58,136 nt of DNA from Butyrivibrio sp. Its GTDB lineage: Bacteria; Bacillota; Clostridia; Lachnospirales; Lachnospiraceae. The translations under genes were made by a program, and so were the position numbers. Positions 1 to 58,136 of the stretch are shown piece after piece. Below the pieces are notes generated by a model. The model saw only the letters and a program-made list of their open reading frames with translations. It made no database searches and was not told where the DNA came from. The DNA lies in assembly GCA_017470505.1 (NCBI GenBank), contig JAFUYO010000009.1:65671-123806 (forward strand). The letters are read 5' to 3'. Each line of letters begins with the position of its first letter. The stretch's first letter is position 1.

Positions 1-1029
1 ATAGCGAAGACCGCCTGCGTGGTTTGCAGAGGGGATGAATCCGCTTCCAAGTGTGTACATCTTGGCGAGAGGACATACCTTGCCGGTGTCGCAGAAGTCA
101 TATGCGTATCTGCCTCTTGTGAGCGAAGGGCAGGAAGCAGGCTCAACAGCTATGATATCGTAATTGTTCTCGCCGCGAAGGATCTCTCCTGCAAACGGTG
201 ATATAAGGCCCCCGAGGTTTGATCCGCCTCCTGCACAGCCTATTATCATGTCTGCCTTGATGCCGTACTTATCAAGTGCAGCCTTTGTCTCGAGACCTAT
301 AACCGACTGATGGAGCAGTACCTGTGAAAGAACCGATCCAAGCACATAGCGGTATCCTTCCTGCGTGGTTGCTGCCTCTACAGCCTCTGATATAGCGCAT
401 CCAAGGCTTCCTGTTGTACCCGGGAACTCGGCATTTATCTTCCTTCCGACCTCGGTTTCCATAGACGGAGAAGGTGTTACCTTCGCTCCGTATGTGCGCA
501 TAACTTCACGTCTGAAGGGCTTCTGCTCATAGGATACCTTGACCATATATACCTGGCAGTCCAGGTCAAAATACGAACACGCCATCGAGAGAGCTGTTCC
601 CCACTGTCCGGCTCCTGTCTCGGTCGTGACGCCCTTAAGTCCCTGCTTCTTGGCGTAGTAGGCCTGAGCTATTGCCGAGTTCAGCTTGTGGCTGCCCGAT
701 GTGTTATTGCCCTCAAATTTGTAATAGATGTGTGCAGGAGTCTGTAGCTTTTCCTCAAGGCAGTATGCGCGGACCAGGGGTGACGGGCGATACATGCGGT
801 AGAAGCTTCTGATCTCATCAGGTATATCAATGAACCTTGAAGTGTCATCGAGCTCCTGCTCGGCAAGCTCCCTGCAGAAGATTCCTGACAGTTCATCTAT
901 CGTAACAGGCTTGAGTGTCCCGGGATTTAATATCGGAGCGGGCTTTTTCTTCATATCGCCCCTGACGTTGTACCACGCCTTTGGCATCTCCGACTCTTCA
1001 AGATATATTTTGTAAGGTATAGTGCTCAT
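1..1029 (-). CDS. trpB2: Tryptophan synthase beta chain, TrpB2 type (3' end cut by window)
   Basis: A PLP enzyme that condenses indole (or a related nucleophile) with serine. The first 343 residues are visible and the C-terminus lies off the left edge. The PLP lysine sits in GSHKLNSA, and the phosphate-binding glycine loop is GCAGGGSN. The early motif YRPSPLVRA and the N-terminal extension are typical of the TrpB2 subgroup rather than of trpAB-operon TrpB. The start follows a strong ribosome site (GGAAGGAGACAATA then ATG). No trpA or other trp gene is adjacent, which fits a stand-alone TrpB2 that salvages indole. TrpB2 versus TrpB1 is family knowledge, not tested here. Confidence 0.9.
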   Translation of the reverse strand, partial: MSTIPYKIYLEESEMPKAWYNVRGDMKKKPAPILNPGTLKPVTIDELSGIFCRELAEQELDDTSRFIDIPDEIRSFYRMYRPSPLVRAYCLEEKLQTPAHIYYKFEGNNTSGSHKLNSAIAQAYYAKKQGLKGVTTETGAGQWGTALSMACSYFDLDCQVYMVKVSYEQKPFRREVMRTYGAKVTPSPSMETEVGRKINAEFPGTTGSLGCAISEAVEAATTQEGYRYVLGSVLSQVLLHQSVIGLETKAALDKYGIKADMIIGCAGGGSNLGGLISPFAGEILRGENNYDIIAVEPASCPSLTRGRYAYDFCDTGKVCPLAKMYTLGSGFIPSANHAGGLRY

Positions 1030-1123
1030 TATTGTCTCCTTCCGATTAAACTATTAGAAGTATCATAAATCTATACGGTGCTGTTAGTCAATTTATATTT
1101 CATCATTTCAACGCAGTAAAGTT

Positions 1124-1690
1124 TCAGCCTTTGGTGATTTTTATTTCGGGCGGCGAGTCCGTGTGATCACCTATCAGCTTTTCCATCCAGACCATGTTGT
1201 ACCACTTTCCGAACTTGAAGCCGCACTTGTGAAACTCTCCGACCATCGTATAGCCCATCTTTTCGTGGAATCTGACGCTTGCATCCGTCAGGTGCTCATC
1301 GGGAACATCGGGGTATCCAATGCAGGCGTTTAAGTTGAGGATCCCCATATTCAAAAGGCGCCTCTCAAGCTCAGTGTAAAGAGCTCTCCCAAGTCCCGCT
1401 CTCCTTAAATTCTTATCGAGATAAATGCTCATCTCGGCGCACCACTGATAAGCCGCCCTTTCGTGAAAAGAGCTTGCGTAGGCGTATCCGAGAATCCCGG
1501 ACTTTTTATCGGCGATCACAAGATAAGGGAATCTCATACTGATATTCTCAATCCTTTCGCGAAACTCAGAAACTGTGGGCACCTCATATTCAAATGTTAT
1601 CGCGGTATTTAACACGTAGTACTCATAAATAGCAAGAAGCGCCTCCGCATCTGCGCAGGTCGCTTCTCTGATGGTGTATTTTATATCCAT
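1124..1690 (-). CDS. GNAT N-acetyltransferase, phosphinothricin/methionine-sulfoximine acetyltransferase-like
   Basis: A 188-residue single-domain acetyltransferase. The N-terminal IREATCADAEALLAIYEYYV segment and the acetyl-CoA loop (RRAGLGRALY, about residues 96-105) are diagnostic. The later segment with IGYPDVPDEH and FHEKMGYTMVGEF is typical of the Pat/YwnH group, which acetylates amino-group analogues of glutamate. Family members of this kind can detoxify antimetabolites, but the substrate cannot be read from sequence. The gene is preceded by GAGAGATATCT at its ATG and lies between malQ and trpB2 with no overlap, so it may be an independent unit. Confidence 0.85.
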   Translation of the reverse strand: MDIKYTIREATCADAEALLAIYEYYVLNTAITFEYEVPTVSEFRERIENISMRFPYLVIADKKSGILGYAYASSFHERAAYQWCAEMSIYLDKNLRRAGLGRALYTELERRLLNMGILNLNACIGYPDVPDEHLTDASVRFHEKMGYTMVGEFHKCGFKFGKWYNMVWMEKLIGDHTDSPPEIKITKG

Positions 1691-1761
1691 AGATATCTCT
1701 CAAATGTATGCAAAATCTTACCTGAACTGTCTGTACGAATTTCCATGTGACTACGGTGTCG

Positions 1762-3303
1762 TCAGGCGCCGCAGTCCGCTGCGGCTCCTTCCTCTTCTTC
1801 AGGTTCAGGTGCTGCCTGAGGGATCCTTGAGTATGTCTCGGACAGAAGCCTTATGCTCCTCTCAAGGTCGTGTGAGAGGAAATTGGGAACAAGTCTCCAC
1901 TGCCAGTTGCCGTCGGATGTTCCCGGCGTGTTGATCCTCGCCTCGCGCCCCTTGCACAGATAGTCCTGAAGGGGAATGATGCACAGATCAGCCACTGACC
2001 TGTAAGCCTCTCTTATCATATCCCATACGAGCGCACCGAAATCCGTATTCATGGAATTGATGTAGCGCCTCGTAAAGTCTCTCTCCCCGTCGTTTATCTC
2101 CTGCACCCATGCAAACGTCGGTGTGTTGTCATGAGTTCCTGTGTAAACAACACTGTTCTTAGTGTGCCTGTGGTTTACATAGCAGCTGTCCCAGCTTGTA
2201 AAGCCGTACTGAAGGACCTTCATGCCGGGGAATCCCGAATCCTCAAGGAGCTTTACGTTCTCCTCCGTGTTGGTCCCAAGGTCCTCAGCGATCATGTTCA
2301 GAGTTCCGATCTTCTTTTCAAGGGCTTTGAAAAGATCCATTCCCGGTCCCTTGCACTGCTTGCCGCCTGTGGCGTCCTCATCGCCGTAGGGAACTGCATA
2401 ATACTCGGCAAAACCATGGAAGTGGTCGATCCTTATCACATCGTACCACTCGTAGTTTCTCTCTATTCTCTTAACCCACCAGTCATAGCCGTCCTTTTTA
2501 AGTCCTGCCCAGTCGTAGATGGGATTCCCCCAGAGCTGCCCCTTGGGAGAAAACGCATCCGGCGGGCATCCCGCAACAGATGTCGGGACAAGGTCCCTGT
2601 CCATGAGGAAAACTTCCGGGTGTGACCATGCATCTGCGCTGTCAAGCGCAACATAAAAAGGCAGGTCCCCGATTATCTTAACGTTCTTTTTGTGGGCATA
2701 TTTGTGTATCTTCTTCCACTCTTCGTCAAACTTAAACTGCACAAAGCAGATATAATCTATCTCGTCGCTGTACTCATCCGCAGCTTTCTTAAGTGCCGCC
2801 TTATCTCTTTTTCTGAGATCACAAGGCCAGTCAAGCCAGCTCTTTCCTTCCTGTGCGTCCTTGATCGCCACGAAAAGCGCGTAGTCTGTGAGCCAGTACC
2901 CGTTATCTTTTATGTACTTATCGAGCTCTTTTCTGTCGCCTTGTTCTATAAAATTGTCGTAAGCTTTTTTCAGAAGCTTTCCTCTGTTCTCATAGAGCTT
3001 GCCATAGTCGACCTTCTCAATGTCGCTTCCGAAATCAGCCTCATTTGCATCCTCCCATGTGAGGAGCTTCTCCTCGATAAGACTCTCAGGTGATATAAAA
3101 TACGGATTTCCTGCAAAAGCTGAAAAAGGCTGGTAGGGCGAATTGCCAAACCCTGTAGGCCCGAAGGGAAGAACCTGCCAGTAGCCCTGTCCTGAGTTGT
3201 ACAGGAAATCAATAAAATCAGTCGCCTCCTTTGAAAAACATCCAATACCGAACTTTGACGGCAGCGAGAACACCGGCATCAAAATTCCACTCTCTCGATT
3301 CAT
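1762..3303 (-). CDS. malQ: 4-alpha-glucanotransferase (amylomaltase)
   Basis: A GH77 enzyme that transfers alpha-1,4-glucan segments between maltodextrins and releases glucose, feeding glycogen phosphorylase. The N-terminus RESGILMPVFSLPSKFGIG is the family hallmark. The nucleophile Asp lies in VIRIDHFHGF, the acid/base Glu in MIAEDLG, and the third carboxylate in YTGTHDNTP. About 513 residues is the usual bacterial length. The first in-frame ATG is at 3312, but AAGGAG sits only four bases from it and nine from the ATG at 3303, so 3303 is preferred. The C-terminus carries a short Glu-rich, Ala-rich tail that is not part of the catalytic fold. It is near glgP (5178-7487), with a signalling gene between. 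Confidence 0.93.
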   Translation of the reverse strand: MNRESGILMPVFSLPSKFGIGCFSKEATDFIDFLYNSGQGYWQVLPFGPTGFGNSPYQPFSAFAGNPYFISPESLIEEKLLTWEDANEADFGSDIEKVDYGKLYENRGKLLKKAYDNFIEQGDRKELDKYIKDNGYWLTDYALFVAIKDAQEGKSWLDWPCDLRKRDKAALKKAADEYSDEIDYICFVQFKFDEEWKKIHKYAHKKNVKIIGDLPFYVALDSADAWSHPEVFLMDRDLVPTSVAGCPPDAFSPKGQLWGNPIYDWAGLKKDGYDWWVKRIERNYEWYDVIRIDHFHGFAEYYAVPYGDEDATGGKQCKGPGMDLFKALEKKIGTLNMIAEDLGTNTEENVKLLEDSGFPGMKVLQYGFTSWDSCYVNHRHTKNSVVYTGTHDNTPTFAWVQEINDGERDFTRRYINSMNTDFGALVWDMIREAYRSVADLCIIPLQDYLCKGREARINTPGTSDGNWQWRLVPNFLSHDLERSIRLLSETYSRIPQAAPEPEEEEGAAADCGA

Positions 3304-3333
3304 TTCATACATCTCCTTAAAAATATATTTCTT

Positions 3334-5073
3334 TTAGAAGGTCTTGGGCTTTTCCCACTTAAGGCCCTTCTCCATGGTCATCTTCCTGGACTCCTCCATG
3401 GGCATGGGCTTTCCGAAGTAGTAGCCCTGGGCGCGCTCGCACCCGATAAAATCCAGAAATTTGTAGTGGAGCTCTGTCTCAACGCCCTCACACAGCGGCT
3501 GAACCCCCATTGACTTGGCACCCTCCACGATAGAGGTCATGATCTTTCCTGTCTTCTGGTTGTTGTCGAGGCTCCGCAGGAACACCATGTCAAGCTTTAG
3601 AACGTCAAAGCTGTATTCGGCTATGGTGTTGAGGGATGAGTATCCCGACCCAAAATCATCTATCCAAATATGATACCCCATCTGACGCATCTTTGTACAC
3701 TCCGATTTAATGTACCCTGCGTTGTCATTGAGCACACTCTCAGTGATCTCAAGGTCGATCATCTTTCTGGGGACATCGTATTTTTCGCGTGTCTTTTCAA
3801 CTATTCCAAATATGTCGCAGAGCTCAAAATCAAGCCTCGATATATTTATGGAAATCGGAACAAGCTCTTTTCCGGCATCGCGGAGCGCGCAGTAGTCCTC
3901 GCAGACCTTCCTGACCACGAAGGTATCAAGAAGGTGTATCAGGTGGAACTGCTCCAAAGTTCCGATAAAATCAGCGGGTGATAGCATTCCTATTTCCGGA
4001 TCCACCCATCTGACAAGGGCTTCGTAGCCGCATATCTCACCTGTCCGCACCCTTATCACAGGCTGGTAAAAGACCTTTATGTATTCCTTTTCAATTGCCT
4101 CATCAATATTGTCTATGACGAACTGCTGCTTTCTCATGGACTGTCTTAGTACATCGTCATAAATGAAATAATGTATGTCATGCCTGTTCTTGATACTGTT
4201 GCAGGCAAGTCTTGCGTGGTCGCAGGCAAGTCCTACCTCTGCCCTTCTGTCCTCGAGTTTGTATATTCCGGCCTTGATCCTGACTCTCTTATTCACATCC
4301 TCGGACTGCAGTATCCTTCTGTAGACGCTCTCAACCTTCTGTATGACGGTATCCTGCGGTCCTTTGGTGCAGACCACAAAATGATCGTCGGAAAAGCGCG
4401 AGACAAAGTCTCCCGCAAATATATCTCTGAGAGCCTTTGAGAGGTCGCACAAGAGCTCATCTCCAAGGATAAAGCCGTTTCTCTCATTAAAAAGCTTGAA
4501 GTTTGGTATATCAAAGTGGATAAAGGATATCTCCTCGCGCTGTCCCTCAGGCGATGCGAGATAATTCTGTACATACTGGTAAAAGAACGACATATTAAGG
4601 AGACCTGTCAGGGGGTCGGTCTCATTGTTATACGAAAGGATCTCAGCCTCTGCGTATGAATTGCGGTTCTTGTTGTAATATTCATTGTGGTCAACATCCA
4701 CGACGTACACAAAGTAGTATGAGTCACCTGACGGCCCGTGAAGAAGATGTCCAAAATCCTCCACATAGCGCTCTTCGCCCTGCTTTGTCAATATCCTGTA
4801 GCGGACGTAGTCGTGCTTATTCTCACCCAGAACAGTCTGCGCCTGAATCTGGTTTTCAATCTTGATATAATCGTCGGGATGCACCATTCCCTTAAACCGT
4901 CCTCCGGTGAGTTCCAAAAACTCCTCCATGTTATCGCACCCGTAGAGCGCAACAACATTCGGCCCCGCAAAGACTACCTTGCCTTCGCTGTCAGCCTCAT
5001 ATATAAAAAAGCCTCCCGGCATCCCCATGGGAATATATCCGTTTGTTCTGGTATCAAAACTTTTCTCTTTCAT
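3334..5073 (-). CDS. PAS - degenerate GGDEF - EAL protein (probable c-di-GMP phosphodiesterase)
   Basis: A 579-residue cytosolic signalling protein with no transmembrane segment. Residues about 15-130 form a PAS-like sensor, 150-300 a GGDEF domain and 315-570 an EAL domain. The signature site of the cyclase domain reads RFSDDHF instead of RxGGDEF, so it should not make c-di-GMP. The EAL domain keeps the catalytic set: EALVRW, SINIS, EITES, DDFGSGYSS and LKLD. Inference: it degrades c-di-GMP, with the dead cyclase domain possibly binding GTP. An extended -10 box (TGGTATACT on the minus strand, near 5099-5106) lies upstream. The gene sits between malQ and glgP, but no functional link is shown. 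Confidence 0.88.
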   Translation of the reverse strand: MKEKSFDTRTNGYIPMGMPGGFFIYEADSEGKVVFAGPNVVALYGCDNMEEFLELTGGRFKGMVHPDDYIKIENQIQAQTVLGENKHDYVRYRILTKQGEERYVEDFGHLLHGPSGDSYYFVYVVDVDHNEYYNKNRNSYAEAEILSYNNETDPLTGLLNMSFFYQYVQNYLASPEGQREEISFIHFDIPNFKLFNERNGFILGDELLCDLSKALRDIFAGDFVSRFSDDHFVVCTKGPQDTVIQKVESVYRRILQSEDVNKRVRIKAGIYKLEDRRAEVGLACDHARLACNSIKNRHDIHYFIYDDVLRQSMRKQQFVIDNIDEAIEKEYIKVFYQPVIRVRTGEICGYEALVRWVDPEIGMLSPADFIGTLEQFHLIHLLDTFVVRKVCEDYCALRDAGKELVPISINISRLDFELCDIFGIVEKTREKYDVPRKMIDLEITESVLNDNAGYIKSECTKMRQMGYHIWIDDFGSGYSSLNTIAEYSFDVLKLDMVFLRSLDNNQKTGKIMTSIVEGAKSMGVQPLCEGVETELHYKFLDFIGCERAQGYYFGKPMPMEESRKMTMEKGLKWEKPKTF

Positions 5074-5124
5074 GGCATTTACCCACCTTCTCCGATTCAG
5101 TATACCACAATTCTGTATAAAAAG

Positions 5125-5152
5125 GGTCAGGAAACACTTAGCTTTCCTGACC
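5125..5152 (-). terminator. Intrinsic terminator after glgP
   Basis: Ten-base arms GGTCAGGAAA and TTTCCTGACC around an 8-base loop, followed on the minus strand by CTTTTTAT. It lies 26 bases past the glgP stop and upstream of the PAS-GGDEF-EAL gene, so it should separate the two transcripts. Confidence 0.85.
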
Positions 5153-5177
5153 TCTTTGTCTGTTTTGATTATTTTTT

Positions 5178-7487
5178 TCAGTTAAGGTGCCAGATGTCCC
5201 TGTTGTACTCGGCGATAGTCCTGTCTGACGAAAAATATCCGGCCTTTGCGATATTGGTGAGCATCATTCTCTTCCACTTATCGCGGTTCTCATAGTCTTC
5301 AAAGATCTGATCCTTCTTCTCGATGTAGCTCTCGAGATCGATGAGAGTCATGAACCAGTCCTTGTTTAAAAGCTCCTTGTGGAGCCTCTCAAGATTCTCC
5401 TTGTGTCCGACCTTAAGGCACTGCCTGCTGACAATGAAGTCAACTGCCTCTTTTATCACAGGGCTCTTTTTGTAGTAGTCCCCGGATACATAATCAGCCT
5501 TCCTGTAGTGCTCAATAACTTCGTCTGCGCTGATACCGAAGATGTAGATGTTGTCATCACCAACGAGGTCGTGGATCTCCACATTCGCACCGTCGTCCGT
5601 GCCGAGAGTAACCGCACCGTTCAACATGAACTTCATGTTGCTGGTTCCCGAAGCCTCCTTGGATGCAAGCGATATCTGCTCAGATACGTCACAGGCAGGA
5701 ATGAGCTTCTCAGCGTAGCTGACGTTGTAGTTTTCTACCATGACAACCTTCATGTATTTGTTGACATCAGGGTCGCTGTTTATGATCTCCTCAAGCACGA
5801 GAAGAAGATGGATTATATCCTTTGCGATAACATATGCCGGTGCTGCCTTGGCACCAAATATGAATGTAAGAGGGCGCAAGGGCTTCTTTCCTGCCTTTAT
5901 CTCCAGATACTTGTGGATGATGTAGAGGGCATTCATCTGCTGTCTCTTGTACTCGTGAAGTCTCTTAACCTGAATATCGAAGATCGAATCAGGGTCAACC
6001 TCAACATTCTCATGCTTTTTGAGGTAGGCGGCAAGCTCCTTTTTCTTGGTCATCTTGATCTCTTCAAGCTGATTCAGCGCGTCCTCATCATCAATGTGAT
6101 CAAGGAGCTTTTCAAGCTTGTTTGCATCCTTCTTGTACCCGTCACCAATTGTGGCGGAGAGGAAGTCTGAGAGCGGATGATTGCATGAAAGGAGCCACCT
6201 GCGGAAGGTGATACCGTTGGTCTTGTTGTTGAACTTCTCGGGGTAGAGCTTGTAAAAATCGCTTAGCTCACTGTCCTTTAATATCTCTGTATGTATTGCG
6301 GCAACGCCGTTGATCGAGAATCCGTAGTGGATATCGATGAACGCCATGTGCACCTTCTTGTCCTTGTCAATGATCTGGATCTTGGGATTTTTGTGTTTTG
6401 CCCTGATCCTCTTGTCGAGTTCCTTAATATATGGAACGAGCTGAGGCACAACCTTCTCAAGGTACTTAAGAGGCCATGTCTCAAGAGCCTCTGCGAGGAT
6501 GGTGTGGTTCGTGTATGCGCAGGTCCTGCTCACAACATCGATGGCGTCATCCATTGAAAAAGCCTTCTCCTCAACGAGTATCCTGATAAGTTCAGGGATT
6601 ATCATCGTGGGGTGGGTGTCATTGATCTGGATAACCGCATGCTTGTCAAGCTCATGCAGGTCATACTGGCGCTCCTTCTGCTCCCTTAAGATGAGCTGCG
6701 CGGCATTTGCAACGAGGAAGTACTCCTGATAGATACGAAGGAGATTCCCTGCCTCATCTGAGTCATCCGGGTACAGGAAAAGAGTCAGGTTCTTGTCGAT
6801 GCTGCTCTTGTCAAAATCTATTCCCTCTTTGACGAGGCTCTCGTCAACAGACTCTATGTCGAAGAGCCTTAGCTTGTTAACCCCTGTGTCATAGCCGACA
6901 ACGTTCATGTTGTAGAGGCGGGATGTCACCTTCCTGCTGCCAAAAGAGATATCGAAGGTCGTATCCGTCTTCTCAAGCCAGGACTCGTCTTCTATCCAGT
7001 CGTTCTTCTCAGCGTTCTGGAGGTGATCCTTGAACACCTGCCTGAAGAGTCCGAAGTGATAGCAGAGACCGATTCCCTCACCTGCCATGCCAAGTGTGGC
7101 GATTGAATCAAGGAAACATGCTGCAAGTCTTCCAAGTCCGCCGTTTCCAAGTGAAGGCTCCGGCTCACACTCCTCTATCTCTGCAAGGCTCTTGCCGTTA
7201 TCTGTAAGTATCTCGTTCACTCTGTCGTATACACGCAGGTTTATCAGGTTATTGGACAGGAGCTTGCCGATGAGGAATTCCATGGAAATGTAGTATACCT
7301 TCTTCTCTCCGTTGGACATTTCTGCGACATCCATGAGGCGGCTCGTCATCTCCAGAAGTGTAAAATACATCTCTCTGTTATCGGCCTCTTTGAGAGTCTT
7401 TGAGAATTTCTCCCGGCAGATCTCCTGAAGTTGCTGTTCAAGATTGGTGACCAGTACATCTCGCTGCATGTTTGTGTGCTTGGACAT
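5178..7487 (-). CDS. glgP: Glycogen/maltodextrin phosphorylase
   Basis: A GT35 enzyme that releases glucose-1-phosphate from alpha-1,4-glucan using PLP. The family core is plain: [14 protein letters not shown] near residue 115, [11 protein letters not shown], and the PLP-lysine region [14 protein letters not shown] near the C-terminus. The 769 residues are normal length. The longest frame starts at 7511, but its first eight codons encode the ribosome site itself (AAGGAGG). The ATG at 7487 (MSKHTNM) lies nine bases after that site and is the true start. The promoter just upstream is bracketed by two LacI-type operators. With malQ it forms a maltodextrin/glycogen breakdown route. Confidence 0.96.
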
Positions 7488-7559
7488 TTTCTTTTCCTCC
7501 TTGTCAGGCAAATATGATTTGCAATAAAACTTTCATCCCTATCAGGCTGTGATTGCCTG

Positions 7560-7617
7560 GAAAACGTTTTCTGTTTTTCAATGAATATACTGTAGCACAG
7601 GAAAACGTTTTCCGCAA
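7560..7617 (-). promoter_or_regulatory. glgP promoter with two LacI-family operators
   Basis: On the minus strand a -35 box TTGCGG (7612-7617) and a -10 box TACAGT (7589-7594) are spaced by 17 bases. A perfect palindrome GGAAAACGTTTTCC (7600-7613) fills the spacer. A second copy of the core GAAAACGTTTTC lies at 7560-7571, just downstream of the predicted start of transcription. Centres are 41 bases apart, about four helical turns. The arrangement fits repression with looping. The same layout occurs in front of the LacI gene at 12169-12222. Confidence 0.8.
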
Positions 7618-7637
7618 GACTTTTTTACACAATTTTC

Positions 7638-9296
7638 TCAGTAATTCATTATCTTTTCTATCATATCAGGTTTTCCGTCGGAATACTTCTTATAGATCTC
7701 GCTGCAGGCAACGCGAAATCTTGCCTTCTCTTCGGGAGAAAGCTCGTAGACTATGGTTCCGCTCCTGACAGCTCTTTCCCTTGAGCTCTCTTCTCTCTCC
7801 TTCCAGAGCTTTCTCTCATACCCGGCGGACTCTCTGGCACACTCTGTGATTATCTGCCTGTCCTCTTCACTTAAAGAGTCAAACACCACCTTGGAACAGA
7901 TCTGCATCTCAGGGATTCTGATGTGCTCGTCTATGGTGTAGTACCTGGCAACCCTGTTGTGCTTCATGGTCTCATAGGAAGGCCAGTTGTTCTCGGCGCC
8001 GTCCACAAGCCCCTGTTCGAGCGTCGAGTACACCTTGGAGTACACAACTTCAACAGGCACTGCCCCGAGGGCTGACACCATATCCGCCATCAGCGAGGAC
8101 TCCTGGACCCTTATCCTCATTCCTTTGAGGTCCTCCAGACAGGTGATCGGCTTTTCGCTGCTGTAAAAATTGCGGGCTCCGGCATCGTACCACGAAAGAC
8201 CCACGAGGTCGTAGTCAGCTGTCTTTTTCAGGAACTCATCACCGATCTCACCCTCCAGAACCCTCCACATATGCTCTGAGTTGTCATACAGATATGGCAT
8301 AAGGAGGAGGTTCATATCCGGGATCTTCTCGGAGAGCTGCGAGAGCGACACCCTCGCAAAGGCTATGCCGCCGTACTTCACCTGGCTGATCGTGTCAGCT
8401 TCGCTCCCGAGCTCCGAGTTATACTTTACAAGTATCTTTATCCTGCCTCCGGTCCTCTCAAAAACAAGGTCCGCAAAATACTCCCCGCCCAGAGTCGTCG
8501 GGTAGTCAGCGGTCTGGTTCTCAGCGTACAAAAAGACATACTCCGGAGCCCTCGGATTTTTCCTTCTCACGATCAGAAAAACTGATAAAGCGGCAATTGC
8601 AGCTGTTATGATGACTGCTGCAAGTGCCCAGAAGGAGGTACCCAGCTGCCTGATAAATACCTTGAAGCTGAATTTATCTCCCTTCGGATAGTTCCTCTTC
8701 TTGGAGATGATGTAGGAACCGATCATAAGTGATATAGCAAGGAGCGCTCCCGGAATGTAACCTGCCAGGAAAAGAGCTCCTACCGAAACTCCGCCTGCAC
8801 TCATCGCGTAGATAACCATGTTGTGGCTGGGAGGAACGAGAAGTCCCTCGCAGGATGATGTGATCGTAACCGCTGTCGAGAAATCAGCATCATATCCCTG
8901 CTCAACCATCATGGGTATGAGGATTGAACCAAGAGATGCCGTGTCAGCGGAAGCCGATCCTGAAATACCTCCGAAGAAGTATGATGCCACGATGTTAACC
9001 ATTGCCATTCCACCTGTCATCCAGCCTACACAGGCATTGGCGAGGGCTATCAGTTTCTCGGAGATTCCTCCTGTTCCCATCAGGCACCCCATCGTGATAA
9101 AGAACGGGACCGCCATCAGTGAAAACGAACTGATACCTTTTACCATCTGCTGACAGACTGTTGTGAGGGGAAGTCCCTGATACAGCAGACAGAAGATTGA
9201 TGACAATGCAACCGCATAGGCGATCTGGAACCTCAGCATTATCATCACAAGGAAACTGATCAGAAGGATTGCAATAGCTGTTGAATTTACTGCCAT
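7638..9296 (-). CDS. Chimeric TRAP gene: N-terminal half of large permease DctM fused to a DctP binding protein
   Basis: A 552-residue protein. Residues 1-220 are the first half of a TRAP large permease: hydrophobic helices, the GGISGSASADTAS hairpin motif and the GLLVPPSHNMVIYA motif. After SFWALAAVII (about 222-230) the sequence leaves DctM and becomes a membrane anchor, VFLIVRRKNP, followed by a full DctP-type solute-binding domain (about 250-552) with the conserved arginine in KGMRIRV. The second half of DctM, needed for the transport fold, is missing. It starts at the dctQ stop (TAATG overlap), as dctM should. Most likely this is an in-frame deletion joining dctM to a downstream second dctP; a mis-assembly is also possible. 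Transport activity is doubtful. Confidence 0.8.
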   Translation of the reverse strand: MAVNSTAIAILLISFLVMIMLRFQIAYAVALSSIFCLLYQGLPLTTVCQQMVKGISSFSLMAVPFFITMGCLMGTGGISEKLIALANACVGWMTGGMAMVNIVASYFFGGISGSASADTASLGSILIPMMVEQGYDADFSTAVTITSSCEGLLVPPSHNMVIYAMSAGGVSVGALFLAGYIPGALLAISLMIGSYIISKKRNYPKGDKFSFKVFIRQLGTSFWALAAVIITAAIAALSVFLIVRRKNPRAPEYVFLYAENQTADYPTTLGGEYFADLVFERTGGRIKILVKYNSELGSEADTISQVKYGGIAFARVSLSQLSEKIPDMNLLLMPYLYDNSEHMWRVLEGEIGDEFLKKTADYDLVGLSWYDAGARNFYSSEKPITCLEDLKGMRIRVQESSLMADMVSALGAVPVEVVYSKVYSTLEQGLVDGAENNWPSYETMKHNRVARYYTIDEHIRIPEMQICSKVVFDSLSEEDRQIITECARESAGYERKLWKEREESSRERAVRSGTIVYELSPEEKARFRVACSEIYKKYSDGKPDMIEKIMNY

Positions 9297-9823
9297 TACT
9301 TTTTTACCTCCTTCTTTAATGCTATGCTCTTAATGTGATTGTAAAGAGCTTCAAGCTCGAATATCAGCATAGCAAGTCCTGCCACAGGAATCGGGAAATA
9401 CATCCAGAATCTTGAGAGGAAAGGCATACTTACATATGTACCCTTGCTTCCTATTGTGAAGGCATACCTCCAGCCGACAATGAGCATTACAAGTGCAAGC
9501 ACAAGTACCATCACATCATTTAAGATGTCAAGAAATATGATGAGCGGAGTCGGAAGATATCTGTCGAGTGCTGTCATTCTGATATGAGCGCCCCTTCTGA
9601 TTGCAAGAGCAGCGGAGAGAACCGCCATATAGCTCATAAGCGTGAGCACCACTTCCTCACTCCATGCAGGATCAGGTATAAAGGATATATACCTTCCGGC
9701 AACGGCCATACTCGTAATGAGTATGTCCGCTACCAGAAAAATCTTGCATATAAAAAGCATCACTTTATAAGTAATATCATATAAAGGTTTGATCTTATCG
9801 ACCTGTTTGAAAAAGCTTTCCAT
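9296..9823 (-). CDS. dctQ: TRAP transporter small permease
   Basis: A 175-residue membrane protein with four predicted helices and the DctQ pattern: MAVAGRYI near residue 40, W(S)EEV, and the middle stretch AIRRGAHIRMTALDRYLP, which is the signature of the small subunit. It docks the large permease in the membrane to form a sodium-driven uptake system for organic or sugar acids. It follows dctP by 31 bases and overlaps the next gene by one base, so it is translationally coupled. Confidence 0.9.
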   Translation of the reverse strand: MESFFKQVDKIKPLYDITYKVMLFICKIFLVADILITSMAVAGRYISFIPDPAWSEEVVLTLMSYMAVLSAALAIRRGAHIRMTALDRYLPTPLIIFLDILNDVMVLVLALVMLIVGWRYAFTIGSKGTYVSMPFLSRFWMYFPIPVAGLAMLIFELEALYNHIKSIALKKEVKK

Positions 9824-9854
9824 ATTTAACCCCTGTTTTTTGCAAGATATTGTA

Positions 9855-10952
9855 TTACTCCATTGCTACGATCTGGTTGTAGTAGTCCTCAAGACCCTTG
9901 ATGTTGTCAGCGATCACGCTCTTAACAGCTTCCTGCCAGGGTGTAACATCATCAACCTCAACAATGTTTACGCCGTCAGCCTTGAGCTGCTCAAGAACCT
10001 CGTTCTCTTTCTCCTCAGAGATTGAACGGTTGTACTCAGAAGCTGCCTTGCCTGCCTCAACTACTGCTTCCTGCTGCTCAGCTGAGAGCTTGTTCCATGC
10101 ATCATCTGTGATGATAACCTGGATAGCACCAAGTGTGTGTCCATCGAGGATGAGGTAAGGAGCAACCTCGTTGAATGCGTTTGACTTGTAGTTTGCGATA
10201 GGCTGCTCAGCGCCATCTACAACACCTGTCTGAAGAGCTGAGTAAAGCTCACCAAAGCTTACAACTGTAGGGCTTGCACCAAGACCTTCAACAAGACCGT
10301 TCATGATGGGGTCATTTGAAACACGAAGTTTCATGCCCTTGAATGACTCGATACCTGTGATCTCATTCTTTGTGAAGAAATGACGGAAACCTTCTTCTCC
10401 GTAGAAGAGTCCTCTTACGCCGCTGCCGTTCTCTGATGGCTCAAGAAGGAATTCCTGTGCAAGATCAGAATCTGCGAAATTCCAGAAGTGCTCACGGCTT
10501 GTGAAGATGTAAGGAAGTGAGAGAAGCATTGACTTCTGTCCGCCGTAGCTTGTAAGAGCGAAAGCAGAGATACGTGAGATGTCGATTGTGCCGCCACCAC
10601 CAAGCATTGAATCGAGGACGTCGTTCTCAGAGCCGAGAACACCGCTTGCCTGAAGGTCGATGATAACTGATCCGTTTGTTCTTGCCTCAACCTCTTCCTT
10701 GAACTTCTGGTCTGTCATACCAACAATAGTGTCAAGAGGGTTAACCTCAGCCATTACAAGTGTAATGGCATCTGCTGCAGGCTCTGTTGCTGCGGGTGCC
10801 TCTGCTGCTGTAGCGTCAGCTGTCTCTGCAGGTGCTTCTGTAGCTGCAGGAGCTTCTGTAGCTGCAGGTGTCTCAGGAGCTGAAACTCCGCAGGCTGTCA
10901 TTGAAAGAACTGTTGCTGCTGACATTAGTACCGATAAAAATCTTTTCTTCAT
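9855..10952 (-). CDS. dctP: TRAP transporter solute-binding lipoprotein
   Basis: A 365-residue extracytoplasmic receptor. It has a lipoprotein signal (MKKRFLSVLMSAATVLSMTAC, lipid on Cys21), then a 40-residue linker rich in Ala, Pro, Thr and Glu, then the DctP domain. The conserved substrate arginine lies in GMKLRV, and the ALQTGVVDGAEQP motif is typical of the family. By family knowledge it binds a carboxylate substrate, often a uronate or aldonate; the ligand is not readable. It is first in dctP-dctQ-dctM' and lies downstream of the LacI gene on the same strand, with an inverted repeat in the gap. Confidence 0.92.
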   Translation of the reverse strand: MKKRFLSVLMSAATVLSMTACGVSAPETPAATEAPAATEAPAETADATAAEAPAATEPAADAITLVMAEVNPLDTIVGMTDQKFKEEVEARTNGSVIIDLQASGVLGSENDVLDSMLGGGGTIDISRISAFALTSYGGQKSMLLSLPYIFTSREHFWNFADSDLAQEFLLEPSENGSGVRGLFYGEEGFRHFFTKNEITGIESFKGMKLRVSNDPIMNGLVEGLGASPTVVSFGELYSALQTGVVDGAEQPIANYKSNAFNEVAPYLILDGHTLGAIQVIITDDAWNKLSAEQQEAVVEAGKAASEYNRSISEEKENEVLEQLKADGVNIVEVDDVTPWQEAVKSVIADNIKGLEDYYNQIVAME

Positions 10953-11021
10953 TTCTTTTTTGCCTCCCTTTTGGTAAATTTGTAACTATTCGGAGCAAAA
11001 ACTCCAAACAGCCAAAAAAAT

Positions 11022-11053
11022 AATGACATCGTCTATCCGACAATGTCATTATA
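11022..11053 (-). promoter_or_regulatory. Inverted repeat before dctP: operator at a promoter, or terminator of lacI
   Basis: Twelve-base arms (11022-11033 and 11039-11050, one mismatch) around five bases. On the minus strand a TATAAT box (11048-11053) abuts the repeat, so a protein bound there would cover the transcription start of dctPQM. The same hairpin is followed on the minus strand by ATTTTTTT, so it could instead terminate the upstream lacI message. No GAAAACG operator of the glgP/lacI type is present here. A good -35 box was not found. Confidence 0.5.
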
Positions 11054-11159
11054 AAATCTGAAAATTCAATAAAAAATCGTAAATTTTTAATATAGGCTAG
11101 CACATTTTTAGCATGGAGCTGCGATAGAGCCTATGTGTGGCAACAAAATATAATTTTTT

Positions 11160-12149
11160 TCAGCAGATGATATCCTCATATTTTAGCCTCTCAAGGCTGT
11201 AGGGAACGGTAACCTTTCTGCCCTTCTCACCCTGCATAAGGCGCCATAACTCATCAAGTGCCTCCTCCGAGATCTTTACAAAGTCCTGCTTAACGGTGTT
11301 CATCTGCTTGCCGACATAGCCCATCAGGATAATCCCGTCGAATCCGCATACCGGGCGGAATATATCCATCTCGATAAGCGCCTTCATTGCGCCGATCGCC
11401 ATGAGGTCCGAAGCACACACCACGCAGTCATATTTTTTTGCATATTTAGTCGTTATCTCCCTGGCCTTCAGTTCAGAGAAATCTCCGTTTCTGGTAATCA
11501 GCCTCAGCCTCTTTTCACGGCAGAGCTCTTTGATCCCCTCAAGCCTCTCAGATGTGACATACCCGCTCTCCTCGCCTGAGATGTACAGGACTTTTTTGCA
11601 TCCGTTCTCAGTGATGGTCTTTAATGCCACGTCCTTCTGAGCCTGCCTGTGGTCAATGCTAACAGATGAGGTTGACTCGTTGACCATTGGCGCGTCAATC
11701 ACAACCATCTTGAAGTTGCCGCTGTCAATGAGCTTGTGGACAACCTTGTCCCTGGTTGTGAGGCCGTACACTATGATCCCCCTTATCCCCTGGGACTCAA
11801 AATAGCTGATGACCTCAGGCGCACTCATATCCTCTATCATCGAAGTGAACACAGTTATCACATCGAGCTGAAGTTCTTTCGCCCTGTGGACCGCTCCGGA
11901 GATATACTGCATGCTGATCTCGTCGCTTGCCTGTGTGCGGAGATTGAGCTTGATGAGAAGCGCAACCCTCCCCGTCTTCTTCGAAGACAGTGATGCAGCC
12001 ACCGCGTTGGGCACAAAGCCCAGCCTCTCCACCACATCGCCTACCTTCTTTCTGGTCTCCTCGCTCACATTCGGATAGTTATTCAGCACCTTCGAGACAG
12101 TTGATATCGCCACCCCCGCCTCTTTTGCAACATCTTTGATAGATACCAT
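11160..12149 (-). CDS. LacI-family transcriptional regulator
   Basis: A 329-residue repressor. The first 55 residues are the LacI helix-turn-helix plus hinge: IKDVAKEAGVAISTVSKVLNN, then VAASLSSKKTG. The remainder is a periplasmic-binding-protein-like sensor, including VVCASDLMAIGAMKAL and VCGFDG. Two operators matching those at glgP surround its own promoter, so it is probably autoregulated and also controls glgP. Its placement directly upstream of the TRAP genes suggests these too, although no matching operator is seen at dctP. The effector is unknown. The start at 12149 (MVSIKDV) follows a weak ribosome site. Confidence 0.92.
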   Translation of the reverse strand: MVSIKDVAKEAGVAISTVSKVLNNYPNVSEETRKKVGDVVERLGFVPNAVAASLSSKKTGRVALLIKLNLRTQASDEISMQYISGAVHRAKELQLDVITVFTSMIEDMSAPEVISYFESQGIRGIIVYGLTTRDKVVHKLIDSGNFKMVVIDAPMVNESTSSVSIDHRQAQKDVALKTITENGCKKVLYISGEESGYVTSERLEGIKELCREKRLRLITRNGDFSELKAREITTKYAKKYDCVVCASDLMAIGAMKALIEMDIFRPVCGFDGIILMGYVGKQMNTVKQDFVKISEEALDELWRLMQGEKGRKVTVPYSLERLKYEDIIC

Positions 12150-12168
12150 TTTCTCCCATCATCCCTTC

Positions 12169-12222
12169 GGAAATCGTTTTCCTGATTTTCTTAAGTATAA
12201 TCGGGAAAACGGTTTTTGTCTA
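12169..12222 (-). promoter_or_regulatory. lacI promoter with two operators (autoregulation)
   Basis: On the minus strand -35 TAGACA (12217-12222) and -10 TATACT (12194-12199) are separated by 17 bases. An operator with the CGTTTTCC half site covers the spacer (12203-12217). A second, GGAAATCGTTTTCC, lies at 12169-12182 downstream of the predicted start. Geometry and sequence mirror the glgP promoter at 7560-7617. Confidence 0.8.
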
Positions 12223-12239
12223 TGGGGAGAAGTGATTAG

Positions 12240-14000
12240 TTACGTGAAGTCGTGAGTACACCCTACAACGCAATCCTTTTTACAAAAGCAGATTCCAAAG
12301 GAAATCACTCTGTTATAACCATCTTCGAGTACGCCTTCTTCATATTTTTTATCTTTTATCTGGTCAAAAGCTTCCTGCAGACCTTCAGGCATTTCATTGT
12401 ATTTTTTCCTTACCTTGATTTCGAAAATGTAAGCGGGATCCTTTGCCCTGTCAGGCAATAGAATCACATCTGGTCTTCCTTCACCTTCCTCACGGTTTGA
12501 CTTTGGCACATATCCCGGCATTCCGTACAAAAGGGAGAGGAAAAAACCGTGATAAAAGCTCTCCTGACCGTCAAAATAGCTGATACTTTTTTGCAGAAGA
12601 GTCCTTATAAATTCCTCGATGGTCTTAGTGTTTTTTTCTTTTATAGCCGTGTAAAGAGGCGCAAAATCAGTCTCCTTGACTTTCCTGTTAAACCATTCAA
12701 TTATCTGGTTTCTGTATATGCTCTTTATCTCCACATTAGGAATTGTCATTGTAATAAATATATCTTCTCCAATAATCCTTTCGGAGACCTTCTTCATATA
12801 GCCGGTAAAGAAAAGAAAATTCCACAGATTATCTTCGCTCTTATAAATATCTTCGTAAGTAATATCTTCATGGATCTGCTTTTCTATACTCCCGCCTAAG
12901 ACAAGCCTGTCCAGTTCTTCCTTCACAGAATTATCAGCATTTTCCACCAGGTCTTTTATTATAGAGTTTGATGAAGTGTTCGACCAGTATGGTTTAGGAA
13001 GCTTCTGTTTGCCATTTACTTTTCCATCTACATAACTTGCAACACTCCATGGATTGAACACTTCTGACTCTCCAAAAAGGTAACCATCATACCAATTTCG
13101 CACCTCAGGAGCAGAATCGGACAGATTGTAATCTTCGAGCATTTTTAACGTCTCACTCTCATTGAAGCCAAAAGCTTCTGCAAAGTCACCACTGAGGATT
13201 GAATTAACTTTCAGATTGTTCAGACCTGTGAATATACTTTCCTTGCTGATCCTAAGGCACCCCGTAACTACCGCAAACTCGAGTGCATCATTAGTCTTTA
13301 ATGCAGATTCAAAAAGCGACCTTATAAAGCCTACCATGTCATCATAGAATCCATGATAGTAAGCATTTTCTAAAGGGACATCATATTCATCAATAAGAAT
13401 GATAACATTCTTCTCATGATACGCCTTAAGAACCAGCGATAATGTCTTTATGGAGGTGGCAAATTTACTGATTTCCCGGGTAAAAGCTTTTTCCTGTTCT
13501 TCCTTATTACTCAGACTGTTTTGCTTTGCAGCCCAATCACTTATACTGCCTTTTATAGCCAGATAAGAGGCTTTAATATCAGCATCCAATTCGTCTGAAT
13601 GAAGGACATAATTATGGCGGATATACTCGCTGACGATTTCCTCTCTCAGCGCCATAAAAGCAGCATAGAACCCCGGCTGCCTGGCAGACTTAAGCGACAG
13701 ACGAATAACAGGATATCTCCCCATTTTATCAAGGACATCCTTATCTGCATTCAATATCTTCATTCCGCCAAAATAGCGGCTATTATCAACGGTGGTTCCA
13801 TCACTGCTTACTTCTTCTTCAAAAAAAGTCTGAAGCATGGATAATGCAAGAGTTTTGCCAAAGCGCCTTGGACGGGTAAAAAGCGTAACCTTTCCGCCTT
13901 TTTTCAGGATCTCGCTTGCGAGCATTGTCTTGTCTACATAATACATACTCCCATCAACAAACTCTTTATAGTTTTCATAGCCAATCCCAATTTTCTTCAT
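12240..14000 (-). CDS. AAA-ATPase-like protein with C-terminal PD-(D/E)XK nuclease-like domain
   Basis: A 586-residue protein of the family usually annotated as AAA-ATPase_like/DUF1703. The N-terminus (IGIGYENYKEFVDGSMYYVDKT) is the family signature. The Walker A-like loop is RPRRFGKT near residue 48, and IILIDEYDVPLE (about 213) is the Walker B region. A nuclease-like core appears at GRPDVILL followed by FEIKVRKK near the C-terminus. These genes are common, often multicopy and mobile in gut Firmicutes and Bacteroidetes; their role is not established. The longer start at 14021 encodes the ribosome site (GGAGG), so 14000 is chosen. Confidence 0.85.
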   Translation of the reverse strand: MKKIGIGYENYKEFVDGSMYYVDKTMLASEILKKGGKVTLFTRPRRFGKTLALSMLQTFFEEEVSSDGTTVDNSRYFGGMKILNADKDVLDKMGRYPVIRLSLKSARQPGFYAAFMALREEIVSEYIRHNYVLHSDELDADIKASYLAIKGSISDWAAKQNSLSNKEEQEKAFTREISKFATSIKTLSLVLKAYHEKNVIILIDEYDVPLENAYYHGFYDDMVGFIRSLFESALKTNDALEFAVVTGCLRISKESIFTGLNNLKVNSILSGDFAEAFGFNESETLKMLEDYNLSDSAPEVRNWYDGYLFGESEVFNPWSVASYVDGKVNGKQKLPKPYWSNTSSNSIIKDLVENADNSVKEELDRLVLGGSIEKQIHEDITYEDIYKSEDNLWNFLFFTGYMKKVSERIIGEDIFITMTIPNVEIKSIYRNQIIEWFNRKVKETDFAPLYTAIKEKNTKTIEEFIRTLLQKSISYFDGQESFYHGFFLSLLYGMPGYVPKSNREEGEGRPDVILLPDRAKDPAYIFEIKVRKKYNEMPEGLQEAFDQIKDKKYEEGVLEDGYNRVISFGICFCKKDCVVGCTHDFT

Positions 14001-14047
14001 GCAAAAAGGACCTCCAACCACTATTTTATGATATAGCGGTGGTTATA

Positions 14048-14877
14048 TCAATGTGTGACCATGTACTCTGTGACTGATGCGCAGTGCTCGGCTGCGGCCT
14101 TTTCGAACTGTTCATAGGATAGTTCTTCAGAGTCGTCGGCTTTGTCGGAGATGGCTCTTATGATGACAAACGGAGTATCATTCAGCGAGCAGACCTGAGC
14201 TATGGCGGCGCCCTCCATCTCACAGCACATTCCGCCAAATGTCGAAACAATCCTCTCCTTTTGTTCTCTTGAAGCTATAAACTGATCTCCCGAGCACACT
14301 CTTCCTTCAAAAACACTTACATCGGACGCGATTTCTTTTACAGCCGCTACTGCCTTTTCGCGCATTTTTTCATCGGCACTTATAGCTACGGTTTTGGGTG
14401 AATCCAGTTCCCCCGGGGCATACCCTATAGGTGTCAGATCAAAATCGTGCTGAACAGCATCTGTGGAAACCACAATGTCTCCTATGTCTATATCAGCATC
14501 AAGTGATCCGCAACTCCTGTATTGATCACGCTGTCGGCACTGAACCTGTCTATCAGGGTCTGAGTGCATACACCCGCATTGACTTTTCCGATGCCGCACT
14601 TAACCACAACCACATCTTTCCCGTCAAGCTTGCCCTCACAGAAAACCATTCCCGCAACAGTGGTCTCTTTTTTGTCTGTCATGTGCTCCTTTATGGTTGC
14701 GACTTCTTCTTCCATAGCTCCTATGATGCCGATCCGGTTGCCACTCGCTCCGCTGTCTGCACTACTTGCCCCTGATCCGCATGACGTCAGCACAAGGGTC
14801 GAGAACACGATCATTGTCAGTGCGCCAAGCATCTTTTTCTTTAAAACTGTTTCCATTTTCATTCCTTTCTTTTGCAT
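14048..14877 (-). pseudogene. 5'-methylthioadenosine/S-adenosylhomocysteine nucleosidase, lipoprotein form, frameshifted
   Basis: Two frames together give one complete nucleosidase that cleaves MTA and SAH to adenine plus a ribosyl thiol. The first part (14488-14877) has the start GIIGAMEEEVATIKEH and the purine-site region INTGVA. The second (14048 to about 14510) resumes with DADIDIGDIVVSTDAVQHDFD and holds CCEMEGAAIAQVC and IIRAISDKAD with the catalytic Asp. Restoring one G in the GCGGATC run near 14507-14512 rejoins the frame exactly at the expected AGSLDAD. A lipoprotein signal ends in LTSC (Cys33), so the intact enzyme would be surface-anchored, which is unusual since most homologues are cytosolic. 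Sequencing error is the main alternative to a real mutation. Confidence 0.85.
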
Positions 14878-14941
14878 CTTTCTTCTCCTTTGTACCGCAT
14901 TTTTAGCTGCGCGTCTCCGTTTGCTGTCTTCTTTGTTCTTT

Positions 14942-15200
14942 TACACGATAATTAAATCGCTTTCCCTGGTTTTCGTGAAGTTATCAAGCTTTTTCTTCAG
15001 TCTTGTGCATGACATTGCAGGCGTTTTCCCTTTTTCCGTGTACCTGTATGTGTTTTTACTCGGTTTTGTACACGACATTCCAGGCAGTTTTCTTGTCTCT
15101 CGTGTACCTACATGTGTATTTCCTCAGTTTTGTACACGACATTACAGGCTGCTTCCTCGGTTCTCGTGTACCTGTCAGTCTTTCTTCGTTTTACCTCCAC
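14942..15200. repeat. Four tandem 63-64-base repeats with internal inverted arms
   Basis: This fills the 387-base gap between the nucleosidase and the Ala-rich gene. A GACATT-like landmark recurs at 14947 (degenerate), 15011, 15074 and 15138, giving periods of 64, 63 and 64. The last two units each contain GTACACGA and its exact complement TCGTGTAC about 25 bases later, so each transcript unit could fold into a stem. The copies decay towards the left. The period is not a multiple of three and no shared reading frame runs through it, so it is not coding. There are no unique spacers of CRISPR type. Confidence 0.8.
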
Positions 15201-15221
15201 GTTCTTCATATATATACGCAA

Positions 15222-15248
15222 AAAGAGCCGCTTATCAATCGGCTCTTT
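15222..15248 (-). terminator. Intrinsic terminator after the Ala-rich repeat protein gene
   Basis: Nine-base arms AAAGAGCCG and CGGCTCTTT around CTTATCAAT, with T-runs on both sides, so it could work in both directions. It lies 16 bases beyond the stop of the minus-strand gene ending at 15265. Confidence 0.88.
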
Positions 15249-15264
15249 TTTTAAGCAGATCTGT

Positions 15265-17244
15265 TTATCTTGCAACAACCTTGGTTCCTCTGTGCCTTTT
15301 AATTTCGTTGCTGCCTCCGTTTTTGATAGTTTCCTTGACGAACACGTTCATGATGTTGTTGTATCCGGTCTTGCCATCTTTACTAAATTTGGGTTCAAGA
15401 GACTCAAACTCATTTCCATCATAAATGATTGTCATAGAGTTTCCATCAGCTGTCTTCATGAGGATGAGCGTGCGCTCGCCGCTCTTTAGCACAGTGTATT
15501 CATAATCCTCAGAACTTAAGAAATCTTCAATATCTTCAACAGCCCCTTCCATCGCATCAGATGCAGCGTCCATATCAATAGGTGCGGCGGTCTGCTCAGG
15601 GCCTGACTCGTCATAGGTCAGATCCGACATCTGTGAAGCGCTCTCCTCTGCCGCCACCTGCTCTGCTGCAATCATAGCTGCTGCTACAGGATCAAGGTCT
15701 GCAGGAGCCTCTGTTGTAGGAGGTGTATCAACCGGCATCTCTTCTGCGGACTCTGCTTCTGCCGCAGGAGTTTCTGCAGTTGCTGTAAGGGCATCAACCT
15801 CCGCGTTGAGGATTGCATCCAAATTCTCTGCAGGAGTCTCTGCTACTGGAGTCTCTTCCGGAATAAATACTTCTACTTCTATTGGTGTATCGGCTGAAGG
15901 CATTGAATCTGCTGCGGGCATTGCCTCTGCTGCCATTGCCGCCATCATTGCGTCCACATCCACCGGCGCTTCTGCTGTGGGTGCTGGCTCTATCGCAGGT
16001 GCTTCCTCTGCCGCAGGCATCTCTGCTGCAGGCGCAGCTTCTGCCGCTGGTGCTTCCTCTGCCGCGGGCATTTCAACTGCAGGTGCCGCCTCTGCCGCAG
16101 GCATAGCCTCTGCTGCTGCCATTGCCGCCATCATCGCGTTCACATCCACCGGCGTTTCTGCTGCGGGGGCTGCCTCTGTCGCAGGCATTGCCTCTGCTGC
16201 TGCCATTGCTGCCATCATCGCATCCACATCTACCGGCGCTTCTGCTGCGGGTGCTTCCTCCGTCGCAGGCATAGCCTCTGCCGCCGCCATTGCCGCCATC
16301 ATCGCATCCACATCTACTGGCGCTTCTGCTGCTTCTACCACAGGTGCAGCTTCTGCTGCGGGTGCTTCCTCCGTCGCAGACATCTCAGCTGATGGTGCCG
16401 CGTCTGTCACGGGCATTGCCTCTGCTGCTGCCATTGCTGCCATCATCGCATCCACATCTACCGGCGCTTCTGCCGCGGGAGTTTCCTCCATCGCAGGCAT
16501 CTCAGCCGCAGGTGCCGCGTCTGCCGCAGGTGCCGCCTCCGCTGCGGGCATTGCCTCTGCTGCCATTGCTGCCATCATCGCGTCCACATCCACCGGCACA
16601 TCTGCTGCGGGTGCTTCCTCCGTCGCAGGCATCTCAGCTGATGGTGCCGCGTCAGCTACAGGCGCTGTATCTGCTGCGGGCATCTCCGGCATTGGAAGAT
16701 CTCCATTAGCCATCATCGCAGCCATGACTGGATCGATATCCGGAAGAGGAATATCAGCAGGCGCAGCCACACCCTCAGCAGGCGCAGCCACACTTTCTGC
16801 CGGAGCATCCTTACCTGCAGCCATCGCCGCCATCATTGCATCTACATCTGTTGCTGTCTCTGCTGCCGCCATTGCAGCCAGCATCGCATCAACATCTACA
16901 GGTGCCTCTTCAGATGCCTGTCCATCAGCAGGCGCATCTGCACCCGGTGCTGTATTCGCCGACATTGCTGCCATAGCTGCCGCCATAGCATCTGCATCAG
17001 CGGTCGCTTCAGGTCCAGGCGCTTCACTTGCCATCCCTGCCATTATAGCATCAAGATTCGGGAGATCAGGAATTGGTTCCTGAGTATCAGCTTTCTTCGG
17101 AGAACGCCTGGGCTTTGGAGCCGGCTGCTCGGCAGCACTTTCTGTCTGCGCCTCTCCGGCAGACATCGCCGCCAAAAGGTCATCCACATTAGCAGTAGAA
17201 AGATCCTGTCCATTAAGAATATCCTGAGTGCTCATGCCATCCAT
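15265..17244 (-). CDS. Ala/Met/Pro/Glu-rich repeat protein with about 15 copies of a DVDAMMAAM motif
   Basis: A 659-residue protein with no signal peptide or membrane segment, so cytosolic. Roughly 15 copies of a short amphipathic motif, consensus (D/N)(V/L/I)DAMMAAMAA, are strung on Pro/Ala/Glu linkers. Non-identical outer copies (NVDDLLAAM, NLDAIMAGM, DIDPVMAAM, NLDAILNA) show that the motif is conserved, not just low-complexity drift. The last 90 residues form a folded-looking domain (YEYTVLKSGERTLILMKTADG onward). The motif resembles the EIDALL segment with which FliM binds CheY; this is inference. I do not recognise the whole protein. The start at 17244 follows AAAGGAG; the longer start at 17268 would encode that site. 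A flotillin gene lies immediately upstream. Confidence 0.75.
   Translation of the reverse strand: MDGMSTQDILNGQDLSTANVDDLLAAMSAGEAQTESAAEQPAPKPRRSPKKADTQEPIPDLPNLDAIMAGMASEAPGPEATADADAMAAAMAAMSANTAPGADAPADGQASEEAPVDVDAMLAAMAAAETATDVDAMMAAMAAGKDAPAESVAAPAEGVAAPADIPLPDIDPVMAAMMANGDLPMPEMPAADTAPVADAAPSAEMPATEEAPAADVPVDVDAMMAAMAAEAMPAAEAAPAADAAPAAEMPAMEETPAAEAPVDVDAMMAAMAAAEAMPVTDAAPSAEMSATEEAPAAEAAPVVEAAEAPVDVDAMMAAMAAAEAMPATEEAPAAEAPVDVDAMMAAMAAAEAMPATEAAPAAETPVDVNAMMAAMAAAEAMPAAEAAPAVEMPAAEEAPAAEAAPAAEMPAAEEAPAIEPAPTAEAPVDVDAMMAAMAAEAMPAADSMPSADTPIEVEVFIPEETPVAETPAENLDAILNAEVDALTATAETPAAEAESAEEMPVDTPPTTEAPADLDPVAAAMIAAEQVAAEESASQMSDLTYDESGPEQTAAPIDMDAASDAMEGAVEDIEDFLSSEDYEYTVLKSGERTLILMKTADGNSMTIIYDGNEFESLEPKFSKDGKTGYNNIMNVFVKETIKNGGSNEIKRHRGTKVVAR
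15900..16680. repeat. Imperfect tandem DNA repeats inside the Ala-rich gene
   Basis: About six units encode the core block MAAMAAAEAMPA-linker-APVDVDAM. The DNA string GCCATCATCGC(A/G)TCCACATC recurs nearly unchanged, with variable linker lengths. Such high identity suggests recent expansion by slippage or recombination, so unit number may vary between strains. Confidence 0.8.
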
Positions 17245-17398
17245 GCTGAATCTCCTTTCATAGCTCAAAGTCGTTTGTAATATAACAATGCCGCCTGCCT
17301 CATAAGCGCACTGAGCGCGGCAAAAAGGTGACTATCTTTATTATCGTTCATTTCTGTTGGAAATTACAGTAAACTTTTTATAAACAAGCTCATTTAAA

Positions 17399-17432
17399 AT
17401 GGGTGGCCTGCCCATAAGAGCAAACCACCCAT
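17399..17432 (-). terminator. Intrinsic terminator after the flotillin gene
   Basis: Perfect 8-base arms ATGGGTGG and CCACCCAT around an 18-base loop, followed on the minus strand by TTTTAAAT. It separates flotillin from the Ala-rich repeat gene, which must then have its own promoter. Confidence 0.75.
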
Positions 17433-17454
17433 ATAAAAAGGGAAACTGCCGATT

Positions 17455-18963
17455 TTACTTCGTTTCTACGGAAACATCAGCGCCGGTGATGTTGATGTTC
17501 TTATTTACCTTGGCATCGTATGTTCCTGCTTTCATGATCTCTGTGAAATCAACCCCTGTTGCCTCTGACATGGTATCAAAAACCTGTTTCATGACAATTG
17601 GCATATTCCCTGAAATCTGGCTCGCGCCGTTTGTGCCATCGCCCGTGCCATAGATGTTGATCTTGTCAATCTGTGACAGAGGTTTTGCAATTTCTGCTGC
17701 CATCTGAGGCATGATCTTGATCATCATCTCCGCCATTGCTGCGCCGTTGTACTTCTTGTAAGCCTCAGCTTTTTTCTCCATTGCCTCTGCTTCCGCAAGG
17801 CCCTTTGCCTTTATGGCTTCAGCTTCTGCCTTACCTTTCGCTGCGATACCTGCTGCCTCTGCATCGTATTTTGCCTTGATGCCGGCTGCTTCCTGCTCTG
17901 CCGCGAACTTCTGGGCCTCAGCCTGGGCCTTTTTGGCATCTGCCTCTCTCTCCTGTTCGTACTTTGCAGCTTCAGCTTTCTTCTGCCTCTGGATGAGTTC
18001 TGCCTCCGCCTTCTTTTCCATCTGGTACTTCTCGGCGTCAGCTTTTTTCTCGATCTCAGCTGCAAGCTCCTGCTGCTTTACAATAACCTCTTTCTGCTTC
18101 AGCTCGGCCTCACGCTCAGCCTTCGCGATCTGCGCGTTAACGGTTGCCGTCTGGATGGATTTCTGCTGTTCCTGCTGCTGGATTTCATAAGCGGCATCGG
18201 CAATAGCGCCTGCCGTGTCTGCTTCTTTTTTAAGTTCCGCCTGCTTGATGGCCAGTGCGTTGTTCTTTTCTGCAATCTCTGTCTGCGCCAGAACCCTCGC
18301 ATCGTTGGCTGCCTTGTCGGCTTCCGCCTGTGCGATTGCCACGTCCCTGTCCGCCTGTGCCTTTGCAATTGCTGCGTCCTTTTTGATCTTGGCTGTGTTG
18401 TCCATACCCAGGTCACTTATCAGCCCGTTCTCATCAGTTACGTTCTGGATGTTGCACGAGAGGATCTCGATACCGAGCTTGTTCATATCCTTTGAAGCCT
18501 TCTCCATAACCTGATCCGAGAAGCTGTCCCTGTCGGTGTTGATGGTCTTAAGAGCCAGTGTTCCGATGATCTCACGCATGTTACCCTGCAGCGAATCCTG
18601 CAGATCCATAGTGATCTGCTCGGGGTCTTTATTCAGGAAGTTCTTGGCTGCCAGCTGGATGGCCTCCGATGTCGTTCCTATCCTCACCTTTGCAACAGCA
18701 TCCACATTCACATTGATGAAGTCATTCGTGGGAACGCTCTGCTCTGTCTTGATATCAACGGTCATCTGTCCCAGATACAATTTGTCGACTCTTTCAAAAA
18801 ACGGGATCTTGATACCGGCGCGTCCTATCAATATCCTTGGGGTCTTCCTGAGTCCCGAGATGATGAAAGCCCTGTCCGGAGGAGCCTTCACATATCCGGT
18901 GGCGATTATCATTACCACCAGAAGGATGAGTACCGCGAAAACAGCTGTGATTGATAGTGTCAT
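17455..18963 (-). CDS. Flotillin-like SPFH membrane scaffold protein
   Basis: A 502-residue flotillin. A hydrophobic N-terminal segment (about residues 4-23) anchors it. An SPFH/band-7 domain follows (about 35-190), including QSVPTNDFINVNVDAVAKVRI. A long Ala/Glu/Lys-rich coiled coil runs to about residue 420 with KAEAEAIKAKGLAEAEAMEKK repeats, then a C-terminal domain. Such proteins oligomerise and organise membrane microdomains and partner proteins. The first frame start (18996) precedes the ribosome site; AGAGG with ATG at 18963 gives the true start. Its leader carries a manganese-type riboswitch (19020-19157), which is unexpected for this family. A GGGAGC-ACA-GCTCCC hairpin sits directly before the ribosome site. 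Confidence 0.93.
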   Translation of the reverse strand: MTLSITAVFAVLILLVVMIIATGYVKAPPDRAFIISGLRKTPRILIGRAGIKIPFFERVDKLYLGQMTVDIKTEQSVPTNDFINVNVDAVAKVRIGTTSEAIQLAAKNFLNKDPEQITMDLQDSLQGNMREIIGTLALKTINTDRDSFSDQVMEKASKDMNKLGIEILSCNIQNVTDENGLISDLGMDNTAKIKKDAAIAKAQADRDVAIAQAEADKAANDARVLAQTEIAEKNNALAIKQAELKKEADTAGAIADAAYEIQQQEQQKSIQTATVNAQIAKAEREAELKQKEVIVKQQELAAEIEKKADAEKYQMEKKAEAELIQRQKKAEAAKYEQEREADAKKAQAEAQKFAAEQEAAGIKAKYDAEAAGIAAKGKAEAEAIKAKGLAEAEAMEKKAEAYKKYNGAAMAEMMIKIMPQMAAEIAKPLSQIDKINIYGTGDGTNGASQISGNMPIVMKQVFDTMSEATGVDFTEIMKAGTYDAKVNKNINITGADVSVETK

Positions 18964-19019
18964 AAAAACCTCTCTTTCCGGGAGCTGTGCTCCCAATGGC
19001 GTCTGCGATAAGTTTTTTT

Positions 19020-19157
19020 AAAAAAGCAAGACTCCTACCGCAAACAATTGTTTATTTGCGATAAAAGTCTTGCAGTTTGACTTGATACGGGAGATATCAC
19101 TATCTCCGACCTGACGATTTCAAGAGTACCTGTAGGCACCCGCTACTCCCTTTTACC
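19020..19157 (-). promoter_or_regulatory. yybP-ykoY (manganese) riboswitch with terminator platform, upstream of flotillin
   Basis: On the minus strand the aptamer runs from 19157 to 19060. It begins GGTAAAAGGGAGTAGCG (conserved GGGAGUAGC loop) and ends TGCAAGACTTTTATC (conserved GCAAGAC plus the P1 strand). The first and last segments pair as P1. Between them are a short hairpin with loop TACA and a long arm with CGTCA, a perfect GGAGATA-GTGA-TATCTCC hairpin and CTTGA/TCAAG closing. A mutually exclusive terminator uses GCAAGACT (19066-19073) with AGTCTTGC (19026-19033), then six T. By established knowledge of the class, Mn2+ stabilises P1 and so prevents termination: an ON switch. Confidence 0.85.
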
Positions 19158-19306
19158 GGTTCCTCATGTACAAGTACGTTACATGTTCTTGTATGAAAAG
19201 AGTATACCACCGGGGCAGACCATATTACATATCTTCTTAGGTGATTTTCACATGTTTATTTTTCTGTTTCAGGAAAAAACACATCTCTTTTGCCTCTGAA
19301 ATGGAA

Positions 19307-19453
19307 TCAGTTGGATCCAACCGAAATCATCCCGAACTTTCCACAAAGATAATGGAATCCGGCATATCCGTTGCTGTCAATAAGATCTGCAGTATCAGCT
19401 CCGACAGGAATCGTCACGATATATCTCTCACCTTTGTACCCCCTCGTCCACAT
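19307..19453 (-). CDS. Short ORF (48 aa), possibly the C-terminal remnant of a larger protein
   Basis: An ATG-started frame between the hydrolase pseudogene and the riboswitch: MWTRGYKGERYIVTIPVGAD and on to GKFGMISVGSN. Its composition looks like genuine protein (Gly, Tyr, Val and Ile in a beta-type pattern), with no clear ribosome site. It may be the tail of a lost secreted protein. I do not recognise a family. The rest of 19158-19477 shows no other gene. Confidence 0.35.
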   Translation of the reverse strand: MWTRGYKGERYIVTIPVGADTADLIDSNGYAGFHYLCGKFGMISVGSN

Positions 19454-19477
19454 ACCCCGACCTGCTGAAAACAAATC

Positions 19478-20431
19478 TTACTTCGCCTTGCCCAAATAAG
19501 CTGCAACGCGCTTGGCCACGTTGTCCTTGATGTTATTGTAGAAGTAAGTATAGTCATTGCCGTGGCGGCCATCCGGTCCGAAGAACTCGGCAGCGACCTT
19601 GGCAACGTCCTCGGGCACCGGCTCAATCCTGGCATTCGTCACGACTGTGCCGCGGGCAAGGTTTATTTGCGCATCCGCACCCACATCCCCGATGGAAGGC
19701 TCACCGGTTTTCGCATCCACTACGATGGAACCCAAATTCAGACTTGCCGGTGCGTAGGTTTCATCCAGCTTCCAGTTGAGGGGGTTGATGCTCCTCGTCT
19801 CAGGCAGGATCACAACGGATTTGGCGTTGAGCTCCACGTTCCTGGGGCCCTAGGTGTTCCATGCGATGATGACGCCTGTATCGGTCTCGCCGGTGGCAAA
19901 CTTCAGGTGCGGGTTGGACGCAAGGTAGTCATTCGTGACGGAGTAGCCAATGGCATAGGCCGCGACCATGCGCGCATAGTACTCGGGGTGATCCTTAAAA
20001 TATGTCCTCAGCAGCAGCAGGACCATGGCCGAGCCCTGGCTGTGGCCCGCGATGATGAACGGGCGGCCGCCGTTGCAGTTCTCAAAGTAGTAATCCAGCG
20101 CGGCGGTGATATCCTCGAAGGGCAGATTCAGAAGGGCATTGGTGAAGTCCCCGGTCTTCCTGATGACTTCCCCTGCGTACCGCAAACCGGACTGGCGGTA
20201 GTACGGCGCAAACACATTGGTGGAATCCGCGTAAGCGGTCGCGTGATCCCGGAATTCGAGCTTCGAGCCTTCCAGAAACTCGGGGTTGTCGAGGGTCGCG
20301 TAATCGGGAGCGCCCTCTTCAAAGCTTGACATGATATAATCCGTGGCGAAAATGTAAAACGTGTCGACTTCCTTTGTGATCTCCGGAATTCTGCACCAGC
20401 TGGTATTCTGTGAGTAATCAATTGAATTCAT
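19478..20431 (-). pseudogene. DUF3089 alpha/beta hydrolase interrupted by an in-frame amber codon
   Basis: One open frame of 317 sense-equivalent positions is broken only by TAG at 19850-19852. The first part carries the nucleophile elbow AGHSQGSAM and ends at IIAWNT. The same frame continues with GPRNVELNAKSVVILPETRSINPLNWK, the usual DUF3089 continuation. A single G-to-T change in a GAG (Glu) codon would explain the stop. Members are lipase/esterase-like proteins of unknown substrate. A good ribosome site (AAGGAGGAGC) precedes the ATG at 20431. Base composition is more GC-rich than neighbours, hinting at transfer. TAG is used as an ordinary stop in several other genes here, so recoding is unlikely. 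Confidence 0.8.
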
Positions 20432-20483
20432 TTTTCTGCTCCTCCTTAAATTCTAAATGTACATTTATGAAAAAATCAAAAAT

Positions 20484-20503
20484 ATGAGATGTTCTCATCT
20501 CAT
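20484..20503 (-). terminator. Possible weak terminator or leader hairpin before the DUF3089 pseudogene
   Basis: Eight-base arms ATGAGATG and CATCTCAT around TTCT, followed on the minus strand by ATTTTTGATTTTTT. It lies in the leader of the hydrolase pseudogene, so it could be an attenuator or the end of a lost upstream gene. Confidence 0.4.
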
Positions 20504-20723
20504 GTATCGGCCTGCCAGCGCGGATTCTACCCCCTGCACGTGAGCACAAAGATACGCTTATATTATGGCAAAACCCGGGGCTGATTTCAACGGATTGTTT
20601 GAAATTTTCCCGGACGAGAAACAGGCGAGAACCACCGCCTCGCCTAAAACGGAGTGTGTCACAGGTGTGGATATGAGCGCAAGTGGGGATTTGCTCGTGT
20701 GATTACCCACATAAACACAAAAA
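20504..20723. other. Intergenic stretch with no recognisable gene
   Basis: Part of a 558-base gap (20432-20989). This segment has only short frames without family features. It is flanked by a weak hairpin on the left and a strong terminator on the right, so it may hold only the promoter of the hydrolase pseudogene plus decayed DNA. Confidence 0.5.
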
Positions 20724-20767
20724 ACCGGGCAGCACACCACCATTTCCACAGTGATATGCTGCCCGGT
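20724..20767 (-). terminator. Strong intrinsic terminator
   Basis: Eleven-base perfect arms ACCGGGCAGCA and TGCTGCCCGGT around a 22-base loop, followed on the minus strand by TTTTTTG. It lies just past the stop of the ATPase remnant at 20775. Confidence 0.85.
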
Positions 20768-20774
20768 GTTCCCC

Positions 20775-20936
20775 TCAAATCTCGACCTCCACGGTCACGC
20801 CAGCCTTGAACGCCACCTCGCCTGTGATCTCTACAGGATACAGGATTCCATTCTCTTCAATTATCAGATCTATCTCGTTTTCTCCTGAGGCGGACTTATC
20901 CTTTCCCCGGTAATAAGTATTCAAGTAAAACAGTTG
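20775..20936 (-). pseudogene. C-terminal remnant of a DUF4143-type ATPase
   Basis: About 53 codons with no start, reading LFYLNTYYRGKDK, then NEIDLIIEENGILYPVEI. This is the end of the nuclease-like domain found in DUF4143 ATPases (pattern YYRxKDxxEIDLIIEENGxLYPIEIK). It is preceded in frame by a TGA. After PVEI the usual Lys is lost and the tail differs (TGEVAFKAG), suggesting a rearranged end. Related intact and broken genes lie at 25917-27855. Confidence 0.6.
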
Positions 20937-20989
20937 GCTGAGTCAAAAGGAACAATCCCTTTTGGCTAAACTTCCGGCTTTCCCGCACT

Positions 20990-22750
20990 TCAGGCGTTGA
21001 AATAGCTTATTGTGTCGGTTAAGTCTGTGGCGATATTCTGAAGCTTGTTTGCAGATTCGCTTATCATCGCGAAGGTCGCGTTGAGCTCCTGCATTGATGC
21101 GTTTGTCTCCTCTGTGGACGCAGCATTTTCCTCAGATATGGCAGAGAGATCCGAGATGATCTCCATGAGTCCGTTCTTGGCCTCTGTGAGCGATGAAACC
21201 CTTCCGGAAATATTGCCGGAGGTATCCTTTACGCTTCCCACATTGGCAGACATCTGTTCCATGTCCGCCTTGGTGGAGTCAAGCTGGCTCGCCTGCTGGG
21301 AGAAGCTTTCATTGAGCCTCTCAAGGACAGCCACCGAGGATGCGGAATCTGCAAGAAGCTCTTCCGTGATATTCTTGATCTCGTCGGCACTGTTCTTGGA
21401 CTGATCTGCCAGCTGCCTGATCTCATCGGCAACAACCGCAAATCCCTTTCCGGCTTCACCTGCCCTGGCAGCTTCGATCGAGGCATTGAGGGACAGAAGA
21501 TTGGTCTGACTTGCAATATCCGTGATTGCCTGGGTAAAGCCTGAGATCTTCTTGGCGGACTCGTTTGTGGAGTTGATGGTATCGCCGATTTCTCTAACGG
21601 AACGGGTGACCTCATCGCTCTGCCTGATCAGTTCATCCAAAGCTTCCATAGCCTTGTCGCAGGACTGCATCATATCCATTGCGTAGCTGTCCATCTCGCC
21701 TACATTTTCCGCAATGTCTTCAATATTGTTGCCAATCCTGCCCGTGTTGTTGGCGGAACTCTCAACGCTCTCAGCCTGGGACACAGCTCCCTTTGATATC
21801 TCACCGACAGCGTCAGTTACCTGGCTGGATGCCTGGGATGCCTGAGAAGCCGAATCAGCAAGATTCGTTCCTGCATTTGTAAGATCCCGTGACATCTGCA
21901 TACTCTTTTCTATGACTTCTCTGAGCTTATATGTCAGTTTCTTGGCGCTTCTCTCTATCTGCCCGATCTCATCCCGCGCAATATCGGCATCATTCGGAAA
22001 CTCTAGCTTTAAGTTTCCACCGGCAAGTTCATCAAGGCTCTTTGTTGCTCTTGCCACTCCTCTTGTAATCTGCATGATCACATAGATTGCAAGTGCAAAG
22101 AGCAGTACAATGATGACCGCAAAAATAACAGCCGATACGGCAATCTTGGTGGTGTTGGCGGCAGAAAGAGAACTGTGTTCAGCCTCCGCCCACGCAATGG
22201 TTATCTCCTGCATATCGTCGAGAACCGTTCTCGACTCCGTGAACTTGTTGTTGAACGCGCTCCAGTCGCCTTTATTGTTTTCTACATCGTAAAGGCTCTG
22301 CCACTCTGTGAGATCTGACTTAAATAAAGAAGCTGCCTGCTCGAAAGAATACCCGTTGTCAGATTTGAGTTCTCTGTAGAGAAGGTCATCCTGACTTGCA
22401 ACCCTGATGACATCATCTATTCCCTCAGAGACCTGCCTTGCATTGTCAGTATACTCGGATAGTTTCTCAGCAGACTTTACCTCAACTATTTCCGCAGGCA
22501 TGGAGCTGTATCCGTTTACAATGTCATAGTACTGCGTTGCTCCGAGCAGGGACTGATAAAAATCCCTGTCAGCGTTTACCAGTGAGCTGTTGACATTGTA
22601 GAGCATATCATAATAGACATGCGTAACTTCCTGCTCTGTGCTGTTCATCTGAACTCCGGCAAATATCACCGCTACAATAACACAGATTATCAGCGGTACT
22701 GTCAAAATCAAAAGTTTAATTTTTACACTGAGGTTGTTTAATGCCTTCAT
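20990..22750 (-). CDS. Methyl-accepting chemotaxis protein
   Basis: A 586-residue receptor: transmembrane helix near residues 10-33, an extracellular four-helix-type sensor of about 140 residues, a second helix ([21 protein letters not shown]), HAMP, then the cytoplasmic signalling domain. The hairpin tip [20 protein letters not shown], where CheA/CheW dock, is intact. It should steer flagellar motility, though no che or fli gene is in the window. The frame start (22837) includes a leader with a terminator-like hairpin; the ATG at 22750 follows GGGAG and begins [12 protein letters not shown], the normal receptor N-terminus. Confidence 0.95.
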
Positions 22751-22767
22751 CCTAAAGTCTCCCTTCA

Positions 22768-22871
22768 TAAAAAAGCTTCCACAACCCCTGTGACGTACCG
22801 TTTCAGAGATCATGGAAGCTCTTGTGTCGTTTCGCACCTATAATTGTATCAGATTAACATGCTGCGCATAA
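22768..22871 (-). promoter_or_regulatory. Chemoreceptor promoter and leader with attenuator-like hairpin
   Basis: On the minus strand -35 TTATGC (22866-22871) and -10 TACAAT (22843-22848) have a 17-base spacer. The transcript would start near 22836. Eight-base arms AGCTTCCA and TGGAAGCT (22774-22781, 22813-22820) enclose 31 bases and are followed by TTTTT, just before the ribosome site. This looks like an intrinsic terminator inside the leader. I could not match the leader to a known riboswitch class. Confidence 0.55.
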
Positions 22872-22907
22872 CGAAATTTTGTATAAACTTTTTGAGTTTT
22901 TCATAAG

Positions 22908-23429
22908 TCATACCTTCTCAGGTTCCGGGTACTCTACACCGAAGGTCTCTACAGTGACGCTCTTCATGACCTGGTCGCTCACTGGCCTGTCGTTCCAGTC
23001 TGTCTGTGTCTCTGCAATGGCGTTCACAATATCCATACCTTCGGTCACCTTTCCGAATGCTGCATAGTCTCCGTCGAGGTGGGGTGATGTCTTGTGCATG
23101 ATAAAGAACTGTGAGCCTGCGGAGTCAGGCATCATGGATCTTGCCATTGAGAGCACTCCCTCAGTGTGCTTAAGGTCGTTCTTAAAGCCGTTTGATGAGA
23201 ACTCACCCTTTATCCCGTAGCCGGGGCCGCCCATTCCTGTTCCTTCCGGGTCTCCGCCCTGGAGCATGAATCCGTTTATAACCCTGTGAAAGATAAGTCC
23301 GTCATAGAACTTTTTGCTTATAAGTGATATGAAGTTATTTACTGTGTTTGGCGCTATCTCCGGATAGAGCTCCGCCTTTATAACATCTCCGTTTTCCATT
23401 GTAATTGTAACTATTGGGTTCTGTGCCAT
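22908..23429 (-). CDS. Cyclophilin-type peptidyl-prolyl cis-trans isomerase
   Basis: A 173-residue cytosolic foldase with the cyclophilin core: FHRVINGFMLQGGDPEGTG, FSMARS-like LSMARSMMPDSAGSQFFI, and HLDGDYAAFGKVTEGMD. Catalytic Arg (FHRV) and the Gln/Phe set are present. No signal peptide. ATG at 23429 (MAQNPIV) lies after AAGGAG; the longer start at 23492 runs through the promoter. The promoter holds a 29-base inverted repeat nearly identical to the one before purB. Confidence 0.95.
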   Translation of the reverse strand: MAQNPIVTITMENGDVIKAELYPEIAPNTVNNFISLISKKFYDGLIFHRVINGFMLQGGDPEGTGMGGPGYGIKGEFSSNGFKNDLKHTEGVLSMARSMMPDSAGSQFFIMHKTSPHLDGDYAAFGKVTEGMDIVNAIAETQTDWNDRPVSDQVMKSVTVETFGVEYPEPEKV

Positions 23430-23466
23430 TTTTTCGTTCTCCTTGTTTTTAATATGCGCTTTCAAC

Positions 23467-23502
23467 ATTATATGACATCTTGAATGAAACATTCAAGACG
23501 TC
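23467..23502 (-). promoter_or_regulatory. Cyclophilin promoter with inverted-repeat operator
   Basis: On the minus strand TTGAAT (-35, 23491-23496) and TATAAT (-10, 23467-23472) are spaced by 18 bases. An inverted repeat with 13-base arms (23474-23486 and 23490-23502, one mismatch) covers the -35 box and the spacer. A near copy, in the same place relative to its boxes, lies at 36667-36702 before purB. Confidence 0.78.
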
Positions 23503-23569
23503 TGCAAACAGGCTTATGTTCGCCTCTGTATCTTACACGCATCATCCAATCTTTATTTTTAGGGCTTCT

Positions 23570-23638
23570 TCAAATTTTTTCTCGAAGTCTGGTTCTGCTT
23601 CCCATGTTTCCGACACCGATAACTCCTATTTTCATCAT
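23570..23638 (-). pseudogene. Truncated Rossmann-fold N-terminus (pyrroline-5-carboxylate reductase-like)
   Basis: A 22-codon frame starting in the stop codon of the aldo/keto reductase (ATGATG overlap) and encoding MMKIGVIGVGNMGS before running out of frame. The GxGxxG dinucleotide loop at the extreme N-terminus is how ProC-type and related reductases begin. The rest of the gene is missing, so this is the stump of a once coupled downstream gene. Confidence 0.5.
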
Positions 23639-24765
23639 TTATTCTCCTGTTCGTACAACGCAGCAAAGTCCTCGAGCTTCTCTCTGATATTTATGTGCTG
23701 CGGACAGTTCTTTTCACACTTGCTGCATTTGATGCACTCTGATGCCTTTCCGTGATTCATGGAAAAGCGCTCGTAGTACATGTTCGACTTGTTTCCGGTG
23801 ACGGCGTGCATGTTGTAGAGGCCGAAGTACTCCGGAATATTTATGTTCCCGGGGCATACCTCCATGCAGTACCTGCAGCTGGTGCACTGTATTGTGCCGG
23901 AACTGTTCAGAATCTTAGTTATCTCGTCTATCAGTTTGTACTCAGCTTCATTTAAAGGCTCAAAATCCCGCATATATGCAGTGTTGTTTTGGAGCTGTGA
24001 GATGTCACTCATACCGCTCAGCACCATCTGCACATTATCAAGAGATGCCGCGTATCTGATCGCGAGGGATGCGGGAGTGAGCACAGATTCAGAATCGCCA
24101 TAAAACTCTTTGAATTTATCTAATGCATGCTGCGGCAGATTTACCAGCGCACCTCCCTTTACGGGCTCCATGACCGTGACTTTCTTGCCGTGCTTTTTGG
24201 CAACCTCATAACAAGCGCCGGACTGAATGGCAATACTGTTCCAGTCGAGGTAGTTTATCTGAAGCTGCACAAAATCGACTTCCGGGTGGTCGGTGAGTAT
24301 TCTGTCAAGGGTTTCGGCATCATCATGAAAAGAAAAACCGATGTTTTTCACATAGCCGTCCTTTTTGAGCTTTGCGATAAAGGGAAAGCCGCCGAACTTC
24401 TCTGTATTAACATATCGGTCGCGACCAAGATTGTGGAGCAGGTAATAGTCAAAATAATCTACTCCGCAGCGTCTTCGCTGCTCGTCAAAAAACGTCTGAT
24501 AGTCCTCCGTTTTTGTGACTCTCAAAATAGGCATCTTATCAGCAAGATAAAAGCTCTCACGCGGGAATCTCTTTACCAGCGCTTCTTTTACCGCTTCCTC
24601 GGATTTCTCCTGATGATATGGATAGGCTGTATCAAAATAGGTAAAGCCCCGGTCTATAAACATATCAACCATTTTCTTAAACTGTTCAATATCGATAGAA
24701 GCCGGATCGTCAGCGTCAAGCCGCGGCAGTCTCATTGTTCCAAAGCCAAGTTTTTTTGTACTCAT
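23635..24765 (-). CDS. Aldo/keto reductase with C-terminal 4Fe-4S ferredoxin domain
   Basis: A 376-residue oxidoreductase. The N-terminal AKR barrel has FGTMRLPRL, the catalytic-Tyr region FDTAYPYH and the NADPH-site segment. The last 90 residues carry two clusters of cysteines, CTSCRYCMEVCP and CIKCSKCEKNCP, for [4Fe-4S] centres. This fused form is common in strict anaerobes, where electrons can come from or go to ferredoxin; substrate unknown. ATG at 24765 follows GGGAG. A truncated reductase start overlaps its stop. Confidence 0.93.
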   Translation of the reverse strand: MSTKKLGFGTMRLPRLDADDPASIDIEQFKKMVDMFIDRGFTYFDTAYPYHQEKSEEAVKEALVKRFPRESFYLADKMPILRVTKTEDYQTFFDEQRRRCGVDYFDYYLLHNLGRDRYVNTEKFGGFPFIAKLKKDGYVKNIGFSFHDDAETLDRILTDHPEVDFVQLQINYLDWNSIAIQSGACYEVAKKHGKKVTVMEPVKGGALVNLPQHALDKFKEFYGDSESVLTPASLAIRYAASLDNVQMVLSGMSDISQLQNNTAYMRDFEPLNEAEYKLIDEITKILNSSGTIQCTSCRYCMEVCPGNINIPEYFGLYNMHAVTGNKSNMYYERFSMNHGKASECIKCSKCEKNCPQHINIREKLEDFAALYEQENK

Positions 24766-24819
24766 AAGATAATCTCCCTTCATACAACTTATTATGAGGG
24801 TATTTACGTATAAATAAAA

Positions 24820-24845
24820 GGGCGTATTGTGTTATTAATACGCCC
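24820..24845 (-). terminator. Intrinsic terminator after bioB
   Basis: Nine-base perfect arms GGGCGTATT and AATACGCCC around 8 bases, followed on the minus strand by TTTTATTTAT. It lies 58 bases past the biotin synthase stop. Confidence 0.8.
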
Positions 24846-24902
24846 AAAATAATGATGTGTTATCATGCAGTTATATTCAACGCAGAGAGCAAAATATCGC
24901 GC

Positions 24903-25910
24903 TCACCATCTTTCAGAAATGATCCGTTCTATATTCTCTATATCCTCACTGGCAGATATGCCTTTAACCGTGAGACAGTCGCCTGTGATTGCGGCATTCC
25001 CTCCTGAGAGAAAGCACTTCTCTCCGGTATCCTCCAGAAGGTCTCTTCCCGCAGCAAGTCTCAGTTCAGATTTCGGTAAGATGAATCTGAAGATTGCAAA
25101 GGTCTTTTGGATTTCCTCATAGGAAAGCCTTTCTGCATCCTCCATGGCTGAGCCTTTGGATGGATACAGAAGGTTTAGCGGAACACTCTCCGGCGCATAC
25201 TTTTTTATGGTAAAAGCAAGCTCTATCCTGTCGCGCCTGTTTTCCTCAATCCCAAGCAGCCCTCCGCAGCACAATTCCAAACCTGCCTTTTTGGCAGCTT
25301 CAAGAAGGTCAAGCTTTTCCTTGTAGGTGTGGCTCGTGCAGACTTCCATGAAGTGCGTCTCCGACGTCTCAAGATTGTTGTGAAGTCTTATGAGCCCCGC
25401 CTCTTTCAGATTCCTGCAGTCTTCCTCATCAATAAGTCCGAGCGAGGCACAGGGTTTAACAGACAAATCTTTCCCGATTGCACGGACTACGTCGCACAAT
25501 GACCTGATATCCTTCTTAGAGAGTCTCCTTCCCGATGATACGAGACAGACGTGGCCAATTCCAAGTTCATCAAGTTTCTTTGCCCTGTCCATTATCTCAT
25601 CAGCTGAAAGCAGTTCAAACTCCTTTATCTGAGAATTTGAGCAGCTCGCCTGTGGACAAAACCTGCAGTTCTCACTGCATCTTCCGCCCTTTACACTTAT
25701 CACTGCACACATGTCAAAGCTCTTTTGACAAAACCTGTTGCGGATCTCATCCGCGGCAGCACATACATCCTCCAGCGGTTCATCATAAAGAGAGAGCGCT
25801 TCATCAAATTCTATGCTCCCTCCGGATAAAATCTTATCTCTCAGTTCAAACGCAGGCAAAATCTTTCTCCTTGAAAAATGCTCATTTTCCATGACAGTGC
25901 ATGTAAACAT
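24903..25910 (-). CDS. bioB: Biotin synthase-like radical SAM protein
   Basis: A 335-residue radical-SAM enzyme that inserts sulfur into dethiobiotin. The SAM-cluster cysteines are CSENCRFC (Cys78, 82, 85), followed by PQAS as in BioB. Downstream BioB landmarks include KPCASLGLI, RLHNNLETSE, CCGGLLGIEE and LRLAAGRDLL, which holds the arginine that ligates the second cluster in known enzymes. No other bio gene is near, so dethiobiotin may be scavenged. No clear ribosome site precedes 25910 or the alternative ATG at 25892. It begins six bases after a truncated ATPase gene, so its native promoter may have been displaced. Confidence 0.88.
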   Translation of the reverse strand: MFTCTVMENEHFSRRKILPAFELRDKILSGGSIEFDEALSLYDEPLEDVCAAADEIRNRFCQKSFDMCAVISVKGGRCSENCRFCPQASCSNSQIKEFELLSADEIMDRAKKLDELGIGHVCLVSSGRRLSKKDIRSLCDVVRAIGKDLSVKPCASLGLIDEEDCRNLKEAGLIRLHNNLETSETHFMEVCTSHTYKEKLDLLEAAKKAGLELCCGGLLGIEENRRDRIELAFTIKKYAPESVPLNLLYPSKGSAMEDAERLSYEEIQKTFAIFRFILPKSELRLAAGRDLLEDTGEKCFLSGGNAAITGDCLTVKGISASEDIENIERIISERW

Positions 25911-25916
25911 ACTGTC

Positions 25917-26582
25917 TCATACAAAAGCCGCCATATACAACGGCAATGTGACTATTCCGTCCTTGTCAATGCCAATATTTCCATCTATAAATTTAAAACC
26001 AAATTCAATATCGTCCTTATTCTTTATGAAAGATTTCAACGAAGTGGCCCGTGTATTGCCGCTTTTGACTTCTATCGGAACAACTCTTCCTTTTTTCTGG
26101 ATAATGAAGTCCAGTTCTCTTTTGGTAGTCTCATTCTTGTAAAAATAAAGAGAATATCCATTCTTATATAGAGCATCCGCTATGGCACACTCGAAGATAC
26201 CTCCCTTCGTGTTTACGGAAAGTGTATTTTCAACAATATGCTGCTTCAGTGTAAAATCCTTCATTGCAACAAGCAGGGAGAGATCCGTGGTATAAGCCCT
26301 GAAGAAGTCGTCTCTCGCATAATCATCAAGATCATATCTTACATCTGTTACCGCCTTGCATAGGCTTATAATATCAGCCCTGAGGAGCCACTCTATACTT
26401 GAATAATATTTTTGTGCTCTTCCTCCATGCTCTACTTCTTTATACTGGAACTTGTGATTCTCCTTTTCAAGGAGCTGCCTCGCAAGCGACAGGTAGCACT
26501 TCTCCGCCTTTACTTTCTCTTCAGCATTAGCATAATGGGCAATATCATACTGATAGCCCTGTAAAAACAACCTCCACTGCAA
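25917..26582 (-). pseudogene. DUF4143-type ATPase lacking its N-terminal ATPase half
   Basis: A 221-codon fragment opening at a TTG. It aligns by eye with the C-terminal half of AAA/DUF4143 proteins: YDIAHYANAEEKVKAEKCYLSLARQL, then the nuclease-like end TTKRELDFIIQKKGRVVPIEVKSG. The P-loop half is absent. It starts only 13 bases after the stop of an intact gene from another subgroup, so it may be the residue of an insertion or deletion event. If translated it would be a stand-alone PD-(D/E)XK-like domain. Confidence 0.7.
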
Positions 26583-26595
26583 GAGTACAATTTGT

Positions 26596-27855
26596 CTACA
26601 GCAGAAACTTATGAACAGGAATCACTTCGATTTTATGGCCATCTCTTTCTATGACTCTCTCTTCTTCATTTGTAACTATTATCAGCTTTTTTACGCCCTC
26701 AGTCTTCTCCGCAAAGAATACCAAACTCCTGGTCTCACGCTCTTTTGCATCACCAAGAGCATATGCAACCTGTATTGCACAGCCTTCCTCCGGCAGATAA
26801 AAATCAACGTCTATGCCTGTCTGCTTGGATTTAAAATAGTAAACACCATCCTCATATTTGCGTTTCAGCCGGACTGCAACTGCATTTTCCAAAAGAGCTG
26901 ATGGCTTATCTACCAAAAACAGAGAAAGTAACCCATTGTCATAAAAATAAAATCTTGGTATGCTCTCTTTTTCAGCAAACTTAGATACATAATTCTTTGT
27001 TCTGAACAGCAGATATGCGTTCTCAGCGTAAGTAGCATACTCTATCATTGAGTCGGTAGAAGTCTTAGTTCCTGTAGCCTTTACATTACCCGCCAGTGTA
27101 TTAAACGAAACCTCATGCATGACTGTCTCTGCGATCTTTTTCACCATGAGTCGGAGTGCCATCTTATTTTTTACCTGTTCTCGTTCTATGATATCTCCAA
27201 GCAGGACCTTCTCATAAACACTTTTTATATATTCTCTTTTATTATTCAAAAGCTGTGCCTCAGGGAATCCTCCTTCTGAGACATATTCCTGGCATGTTCG
27301 TCTTATCTTTGCTGATTTTGACGTGGTAAGAAGAGCTGTGTCATCATGCGCAATCTTTTTATAATCCAGCACTTCACCAAACGAGAAAGGCATGATCATC
27401 TTTGGTATATATCTTCCCCCCAGAACGCCAGCCATCTCTGCGCTGAGCATTTTAGCATTACTTCCGGTAATATATACACGCTTTTTCTGGTCAGCCATTC
27501 TCCTGGCGAAATGCTCCCATTCTTCAATGATCTGGATCTCATCAAAGAAATAATAAATATCTTTGGCATCTGTCAGTTCATAAGCTGTTTCTACAATGTC
27601 GTTGAAGTCATTCATGGTAAATCCCAGCAATCTGTCATCCTCAAAATTTACATAGATTATCTGAGACCAATCGCAACCTTCAGCTACAAGTTCCTTTGCC
27701 ATCTTATATAAGAGGGTAGACTTACCCGATCTTCTAAGACCGACCAACACATAGTTTACATTTTTCTCAAAAGAATAATCTCTTTCTATTATTTCAGTAT
27801 TCTGAATGACTTCTATCTGGTCATTGATGACCTGCTTCAATACACTGTGGTTCAT
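26596..27855 (-). CDS. AAA ATPase with C-terminal DUF4143 domain
   Basis: A 419-residue complete protein. Walker A is GLRRSGKSTL, Walker B YYFFDEIQ, and the arginine/sensor region includes VYITGSNAKML. The C-terminal half has the DUF4143 pattern ending YYFKSKQTGIDVDFYLPEEGCAIQVAY, a PD-(D/E)XK-like core. This large family has no settled function; roles in mobile elements or defence have been proposed. ATG at 27855 follows GGGAG; the longer start at 27876 includes that site. The terminal stop is TAG. Confidence 0.88.
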   Translation of the reverse strand: MNHSVLKQVINDQIEVIQNTEIIERDYSFEKNVNYVLVGLRRSGKSTLLYKMAKELVAEGCDWSQIIYVNFEDDRLLGFTMNDFNDIVETAYELTDAKDIYYFFDEIQIIEEWEHFARRMADQKKRVYITGSNAKMLSAEMAGVLGGRYIPKMIMPFSFGEVLDYKKIAHDDTALLTTSKSAKIRRTCQEYVSEGGFPEAQLLNNKREYIKSVYEKVLLGDIIEREQVKNKMALRLMVKKIAETVMHEVSFNTLAGNVKATGTKTSTDSMIEYATYAENAYLLFRTKNYVSKFAEKESIPRFYFYDNGLLSLFLVDKPSALLENAVAVRLKRKYEDGVYYFKSKQTGIDVDFYLPEEGCAIQVAYALGDAKERETRSLVFFAEKTEGVKKLIIVTNEEERVIERDGHKIEVIPVHKFLL

Positions 27856-28038
27856 AAGACAATCTCCCAATAACATTCCATCGATTTCACACTAAGTTTT
27901 AATATAATATTATCGTATTTGCACGATAGATTCAATGGATTATTATCGCTCGTATCAGACAAGCTCATTTTAATATATTCTCCCACTGTATCTGCAGGAG
28001 CTCTTTTATGATTAATCCTTTAGTTTTGCATATTCTGA

Positions 28039-28059
28039 TGGAGCATACGGGACTCGAAC
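28039..28059 (-). other. tRNA 3'-end remnant (possible attachment-site scar)
   Basis: On the minus strand the 21 bases GTTCGAGTCCCGTATGCTCCA match the T-loop and acceptor end of a tRNA. The 5' half of the T-stem does not pair and no other tRNA arm is present upstream, so it is not a functional gene. Such 3'-end copies are typical of integrase attachment sites. It sits between the toxin-antitoxin pair and the ATPase genes. Confidence 0.55.
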
Positions 28060-28101
28060 TTGATATTTCAAGTATTCCACTACATGCCACTTGACTGCCT
28101 T

Positions 28102-28434
28102 CTATTCCTCATCCCTCCCATCGTGGCCAAAGAGAACTGCCATATAATCACGTTTTCTCTGAAGGACTCTATCAACATACATCATGTTTCCGTCAAGTCT
28201 GTAAAATGCCAGATACTCCTTAAACCTTACAGAATAGTACCCGGTAAACAAGTCCTCATAGTAAAGATGAGTACCTGTCTTGGGATGATTCATCATAGAT
28301 TCAATCTCATCCTGCAAATCATCAAGATATCTATGTGTAACATCAAGGTCACGTGATACCATAAAAACATCATCAAAAATCATATCCATATCTCTTATGG
28401 CTTCAGGTGAATAGTCTATATCATAACTCATCAT
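28102..28434 (-). CDS. RelE/ParE-type toxin
   Basis: A 110-residue toxin-like protein: YDIDYSPEAIRDMDMIFDDV at the start, then GYYSVRFKEYLAFYRLDGNMMYVDRVLQRKRDY, the usual strand-strand-helix end of the family. By family knowledge RelE members cut mRNA on the ribosome and ParE members poison gyrase; which one this is cannot be told. It overlaps the antitoxin gene at ATGATGA, so synthesis is coupled. Confidence 0.85.
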   Translation of the reverse strand: MMSYDIDYSPEAIRDMDMIFDDVFMVSRDLDVTHRYLDDLQDEIESMMNHPKTGTHLYYEDLFTGYYSVRFKEYLAFYRLDGNMMYVDRVLQRKRDYMAVLFGHDGRDEE

Positions 28435-28694
28435 TTCTGTCTGTTGCGGAAGTGTGCCCTGACATCAGCTGCAGAGACATATCCCTCTTCCTCTCCGGAA
28501 CGTCGTCCTTTATTAAGCTCACACATGAGCCTGAGCATAGCCTTGGTCTTCTCAATTTCTTCATCCTCTTCTATATCTCTTATAGTATATTTCCCACGAC
28601 CATTCACAGTTAGATATACAGGGGAACCATATTCGACCTTTTCAAGTACTGTATTATAATTTCTAAGATCTGAAACCGGACTTATTACTGCCAT
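28431..28694 (-). CDS. Phd/YefM-type antitoxin
   Basis: An 87-residue partner of the downstream toxin. The N-terminus MAVISPVSDLRNYNTVLEKVEYGSPVYLTVNGRGKY is the DNA-binding Phd/YefM fold; the charged C-terminus would cover the toxin. ATG at 28694 follows GTGAGGTG. Autoregulation through the promoter at 28719-28747 is expected. Confidence 0.85.
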   Translation of the reverse strand: MAVISPVSDLRNYNTVLEKVEYGSPVYLTVNGRGKYTIRDIEEDEEIEKTKAMLRLMCELNKGRRSGEEEGYVSAADVRAHFRNRQK

Positions 28695-28718
28695 TTCAAA
28701 CACCTCACTTTCAGTATT

Positions 28719-28747
28719 ATTCTAATATTGTGCTTACTATTTAGCAA
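28719..28747 (-). promoter_or_regulatory. Promoter of the toxin-antitoxin pair
   Basis: Minus strand -35 TTGCTA (28742-28747), 17-base spacer, -10 TAGAAT (28719-28724), in AT-rich DNA. The spacer contains an imperfect GCTTAC/GCTAAA inverted element that could bind the antitoxin. Confidence 0.6.
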
Positions 28748-28813
28748 GATTTTAAGTAATATTTTACTAACCTTTTTTATAAATAACTATCTCGTAACAC
28801 CAAGACAGCAGCA

Positions 28814-29032
28814 TTATATCTGCAGGCTTTCTGCATACTTAAACAGAATCACATCCCTTGGGGCAGTTTCAATATACGCCCGCTCCTTGTGCATAAATGA
28901 TACAATTTCATCCTTGCTCATTCTTCCCAGCTTTTCAATCACGATATCAAGGATCTTTTTATCATCCTCTGACAATGATGGAAAACTGTCCACTCCACTT
29001 AAATGAAAGAAATAGGCGTTACTCTCTACCAC
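28814..29032 (-). pseudogene. C-terminal remnant of a Panacea/SocA-type antitoxin
   Basis: A 72-codon frame starting at a GTG inside the end of the TPR gene. It reads LSEDDKKILDIVIEKLGRMS, then DEIVSFMHKERAYIETAPRDVI and KYAESLQI, the usual C-terminus of Panacea (former DUF4065) proteins. The N-terminal two thirds are missing and no ribosome site is seen, so it is probably a scar of an inserted toxin-antitoxin module. Confidence 0.6.
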
Positions 29033-29808
29033 GGATTCGAGTTCTGCCCGGAGCCGCCATCGCCGTCGCCCTCGGAGGCGCCTTCGCCGCCGTCGCCGTC
29101 AAATGAGCCGCCCCATTTCTCCATGTTGTCCTGCTGCTCCTTTCTGTCCTCGAGGGCGTTCTTCTTGTTGTCCTCGAGTTCGCCCTGGATCTTCTTCTCC
29201 TTGTCGGAGGGCTGCGAGCCGGAGCCTGAGCTGTCGCTGTTGTCATCACCCGGGTCGTTGTTCTCCTGATCCTGAGGCTGCTGGCTCTGGTCGGGGTTCT
29301 GGAGGAGCTCTATCATTTTGTCGATGTCCTCCTTGAGCTTCTGGGCATCGGCATCATGGCCGTCACCCTCATTGGTGGCGCACCCCTTTTCGAGCAGTAT
29401 ATCGCGGGCCTTATAGAGCACAAAAAGAGCCGTATCTATCTTGTCCTGCGTATCAAGCGAGTAAAAATCTATTGTGTTGCACAGTGAGAGAGCCAGATTG
29501 ACCCTTATGTCACATTCCTTTTTCTCGGGAGGAAAGTGCTTGAGCGCATCGCTATAATAGGAGATGGCCGAGTTGTAGTCGCCGTTTCTGTAGGCGGCGT
29601 TTCCGAGGTTGTAATAGGGAACATAGCTCTCGGGAAAGTTCATGGACAAAAGCTTCTCCTCACTTTGTGTGTTGTACTGCCCCTTGTTGTAGTCCCTCAC
29701 AAAGGAATGGTTGACGACTATCCGCACCGACAAAAGAATTGCAATCGCAAGTACGGCAGCCGTAACAAGCGCAAGAAAATATACTCTCAGAGGAATTCTC
29801 TTCATCAT
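29026..29808 (-). CDS. Membrane-anchored TPR protein, BatC-like
   Basis: A 260-residue protein. One N-terminal helix (about residues 7-28), TPR-like repeats with YYNLGNAAYRNGDYNSAISYYSDAL near 65-90, then an acidic Asp/Glu/Gln/Gly-rich low-complexity tail. It is the last gene of the moxR-DUF58-VWA set, where a TPR protein is normally found (batC in Bacteroidetes nomenclature). GGGGGAG precedes the ATG and the start overlaps the previous stop. It probably adapts partner proteins to the VWA subunits. Confidence 0.8.
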   Translation of the reverse strand: MMKRIPLRVYFLALVTAAVLAIAILLSVRIVVNHSFVRDYNKGQYNTQSEEKLLSMNFPESYVPYYNLGNAAYRNGDYNSAISYYSDALKHFPPEKKECDIRVNLALSLCNTIDFYSLDTQDKIDTALFVLYKARDILLEKGCATNEGDGHDADAQKLKEDIDKMIELLQNPDQSQQPQDQENNDPGDDNSDSSGSGSQPSDKEKKIQGELEDNKKNALEDRKEQQDNMEKWGGSFDGDGGEGASEGDGDGGSGQNSNPW

Positions 29809-30773
29809 CACAGTCTCCCCCTTCTAACGAACATAAAAAGCTCTGCAATAAGGAGAGCTATCAGAGGGTATGCAAAGAAATAATACGTATCACTTGTTAT
29901 CTCTGCCCCCTGGCCGCTCTCGATGACAGTCTTGCTGCTGTCCTTGATAAGGCTCACCTGCCCTGACAGAGCTGCCGCCTGAGTGTTCATGTTTATGTAA
30001 TTGATGCCGAGGTCTGAGGCGATCTTTTTCAGGTTGTCCTCGTTTATCCTTGATATGGCATCCGTGTGCTCGTTATAGTCATAGATGTAACTAAAGCCGT
30101 AGCTGTCCTTCATCTTGCCACCATTTTCTGACCCGTAGCCAAGCACCGCCCCCGAGTCGATGTACTGAGCAAGCTCAGAGTAGTCCTTGAGCTGAGTCCC
30201 GTTTGTTATCTCGCCGTCACTAATAAAGAACACTATCGTCTTCCTGTTCTCTTTCCTGGCTGATGACAGAAGGAGCGATTCTATGTCCTGATAGGCGATC
30301 GACAGATCACTTCCCTTGGCGTAATAGCTGTCGGGGGATGTGAAGGTGTCAAAGAGATCCTTGATATAATTCATGTCCTGGGTGAAGGGCGAAAGCACAT
30401 GCGGCGTATCATCAAAGGTCACGAGCCCGAAATTGCTGCCGGCGAGCTCATCGATTATGATGTTTGCATCCTTGATGACTCCCTTCATCCGCTCCTTGCC
30501 GCCTGCGTAGTCCAGCGCCCACATGCTGATGGTGTTGTCCACAACAAAGAGAACGTCCAGGTTCTTGGTCTCGAATTCATATCTGGTCTCCACGATCACA
30601 GGGCGAAGACCTATGATGAGGGTGAGCAGATATATGAGGGACAGCCTTATAAGTGTAAAAATCTTTTCAGTTGTATTTTCTTTGCTCCTGATGATGAAAT
30701 ATGCTGTCGCGCCCAAAACAAGCGCGAAGACAAAAAGCATTATTCCAACAGGAAAAATCGGGTTTATACTCAT
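29808..30773 (-). CDS. VWA-domain membrane protein, BatB-like
   Basis: A 321-residue protein with two N-terminal helices, a VWA domain (about 75-260) and a C-terminal helix. The metal-ion site begins VVDNTISMWALD (D-x-T-x-S variant) and continues with the threonine in VTFDD and the aspartate in FFISDGEITNG. ATG at 30773 overlaps the previous stop (ATGA); the ORF's longer start lies inside that gene. Paired VWA proteins next to MoxR are thought to act as substrate-recognition parts of a chaperone-like complex at the membrane. Confidence 0.85.
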   Translation of the reverse strand: MSINPIFPVGIMLFVFALVLGATAYFIIRSKENTTEKIFTLIRLSLIYLLTLIIGLRPVIVETRYEFETKNLDVLFVVDNTISMWALDYAGGKERMKGVIKDANIIIDELAGSNFGLVTFDDTPHVLSPFTQDMNYIKDLFDTFTSPDSYYAKGSDLSIAYQDIESLLLSSARKENRKTIVFFISDGEITNGTQLKDYSELAQYIDSGAVLGYGSENGGKMKDSYGFSYIYDYNEHTDAISRINEDNLKKIASDLGINYINMNTQAAALSGQVSLIKDSSKTVIESGQGAEITSDTYYFFAYPLIALLIAELFMFVRRGRL

Positions 30774-31879
30774 TTCTGCATTACCATTCCTGCCACGCCG
30801 AACATGGCGAGGCAAATAATCAGGAAAATAAAGGGAATGCGCGGAAGATCCATGGTCTGTCTGGTCATTACGACCTTGATCATCATCGCCTCCTGCTTCT
30901 GTATGTCCTTAACGATCTCGGAGACGGGCTGGGTGTTGGTCCTCACGTAGAACTTTCCACCCGTGGTCTCCACAGCACTCTTAAAGGCCGACAGACATGA
31001 AGCGTAGTTGTACTCCTCAGGCAGGTAGAACTTGTCCTCTGAGGGGAATATCCCAAAGAGTGTGACGTTGTTCTTTTTGCAGTAATCTGCTGCCTCCTGA
31101 AGGTTTAACACCTCTTTTACAAAGGCGTTTAACTCATTGTCGGTTGACATTATTATGACTCTTGTCCTCTCGGAATCGTTTAGATAGGGAAAAGAGTAGA
31201 GGGCCGTTCCGAGTCCCTCGCCTATAAGCGACGATCCTCTGTACCAGTTCTCATAGAGCGTCCCCGCCTCAAAATAGTCGAGCCTGTCCGACAGCTCCTG
31301 GTATCTCTCCTGCTGATCGTCCGGGATTAAGCGCATATCGTCATACTTGAGGAAATAGTTCTCGTAGTACTCCTTCTGCATCAGAAAGTAATCGTGCAGG
31401 GCATCCAGCCTCTCGATGACATAGTCGTAGTCATCAGTAAGCGGGACGTAGGTGACCGACGAGGTGTTGAAGATGTTTATCCCGAACCTGTCGCCCTCAA
31501 GCCCCGCAACCACGCCTTTTAAGTAGTCGGTGAGCTCGGAATTGAGGTCGTACAGAGAGTACGACACGTCGAGATTCAGGATGATGTCCCTCTTCTTTAC
31601 ACCGCTCACAACGTCGTCTGTCTTGTAGGGCCTTGCCGCAAGGAACAGGCAGGATATTACGCTCCCTGTAACTCCCACGAGGAGCAAGCCCGACAGCACC
31701 CTGTACCTGAAGTTAAGGCTCTTGTACAGCTTCGAGTTTCTGATACGCGCTGTATTTGCGGCCTTTATCCCGCCGATGAACTTAGGACTGCTCTTTCTGT
31801 TAAATATATAGATTATTAAAAACGCCGTTGCCAGCAGGATACAGCCCACGTAGACAACGCCTCTGTACATTAACTCCAT
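30770..31879 (-). CDS. VWA-domain membrane protein, BatA-like
   Basis: A 369-residue protein: helices near residues 6-26 and 63-83, a VWA domain with metal site LDVSYSLYDL and ATP-independent fold, and a C-terminal helix. The domain is longer than usual, with a charged insertion (LMQKEYYENYFLKYDDMR...). The chosen ATG at 31879 follows GGGAG and overlaps the end of the upstream gene by ten bases. It works with the neighbouring VWA, DUF58 and MoxR proteins by genomic context. Confidence 0.82.
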   Translation of the reverse strand: MELMYRGVVYVGCILLATAFLIIYIFNRKSSPKFIGGIKAANTARIRNSKLYKSLNFRYRVLSGLLLVGVTGSVISCLFLAARPYKTDDVVSGVKKRDIILNLDVSYSLYDLNSELTDYLKGVVAGLEGDRFGINIFNTSSVTYVPLTDDYDYVIERLDALHDYFLMQKEYYENYFLKYDDMRLIPDDQQERYQELSDRLDYFEAGTLYENWYRGSSLIGEGLGTALYSFPYLNDSERTRVIIMSTDNELNAFVKEVLNLQEAADYCKKNNVTLFGIFPSEDKFYLPEEYNYASCLSAFKSAVETTGGKFYVRTNTQPVSEIVKDIQKQEAMMIKVVMTRQTMDLPRIPFIFLIICLAMFGVAGMVMQK

Positions 31880-32364
31880 GACTTTATCACTCCCATTGCC
31901 GATACACATGAGGAAATAAGGTCCTTGTTCTCCGCCTTCTCATCCTCGGCAAATTCCGGTACATAGTACTCCTCCATGAGCTTGTCGAGGTTCCTGATGC
32001 CAAGTGCCTTTATCTCGCTCTTTACGAGGCTCTCCACGTTGATGCCGGTTGCCTCGTGAACAAACTCCCTGATGATTGCGCTGAGCCTCTGGTAGCCGTC
32101 TCTCTTGGTAATGGCGCCGTTTTTATAACCGCCTGCGATGTTCTCGATCTTACCGACATACTCCTCCTTCATCCTGCCAAGGACATAGGGGTTTAGTTCT
32201 ATCTTCCTGGCTGCCGGGCGCGGCGGGAGTTTCTGGAATATTCTGACAAGCCTCATGATGAGGTATACCAAAAGCCCGATCGCCGCCGCCAGTATCAAAG
32301 CAGCGATAAGTATCACCCAGAAGCTGTATTCAAATGGATTCTGAAGCTTAACCGTAGTAACCAT
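31870..32364 (-). CDS. Single-helix membrane protein of the moxR/VWA operon
   Basis: A 164-residue protein with a helix at about 17-42 (SFWVILIAALILAAAIGLLVYLIM), then a basic stretch and a helical C-terminal domain (GAITKRDGYQRLSAIIREFVHEATG). It occupies the place of DUF4381 proteins in similar operons, but I would not assign that name firmly. It overlaps DUF58 upstream and the VWA gene downstream, so it is translationally coupled to both. Confidence 0.7.
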   Translation of the reverse strand: MVTTVKLQNPFEYSFWVILIAALILAAAIGLLVYLIMRLVRIFQKLPPRPAARKIELNPYVLGRMKEEYVGKIENIAGGYKNGAITKRDGYQRLSAIIREFVHEATGINVESLVKSEIKALGIRNLDKLMEEYYVPEFAEDEKAENKDLISSCVSAMGVIKSWS

Positions 32365-33229
32365 TTCTGTACCTTTCAAGAAGAGCTATGGTGCTCTCTA
32401 TGATGTCCTCCTGCCTTGCGATGGTGGTAATACACGCCCTGTTCTCCTTGCATACGTGCGATGCGTGCAGCAGGATCTGCTTTCTTAGCATTACTTCCTC
32501 ATCGTGAAGGGCCCTGTTGTGTGAAAAGAAAAATCTCTCGTATTTTCTTACGTCGCTGTCAAAGACCTCGTCCCCTGTTAGGAAAGCGTCATCTATATTT
32601 ATGATGAGGAGGTCATGCGCAGACGTTATGCTCTTTATGAGCTCATCTGGAAGAGCCGCAACCCCCTCCATATCCGTCAGAAGAAATATGATCATCCTCT
32701 TGTGTACCGTGTTAAGGACCTCTCTGATCACGGCGCTGTAGCTGCAGCTGCTCTCAGAGTCAGCTTTTGTTTCATAGTCGTAGAGGAGCTTCTCAAGATG
32801 GTCTGTCCCTGATTTAAAAAAGCTCACGGATGCGCCGTGCTCACCTGCGTAGGAGAGTGCGTAGTCAGCGCCGTTTCTCCCCACTATGTAGGCAAGAGTC
32901 CCAAACGTCATGAGCATCAGCTCCTTCTTGGCCTCTCCCTTAGAGGTGTCCCCGAGCATCTTTTCGCCCCTGTCGCAGATGAACATGACATTGTGCCGCC
33001 TGTCCGTCATATATCTGCGCACAAGAATAGAACCCATGCGCGATGATGACTTCCAGTCGATATCCGTCACATCATCACCATAGGTATATTCCTTGAGGTC
33101 GTCGAAATCCATGCTCCTGCCCCTGTGGATGGAGTGGAAATCGCCGTCTAATATATTGGTGGTCTTGCGCTTTGTGTAAAGCGAGACCGCCCTTCTTATC
33201 CTCGATAAGTACTCGTAATCAATCTTCAT
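32348..33229 (-). CDS. DUF58 protein
   Basis: A 293-residue protein with the DUF58 signature FDDLKEYTYGDDVTDIDWKSSSRMGSILVRRYMTD and a degenerate VWA-like fold after it (VMFICDRGEKM). It lacks the N-terminal membrane helices of longer members. DUF58 is almost always next to MoxR; it likely receives or presents the client of the ATPase. It overlaps moxR (TGATG). Confidence 0.9.
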   Translation of the reverse strand: MKIDYEYLSRIRRAVSLYTKRKTTNILDGDFHSIHRGRSMDFDDLKEYTYGDDVTDIDWKSSSRMGSILVRRYMTDRRHNVMFICDRGEKMLGDTSKGEAKKELMLMTFGTLAYIVGRNGADYALSYAGEHGASVSFFKSGTDHLEKLLYDYETKADSESSCSYSAVIREVLNTVHKRMIIFLLTDMEGVAALPDELIKSITSAHDLLIINIDDAFLTGDEVFDSDVRKYERFFFSHNRALHDEEVMLRKQILLHASHVCKENRACITTIARQEDIIESTIALLERYRNGYYG

Positions 33230-34233
33230 CAGGGTGCCTTCACGGAATTAATGAGTCCGTCTATAACCGCCTCAACGGGAACGTTGTCCGCAACAGCTGA
33301 GTAGTTGAGTCCTATCCTGTGGCGCAGAACCTGGTGGCTGACCTGCTTCACATCCTCAGGGGTTACATAGGTCCTGCCCTGGATGAGGGCTGCCGCCTTG
33401 GCCATCTTCAAAAATGCGATTGACGCTCTCGGGCTCGCACCTATGCGCACATACTTGCCCAGCTCAAGGTTCTGTATCTGATTTGCCCTTCTGCTGGCAA
33501 CAACTATGCTTGAGATGTACCACTTGATTGCGTCATCTACATATACTCTCTCTGCGATGCCCTGTACCCTGTCCACATCCTGGATGGTCAGAACAGGAGG
33601 ATCGACTCTCGATATAGCGCCGGTCTCCATGCGGGTCAGTATCTCAACCTCCTCGCCTGCCGTGGGATATGTGATGACCTCTTTGATGAGAAATCTGTCT
33701 GTCTGCGCCTCTGAGAGGGGGTATGTTCCCTCCTGCTCGATGGGGTTCTGCGTGGCTATTACAATGAAGATGTCCTCGGGCATGTGATAGCTCTTTCCGC
33801 CGATCGTCACCTGCTTCTCCTGCATCGCTTCCAACATCGCGGACTGTGTCTTGGCACTTGATCTGTTGACCTCATCGAGGAGTACAAAGTTTGCAAAAAC
33901 TGGTCCCAGGATATTCTCAAACTTGGCTGTCGCCTGATTGTAGATCTGGGTTCCGATGATGTCACCGGGAAGAAGGTCAGGCGTGCACTGGATCCTGGCA
34001 AACTTGCCGTCAACCGCATCCGATATCGCCTTGGCTGCCGTCGTCTTGGCAAGTCCCGGAACGGACTCTATGAGGATATGCCCGTCTGCTATTATGGCGC
34101 CGATGAGCGAGAACTTAAGCTGCTGCTGTCCCACGACCTTCGCGTCAAAATAGTCTGAAAGCTTTTTTATCACTTCCTGTGAATACTCAAAGTCATGCTC
34201 ACTTATCTGTGACTGTGTATTATTTTCATCCAT
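33229..34233 (-). CDS. MoxR-family AAA+ ATPase
   Basis: A 334-residue ATPase. Walker A is GLAKTTAAKA (about residues 60-69), Walker B FVLLDEVNRS, and sensor/arginine motifs IVIATQNPIEQEGTYPLSEAQTDRFL. MoxR ATPases remodel proteins, often to insert cofactors or activate VWA partners. First gene of the overlapping set 34233-29026. It starts only 20 bases after the metF stop, so it may also be read from the purB-metF transcript. Confidence 0.94.
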   Translation of the reverse strand: MDENNTQSQISEHDFEYSQEVIKKLSDYFDAKVVGQQQLKFSLIGAIIADGHILIESVPGLAKTTAAKAISDAVDGKFARIQCTPDLLPGDIIGTQIYNQATAKFENILGPVFANFVLLDEVNRSSAKTQSAMLEAMQEKQVTIGGKSYHMPEDIFIVIATQNPIEQEGTYPLSEAQTDRFLIKEVITYPTAGEEVEILTRMETGAISRVDPPVLTIQDVDRVQGIAERVYVDDAIKWYISSIVVASRRANQIQNLELGKYVRIGASPRASIAFLKMAKAAALIQGRTYVTPEDVKQVSHQVLRHRIGLNYSAVADNVPVEAVIDGLINSVKAP

Positions 34234-34253
34234 TCTTAAAAAGACCTTTCTGT

Positions 34254-35117
34254 TTATCTGATTATCGTGGTGAGATTTCTCATTATCCCCGCAGCGACAT
34301 CAGGCTTGTTCATTGAATATACGTGAATGTGGCTGACACCGTTTGAGATGAGATCGATTATCTGGTCGCAGGCGTAGATTATCCCCGCCTCCTTCATCTT
34401 CTCAGGATCATCTGAAAATCTGTCGACCATTATCTTCATCTTCTGTGGAATAGTCGACCCTGAGAGGGCAACACTTCTCGCCACCTGTTTTTTGTTGGTG
34501 ATCGGCATTATCCCGGGTACAACCGGAACCTCTATCCCCTTCTCCCTGATCCTGTAGAGGAACTGATAGAGAGTGGAGTTGTCAAAAAACATCTGGGTTG
34601 TGAGGAAATCGCAGCCCGCATCGACCTTTTCTTTCAGATGCACGATATCCTCGGACTGCCTCTCGCACTCCACGTGCCCCTCAGGGTAACATGCGCCTCC
34701 TATGCAGAAGCTCTCATCCATTGACTTGATGTCGTAAATGAGCTCGGTAGCGTGGTTGTAGTCAAAGCACACTCTTCCCTCCGCGGGTATGTCGCCGCGA
34801 AGAGCCATGATGTTCTCGATGCCCCTCTTTTTGTACTCGGAGATCATGGTCCCTACAAGCTCCCTTGTCGAAGAGACGCAGGTAAGGTGCGCAAGTACGC
34901 TGACTCCGTACTTATCCTGGAGGTCGGCTGCGATGTTGACGGTGTTCTTGCTCGTTCCGCCGCCTGCCCCGTAGGTCACACTCATAAAGTCGGGGCGAAG
35001 AGCTGCTATCTCTGACGCCGCCTTCTCAACAGCCTCATATCCCGCATCTGTCTTTGGCGGGAAAACTTCAAAGGAGAGTGTCACCTCTTTTTCCCTGAAA
35101 ATCTCACTTATCTTCAT
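34254..35117 (-). CDS. metF: 5,10-methylenetetrahydrofolate reductase
   Basis: A 287-residue FAD enzyme reducing methylene-THF to methyl-THF for methionine synthesis. Motifs: LSFEVFPPKTDAG at the start, SVTYGAGGGTSKNT, the HLTCVSST strand, ALRGDIP, and FLTTQMFFDN. Length matches the bacterial MetF type. ATG at 35117 follows GGGAGGAG; the frame's longer start is inside the gap after purB. With purB it links one-carbon and purine metabolism. Confidence 0.94.
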   Translation of the reverse strand: MKISEIFREKEVTLSFEVFPPKTDAGYEAVEKAASEIAALRPDFMSVTYGAGGGTSKNTVNIAADLQDKYGVSVLAHLTCVSSTRELVGTMISEYKKRGIENIMALRGDIPAEGRVCFDYNHATELIYDIKSMDESFCIGGACYPEGHVECERQSEDIVHLKEKVDAGCDFLTTQMFFDNSTLYQFLYRIREKGIEVPVVPGIMPITNKKQVARSVALSGSTIPQKMKIMVDRFSDDPEKMKEAGIIYACDQIIDLISNGVSHIHVYSMNKPDVAAGIMRNLTTIIR

Positions 35118-35179
35118 ATAATACTCCTCCCGGTCCCGGGGCTGTGCCTTCGGCAGATCCCCAGGGACTCTCTTTTGCA

Positions 35180-36613
35180 TCAGACATTTATCTCAGCGGT
35201 AACTCCGAGAAGATCCCTGTTCTTATCAAGGATAGGATCTACCACTTCCCTCAGGAACTTCTCGACCTGGTGAGCGCTGCAGCCCACATATTTTGAGGGC
35301 TCCATGAGCTTTTTGAGGTCGTCAAGATCAAGGTTAAACGCAGGGTCATCCGCAATGAGCTCAAGGAGATTGTTGTCCTTCCCCTCAGCCTTTACTCTCT
35401 TTCCTGCCTCCATGGAGAGCTCTCTTATCCTCTCGTGGAGCTCCTGTCTGTCTCCGCCTGCCTTCACCGCATCCATCATGATGTTCTCTGTCGCCATAAA
35501 TGGAAGCTCTGCCATCATGTGCTTCTCGATAACCTTGGGATATACGACAAGTCCGTCGACGACGTTGATGCACAGATCAAGCACGCCGTCAGTAGCAAGG
35601 AATCCCTCGGGGATCGAGAGTCTCTTGTTTGCAGAGTCGTCGAGCGTCCTCTCAAACCACTGTGAAACCTCGGTGATAGCGGGATTAAGCGTGTCAACTA
35701 TAACATACCTTGAGAGCGAGCATATTCTCTCGGATCTCATGGGATTTCTCTTGTAGGCCATTGCCGATGAGCCTATCTGACTCTTCTCAAAGGGCTCCTC
35801 TACTTCCTTAAGGTGCTGCAAAAGCCTTATGTCCTGCGCCATCTTTGTAGCTGACGAGCAGATCCCCGCAAGGACATTTATGACCTTCATATCTATCTTG
35901 CGGCTGTAGGTCTGACCTGAAACTGCCATGCACCCCTTAAAGCCCATCTTTTCTGCCAGCATAGGGTCAAGCCTGTCGACCTTGTCGAGGTCACCGTCAA
36001 ATAGCTCAAGGAAGGACGCCTGCGTCCCCGTCGTTCCCTTTGAGCCGAGAAGCTTCATGTTATCAAGTACATAGTCAAGGTCTTCTAAATCAATCGTAAA
36101 ATCCTGCAGCCAGAGCGTTGCCCTTTTCCCGACTGTGGTCGGCTGAGCGGGCTGGAAGTGCGTAAAGCCGAGCGTCGGCTGATCCTTGTACTTATCTGCA
36201 AATCTGGCGAGCTCTGCGATCACGTTTATGAGCTTTTTCCTCACGAGCCCAAGCGCTTCTGTCATGATTATGATGTCCGTGTTATCTCCGACATAGCAGC
36301 TGGTCGCTCCAAGATGGATGATCCCCTTTGCATTCGGGCACTGTTCGCCGTATGCGTAGACGTGGCTCATGACATCGTGACGAACCTCTTTCTCCCTCGC
36401 CCTCGCGACATCGTAGTTGATGTCATCCTTGTGGGCCTTGAGCTCATCAATCTGCTCCTGTGTTATGGGAAGCCCTAAGTCTTTTTCAATTTCTGCCAGG
36501 GCTATCCACAGCCTTCTCCAGGTACGAAACTTCATATCCTGGGAAAAGATATACTGCATTTCCCTGCTTGCATAGCGCTCCGAGAGCGGACTTGTGTAGC
36601 GGTCTGTACTCAT
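35180..36613 (-). CDS. purB: Adenylosuccinate lyase
   Basis: A 477-residue fumarase-superfamily enzyme acting twice in purine synthesis (SAICAR and adenylosuccinate cleavage). The signature loop GSSAMAYKRNPMRSE is intact, with HLGATSCYVGDN and THFQPAQPTTVGKR for substrate binding. This larger form resembles the clade typical of Clostridia and eukaryotes. ATG at 36613 follows AAGGAGGAG. The promoter contains a 29-base inverted repeat shared with the cyclophilin gene. Confidence 0.95.
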   Translation of the reverse strand: MSTDRYTSPLSERYASREMQYIFSQDMKFRTWRRLWIALAEIEKDLGLPITQEQIDELKAHKDDINYDVARAREKEVRHDVMSHVYAYGEQCPNAKGIIHLGATSCYVGDNTDIIIMTEALGLVRKKLINVIAELARFADKYKDQPTLGFTHFQPAQPTTVGKRATLWLQDFTIDLEDLDYVLDNMKLLGSKGTTGTQASFLELFDGDLDKVDRLDPMLAEKMGFKGCMAVSGQTYSRKIDMKVINVLAGICSSATKMAQDIRLLQHLKEVEEPFEKSQIGSSAMAYKRNPMRSERICSLSRYVIVDTLNPAITEVSQWFERTLDDSANKRLSIPEGFLATDGVLDLCINVVDGLVVYPKVIEKHMMAELPFMATENIMMDAVKAGGDRQELHERIRELSMEAGKRVKAEGKDNNLLELIADDPAFNLDLDDLKKLMEPSKYVGCSAHQVEKFLREVVDPILDKNRDLLGVTAEINV

Positions 36614-36666
36614 AAACTCCTCCTTCGAAAAAAATACGGTCTGTCTGTATCTGATTCTCACTCAAT

Positions 36667-36702
36667 AATATATGACATCTTGAATAAAACATTCAAGATG
36701 TC
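36667..36702 (-). promoter_or_regulatory. purB promoter with inverted-repeat operator
   Basis: Minus strand -35 TTGAAT (36691-36696), 18-base spacer, -10 TATATT (36667-36672). A 29-base inverted repeat (36674-36702, arms GACATCTTGAAT and ATTCAAGATGTC) covers the -35 and spacer. It is almost identical, and identically placed, to the element at 23467-23502. Confidence 0.8.
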
Positions 36703-36716
36703 CGCATAAAGAAATC

Positions 36717-37898
36717 TCAATTGTCCTCATACCTTGATACCATGTCGAGGATCTCCTGCGTGTACTTGGGGTATTGCCTTGCCATATCCTCGATCTCAAG
36801 CTTGGCGTTTCCTGCGACGACGTCCCTGTTGTACTCCATCCTCTTTCTGAGTGACTGCCTCTGAACGTTCAGGCTGTGCCTTATCTCAACCTCCTCGTTG
36901 TGGTCAAGAAGAGCGTCCACCTGATGGATCCAGATATCCGGGTCCTTCACCCTGTAGTGGCGCAGCATATATACAAGGTCCTTCTCATTTGAGTCGAGAA
37001 GCTTTCTCGCATCCTCGACCTTCTCCCTCTCGCTCTTTTCCCTGAGGTACTTTCCGTAGAGATCAGTCAGCTCCCTGGAGGTGCTTACTCCGTACTTGAG
37101 GCAGAGATAATCTATCAGGTTTGTGTTGTTCACATATCTTATCTTCACCTGATTCTGCAGCATGATGAGCCTTGAAATGGATTTGTTCACCACCTTGAGC
37201 TCCGCGGCAGCGTTGATATTCTGTATGTACAGCGCAGTCACCGCAATGCCGGCGAGGAGAATTATCACCATGTAGCCGTACACCACGTTAAGTCCCAGCC
37301 CGTGCTGCAGTATCAGAAGAAATATCAGTATCAGAACGAGCGATACCCCGACTGCAATTATGAGCCTTTTGGTGTTTTCAATGGTTCTGTATATCTCATC
37401 CTCCTGGAAGAGGTAGGCCTCAAACTCACTGTCCAGGCGCTTTAAGTCATTTCTTATCTTTTTCTGATAGTTTTCTGCCTCGAGTAGCTTTCCCGCACCG
37501 GTCTGGGCGTCCTTCTGTATCCTCTCCATGTGCTCAAACTCGGCGTCGGTCATCCTGCTCTTTCGCCGGTTGAACTTCTCCTGCTGCTGCTGCGACTCCA
37601 GGATCCTTCTTGCGCACTCCTCGATCTCACGCCTCTGCTCCGGCGGAAGGGCGTCGATCTCCTCCATGTCCCGCAGATGGCTCGTGACATCGTTGTACTC
37701 CATCTCCAGGGCATCGAGCTCAGTGGCGGCCTCCTGCATCTGTGCAAGACAGCTCCCGATGTACTCCCGCCTCTGGACAGGGTCATCCATGTCCACATCC
37801 TTCCTGGTGTAGACAATGTCATTCCAGTTCTGGAGTTTCTCCTGATTCTCCCACTCCTCTTCTCTTGGATTATTTATAAAGAAGTCTAAAAACCCCAT
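36717..37898 (-). CDS. Coiled-coil protein with two central membrane helices (unknown function)
   Basis: A 393-residue protein, last of a four-gene cassette. Residues about 45-170 are highly charged coiled coil with Gln/Arg-rich stretches. Two helices follow (about 178-200 and 206-226), then a second helical region to the end. Both halves should face the cytoplasm, like a membrane-held strut. I do not recognise a family. It starts immediately after the stop of the previous gene, with AAGGTG as ribosome site. Confidence 0.75.
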   Translation of the reverse strand: MGFLDFFINNPREEEWENQEKLQNWNDIVYTRKDVDMDDPVQRREYIGSCLAQMQEAATELDALEMEYNDVTSHLRDMEEIDALPPEQRREIEECARRILESQQQQEKFNRRKSRMTDAEFEHMERIQKDAQTGAGKLLEAENYQKKIRNDLKRLDSEFEAYLFQEDEIYRTIENTKRLIIAVGVSLVLILIFLLILQHGLGLNVVYGYMVIILLAGIAVTALYIQNINAAAELKVVNKSISRLIMLQNQVKIRYVNNTNLIDYLCLKYGVSTSRELTDLYGKYLREKSEREKVEDARKLLDSNEKDLVYMLRHYRVKDPDIWIHQVDALLDHNEEVEIRHSLNVQRQSLRKRMEYNRDVVAGNAKLEIEDMARQYPKYTQEILDMVSRYEDN

Positions 37899-38741
37899 TT
37901 ATTTCACCTTGTTTTTAACAAGCCCTCTGTAATCAGCTTTGACGGTGTCGGTAAGGTCCCCGACCCTGTCGTAGTATTCGCGCGTTCTGCCCTCGGCCTT
38001 GACCATGGACAAAGTCCCGATCTTATGCTTTACTTCCGAAGCCTGATAGAGCTCCTGCGCCTCCTTCATCCTCCTCTCAACCTCCATGGAAGCCTCATAG
38101 GCCTCCTCATTGTCAGCGATAAAGGATATGTATTCCTTGTTTGAAAGGTTCATCCTGACCGCCGACAGGTACTGATAATATGACTCCTTGTCCCCGCTGT
38201 CGTTGTAGGCGGCCAGAAACATCTCTGCAGCCCTGTCAAACAAAAAGAGCCTTGCGTACATAACGCCCTCGTTGTGCTCGATCCGTGCCCGGAGCTCTGA
38301 GTCAATTCCGGGGGTATTACTTAAGAGGAAGCTGTACTCTGAAAAGGCCATCGCAAATCTTCCGCTCTTCATCAGAAAATCCGCCCTCTGCAGCTTCTTG
38401 GCGTAGACGTCGAGCCCCGCGTTTTCTCTCAGGATCTCCTCCGTCTTGTCAACTTCTCCCCTGGTGTTATAGCCGACGTAGTCAAGGATGGTCCCAGCGA
38501 GAGCCGCCACCGAACACCTCTTTGAAGACATGCTCCGCAGCTCGTCCGATAGTCTGGTCAGGGAGCACTCCTTATCTATCCAGTCAAAGAGCTCCTCATC
38601 GAAGTTCTCCTCATCCAGAAGAAAAGCGTTCTGCACGATGCAGTAGCACAGCTCTTCAATGCAGTAGACATTTCTGCCCACCTTCTCTATATGATATGGT
38701 TTTTTTGCATAACTTCCTATGCACAGAATAGGACATCTCAT
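37899..38741 (-). CDS. Helical-repeat protein of the DUF5717/5716 cassette
   Basis: A 280-residue soluble protein. The N-terminal 60 residues contain Cys-rich GRNVYCIEELCYCIVQN. The middle has TPR-like helices: RADFLMKSGRFAMAFSEYSFLL and EGVMYARLFLFDRAAEMFLAAYN, spaced about 35 residues. A charged C-terminal helix follows. Role unknown; helical repeats suggest protein binding. It begins six bases after the upstream stop. Confidence 0.75.
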   Translation of the reverse strand: MRCPILCIGSYAKKPYHIEKVGRNVYCIEELCYCIVQNAFLLDEENFDEELFDWIDKECSLTRLSDELRSMSSKRCSVAALAGTILDYVGYNTRGEVDKTEEILRENAGLDVYAKKLQRADFLMKSGRFAMAFSEYSFLLSNTPGIDSELRARIEHNEGVMYARLFLFDRAAEMFLAAYNDSGDKESYYQYLSAVRMNLSNKEYISFIADNEEAYEASMEVERRMKEAQELYQASEVKHKIGTLSMVKAEGRTREYYDRVGDLTDTVKADYRGLVKNKVK

Positions 38742-38747
38742 ATAAAA

Positions 38748-40046
38748 CTACACCTCTATGGTCTGCTCCCAAACCTGGCCTGTCGCCGGGAAGAGCTCGC
38801 CAAAGCCAAGGTCTGTCACCCTGACGTTAACTTCATTCACACTGCTCATATCCATGCTCACCTTGAGCCTCGTCGTCCCAGGAGGTCTCTTTGTGAGTCC
38901 GTCCAGAAGCAGCTGCACCACCCTGGGCCTTTTTCCTGTAAGCGGCGTCACCTCTATGTTGAGAATGCCGCTCTGATCCATGATGATATCAAAGCCGGTG
39001 CTCGCCTCATACCAGTTGACACCTGCATCAAGAAGAGCGTAATAGACTTCAGTTCCGCACTTTAAGAGCTTCATCCCAAGATTTGACTTAAGCTTGTCCT
39101 CCCCCAGGAAAACAAACCTGCCCGCCTTCTGGCCGGGGTGTATCCTCTCTCTGGCCGCAATGCTGGCTCCCTTTGAAAAGAGATTGTTCCCCTGGAAAAC
39201 GCGCCTCGTCCTGCAGAGATATTCAAGGGACCTCTTGGTCCACTTCTCCTTAAAGCCGTCCCCTAATAAAAACACAGTGGAAACGATCCTGTCTTCGCAC
39301 GATTTCTGCATGATAGTCAGAAACTCGTCGTCAAGCCACTCGCAGACCTTGTGGTACTCGGACGCCTCCTTGGGGAATCCCCCTTTTATCGGGAGGTCGT
39401 CATAAGTTGTCACATCTATAGTTGCAACCACCGGCCTTGTCTTGTAGTTGAGCGTCATATCGTAGACCGAGAGCTTATCGAGGTCATAGTCACACGCCAG
39501 GATCGAGTGATGCGTTATATCATCAGGCTGATACAGCATGTAATTGTAAAAGCTCTCCTCGTGCGACTGATAGAACACCTGGGCATTTCCTAGCTCAAGT
39601 GATGCGGTCACCGCGTTTAAGACCTGCACCATTCTCATGTCCAGGCTCCTCGTGGTGAACATCACCGCATCCACGTCGTTCATCGACAGTTCCATCGACA
39701 AAAGGGATAAGCTTCTTTTTATGAACAGGGTCAGAAGAGCTATGGGGTCATACTCAGTATCCCCCACAACCACGGACAGGCCAAGCTTGGCTGATGCCAG
39801 AAGGTCCCTCACAGGTATTCCGTCCCCGTCCTCTATGTGGCGCACCGCCTCCTTGCCGTAGAACCACTGGTTTACGTCTTTTCTCTTGCAGAGAATGGTC
39901 GGTATATTATACAGTTCTGATCCCGCCAGCACCGAGAGAGTCTCCGGCATATCCGCATCGGATGCCAGAAAGCTGATCTGAGATACCTTTTCTCCCAGAT
40001 CATATCCCAGGACAAAGCGCTTAGAGTCAGACTTTCCAAGTAGCAT
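38748..40046 (-). CDS. Hsp70/actin-fold protein with altered phosphate loops (DUF5716-like)
   Basis: A 432-residue protein whose order of motifs follows DnaK/actin: phosphate-1-like FVLGYDLGEKVSQISF (11-26), the helix and strand before the second lobe (AQVFYQSHEESFYNYML, like the EPTAAALAYG region), phosphate-2-like SILACDYDLDKLSVYD (181-196), and adenosine-like STVFLLGDGFKEKW (256-269). The Gly/Thr residues that normally bind phosphates are replaced, so ATP hydrolysis is doubtful. I recall this as DUF5716; unverified. No peptide-binding domain of DnaK is present. It lies between the large scaffold gene and the repeat protein, all on one transcript. Confidence 0.72.
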   Translation of the reverse strand: MLLGKSDSKRFVLGYDLGEKVSQISFLASDADMPETLSVLAGSELYNIPTILCKRKDVNQWFYGKEAVRHIEDGDGIPVRDLLASAKLGLSVVVGDTEYDPIALLTLFIKRSLSLLSMELSMNDVDAVMFTTRSLDMRMVQVLNAVTASLELGNAQVFYQSHEESFYNYMLYQPDDITHHSILACDYDLDKLSVYDMTLNYKTRPVVATIDVTTYDDLPIKGGFPKEASEYHKVCEWLDDEFLTIMQKSCEDRIVSTVFLLGDGFKEKWTKRSLEYLCRTRRVFQGNNLFSKGASIAARERIHPGQKAGRFVFLGEDKLKSNLGMKLLKCGTEVYYALLDAGVNWYEASTGFDIIMDQSGILNIEVTPLTGKRPRVVQLLLDGLTKRPPGTTRLKVSMDMSSVNEVNVRVTDLGFGELFPATGQVWEQTIEV

Positions 40047-40053
40047 TACTAAA

Positions 40054-43000
40054 CTATCCTTCCTTCTTTAATTCATATGTGGCTGAAAAGAGCCTGTTGC
40101 AGATGAAATCCTTCCTGTAGTATTCATCTATCAGTGAATCCACGGTGTCAAAATCCTGAAGTGTCTCTCCTATGCAGATGTCGTTGATGAGACTGTACCT
40201 GCACGGTATCTGGCCTCCCACGATGTCACTCTTCTGGATGGTCCCGCTCTCCGTGAGCGTCTCCTCCTGCCCCTCCTCGGTTATGTAGTACTGCATCTGC
40301 TCGCCGAAGAACAGCACAAATTCAGAGACATATATTCCGTCGTACATCTGACGCATCTCGCGGGTTCTGTAGTCATTGCCCGGATCCGAGTCAAGCCTGT
40401 AGTGGACAATGCATTTCCTGTCAGGAGAAGTCCTGTACTCTATCATTGTCTTGTCGATAAAGGCGGCCATCTCGGGGCTTAACCCTGCATACTCCATGAA
40501 AAACGGGAAGTATACAGATTTTGAGAGAAGGTCCTTTAAAAACAGTGAAGCAACAGTCCTGTTGACCCTCTCATCATTTTTCTTTTCATAGGCAAAATAG
40601 CGGAGATACGAAAGCGCGCATATCTGCGGCAGCTTCGTGTTATCGAGCGCAAGCTTTTCAATGCGCTCAAAGATGTATCTGTCCGCAACGGTTCCTTTTG
40701 CAAAATTGTCATAGGCATTCTGTGAGAGGTATGCGATCTCGATGTCGGAATTGCCGGTGCTCTCCACGTAGTGCCTGAATATTTCATTTTTTTCTCCGAT
40801 GTAGGCTCCGGAGTAGAGCATCTGGATGAGCATTCTCTCGCTTATGGAGTAGGTATCCAGCCCAAAGGACTCGGCCGCCTTCCAGATATCCCTCATCTCC
40901 CTGACGGTTCCGTTAAATGAGACAGTCAGATAAGATAACAGCTGTTCGTCATACTTCCCTGCCCTGAAGGCGTAATGCGCTATCTCGATCTCTTTTTTGC
41001 CGGCGGGAAGATTCCCCCGATCGAGAAGCCTTACGCACAGCCGCAGGATTATCCTGGGATCGACGCCGTAGGTTCCATAGGTCTCAGCCCAATCAAGAGC
41101 CTTGTCATAGAGTCCCGACATCACCATCAGCTCAAGCATCTCAACCCGCCTCTCGCCCGTAAGCTCATCGGGATCCATCTCTGTCAGGTACTCTGTCAGC
41201 TGCCTTGTGAAGTCGTTGTCGTAATAGAACCTCACAAGGTTATTTCTGATCTCGTTTCTGCACTTCTTCCTGACAAGCTCTGAAGACGCAAGCTCCCTGT
41301 ACCTTGCAGCGTTGTCAATATCTATCGTGTAGGCGTTCTTCCCGAGCTCGCACAAAAACAGATCCAGATTTTCCTTGCCATTCTGGATATACGGTATCGC
41401 GTATTCAGACAGCCCTCCCGCCAGCATCATCCTGGTCTCGGTGTAGGGCACGCTCTTTGCATAGCGGTTGTCGTCGTGGTCTGACAAAAGAACCGCATAA
41501 TCACTTCCATAAAGCGGCACGTAGGCCATTCCGTCAACAACGGGATAGCGCATGACTCCGCTCAGCTTATCATAGATCACACACACGCCGCTTATCTTTT
41601 TGTCGTTTACCTTTATCTGCGACGTGTAGAGGATAGAGAGCACCTTGGATGCATTGGATGCGTCAACCATCTGTCTGGTGAGCATGTTCTCATAGAGATA
41701 CCCAAGATCCTGATTTATCCTGCCCCTGTCAAGCTGCGCCATCAGGTATTTCTCGATCTGCGGAACATAGGACTCGTAGAGCTCCGGGTAATCCTGCCTG
41801 TGCTCATGAATATATCTGTAGAGTATGGCGTTCTTGTCATACTCAAGGTCACTCTGATAGGAGAAATACATCAGCACCATCTTGCTGATCTCACACGGCA
41901 AAAGACCGTCCTCATCAGTGTAAATGGACATCATGTAGTACTCGTAGAGCCTCGTTATGCGGAGCTCCTTCTCAACACCCTTCATGTACCAGAAAAAGGC
42001 ATCCCTGTCAGTTCGCCCGCCCTTTATGAGCATTGAGACAATAGCCTCGAGCACGTCAGTGCTCTCCTTCATCTCGTAGCAGGACTTCAGTATTCCGAAG
42101 AGCTTTTTGTCAAATGTCCTGACACGCATGGACAGGTAAACTATCTGGTCAACGAGGTTTAAGGATATCAGATTCTTTCTGGCTCCATACTCAAGCACGT
42201 GCTTCTCATGGCTGTCTAAGTGGGTCAGCATCGAGGGATTCTCGTTTAAGAGGTTCATCGCCTCGAGATAGAGGATCGGGCTTCTGCAGCCGTATCCGAA
42301 CTGCTCCTGAAGCATCAGCCACTTTCTGGATGCGCTCTGGGAGTAGTCGTCAGAGACATACAGAAGGAGCCACGCAATTCGCCAGTTCTCCTGATTGCGC
42401 CTGTATATTCCCTCAAGTCTCTCAGTTACGTCATTTATATAGGATTCCTCGCGGCTACACAGCGTCGACAGATACAGATAATAGCTGTAAAGGGTATCCC
42501 CTGGTGCCTCCTGGGCATCCCTCGCCGACTGGTCAAGGAGCCATTTCCCCTCGTTGACCCTGCCTGCAGTTATGTAGTACTGAGCCGTATAGAGCCTTGT
42601 CTCAAGCTTTTTGTCGTCAATGGCGTTCATCCTTGCGATTATCTTGCCGGTCTCTGTGAGCCACGCCCTTGAAGTTATCTTTTTGCAGCTGAAATTCTCA
42701 TACACCCCGACCAGCTGCACTGTCAGCCTCTTCATCTCCGAGTAGTCGGCAGTCATGTGTAAGGCATCCGACAAATTCACAGTGACCGTGACGGGAAGGG
42801 ATACGCTTGTGAAATTGTTGTACAGCTCTATCCTTGCAAAGTTGTTGCCCTCGTGGAGATTCTCCGTGCGAAGCAGGACGCCGAGCCTCGCATTGGAGCC
42901 CGTGAAGTCCTCCTCAGATATCTCGTACTTGTCAAGAGTAAGGAAATCCCCGCATACCTTCGCAAAGAGGTGGGTGTACCCCCAGCCGCTCCTCGTGATG

Positions 43001-43641
43001 AGAACGCCCGTGTCATGTAAAAGACCCGTGAAATCTATCTGAAGTTCAGTCTGTTCCAGAATATACTTAACCGGCTGCTTCTTGTTGATGGCGATGAGAA
43101 ACTCCTCAACATTCTGCTGATTGTCAGGGTTGTAGGAAAGCCCCCTGTATAGTGACTCATACCGGGCGTCATTGCCCTTGAACACGGAAATAAAGTCACG
43201 CTGATAAAAGAGGTTCACCGCCTCATCCCAGTCAGTCTTGGCCAGATTTGCAAAATGAAACAGATTCTTGATGTCACCGAGACTTGATGCGATAGTGTCC
43301 ATCCTCACGGTGACCACGAAAGGGATCATATACTCTCCCTGATTAGATATTATCCTGAACTCTCCCTTCAGGACGTCGCCCTGGGAGAGGCCTTTTCCGT
43401 TAAATCTGTATGAAACCTCATAGGGAGAACCTGAAAATGTATCATTAACAAGTTCCATCCTGATGTCGGTTGTAGATATCCTGCCTTCTACAGGTGATTT
43501 ATCCGATCCGAATATGGTAAAAGAGCCTTCCGTCACCTCGCCCTGTCCTATGGAAAGTTCTATGCGCGCAGTTGAAAAATCGAGGTTCCGCTGCGCATAT
43601 ACATATTTCCCCTGAAGAAGCCTGTCAATAATTTCTCTCAC
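40054..43641 (-). CDS. Large scaffold protein, beta domains plus helical repeats (DUF5717-like)
   Basis: A 1195-residue protein, the first gene of its cassette. Residues about 1-290 look like two Ig-like beta domains (LKGEFRIISNQGEYMIPFVVTV and ARIELYNNFTSVSLPVTVTV end strands). The remainder is mostly helical, TPR-like repeat. No signal peptide or membrane helix, so cytosolic. I recall this as DUF5717, known mainly from Lachnospiraceae, with no assigned function; unverified. The start is GTG at 43641, six bases after GGGGAG. It probably scaffolds the following Hsp70-fold, repeat and membrane proteins. Confidence 0.75.
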   Translation of the reverse strand: MREIIDRLLQGKYVYAQRNLDFSTARIELSIGQGEVTEGSFTIFGSDKSPVEGRISTTDIRMELVNDTFSGSPYEVSYRFNGKGLSQGDVLKGEFRIISNQGEYMIPFVVTVRMDTIASSLGDIKNLFHFANLAKTDWDEAVNLFYQRDFISVFKGNDARYESLYRGLSYNPDNQQNVEEFLIAINKKQPVKYILEQTELQIDFTGLLHDTGVLITRSGWGYTHLFAKVCGDFLTLDKYEISEEDFTGSNARLGVLLRTENLHEGNNFARIELYNNFTSVSLPVTVTVNLSDALHMTADYSEMKRLTVQLVGVYENFSCKKITSRAWLTETGKIIARMNAIDDKKLETRLYTAQYYITAGRVNEGKWLLDQSARDAQEAPGDTLYSYYLYLSTLCSREESYINDVTERLEGIYRRNQENWRIAWLLLYVSDDYSQSASRKWLMLQEQFGYGCRSPILYLEAMNLLNENPSMLTHLDSHEKHVLEYGARKNLISLNLVDQIVYLSMRVRTFDKKLFGILKSCYEMKESTDVLEAIVSMLIKGGRTDRDAFFWYMKGVEKELRITRLYEYYMMSIYTDEDGLLPCEISKMVLMYFSYQSDLEYDKNAILYRYIHEHRQDYPELYESYVPQIEKYLMAQLDRGRINQDLGYLYENMLTRQMVDASNASKVLSILYTSQIKVNDKKISGVCVIYDKLSGVMRYPVVDGMAYVPLYGSDYAVLLSDHDDNRYAKSVPYTETRMMLAGGLSEYAIPYIQNGKENLDLFLCELGKNAYTIDIDNAARYRELASSELVRKKCRNEIRNNLVRFYYDNDFTRQLTEYLTEMDPDELTGERRVEMLELMVMSGLYDKALDWAETYGTYGVDPRIILRLCVRLLDRGNLPAGKKEIEIAHYAFRAGKYDEQLLSYLTVSFNGTVREMRDIWKAAESFGLDTYSISERMLIQMLYSGAYIGEKNEIFRHYVESTGNSDIEIAYLSQNAYDNFAKGTVADRYIFERIEKLALDNTKLPQICALSYLRYFAYEKKNDERVNRTVASLFLKDLLSKSVYFPFFMEYAGLSPEMAAFIDKTMIEYRTSPDRKCIVHYRLDSDPGNDYRTREMRQMYDGIYVSEFVLFFGEQMQYYITEEGQEETLTESGTIQKSDIVGGQIPCRYSLINDICIGETLQDFDTVDSLIDEYYRKDFICNRLFSATYELKKEG

Positions 43642-43647
43642 AATACA

Positions 43648-43690
43648 CTCCCCAAAAACTAATACTACAAAATAATATTATACCACAATC
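43648..43690 (-). promoter_or_regulatory. Promoter of the four-gene scaffold cassette
   Basis: Extended -10 on the minus strand, TGTGGTATAAT (TATAAT at 43677-43682), with no good -35, as usual for extended -10 promoters. The ribosome site GGGGAG is at 43648-43653, six bases before the GTG. Confidence 0.65.
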
Positions 43691-43700
43691 TGTCACATTT

Positions 43701-44909
43701 TTATTCTGTGCGGAGTGCATCAATAGGGTCAAGCGCCGCTGCGCGTTTTGCCGGGTAAATTCCGAAAAACAGGCCTATTGCCGTGGATATTCCGACAACG
43801 CCCAGAACCAGCAGAGGATTTACTACAAAAACAAAATCAACTATCCTGCATATGATAAATGAAATAGTAAGTCCAAGTATTATACCTATGATGCCTCCGG
43901 TAAATGTGAGTATGGCCGCCTCAGCAAGAAACTGGGTCAGAATGGACGATGTCCTGGCTCCGAGAGACTTTCTGATTCCGATTTCCCTCGTCCTCTCTGT
44001 CACGGACACAGTCATGATATTCATGACGCCGATGCCGCCCACGAGGAGCGAAATTGCCGCAATAATTGCAACAACACTCGTTATTATATTCAGGATGCTG
44101 TCCGTTGTCTGGTCAAAGCCAAGTCCTGACGATAACTTGACGGCGTTCTCCCCTCTGAGCCCCATGACATTCTCAACTACGGATCTTGCACTTTTTAAGA
44201 CCGCATCCTTTTTCTCACTTTCGAGATAAATCGTAAAACCCGTAAAAAAGTTATTGATATCCAGGTTGAATGCATCCGCCATGCTGGTATATGGCATAAG
44301 TCCTATAAGCATGGCATCTTCGCCAAAGCTGGCATACGCAGTGTCCTGATTTGAATTCTTTTTTACTCCTATAACGGTAAACTCACAGGACATGTTGTCA
44401 TTGGTGAGCTCTATTGTTTTCCCTACAACATCCTCATAGCCAAAGAGCTTTTGGGCTCCGATCTGGCTGATAACAATTACTTTATTGGAGCCCTCCACAT
44501 CGCTTTTATTGTAGAACCTGCCGCTCACCATAGTGACTCCCGCGGCATTCTCCGCAGCTTCCGACCCTCCGTTCATGACCATGTCAAAAACGTCCCTGCC
44601 TGTTGCGGCAGTTCCAAACGCATCAAGAGACGGTGAGATGCCGTAGATATTGTCCATTACTTCTTCTATTTTCAAAAAATCTTCCTTTTCAAAAAACTTG
44701 TCGGTCTTGGTCACATCAAGGCTCACGCTTATGGTCGTCGCCCCTATGGTATCAAACTCGCTGTTAACCCTGGCCTTCATTCCGTCGCCTATGATGAGCA
44801 CCGTAAGGACCGCCGAGATACCGATGATTATTCCGAGCATGGTCAGAAAAGACCGCCCCTTATTGTTCCTTATGCTCGCAAGAGCACTCTTTATATATTC
44901 TGCAAACAT
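43701..44909 (-). CDS. MacB-type ABC transporter permease
   Basis: A 402-residue permease: N-terminal helix with NNKGRSFLTMLGIIIGISAVLTVL, an extracellular domain of about 220 residues, then three C-terminal helices with GGIGVMNIMTVSVTERTREIGIRKSLGAR, the FtsX/MacB signature. Family members move substrates or signals by mechanotransmission instead of a central channel. Pairs with the next gene, to which it is similar, and with the ATPase and adaptor upstream; all four read in one direction. Confidence 0.93.
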   Translation of the reverse strand: MFAEYIKSALASIRNNKGRSFLTMLGIIIGISAVLTVLIIGDGMKARVNSEFDTIGATTISVSLDVTKTDKFFEKEDFLKIEEVMDNIYGISPSLDAFGTAATGRDVFDMVMNGGSEAAENAAGVTMVSGRFYNKSDVEGSNKVIVISQIGAQKLFGYEDVVGKTIELTNDNMSCEFTVIGVKKNSNQDTAYASFGEDAMLIGLMPYTSMADAFNLDINNFFTGFTIYLESEKKDAVLKSARSVVENVMGLRGENAVKLSSGLGFDQTTDSILNIITSVVAIIAAISLLVGGIGVMNIMTVSVTERTREIGIRKSLGARTSSILTQFLAEAAILTFTGGIIGIILGLTISFIICRIVDFVFVVNPLLVLGVVGISTAIGLFFGIYPAKRAAALDPIDALRTE

Positions 44910-44924
44910 TTCCTGCTCCCGTTA

Positions 44925-46133
44925 TCAGAGTCTGAGCGCATCAATAGGCCTCATCTTCGCGGCCTTTCTCGCAGGATAGAGTCCAAAGAAAAGACCTATC
45001 AGTACAGAGAACATCGCAGCGCCAAGTACAGTCGCGGGCTCGATTATAACCCTGAATCCGATGGCCGTACAGATGATATACGATGCGATAACACCAAGTA
45101 TTATTCCGACTACTCCGCCGAGGAACGTCAAAACAGCCGCTTCAAACAAAAACTGGATCATTATGGCTCCGGTCTTTGCTCCGATCGATTTCCTGATGCC
45201 TATTTCGCGTGTCCTCTCCGAGACCGAAACCAGCATGATGTTCATGACACCTATGCCTCCCACTATCAGCGAGATCACCGATACAAGAAGAAGAAAGGAC
45301 CTCGCGTAGCCAAGGATCTGATCGAGCTGCTCGGAGAAGTCCGCAAGACTGTACCCGCTCAGGGCATTAGAGCCGCGCAGCCCGTGAACATTGGCCAGAA
45401 GATTTTTGACCTCATCGACCTTGTGCGAAAGGATAGACTGATCTGCAAACACCACAAGATTGGTGAAATTAACAGTGTCATAATCGAAGTCCTCTCCAAA
45501 ACAGGTATACGGAACCTCGAGCTGGGCGTAGTAGTCCTGCCCCTGCATCATAAACTCATACATTTCGCTCATGTGGCCCCTCAGACCCACAACCGTGTAG
45601 GTTACGCTCTTACCGTACATTGAGATCTCAACATCCCTGCCGATGGCATCTTCCGTTCCGAAAATCTCTTTGGCATCGTCCAGGAGCATGACACATACTC
45701 TTGCGCCGCTCTCAACCTGCTGGGCCGTAAAATACGATCCCTTGGCGATACCGTTTGTAGAAAAAGCCTCAAGAACTTCAGTTCCCGCCTCGAGGCTGCA
45801 CTCAACGGTCTTCCTGCTGCCTTTGACCTTGCCGTAGCTGCTGATGTTCGGCGTAATCCCATGAATGTCCTTCACCGTCTCTGAGACCAGTGCCATATCG
45901 TCTCTTGTAAAGCGCTCTGACGTCTTTGACGAATCAACCATGACAATGCCGTAGTTTCCGGCAAGCCCGTTGAGCTCTGATGTGACGTAATCGCTCATTC
46001 CGGTTCCCAGAGAAACAACGGCAATGACCGCAGCGATACCGATGACTATGCCCAGCATGGTCATCAGTGTCCTGTAGCCGTTTCCCACTATCTGCTTAAC
46101 AGCACTTTTAAAATACTCACCAATCTGTCCCAT
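44925..46133 (-). CDS. MacB-type ABC transporter permease
   Basis: A 402-residue paralogue of the downstream permease. It has NGYRTLMTMLGIVIGIAAVIAVVSLG at the start and GGIGVMNIMLVSVSERTREIGIRKSIGAK in the C-terminal half. Two non-identical permeases imply a heterodimer. It starts one base after the adaptor stop. Export of peptides, antibiotics or lipids is possible; the substrate cannot be told from sequence. Confidence 0.93.
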   Translation of the reverse strand: MGQIGEYFKSAVKQIVGNGYRTLMTMLGIVIGIAAVIAVVSLGTGMSDYVTSELNGLAGNYGIVMVDSSKTSERFTRDDMALVSETVKDIHGITPNISSYGKVKGSRKTVECSLEAGTEVLEAFSTNGIAKGSYFTAQQVESGARVCVMLLDDAKEIFGTEDAIGRDVEISMYGKSVTYTVVGLRGHMSEMYEFMMQGQDYYAQLEVPYTCFGEDFDYDTVNFTNLVVFADQSILSHKVDEVKNLLANVHGLRGSNALSGYSLADFSEQLDQILGYARSFLLLVSVISLIVGGIGVMNIMLVSVSERTREIGIRKSIGAKTGAIMIQFLFEAAVLTFLGGVVGIILGVIASYIICTAIGFRVIIEPATVLGAAMFSVLIGLFFGLYPARKAAKMRPIDALRL

Positions 46134-46134
46134 A

Positions 46135-47850
46135 TTACGTGTTTGCTATAGAAGCCTCTGTCCCTTCAGTCAGCGTATCAACATCAGATGTTATTACGAG
46201 GTCGCCCTCAGAAAGTCCCTCTGTTATCTGCGCCTCGGTGCTTGACGAGATGCCGACAACAACATTTTTCCTCGTGATGATGCCGTTCTCAAGAACATAT
46301 ACATAGTCACCGTCACCATCCGTCTGAACATATTCATAAGGAAGAACAATAGTGTTGTCGGCCTTCTGTGCATGGATCTTGTTGCTGGCCTCAACCCCTA
46401 AGATTATGTCAGAATCGGGATTTGTGACCCTTATGGTTGTTGCAACCACAGCCACACCGTTTGAGTTCTTGGTAGCAGTACCGGAAATCTTTTCGATCAC
46501 ACCCTCATAGGGCTTTCCATTGATAGTAATGTCAACTTTCTGTCCGAGCGCGATCTTGGGAAGGTCGCTCTTTGAGACCTGTATACTTACCTGTACGTCA
46601 TCGAGATTTGCGATCGTCACGAGCTGCTGCCCGGCTGCCGCCGTTGCCCCCTCGACACTTGTCGCGGGAAGATTGGTCACAACGCCGTTGAAGTCTGCTT
46701 TGATGCCCTCTTTTGCCTGCTGTATCTTCTCGATCGTATCCTCCTGAGTCAGCTGTGTAGTATCAAGCGACGCCTTGGAGGCCTGAACCGAGCCGCCGCT
46801 TATCTTGGCGGACTTGGCTGCCTGAAGATGTGCCCTTTCCTCGGAAAGAGCTGTTATCTGATCGCTCCATGCCTTGATCTCGGCATCCGTGCTCAGGGCG
46901 TACTGCACGTCTGCAAGTGTCTGGCTGAGCGCAAGAGACATCTGCCTGTCGGACTCGGATGGCTCCTTGTAATCGCCGTCAGAATCCTTGCTGCCGCTCT
47001 CATTTCTGTAGATGTAGTCAGTGTTTCCGTTATTAAACAGCCCTTCCTGCGAGTCCGAGATACCGTTCTGGTTAACATCCATCTGTGTCTTCTGGATGTC
47101 GACGATCGTCTGGTTTATCCTGTTCTTCTTCTCAGTTATCTTGTCATTGAGCGCGTTTGTCTCAGCTGTTATTGCATCAAGCCTGTCCTGAACCTGCTGA
47201 AGAGTCATACCCTGTGCGTATTGGGCATCAATCGTACCCGCAGCCACGGCGCTGTAGCTCCCCTTGGCCTGCTTTATCGCAAGATTTGCAGTCTTCTCGG
47301 ACAAATCAAGTGCCTCCTCATCAAAGGTAAAGAGCACGTCGCCTGCCGAAACCTTGTCTCCGGCCTTTATGTTGACCTTATCAATAGGTACGGTAACCTC
47401 TGAAAAATAGGTCTTGCTCTCGCCGCTCTCTACGCTCCCGGACACTGAAATGATATTTTCAATGCTCCCAAGTGTAACTTCCTGCGTTTCGACATAGACG
47501 ACCGCATTTTTGCGGGAGTTTATAAAACTCACAACCAGTACGGCTGCCGCAATAAGCCCTATTCCTATAAATACATATCTCTTCTTAAACCTCTTTTTGG
47601 GCGGGGCGGGAAGATCAACATCCTCATCCTCGTCGTAGATTTCAACAGAGCTTCCCGTCGTCTCCCTTATCTCATTGTTTTCTGATGGTGCGGACGCAAT
47701 TGATGCTGCAGCCTTCTCGGCGTTTTCTTTAAGGGCGCTCTTTTCCGTATCTTCAGGAGAGTGCTCCTGTTGTAGTTGCTCATTGCTAACAGTCATGTTT
47801 TCCTTGTTCTCTTTCATCTCTTTCTTCCTGCTCTTTTTATTATCAGCCAT
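46135..47850 (-). CDS. Membrane-fusion (HlyD/MacA-like) adaptor with EF-hand-like loop
   Basis: A 571-residue adaptor. Residues 1-90 are a charged cytoplasmic tail; a helix spans about 91-110. Lipoyl and beta-barrel domains follow (YFSEVTVPIDKVNIKAGDKVSAGDVLFTFD). A long coiled-coil hairpin has at its tip DVNQNGISDSQE (258-269), a good calcium-loop match, and a second acidic DSDGDY. The C-terminal domain ends with LSEGDLVITSDVDTLTEG. The unusually long cytoplasmic tail and the calcium-type tip are not typical of MacA. ATG at 47850 follows GGGAGG; the longer start overlaps the ATPase gene. Confidence 0.9.
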   Translation of the reverse strand: MADNKKSRKKEMKENKENMTVSNEQLQQEHSPEDTEKSALKENAEKAAASIASAPSENNEIRETTGSSVEIYDEDEDVDLPAPPKKRFKKRYVFIGIGLIAAAVLVVSFINSRKNAVVYVETQEVTLGSIENIISVSGSVESGESKTYFSEVTVPIDKVNIKAGDKVSAGDVLFTFDEEALDLSEKTANLAIKQAKGSYSAVAAGTIDAQYAQGMTLQQVQDRLDAITAETNALNDKITEKKNRINQTIVDIQKTQMDVNQNGISDSQEGLFNNGNTDYIYRNESGSKDSDGDYKEPSESDRQMSLALSQTLADVQYALSTDAEIKAWSDQITALSEERAHLQAAKSAKISGGSVQASKASLDTTQLTQEDTIEKIQQAKEGIKADFNGVVTNLPATSVEGATAAAGQQLVTIANLDDVQVSIQVSKSDLPKIALGQKVDITINGKPYEGVIEKISGTATKNSNGVAVVATTIRVTNPDSDIILGVEASNKIHAQKADNTIVLPYEYVQTDGDGDYVYVLENGIITRKNVVVGISSSTEAQITEGLSEGDLVITSDVDTLTEGTEASIANT

Positions 47851-47869
47851 ATTTCCTCCCAAACTTCTC

Positions 47870-48571
47870 TCAAATCTCATCCCTGTAGTCAGGGTTTATG
47901 ATATCGCTCTTTATCATACCATCCGATATTGTAATTATCCGCTTTGCCTGCTGAGCTATACCGGGGTCGTGCGTGATGATTATGACTGTCCTGCCCTCGT
48001 AGTAGAGGCGCTTTATTATCCTGATGATCTCTTTGGTCGATGCAGTATCAAGGTTTCCTGTGGGTTCATCCGCAAGCAGTATCGGCGGTGCCTGCGCTAT
48101 GGCCCTTGCGATTGCAACTCTCTGCTGCTGTCCTCCACTCATCTCATTTGGCCTGTGGGTCTTTCTCTTTTCGAGGCCGACGCTGTTGAGTGCCGCGTTT
48201 GCAAGTCTCTCCCTCTCCTTCTTGCCGACTCCCCTGTATATCAGCGGAAGCTCGACGTTCTCAAGCGCCGTGAGTGACGGTATCAGGTTGAACCCCTGGA
48301 ATATGAATCCGATCTCCCTGTTCCTGACGTCTGACTGCTCATCATCTGTCATGTGGGAGACGTCCTGTCCGTGGAGAAAATACTTGCCGCTCGTGGGGGT
48401 GTCAAGGCATCCCAGCATATTCATAAGCGTGGACTTTCCCGATCCTGACTGACCGATAATAGCCACAAACTCACCCTTGCCTATGCTGATAGAGACATGG
48501 TTGAGCGCTTTTACCTCATTCTCGCCGGGGTTGTAAATCTTGCTTACATCCCTGATCTCCACTAGTTTCAT
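47870..48571 (-). CDS. ABC transporter ATP-binding protein, MacB/LolD type
   Basis: A 233-residue ATPase with Walker A GQSGSGKST (40-48), signature MSGGQQQRVAIA, Walker B ILLADEPTGNLD and the H-loop IITHD. Closest in style to LolD/MacB ATPases, which serve FtsX-type permeases. First gene of the operon running to 43701; the adaptor gene begins 20 bases after its stop. Confidence 0.95.
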   Translation of the reverse strand: MKLVEIRDVSKIYNPGENEVKALNHVSISIGKGEFVAIIGQSGSGKSTLMNMLGCLDTPTSGKYFLHGQDVSHMTDDEQSDVRNREIGFIFQGFNLIPSLTALENVELPLIYRGVGKKERERLANAALNSVGLEKRKTHRPNEMSGGQQQRVAIARAIAQAPPILLADEPTGNLDTASTKEIIRIIKRLYYEGRTVIIITHDPGIAQQAKRIITISDGMIKSDIINPDYRDEI

Positions 48572-48660
48572 ATAATGCTCCTCATTTTGCTATTACATTG
48601 TGCGCAATCTTTTATAAAAACAATTCAATATAGTTTATACCATTTCTTCAATAAAATAAA

Positions 48661-48682
48661 GGGTAAGCTATGTAGCTCACCC
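48661..48682 (-). terminator. Intrinsic terminator after vanZ
   Basis: Ten-base arms GGGTAAGCTA and TAGCTCACCC with a two-base centre and one wobble, followed on the minus strand by TTTATTTTATTG. Separates vanZ from the ABC export operon. Confidence 0.7.
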
Positions 48683-48712
48683 TCAGTTTATAAAAATTTT
48701 ACAAAATCATCC

Positions 48713-49258
48713 TCAGCTGTTTTTTCTCTTCCTGCGGTTGGACAGCGGCCTGAAAATCGTCATCCTTCCGGTCCATCCAACAATCCTGGTCACGATGATC
48801 CCTGTAAAGATCCCGACACTGTCTACGAGAACATCCCTGAGCTCCGGGCTCCTGCCTGCCACAAACGACTGGTGGTATTCATCGAGGCATGCAAAGCCGA
48901 CGCAGAACGAGCCTGCGGCAGCGACGAGCCAGAGGCCCCTGACTCCGTAGACATACAGCGGAAATGCCACCGACACGGCCAGAAGAAAGTACTCGGTAAA
49001 GTGAGCCGTCTTCCTTATGTAGTGCTGCCCCATCTCGGATAGCTGCTCGATGTACTTAGAACTCCATCCCTTGTCAAATTTCTCATTCGCATAGGTCAGG
49101 ACCTTCACCCCGACTTCATAGCTCAGCATGCTGCTCTCATCCGCATCCTGCGCCGAAAACATGAAAATGATGCACATCATGACGATTGCCGGCACAAAGG
49201 AGAGTGGTTTTAAGACAAACCTGAGCGTCTGTTTTATATATAGTAAAAAATACTTCAT
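48713..49258 (-). CDS. VanZ-family membrane protein
   Basis: A 181-residue protein with four helices. VanZ motifs are clear: HYIRKTAHFTEYFLL, DEYHQSFVAGRSPELRDVLVDSVG. VanZ confers low teicoplanin resistance in enterococci, but most homologues have no proven role. The gene overlaps the upstream phosphopantetheinyl transferase at ATGA. Confidence 0.9.
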   Translation of the reverse strand: MKYFLLYIKQTLRFVLKPLSFVPAIVMMCIIFMFSAQDADESSMLSYEVGVKVLTYANEKFDKGWSSKYIEQLSEMGQHYIRKTAHFTEYFLLAVSVAFPLYVYGVRGLWLVAAAGSFCVGFACLDEYHQSFVAGRSPELRDVLVDSVGIFTGIIVTRIVGWTGRMTIFRPLSNRRKRKNS

Positions 49259-49968
49259 CTAACTTCCTCCGGTTCCGGAAAGTCTCTGTAAAAAGAGCAG
49301 ACGCTTATCTGATACCCCTCAAGTGAAAAGCACGTTATCTCAAGGCTTGCGCAGTCATACTTATCGGAATCCGCAATGATTGCAAGAGTGCTCCCCTCTT
49401 CAATCCCCCTAAGCCTTATCATTTTGGGCCCGAGCGATATTCCAAGTCCCGAGTGCTTCATTATGCTCTCCTTGACTGTCCAGAGCCTTGTAAGGGCTAT
49501 ATCCGATGGTGATACCTCACCCGCAGCTTCAAAAGAGTACTTTTTCTCAATAAGCTCCGAGAGCCTCAAATCTCCTTCAGAAAACACGTAGTTTTTCAGA
49601 CTGTCGTTAAAGTGTCTTACCTTTTCGATATCTACACCGATCTCCCTGTCCGACACCCCGACTATGACCATGTTCCCCGAGTGGGATATGTTAAAAAAGA
49701 CATCTCCCCGCCCCTGCAGGTACGGCTTTCCATGCTCTGACAAAGCTGTTTTAAAGTCATTAATCCCTGCCGTTTTCATGGCATGGTTAAGCAAAACTCC
49801 TGCTCCGAGAGAGAGGCACTTATCTCTAAATGGCTTTAGCTTATATATTTTCTCTTTTCTCTCACCATCCACAGAAGCCAACGCTTTCTCAAACGCATCT
49901 CTCTCATCAAAGCACCCTGTATCAAGTATGTAGAGAGAATTCAAACTCTCCCGTTTACCAGCCATCAC
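49255..49968 (-). CDS. Sfp-type 4'-phosphopantetheinyl transferase
   Basis: A 237-residue enzyme that loads phosphopantetheine onto carrier proteins. Metal and CoA site motifs are GVDIEKVRHF and RLWTVKESIMKHSG. The Sfp type usually serves polyketide or nonribosomal synthetases, and sometimes fatty-acid ACP. No such synthetase is in the window. It overlaps vanZ. The alternative start one codon later (second ATG) cannot be excluded. Confidence 0.9.
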   Translation of the reverse strand: MMAGKRESLNSLYILDTGCFDERDAFEKALASVDGERKEKIYKLKPFRDKCLSLGAGVLLNHAMKTAGINDFKTALSEHGKPYLQGRGDVFFNISHSGNMVIVGVSDREIGVDIEKVRHFNDSLKNYVFSEGDLRLSELIEKKYSFEAAGEVSPSDIALTRLWTVKESIMKHSGLGISLGPKMIRLRGIEEGSTLAIIADSDKYDCASLEITCFSLEGYQISVCSFYRDFPEPEEVR

Positions 49969-50079
49969 AGCTTATCTCCAAATCCGTATCCGCTTCTGCG
50001 GCTTTTTCTCCATACATGATAAATTATCTCGCGCGATTTGTAAAAAAGTTTTCTTATTGAATAGAAAACGAATAAAAAA

Positions 50080-50111
50080 GGCCACTTGACGGTGTACGCC
50101 GCCAGGTGGCC
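50080..50111 (-). terminator. Strong intrinsic terminator after the heptad-repeat lipoprotein gene
   Basis: On the minus strand GGCCACCTGGCGG pairs with the following ACCGTCAAGTGGCC (wobbles included) around CGTAC, then TTTTTTA. It lies 15 bases beyond the stop at 50127. Confidence 0.85.
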
Positions 50112-50126
50112 CAAAATTCAAGCTGA

Positions 50127-52787
50127 TTACAGGCTCTTTATGCTGTCTGTCTTTATTATGAATTTGACTGATGAGTCGACATTTTCATCCGACCCGCCAA
50201 AGCTTGTGTAGGTCTTTCCCGCCTCCTCGATGGCTGTCAGCCTGTCACTGAAGTCTGAGAGGTCGCCGTCGAAGGCCTCGTAGAGCTTCTTGATGCCCTC
50301 TTCATCGAATTTGATAACGCCGTCCAAAAGCTCCTTAACTCCGTCGTCAAGCTCTGTTGCTCCGTCGTAGAGCTCCTTGCTTCCGTCTGCAAGCTCGCGC
50401 GTTCCGTCGTTTAACTGCCTTGCGCCGTCATTTAACTCATACGCCCCGTCATTCAGCTCATTCACGCCGTCTTTGAGCTTCCCTGTGCCGTCCATGAGCT
50501 CATCGTTCTTGGATGTGAGGGTCTTACTTCCGTCAGCGAGCTTGTCAGCGCCGCTCTTTAGCTGTGAAAGGCCGCTGTCAAGCTGGGCAGTTCCGTTGTA
50601 GAGGCTCTCAAGCCCCGCTGAGAGCTTGGAGTTTCCTTCTGATATGGTCTTTGCTCCCTCTACCAGCGCTTGGATCTTTGCGACTGAATCCTTGTCAATA
50701 CTCATTCCCTGAACGCCCGAGAGGACCTGGCTGAGAGTTGCCTTTGCCGCCCCGGCTGCGCCGAGGAGCTGGTAGTAGGCGCCCACTCCCTTCATTCCTG
50801 CTGACCAGTATGCATTTCCTGTCGCAAGTGCTGTCACATACTCAGCAAGCTCCCGGTACTGTGCGGGAGTCAGAACGATATTGCCTTCTGCATTCACCGC
50901 CATAAGCTCTGCATCATCCTCTGATTCATCATCATCGGATGACTCTGTAACAGCTTCTTCCTCCTCTTCCATGGAGAGCTCTGAAATCTCCTCCTCTTCA
51001 ATAATTTCCTCTTCATCCGAGGGCTCTGTCACTTCCTCATCAGAAGGCACCTCTTCCCAAGAGTCTTCTTTCTCTGTATCTTCAGGCTCTTCAAAAGCTT
51101 CAGATACTTCTTCCTCATCTGTGTTTATAAGAGTCTCCGTGCTTACGGTCACAACATTTTCATCGTTGTTTTGTGCCATCGTCTTTACAAAGGTGGTGAG
51201 CTTTTCTGTAGCGTCCCCTACTGCCTTCTCCCCGGAGGATGCGGCAGATACGCCCTGCTTTAGCTTCGCGACCTGCTCCGGAGTTGTTATCGTCTCCTCC
51301 AAGTCCTTTGTCAGGATGTAAAAACCTGCTGCCACATCTGACGTCCACTCGCTCGAAGCTCCTGTCAGATAGTTTTCTGCAGCATCGATCTGATTGTACA
51401 TATTCTTAAGGTCAGCGACTGCACCCATGGCTTTGGAAAGCCCTCCGATTGCAGCTCCGAGCTGGTCCATTCCCGCGCTCAGCTGCTTTGATCCATCCGC
51501 AAGGGCCTTGGCGTTGTCGATGAGCTTAGCGTCGTCCATGCCCTTTTTGAGTGCTGCAGATCCGCTCTTTGCGGAGGCAATGCCCTTTGCAAGTGTCACT
51601 GCGCCGTCCTTTATCTTGACCGTACCGTCTGTGTATGCGTTTATTCCGTCATAGAGTTTTGAGACTCCGTCTGCAAGCTCCCCGGTTCCGGACAGAAGTG
51701 TATCTGTTCCGTCGTAGAGCTTCTGTGTTCCGTCAGAGAGCTCCGTAGCTCCGTCGTAGAGCTTTCTCGTTCCGTCAACAAACTCTGTCGTGCCGTCCTT
51801 TAGCTTCCTGGTGCCGTCAACAAGTTCATCCGACCCGTCGTTTAATTCATTCATATCGTCCTTTAATTCATCTATCTTGTCTGACCCTGTGAGATCGCTC
51901 ATCCCAAAGTCAGAAAGAAGATCGGAGGATGCCATGGTCACGGTCATTCCCATCTCAAAGTCCGTCGTGTCAGCTGTAATTTCAAAAGATCCTGAGAGCT
52001 TGTCCCTTATCTCGTTCTCCTCATCTATCTCTTCCCACTTATCATCCGCAATATCAAGGCTCTCCTTAAGTCCGGGCATCGCAACTCCCATGACGATGAT
52101 GTTTCCGCCGTCCGAAATTACCTTGCCGTTTGATATCTCAACATTAGAAAACTTCTCAGAGTCAAGCATCATGCCCGAGACCATGGCAAAAGGAGTGTAA
52201 ACCTCTATTTCCTTGCCGTCCACATTGACGCTCTGCCTGTCCCTGTTCTGATAGTCAAACTTTATTGTAACCTTCCCGCTCTTTCCTGCGATCTCCTCGG
52301 GGGATATCTCTTTTCCGTCAAGGAAGTAGGTTATCTTCATATCAACGGGAAGTGCCTTATTTGTCGTTCCCTGGTAGTAGATGTCAGAGCCGCCGGCGTT
52401 CCAGGTGAGAGTCCCGTCGCCGTTGTCACTAAATGTCTCCGACCCCTTTACATTTACGATATCCTTGAGCTCTGTCTTATCCGAAAGAGCTGTCGATGAT
52501 GATGCGTTTTTCAGCCACTCGCTGACTACCACATCGTTCACGGCTCCATTTGCATCAGCCGACACGTACACGGTCTCAACCTTGTCGGCAACTGACTCTG
52601 CGCCGGACACTCCGCTTGTCTTAATAATGCTCTTTTCTAACTCCGCTTCTTCCGGGTTTTCTATTGAAGCTTCAATGGCATTTGCCGCCTCGTCAGAAAC
52701 AGTTGTCTGCCCGCAGGCCACTGTCATGACAGAGAGCATAACGGCCATCAGGGCCGAAAGCGATCTTATAAGTTTTTTCCTGATCAT
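50127..52787 (-). CDS. Lipoprotein with xxxLxxG heptad repeats, MMPL partner
   Basis: An 886-residue secreted lipoprotein: signal ending VACG (Cys25). A beta-rich region of about 260 residues follows, then two blocks of heptads with the pattern L-x-D-G-T (about residues 290-405 and 735-835), such as GTRKLKDGTTEFVDG. Between them lies an extremely acidic stretch (about 550-630). This type of protein (TIGR03057-like repeats; related to YhgE/Pip extracellular regions) usually accompanies RND/MMPL exporters. It is cotranscribed after the MMPL gene (15 bases). Probably an extracellular stalk or accessory to the exporter. Confidence 0.85.
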   Translation of the reverse strand: MIRKKLIRSLSALMAVMLSVMTVACGQTTVSDEAANAIEASIENPEEAELEKSIIKTSGVSGAESVADKVETVYVSADANGAVNDVVVSEWLKNASSSTALSDKTELKDIVNVKGSETFSDNGDGTLTWNAGGSDIYYQGTTNKALPVDMKITYFLDGKEISPEEIAGKSGKVTIKFDYQNRDRQSVNVDGKEIEVYTPFAMVSGMMLDSEKFSNVEISNGKVISDGGNIIVMGVAMPGLKESLDIADDKWEEIDEENEIRDKLSGSFEITADTTDFEMGMTVTMASSDLLSDFGMSDLTGSDKIDELKDDMNELNDGSDELVDGTRKLKDGTTEFVDGTRKLYDGATELSDGTQKLYDGTDTLLSGTGELADGVSKLYDGINAYTDGTVKIKDGAVTLAKGIASAKSGSAALKKGMDDAKLIDNAKALADGSKQLSAGMDQLGAAIGGLSKAMGAVADLKNMYNQIDAAENYLTGASSEWTSDVAAGFYILTKDLEETITTPEQVAKLKQGVSAASSGEKAVGDATEKLTTFVKTMAQNNDENVVTVSTETLINTDEEEVSEAFEEPEDTEKEDSWEEVPSDEEVTEPSDEEEIIEEEEISELSMEEEEEAVTESSDDDESEDDAELMAVNAEGNIVLTPAQYRELAEYVTALATGNAYWSAGMKGVGAYYQLLGAAGAAKATLSQVLSGVQGMSIDKDSVAKIQALVEGAKTISEGNSKLSAGLESLYNGTAQLDSGLSQLKSGADKLADGSKTLTSKNDELMDGTGKLKDGVNELNDGAYELNDGARQLNDGTRELADGSKELYDGATELDDGVKELLDGVIKFDEEGIKKLYEAFDGDLSDFSDRLTAIEEAGKTYTSFGGSDENVDSSVKFIIKTDSIKSL

Positions 52788-52802
52788 AATTTTCTTTTCC
52801 TC

Positions 52803-54923
52803 CTATGCTACTTTATGTCTGTGGAGCATCTCCAGAATATGACTGCGTTTCTGTCCCTGCTCCTTATTCTTCATTCCAAAGGTCGTCCTCATGATGAGAG
52901 GATCAAATATCATGTACATTGCAGGCAGCACCAAAAGAACCGTGAACATACTGATAATGGCTCCTCTGGCCATCAGCATGCACAGGGACCCTATCATGTC
53001 GATACTGGATATTAGTCCCACACCGAAGGTCGCCGCAAAAAAGCTGAGGGCACTTACAATTACCGACTTCATGCTGGTAGTAAGGGCTATAAGAGTCGCC
53101 TCCTTTTTGTCATGTCCCGCATTCCTCTCGTTTAAATACCTCGTTGTCATGAGGATCGCATAGTCAACCGTAGCTCCGAGCTGTATGGTTCCGATGACAA
53201 CCGACGATATGAAGGGAATGACTGTCCCCGTGTAGTAGGGAATACCCATGTTCACGAAGATCGCAAACTCTATGACGGCAACCAGGATAAACGGAAGCGA
53301 CACCGACTTTAAGACAAAGGCGATGATCAGGAACACAAGTCCTATTGATACCGTGTTCACGACCTGGAAGTCATGAGCGGTTATGTTGATAAGGTCCTTT
53401 GTGCAGGGTGCCTCTCCGACTACCATTGCTCCGGGGTCAAAGCTCTTCACTATCCTGTCCACTTCAGTTATCTGAGCGTTTATCTCATCTGATGCGATCT
53501 TGTAATCCGTCGTGAGGAGTATCATCTTGTACTCATCGCTCTCTAGATCTGAGAGAAGGTCATCCGGTATAAAGCTCCTCGGAAAGGCGGGGCCAATTAT
53601 TGAATCTGCGCCGAGTACTGAGAGGATCCCGTCCGTCTGTCTGAGCTCTTTTATCATGAGGCTCATGTCTGATGTGCTGAGGTTTTTGTCCACAAGAAGC
53701 ATATAGGCCGAGTTCATGTCAAACTTCTCATCCACCTTATTGGCTCCCTGAACGCTCTCAAGCTTGTCAGGAAGTGTCTGCGTCAAGTCATAATAGACAG
53801 ACGTGTGGTTATTTCCATAGATTGCAGGAAACAGGAGCGCTAAAAAAACAAAGAAGAACACAAGGTAGTGCTTGGCAATGAGCCTGGGTATCCTTTTAAA
53901 TTCCGGCATGAGGGGCTTGTGTCTTGTCTTCTCTATCAGGTTGTCAAAGACAAGTATCATGCTGGGCAGGATGGTCACACAGCCTATGACTCCGAATACG
54001 ACTCCCTTGGCCATTACTATTCCAAGGTCCAGTCCAAGCGTGAAGCTCATGAACATCAGCGCAATGAAGCCCGCAACGGTTGTTATTGAACTGCCGATGA
54101 CTGACGAAAATGTCGCCGAGATAGCGCTTGCCATCGCTTCCTCTTTGTCGTCATTTTTCTGCAGTTCTTCCTGGTAGCTGTGCCACAGGAATATTGAGTA
54201 ATCCAGGGTGACGCCGAGCTGCAATACCGCGCTCAGTGACTGGGTTATAAAAGAAATCTCTCCCTTAAAGATGTTGGATCCCATGTTGTAGACGATTGCC
54301 ATTCCGATGCTGAGCAAAAAGAACAGCGGGATGAGATAAGAATCCATTGTCAGCGAAAGAACTACGACTGCAAGGAGCACCGCGATACCTACATATATCG
54401 GTGTCTCAGCCATCGCCAGGTTCTTGGTGTCCGTGACTATCGCGCTCATACCGCTCATGAAACACTGCCTGTCAGATACCTTCCTGATATCCTCAATGGC
54501 CTGCATGGTGCCGTCTGCCGATGTGCCATCATCGAAGACTATGAACATCATGGTAGCATCTCCGGAATTGAACGCGTCATAGACATCGCTTGGAAGCATC
54601 TCCATCGGCACACTCAGGTCCATAAAGCTGTCGTACCAGATGACGTCTGCAACGTGATCCACTTTTTCGATCTTAGATTTTAATGAAGCTACATCCTTTT
54701 CCTCCATGCCCTCGGCAACATACAGAACAAAAGAGCCTGTCCCGAACTGATCGAGAAGTATGTCCTGCCCCTTCATGGTCTCAATGTCCCCGGGAAGGTA
54801 GGTCAGGATGTCGTAGTTGACTCTCGTACCAAAGTAGCCGATTGCAGAGGGAATCAGAAGTGCCACTGCCACGATAAGTATAACATATCTCAGCTTAACA
54901 ATCATATGCGAAAGCTTTTTCAT
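52803..54923 (-). CDS. MMPL/RND-family exporter
   Basis: A 706-residue membrane protein made of two repeats, each with one helix, an extracellular domain of about 120-150 residues, and a five-helix bundle. Typical segments: LQLGVTLDYSIFLWHSY in the first bundle and IQLGATVDYAILMTTRYLNER in the second, with the proton-relay Asp in each DY motif. Such proteins export lipids, peptides or drugs. The divergent TetR gene and paired operators at 54943-54996 should control it. Confidence 0.93.
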   Translation of the reverse strand: MKKLSHMIVKLRYVILIVAVALLIPSAIGYFGTRVNYDILTYLPGDIETMKGQDILLDQFGTGSFVLYVAEGMEEKDVASLKSKIEKVDHVADVIWYDSFMDLSVPMEMLPSDVYDAFNSGDATMMFIVFDDGTSADGTMQAIEDIRKVSDRQCFMSGMSAIVTDTKNLAMAETPIYVGIAVLLAVVVLSLTMDSYLIPLFFLLSIGMAIVYNMGSNIFKGEISFITQSLSAVLQLGVTLDYSIFLWHSYQEELQKNDDKEEAMASAISATFSSVIGSSITTVAGFIALMFMSFTLGLDLGIVMAKGVVFGVIGCVTILPSMILVFDNLIEKTRHKPLMPEFKRIPRLIAKHYLVFFFVFLALLFPAIYGNNHTSVYYDLTQTLPDKLESVQGANKVDEKFDMNSAYMLLVDKNLSTSDMSLMIKELRQTDGILSVLGADSIIGPAFPRSFIPDDLLSDLESDEYKMILLTTDYKIASDEINAQITEVDRIVKSFDPGAMVVGEAPCTKDLINITAHDFQVVNTVSIGLVFLIIAFVLKSVSLPFILVAVIEFAIFVNMGIPYYTGTVIPFISSVVIGTIQLGATVDYAILMTTRYLNERNAGHDKKEATLIALTTSMKSVIVSALSFFAATFGVGLISSIDMIGSLCMLMARGAIISMFTVLLVLPAMYMIFDPLIMRTTFGMKNKEQGQKRSHILEMLHRHKVA

Positions 54924-54942
54924 AAAATCCCCCTCGTATTAT

Positions 54943-54996
54943 TGACTAACGGTCATTTTATGTATAAGGTATAACATATAAATGACCATTGGTCAA
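54943..54996 (-). promoter_or_regulatory. MMPL promoter with two TetR-type operators
   Basis: Two 13-base palindromic sites, TGACTAACGGTCA (54943-54955) and TGACCATTGGTCA (54983-54995), 40 bases apart, set as an inverted pair. On the minus strand -35 TTGACC (54991-54996) and -10 TATACC (54968-54973) have a 17-base spacer, so one site overlaps the -35 and the other lies past the start of transcription. The same DNA is upstream of the TetR gene on the plus strand. Confidence 0.85.
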
Positions 54997-55074
54997 TATT
55001 TTATATGCATAAATATGTTCGTTTAAATAAAAAAATGTTATAGTAGAGGAGCAAACAAGCCGAGAGGGAAACGT

Positions 55075-55695
55075 ATGGGAAAAGCCGATCAGAACAAAAA
55101 GCATAAAATGGAGAGTCTTTTGAACACCTCCTTTGAGCTCTTTACCTCAAAGGGGCTGAACAAGACGTCAATATCAGATATTGTAGAAAAAGCGGGTGTC
55201 GCCAAGGGGACCTTTTATCTCTATTTCAAGGACAAGTACGACATCAGGAACCGCCTCATCTCGCACAAGTCAAGCCAGCTGTTCATGCAGGCATACGGCG
55301 AGCTCAACCGCTCCGGGATAAAGGCCTTTGATGACAGGATCATTTTCATCATCGACCACGTGCTCGACCTTCTTGCAGCAAACAAGGGGCTTCTTGCCTT
55401 TATCTACAAGGACCTCTCCTGGGCGGTTTTCAAGAAAGCTCTCACATCCCCCGTCAGCCAGGATGACATAGACTTCAGAGATGTATATCAGAAGATGATA
55501 GATGAGGCAGACGTCGAGCTGCGCGACCCGGAGATCATGCTCTTCCAGATCATAGAGCTGGTCGGGGCAACAGGCTACAGCTCTATCATGTACAGCGATC
55601 CGGTACCTCTCGAAGACCTAAAGCCCCATCTTGAGACCACGGTCCGCGGCATAATAAAACAGTATTCAGGCGACAAAAAAAAGGCGGGAAGATAA
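55075..55695 (+). CDS. TetR/AcrR-family regulator
   Basis: A 206-residue repressor, the only clear plus-strand gene. The N-terminal helix-turn-helix has SISDIVEKAGVAKGTFYLYFKDKYD; the rest is a helical ligand domain. The ATG follows GAGAGGG. It diverges from the MMPL gene with paired operators in between, so autoregulation and control of the exporter are likely. A weak -10 (TATAGT, 55039-55044) precedes it. Confidence 0.95.
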   Translation: MGKADQNKKHKMESLLNTSFELFTSKGLNKTSISDIVEKAGVAKGTFYLYFKDKYDIRNRLISHKSSQLFMQAYGELNRSGIKAFDDRIIFIIDHVLDLLAANKGLLAFIYKDLSWAVFKKALTSPVSQDDIDFRDVYQKMIDEADVELRDPEIMLFQIIELVGATGYSSIMYSDPVPLEDLKPHLETTVRGIIKQYSGDKKKAGR

Positions 55696-55709
55696 AGCTT
55701 TCCCGCCTT
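55681..55709. terminator. Bidirectional terminator between tetR and the TPR lipoprotein gene
   Basis: Ten-base arms AAGGCGGGAA and TTCCCGCCTT, with A-runs on the left and T-rich DNA on the right. The tetR stop codon lies in the loop. It can end both converging transcripts. Confidence 0.85.
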
Positions 55710-55728
55710 ATATTTATAAATATTCAAA

Positions 55729-56778
55729 CTATCTCGTAGACAAAAATATATTTTCTCTCGCCGCATCCTCGTCATCAGGATAGGTTTTAAGGTAATCAGC
55801 CATCATCGAAGCGGCAACTCCAAATTCGCCAAGATATTCATAGGCAGTTATCTGGTTGAGCTTTAGCACCTGCTCATACTCCCTGTTGCCGAGAGCCAGC
55901 CCCGACTCAAAGGAAGAAACAGCCGAATCGTAGTCTCCCTGCTTTATCTGGCACATTCCGAGCTGGTTGTAGACAGGAGCCGACTCGGGATTCTCTGAGA
56001 GATAGGTCCTGTATACGCTGACTGCGTAATTGTAGTCTCCCTGCTTCTCCCCGGTCTGCCCAAGAAGGAGGACGACAGGCTCTTTTTCCTGGTTCCTCTC
56101 GTTCCTTGCAGCCTCCAGATAGCTCTGCGCCTCAGCGTTGTTCCCAAGATAATAGGATATCTGCCCCTTCTCATAGTTGGTCATAAAGTCGGAGCCGTTG
56201 TCCATCGCCTTCTGAAGTATGGACAGGGCTTCATCCGTGTACCCGTACTCGTCAAGAGCCTTGTATATCATTATCATCATGGAGTAGTCGCGGTTTCCAA
56301 GAGCTATTGCCCTTGAAAAATCCGAATATCCCGCATCGTGGTCTCCCGAGGCAAGTGATGCGATCCCACGAAGGTAATACGCGTTGGTATCCTTGCCCCG
56401 AAACTTTAAGATAGCGTCATAGACATTCCTGGCGTCGCTGTACTGCCCGAGCTCGAGATAGGCTTCAGCGAGGTAGTAGTTGGTATCAAAATCCATATCG
56501 TCAACTATCCCCTCATCTGCAGAAAGAGACAAAAGGAAGTTGTCGACAGCCTCCTGATACTCTCCCCGCCTAAGGTGGGCAATTCCCCTGCCTCTTGCGA
56601 GAAGGCACTCATCCTCGCCGTTTTCCTCAGCGGCGTCAAAGCTCTCGAGCGCGCTCTGGTACTCGTGGCTCTCAATATACGAAAAGCCCGAGTCAATATT
56701 GTGCCTCCCGGTAAGACTTCCGCAGCCGGTCAGCAGCATTGTCCCCAGCAAAATGCCGGCTATAAGTCGGTGTTTCAT
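55729..56778 (-). CDS. TPR-repeat lipoprotein
   Basis: A 349-residue lipoprotein, signal ending LLTGC (Cys19). About eight TPR units follow: YIESHEYQSALESFDAAE, GEYQEAVDNFLLSL, GQYSDARNVYDAIL, GDHDAGYSDFSRAI, GDYNYAVSVYRTYL, GDYDSAVSSFESGL and others. It should act as a surface-anchored protein-binding scaffold. ATG at 56778 follows GGGGG. Its stop is TAG. No partner can be named. Confidence 0.9.
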   Translation of the reverse strand: MKHRLIAGILLGTMLLTGCGSLTGRHNIDSGFSYIESHEYQSALESFDAAEENGEDECLLARGRGIAHLRRGEYQEAVDNFLLSLSADEGIVDDMDFDTNYYLAEAYLELGQYSDARNVYDAILKFRGKDTNAYYLRGIASLASGDHDAGYSDFSRAIALGNRDYSMMIMIYKALDEYGYTDEALSILQKAMDNGSDFMTNYEKGQISYYLGNNAEAQSYLEAARNERNQEKEPVVLLLGQTGEKQGDYNYAVSVYRTYLSENPESAPVYNQLGMCQIKQGDYDSAVSSFESGLALGNREYEQVLKLNQITAYEYLGEFGVAASMMADYLKTYPDDEDAARENIFLSTR

Positions 56779-56802
56779 CAAGGCCCCCAAACAGTAACAG
56801 AA

Positions 56803-57177
56803 TCATCCAATATAGGCTACAACCTCAACCTCGCACAGTACGTCCCTCGGAAGCTGCTTGACAGCTACGCAGCTGCGCGCAGGCTTTCCTGTGAAATACT
56901 TCTCATACACGGAATTAAATGCGCCAAAGTCACTCATCTCGGCAAGAAAGCAGGTCGTCTTCACAACATGCTCATAGTCTGTGCCTGCTGCGTGGAGTAT
57001 CTCACCTATATTCCTGCAGACCCTGTCAGCCTGGTCTGTAATGGTCGTCGCCTCAATCTCCCCTGTTGCCGGATTGATCGGTATCTGTCCGGAAGCATAA
57101 AGAAAGCCCCCTGCCTTGATCGCCTGTGAATATGGTCCAATTGCCTGCGGTGCCTTATCTGTCTTTATGTACTCCAT
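56803..57177 (-). CDS. ridA: RidA-family enamine/imine deaminase
   Basis: A 124-residue protein with the RidA core: PQAIGPYSQAIKAGGFLYASGQIPI, then PARSCVAVKQLPRDVLCEVEVVAYI with the substrate-binding Arg and C-terminal Glu. RidA hydrolyses reactive 2-aminoacrylate from PLP enzymes. The ATG follows AGGAGGATACAA. It is close to the TPR lipoprotein gene but functionally unrelated. Confidence 0.95.
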   Translation of the reverse strand: MEYIKTDKAPQAIGPYSQAIKAGGFLYASGQIPINPATGEIEATTITDQADRVCRNIGEILHAAGTDYEHVVKTTCFLAEMSDFGAFNSVYEKYFTGKPARSCVAVKQLPRDVLCEVEVVAYIG

Positions 57178-57276
57178 TTGTATCCTCCTGTTTTTATCTC
57201 TGATTTAGGAACTGTGGCAAAATACCCTGTTCCTTCAGTTCTTTAAGAATGAGTATAACATGAGATTCATTCGTCG

Positions 57277-57519
57277 TTAATCATTGTTTTGCCCGAAAAC
57301 CGCGGTGACATAGAAGCCCCTCGCATTCTCTTCAACCTTCGTGACAACGCCCTCACGCTCGAGCATCCTGTCCCTGAAGGGGAAGTTCCCGGACATGGCA
57401 AGCGACGGGTCGATCGTGTAGTAGTAGTTGCTCGGAAGGACTCCTTCCGTAACCGTGACCTCATCGCCCTCCTTCAATAGTCCCGGGCGCTCCATCTTAA
57501 AAGTCATCTCTCTTGCCAT
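57277..57519 (-). CDS. Small conserved-looking protein of unknown function
   Basis: An 80-residue protein: KMERPGLLKEGDEVTVTEG, then PFRDRMLEREGVVTKVEENARGFYVTAVF. The pattern of short strands with Gly and Val suggests a small beta-barrel. The start (MAREMTF) is four bases after the SGNH stop with GAGGTGATAAA as ribosome site, so it is coupled to that gene. Family not recognised. Confidence 0.7.
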   Translation of the reverse strand: MAREMTFKMERPGLLKEGDEVTVTEGVLPSNYYYTIDPSLAMSGNFPFRDRMLEREGVVTKVEENARGFYVTAVFGQNND

Positions 57520-57523
57520 TTTA

Positions 57524-58136
57524 TCACCTCACTATCGCATTATGAAGCAAAAAATCATACCATCTCTGATAGGACGATGCCTTAAGGTGCACACCGTCAA
57601 ATGAAAGGCTGCTGTCAAGGTCCCCGTTCTCATCGTCCACAGCCTCGTTCATATCAAGGTAAAAGATCCTCTTCTGATCGGCAAGCTCAGCGATAGCTTC
57701 ATTCCTTCCGTTGATATTCTCATTGTTGATGAATCTGTCACTCTCGCTCTTTTTGCCGGTGACGTGCATAATGCTCTGGATGTAGATGATGGCATCCGGC
57801 TGAAGCTCACAAATCCTGTCGATCACCTCTTTGTAGTGTTCCCTGAAATACCCGGCATCCCCTGTTCCGGCTTCATTTAAGCCGAGCATAATGTATATCT
57901 TGCCAAACTGATTCTCTGAGAGTGCTCTCTCAACGTTCATCTTGCCGTCGTCTGTCTTTATGAATTCCTTGTTCATAACATCGAAGATGGTAAGAGATAC
58001 CTTGGAGTAAAAGGTTGCCCTCTCATCGAGAGGCTCGCAGTACTCGGACAGTCCCACAGTCCTGGAATCCCCTATAAAAAGAGCATCCGAAAAGTAGTCA
58101 TCATCGACCTCTGTAAACTCATAGGTGATTTCCTCC
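57524..58136 (-). CDS. SGNH/GDSL hydrolase (5' end cut by window)
   Basis: About 204 residues of a hydrolase whose N-terminus lies off the right edge. The nucleophile block FIGDSRTVGLSEY is in frame upstream of the first in-window GTG, so the gene clearly extends further. The oxyanion block is IMLGLNEAG, and the catalytic Asp/His pair lies in FDGVHLK near the end. SGNH enzymes de-acetylate sugars or cell-wall polymers; substrate unknown. Confidence 0.9.
   Translation of the reverse strand, partial: EEITYEFTEVDDDYFSDALFIGDSRTVGLSEYCEPLDERATFYSKVSLTIFDVMNKEFIKTDDGKMNVERALSENQFGKIYIMLGLNEAGTGDAGYFREHYKEVIDRICELQPDAIIYIQSIMHVTGKKSESDRFINNENINGRNEAIAELADQKRIFYLDMNEAVDDENGDLDSSLSFDGVHLKASSYQRWYDFLLHNAIVR

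Follow-up and report, generated by a model that had tools for sequence, protein, structure and literature searches.

Manganese riboswitches are known for their control of metal exporters, and the question raised by this locus is why such an RNA should stand in front of a flotillin gene. The locus lies in a 58,136 nt stretch of a Butyrivibrio sp. contig (the whole of it is here called the window; features in Table 1), for which a sequence-only reading had proposed the arrangement. The evidence supports a real leader that fits the yybP-ykoY (Mn2+) riboswitch class, with Mn2+ as its presumed ligand. The fit to the class, a recurring pairing with flotillin genes, covarying helices and an overlap between helix P1 and a terminator all emerge from the computations described here, and we consider it quite probable that the leader is a riboswitch of this class, with Mn2+ or a closely similar divalent ion as its signal and activation of the flotillin gene as its output.

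Table 1. Features of the flotillin locus, numbered from the first letter of the window; paired positions are given in the direction of transcription.
Feature	Position	Strand	Basis
Flotillin gene, start ATG at 18963	17455..18963	-	PF01145 and PF15975 over cut-off
Hairpin immediately 5' of the ribosome-binding site, outside the riboswitch class	18978..18996	-	
Intrinsic terminator, a stem at 19073-19026 followed by a T run; the P1 3' strand lies in its 5' arm	19020..19073	-	
Aptamer fitting the yybP-ykoY (Mn2+) class, P1 to P1	19060..19157	-	R1 match and elements read in the sequence
P1 helix, GGTAAAAG pairing with CTTTTATC	19157-19150 with 19067-19060	-	sequence
L1 5' strand, GGGAGTAGC	19142..19150 (19150-19142)	-	sequence
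P2 hairpin, GGTGCC/GGTACT	19125..19140	-	read from sequence; paired in R1 alignment
P3	19081..19124	-	covariation in 24 related leaders
P3 lower stem, CTTGA/TCAAG	19124-19120/19085-19081	-	
P3 internal loop, AAU/UA, then CG/CG pairs, then L3	19119-19117/19087-19086	-	
L3 loop, UCGUCA	19117-19112	-	sequence; third diagnostic element, absent from the sequence-only reading
L3 (UCA) adenosine, corresponding to A41 of L. lactis, which senses Mn2+	19112	-	by motif; role per accessible text of PMC6754395
P3 upper stem, GGAGATA/TATCTCC	19107-19101/19096-19090	-	
L1 3' strand, GCAAGAC	19067..19073	-	sequence

The gene behind the leader is indeed a flotillin gene, as had been claimed: its product carries the SPFH/Band 7 and flotillin domains (PF01145 and PF15975, both over cut-off), and its best NCBIfam model is FloT (NF058507), at 305 bits under that model's cut-off of 700. 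Read along the minus strand from 19157 to 19060, the leader runs P1-GGGAGUAGC-P2-P3 with UCGUCA-linker-GCAAGAC-P1. Both L1 strands are thus present, GGGAGUAGC and GCAAGAC being what we take to be the motif letters of the yybP-ykoY class, and the L3 loop supplies an adenosine at the metal-sensing position. The elements picked out by the sequence-only reading (GGGAGTAGC, GCAAGAC, P1 and the terminator) lie on the minus strand where it had placed them. By our reading of the sequence, an extra G-C pair on P2 (19141/19124) would compete with P3. No P4 pairing, and hence no four-way junction, was found in 19080-19074 of the window leader, where a short linker stands; a similar linker, judged by eye, replaces P4 in most of 84 transporter leaders, and because these leaders of the same branch do without P4 we did not treat that helix as required. 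The 146-nt leader folds 5.9 standard deviations below dinucleotide shuffles, the terminator hairpin accounting for most of the difference. Matches of the terminator to microRNA families were rejected as hairpin artefacts. A simple scan found no promoter, which counts against the reading that we favour.

The sequence-only reading had staked class membership on the Rfam model RF00080, and taken literally it loses on that point: the model finds nothing in the window, even when the threshold is relaxed to E 10, and its gathering cut-off is accordingly not reached by the leader. Controls nevertheless make this miss uninformative, and RF00080 was dropped as a judge of membership. The model passes its cut-off in none of 196 genomes of the same order (41 have weaker matches) and in two of 14 control genomes, and it has no match in two transporter-leader loci (L051, L032). 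In E. coli it has no match at alx and gives 41.6 bits, against a cut-off of 45, for the mntP leader, which is reported to sense Mn (PMC9603457, accessible text). Because no genome of the order passes and even E. coli mntP falls below the cut-off, the miss does not refute the class; and since RF00080 overlooks the clostridial branch, such leaders are probably under-annotated in these bacteria.

Membership was instead judged with R1, a model trained on 84 leaders of Na/Ca exchanger, OAD beta, ATPase, Na/Pi and ArsB type genes, with no SPFH leader among them. A pattern scan of named genomes gave at least 118 stretches and, together with four earlier leaders, 124 hits in 122 loci; the pattern demanded the L1 motifs and GTCA, so that these letters are bound to be conserved among the training leaders. 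The downstream gene was taken, as a rule of thumb, to be the longest open reading frame starting within 600 nt (none for four of the 124 hits); labels were checked with Pfam or NCBIfam for individual members or a near BLAST relative, and extended to the remainder by BLAST. Among the 124 listed hits the class usually precedes transporters: 28 genes are of Na/Ca exchanger type, 21 of OAD beta type, 20 encode P-type ATPases, nine are of Na/Pi type, six of CitMHS/ArsB type, four GDT1 and two TerC. The same hits include 13 genes for SPFH proteins (seven flotillins and six of HflK type), seven for an unknown protein of about 145 aa, and 10 singles. One locus, L147, has two class leaders in tandem (889-981 and 2035-2134, plus strand), each before its own gene of Na/Ca exchanger type.

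The 84 aligned transporter leaders show covariation, and the window leader fits the model built from these related bacteria, scoring 62.4 bits (E 9.8e-15 in a search of the window). It is also the sole clear R1 match in its own genome (E 4.6e-13, the next match having E 0.4), all R1 E-values being rough owing to a short calibration. R1 matches 20 of the 20 RF00080 loci tried, which were the best-scoring among the 41 genomes with an RF00080 match, and one flotillin leader reaches 17.0 bits with RF00080 at the R1 site; two flotillin leaders carry AAAGGGGAGTAGC and CAAGACCTTT. R1 has no match at E. coli mntP and gives 9.6 bits at alx; it is therefore a model of the clostridial branch, and as a universal model of the class it fails on mntP. 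Covariation supports all three helices of the flotillin leaders. Across P1, P2 and P3 in 17 leaders (16 of flotillin genes and one whose gene lies off its contig), in an alignment fitted to R1, none of 500 shuffles scored as high for four of five measures and one of 500 for the fifth. In P1 and P3 of 24 related leaders aligned with MAFFT, 12 of 20 pairs changed on both sides, again with no shuffle of 500 as high. A MAFFT alignment of four sequences misaligned P2 and was left out of model building. The class named by the sequence-only reading is thus borne out by the R1 score, the L1 and L3 elements and the covarying helices.

How such a leader might act can be read from its anatomy. The 5' arm of the terminator includes the 3' strand of P1, so that P1 and the terminator are mutually exclusive, as had been proposed. 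The same overlap is found in all 16 flotillin leaders: the aptamer's final 12 nt, within which the P1 3' strand lies, pair at 11 or 12 of 12 positions into a downstream arm, and shuffled downstream DNA pairs as well in at most four of 500 trials. A run of at least four T follows the hairpin in 13 of the 16; the T runs are shorter or weak in L062, L339 and L347, which counts against the favoured reading. By analogy with solved members of the class, this overlap would be the wiring of a transcriptional ON switch. In L. lactis, according to the accessible parts of the two reports, Mn2+ makes the corresponding helix more stable and keeps the terminator from forming (PMC11087558), and the L3 adenosine contacts Mn2+ through N7 (PMC6754395). 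One review, in its accessible text, terms the class OFF switches (PMC11477304), a label contradicted by PMC11087558, as far as accessible, and by the anatomy here. The solved members are likewise our guide to the metal and the mechanism. At low metal, the P1 3' strand would enter the terminator hairpin and transcription would stop before the flotillin gene, whereas at high metal the ion would bridge L1 and L3, P1 would be held, the terminator blocked and flotillin mRNA made. Going one step further, we propose that too much Mn2+ may put a strain on the quality control of membrane proteins, and that flotillin may for this reason be induced together with metal efflux.

A survey of related flotillin leaders, as the sequence-only reading had suggested, found the arrangement conserved in 16 genomes. 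In 392 genomes of the order, which gave 117 flotillin matches at E at most 1e-60 and of which 211 are matched by R1 at E 0.001, an R1 search of upstream DNA placed class RNA just upstream of 11 of the 117 flotillin genes (G000, G019, G308, G346, G419, G390, G334, G414, G043, G108 and G198). A genus survey added G002, G423 and G429, and loci L062 and L074 complete the 16; L109 (Eubacterium uniforme) was not counted in addition to G419, with which it shares its flotillin. The numbered genomes with the pair fall in two families (f1, f8). Since R1 matches one to three times in a genome, we estimate that chance would give far fewer than one such pairing. The RNA was not found at the other 106 of the 117 flotillin genes, a count that includes four with less than 250 nt of upstream DNA (17 nt in G282, 11 in G095, about 2 in G153 and 240 in G309), and this weighs against the favoured reading. 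So does a 60-row tree of flotillins, 16 of them with the RNA, on which the trait needs 10 changes, seven of them forced; its long branches leave deep placements unsure, and G153 is scored as lacking the RNA despite having almost no upstream DNA. These changes give no support to the idea that the flotillin leader arose only once. Only two of 500 shuffles are as low as 10 changes, so the RNA is clustered as well as patchy on the tree, a distribution that we read from the sequences as repeated gain or loss of the leader.

Patchiness on flotillin genes, and the usual place of the class before transporters, would also suit the alternative that the sequence-only reading itself offered, namely that a metal exporter gene once stood between the leader and flotillin, and that its loss passed the switch on to flotillin. 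That account sits poorly with the same direct pairing in 16 genomes and with a P1 3' strand that enters the hairpin in 16 of 16 flotillin leaders, and an MntP exporter, whose flanks lack any R1 match, is encoded elsewhere in the own genome (84% complete). PF01699 was not found in that genome, at the same completeness. Neighbouring genes were compared in 15 of the genomes (G198 left out) over stretches of 4-14 kb, using the 14 largest clusters and all clusters not wholly within flotillin; genes besides flotillin are common only to the close pairs L339/L347, L344/L345 and L109/L342, the last being one organism twice. Because flotillin is the only common neighbour beyond such close pairs, a lost exporter is highly unlikely. 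A leader with nothing but a terminator that came to resemble the class by chance would account for the missing RF00080 match, but it is scarcely credible beside an R1 E-value of about 1e-14, the covariation and the recurrence.

The main rival grants the class and shifts its specificity: a specialised sub-type, altered around L3 in specificity or threshold, would respond to another divalent ion, or to Mn2+ at another concentration, and would serve membrane-maintenance genes rather than exporters. It draws on an internal loop in P3, here called type B (RA-N/UA, adjoining the CG/CG pairs under L3), which occurs in 13 of 16 flotillin leaders and seven of seven leaders of the small protein, compared with three of 90 transporter leaders, all ATPases (43 of the 90 are type A and 44 were left unclassified by the script); none of nine hflK leaders has it. 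Since an internal loop beside L3 is rare in transporter leaders, the ligand of the flotillin leaders may differ, and a review, in its accessible text, judges that divalent ions other than Mn2+ seem a likely signal for some common yybP variants (PMC7266159). Type B leaders, however, keep the L1 strands, the UCA of L3 and the CG/CG pairs unchanged, and the association is uncorrected for shared ancestry and leaves those 44 transporter leaders aside; its Fisher value of 5e-18 likewise ignores ancestry and includes L104, L127 and L133, whose gene is not firmly assigned. On balance we regard a shifted specificity as unlikely, and Mn2+ sensing as in the solved members remains our preferred reading.

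Among the leaders that carry the type B loop, 24 were aligned: those of 13 flotillin genes, those of seven genes of the small protein, and L104, L127, L133 and L082 (genes not firmly assigned). GGGAGTAG is invariant in all 24, those from the pattern scan having been chosen for it, and pairs changed on both sides in five of five cases in the stem below the loop and four of five above. It is conceivable, although we would lean against it, that these leaders form a structurally distinct Mn2+ riboswitch sub-type, recognisable by its conserved loop and dedicated to membrane maintenance instead of export, and that together with class leaders of hflK-hflC and of one htpX-like gene they place membrane microdomains and membrane proteolysis in one regulon under metal control, which may have its own metal threshold or specificity. 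The protein of about 145 aa has a type B leader in all seven of its loci (L046, L047, L066, L078, L106, L144 and L146); it gave no Pfam match over cut-off for two members and no NCBIfam match for one. Among four of these loci, a YccF-like gene follows in L066 (by Pfam), L078 and L144, and not in L046.

Flotillin is not the only putative membrane-maintenance gene behind leaders of the class. The RNA stands before eight of 60 hflK genes in the 392 genomes, the own genome not among them; it precedes hflK in six named loci (L052, L077, L087, L121, L137 and L145) as well as in L192 and L194-L196, and an hflC-like gene follows hflK in all six named loci, assigned to Band 7 by Pfam for one. In a metagenome-assembled genome labelled Geobacter, a class leader (L033, 3531-3638, minus strand) precedes an M48 peptidase gene of HtpX type. 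The accessible part of a study in B. subtilis lists FloT, FloA, HtpX and FtsH among the proteins that were purified together with the Mn2+ exporters MeeF or MeeY, and reports that FtsH is essential when both exporters are absent (PMC10550928). The reading that we favour is a putative Mn2+-induced programme of membrane maintenance. The occurrence of flotillin as target in 16 genomes, together with hflK-hflC, suggests that an excess of metal is handled by the cell as a problem of the membrane as well, and the leader class with its recurring flotillin partner points to a regulatory connection between metal stress and the organisation of the membrane; this would be a counterpart to the physical association that the accessible text of PMC10550928 reports from B. 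subtilis between Mn2+ exporters on one side and flotillins, FtsH and HtpX on the other.

Set beside known systems, the window leader shares with the RF00080 class the L1 pair GGGAGUAGC...GCAAGAC, a sensing adenosine in L3 and a P1 that overlaps an intrinsic terminator (PMC6754395, PMC11087558, both as far as accessible); it differs in having no Rfam match, no P4, an additional internal loop in P3, and flotillin rather than a transporter as its target. The L. lactis Mn2+ riboswitch, a transcriptional ON switch, is alike in that the 3' strand of its switch helix otherwise enters the terminator (PMC11087558, accessible text), but it has a four-way junction (PMC6754395, accessible text), whereas three helices leave the junction here. 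In B. subtilis, a Mn-responsive riboswitch acts on the exporter gene meeY (ykoY), and flotillins, HtpX and FtsH co-purify with its product or with MeeF; the accessible text states that the riboswitch controls meeY, not flotillin (PMC10550928). A literature search on yybP-ykoY with flotillin returned one work, on co-purification; searches on yybP or yybP-ykoY with HflK, prohibitin or SPFH, and on manganese riboswitches with SPFH, returned none, although the 2015 papers by Dambach and Price may list SPFH genes. The Streptococcus sRNA 10 family (RF02617, SSRC10) does not match the window leader; below its cut-off of 56 bits it matches one flotillin leader (L109, 2627-2749, minus strand, 43.2 bits) and one transporter leader (L051, 70-200, plus strand, 33.0 bits), and it may be that SSRC10 is itself related to the Mn2+ riboswitch.

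The surroundings of the flotillin gene yielded some minor observations. After it, on the same strand, lies a gene (15265-17268) for a repetitive 667-aa protein rich in Ala, Met and Pro, for which neither Pfam nor NCBIfam gave a match. At 19478-20431, also on the minus strand, a DUF3089 (alpha/beta hydrolase-like) gene is apparently split by an in-frame TAG near 19850, the Pfam match lying in the first piece only. A small hairpin 11-17 nt before the flotillin start has stems of at least five pairs in 17 of 29 loci (L001-L030), 14 of which were matched by at most eight of 200 simple shuffles. It is present also in loci without the riboswitch, and its stem letters differ between loci yet still pair.
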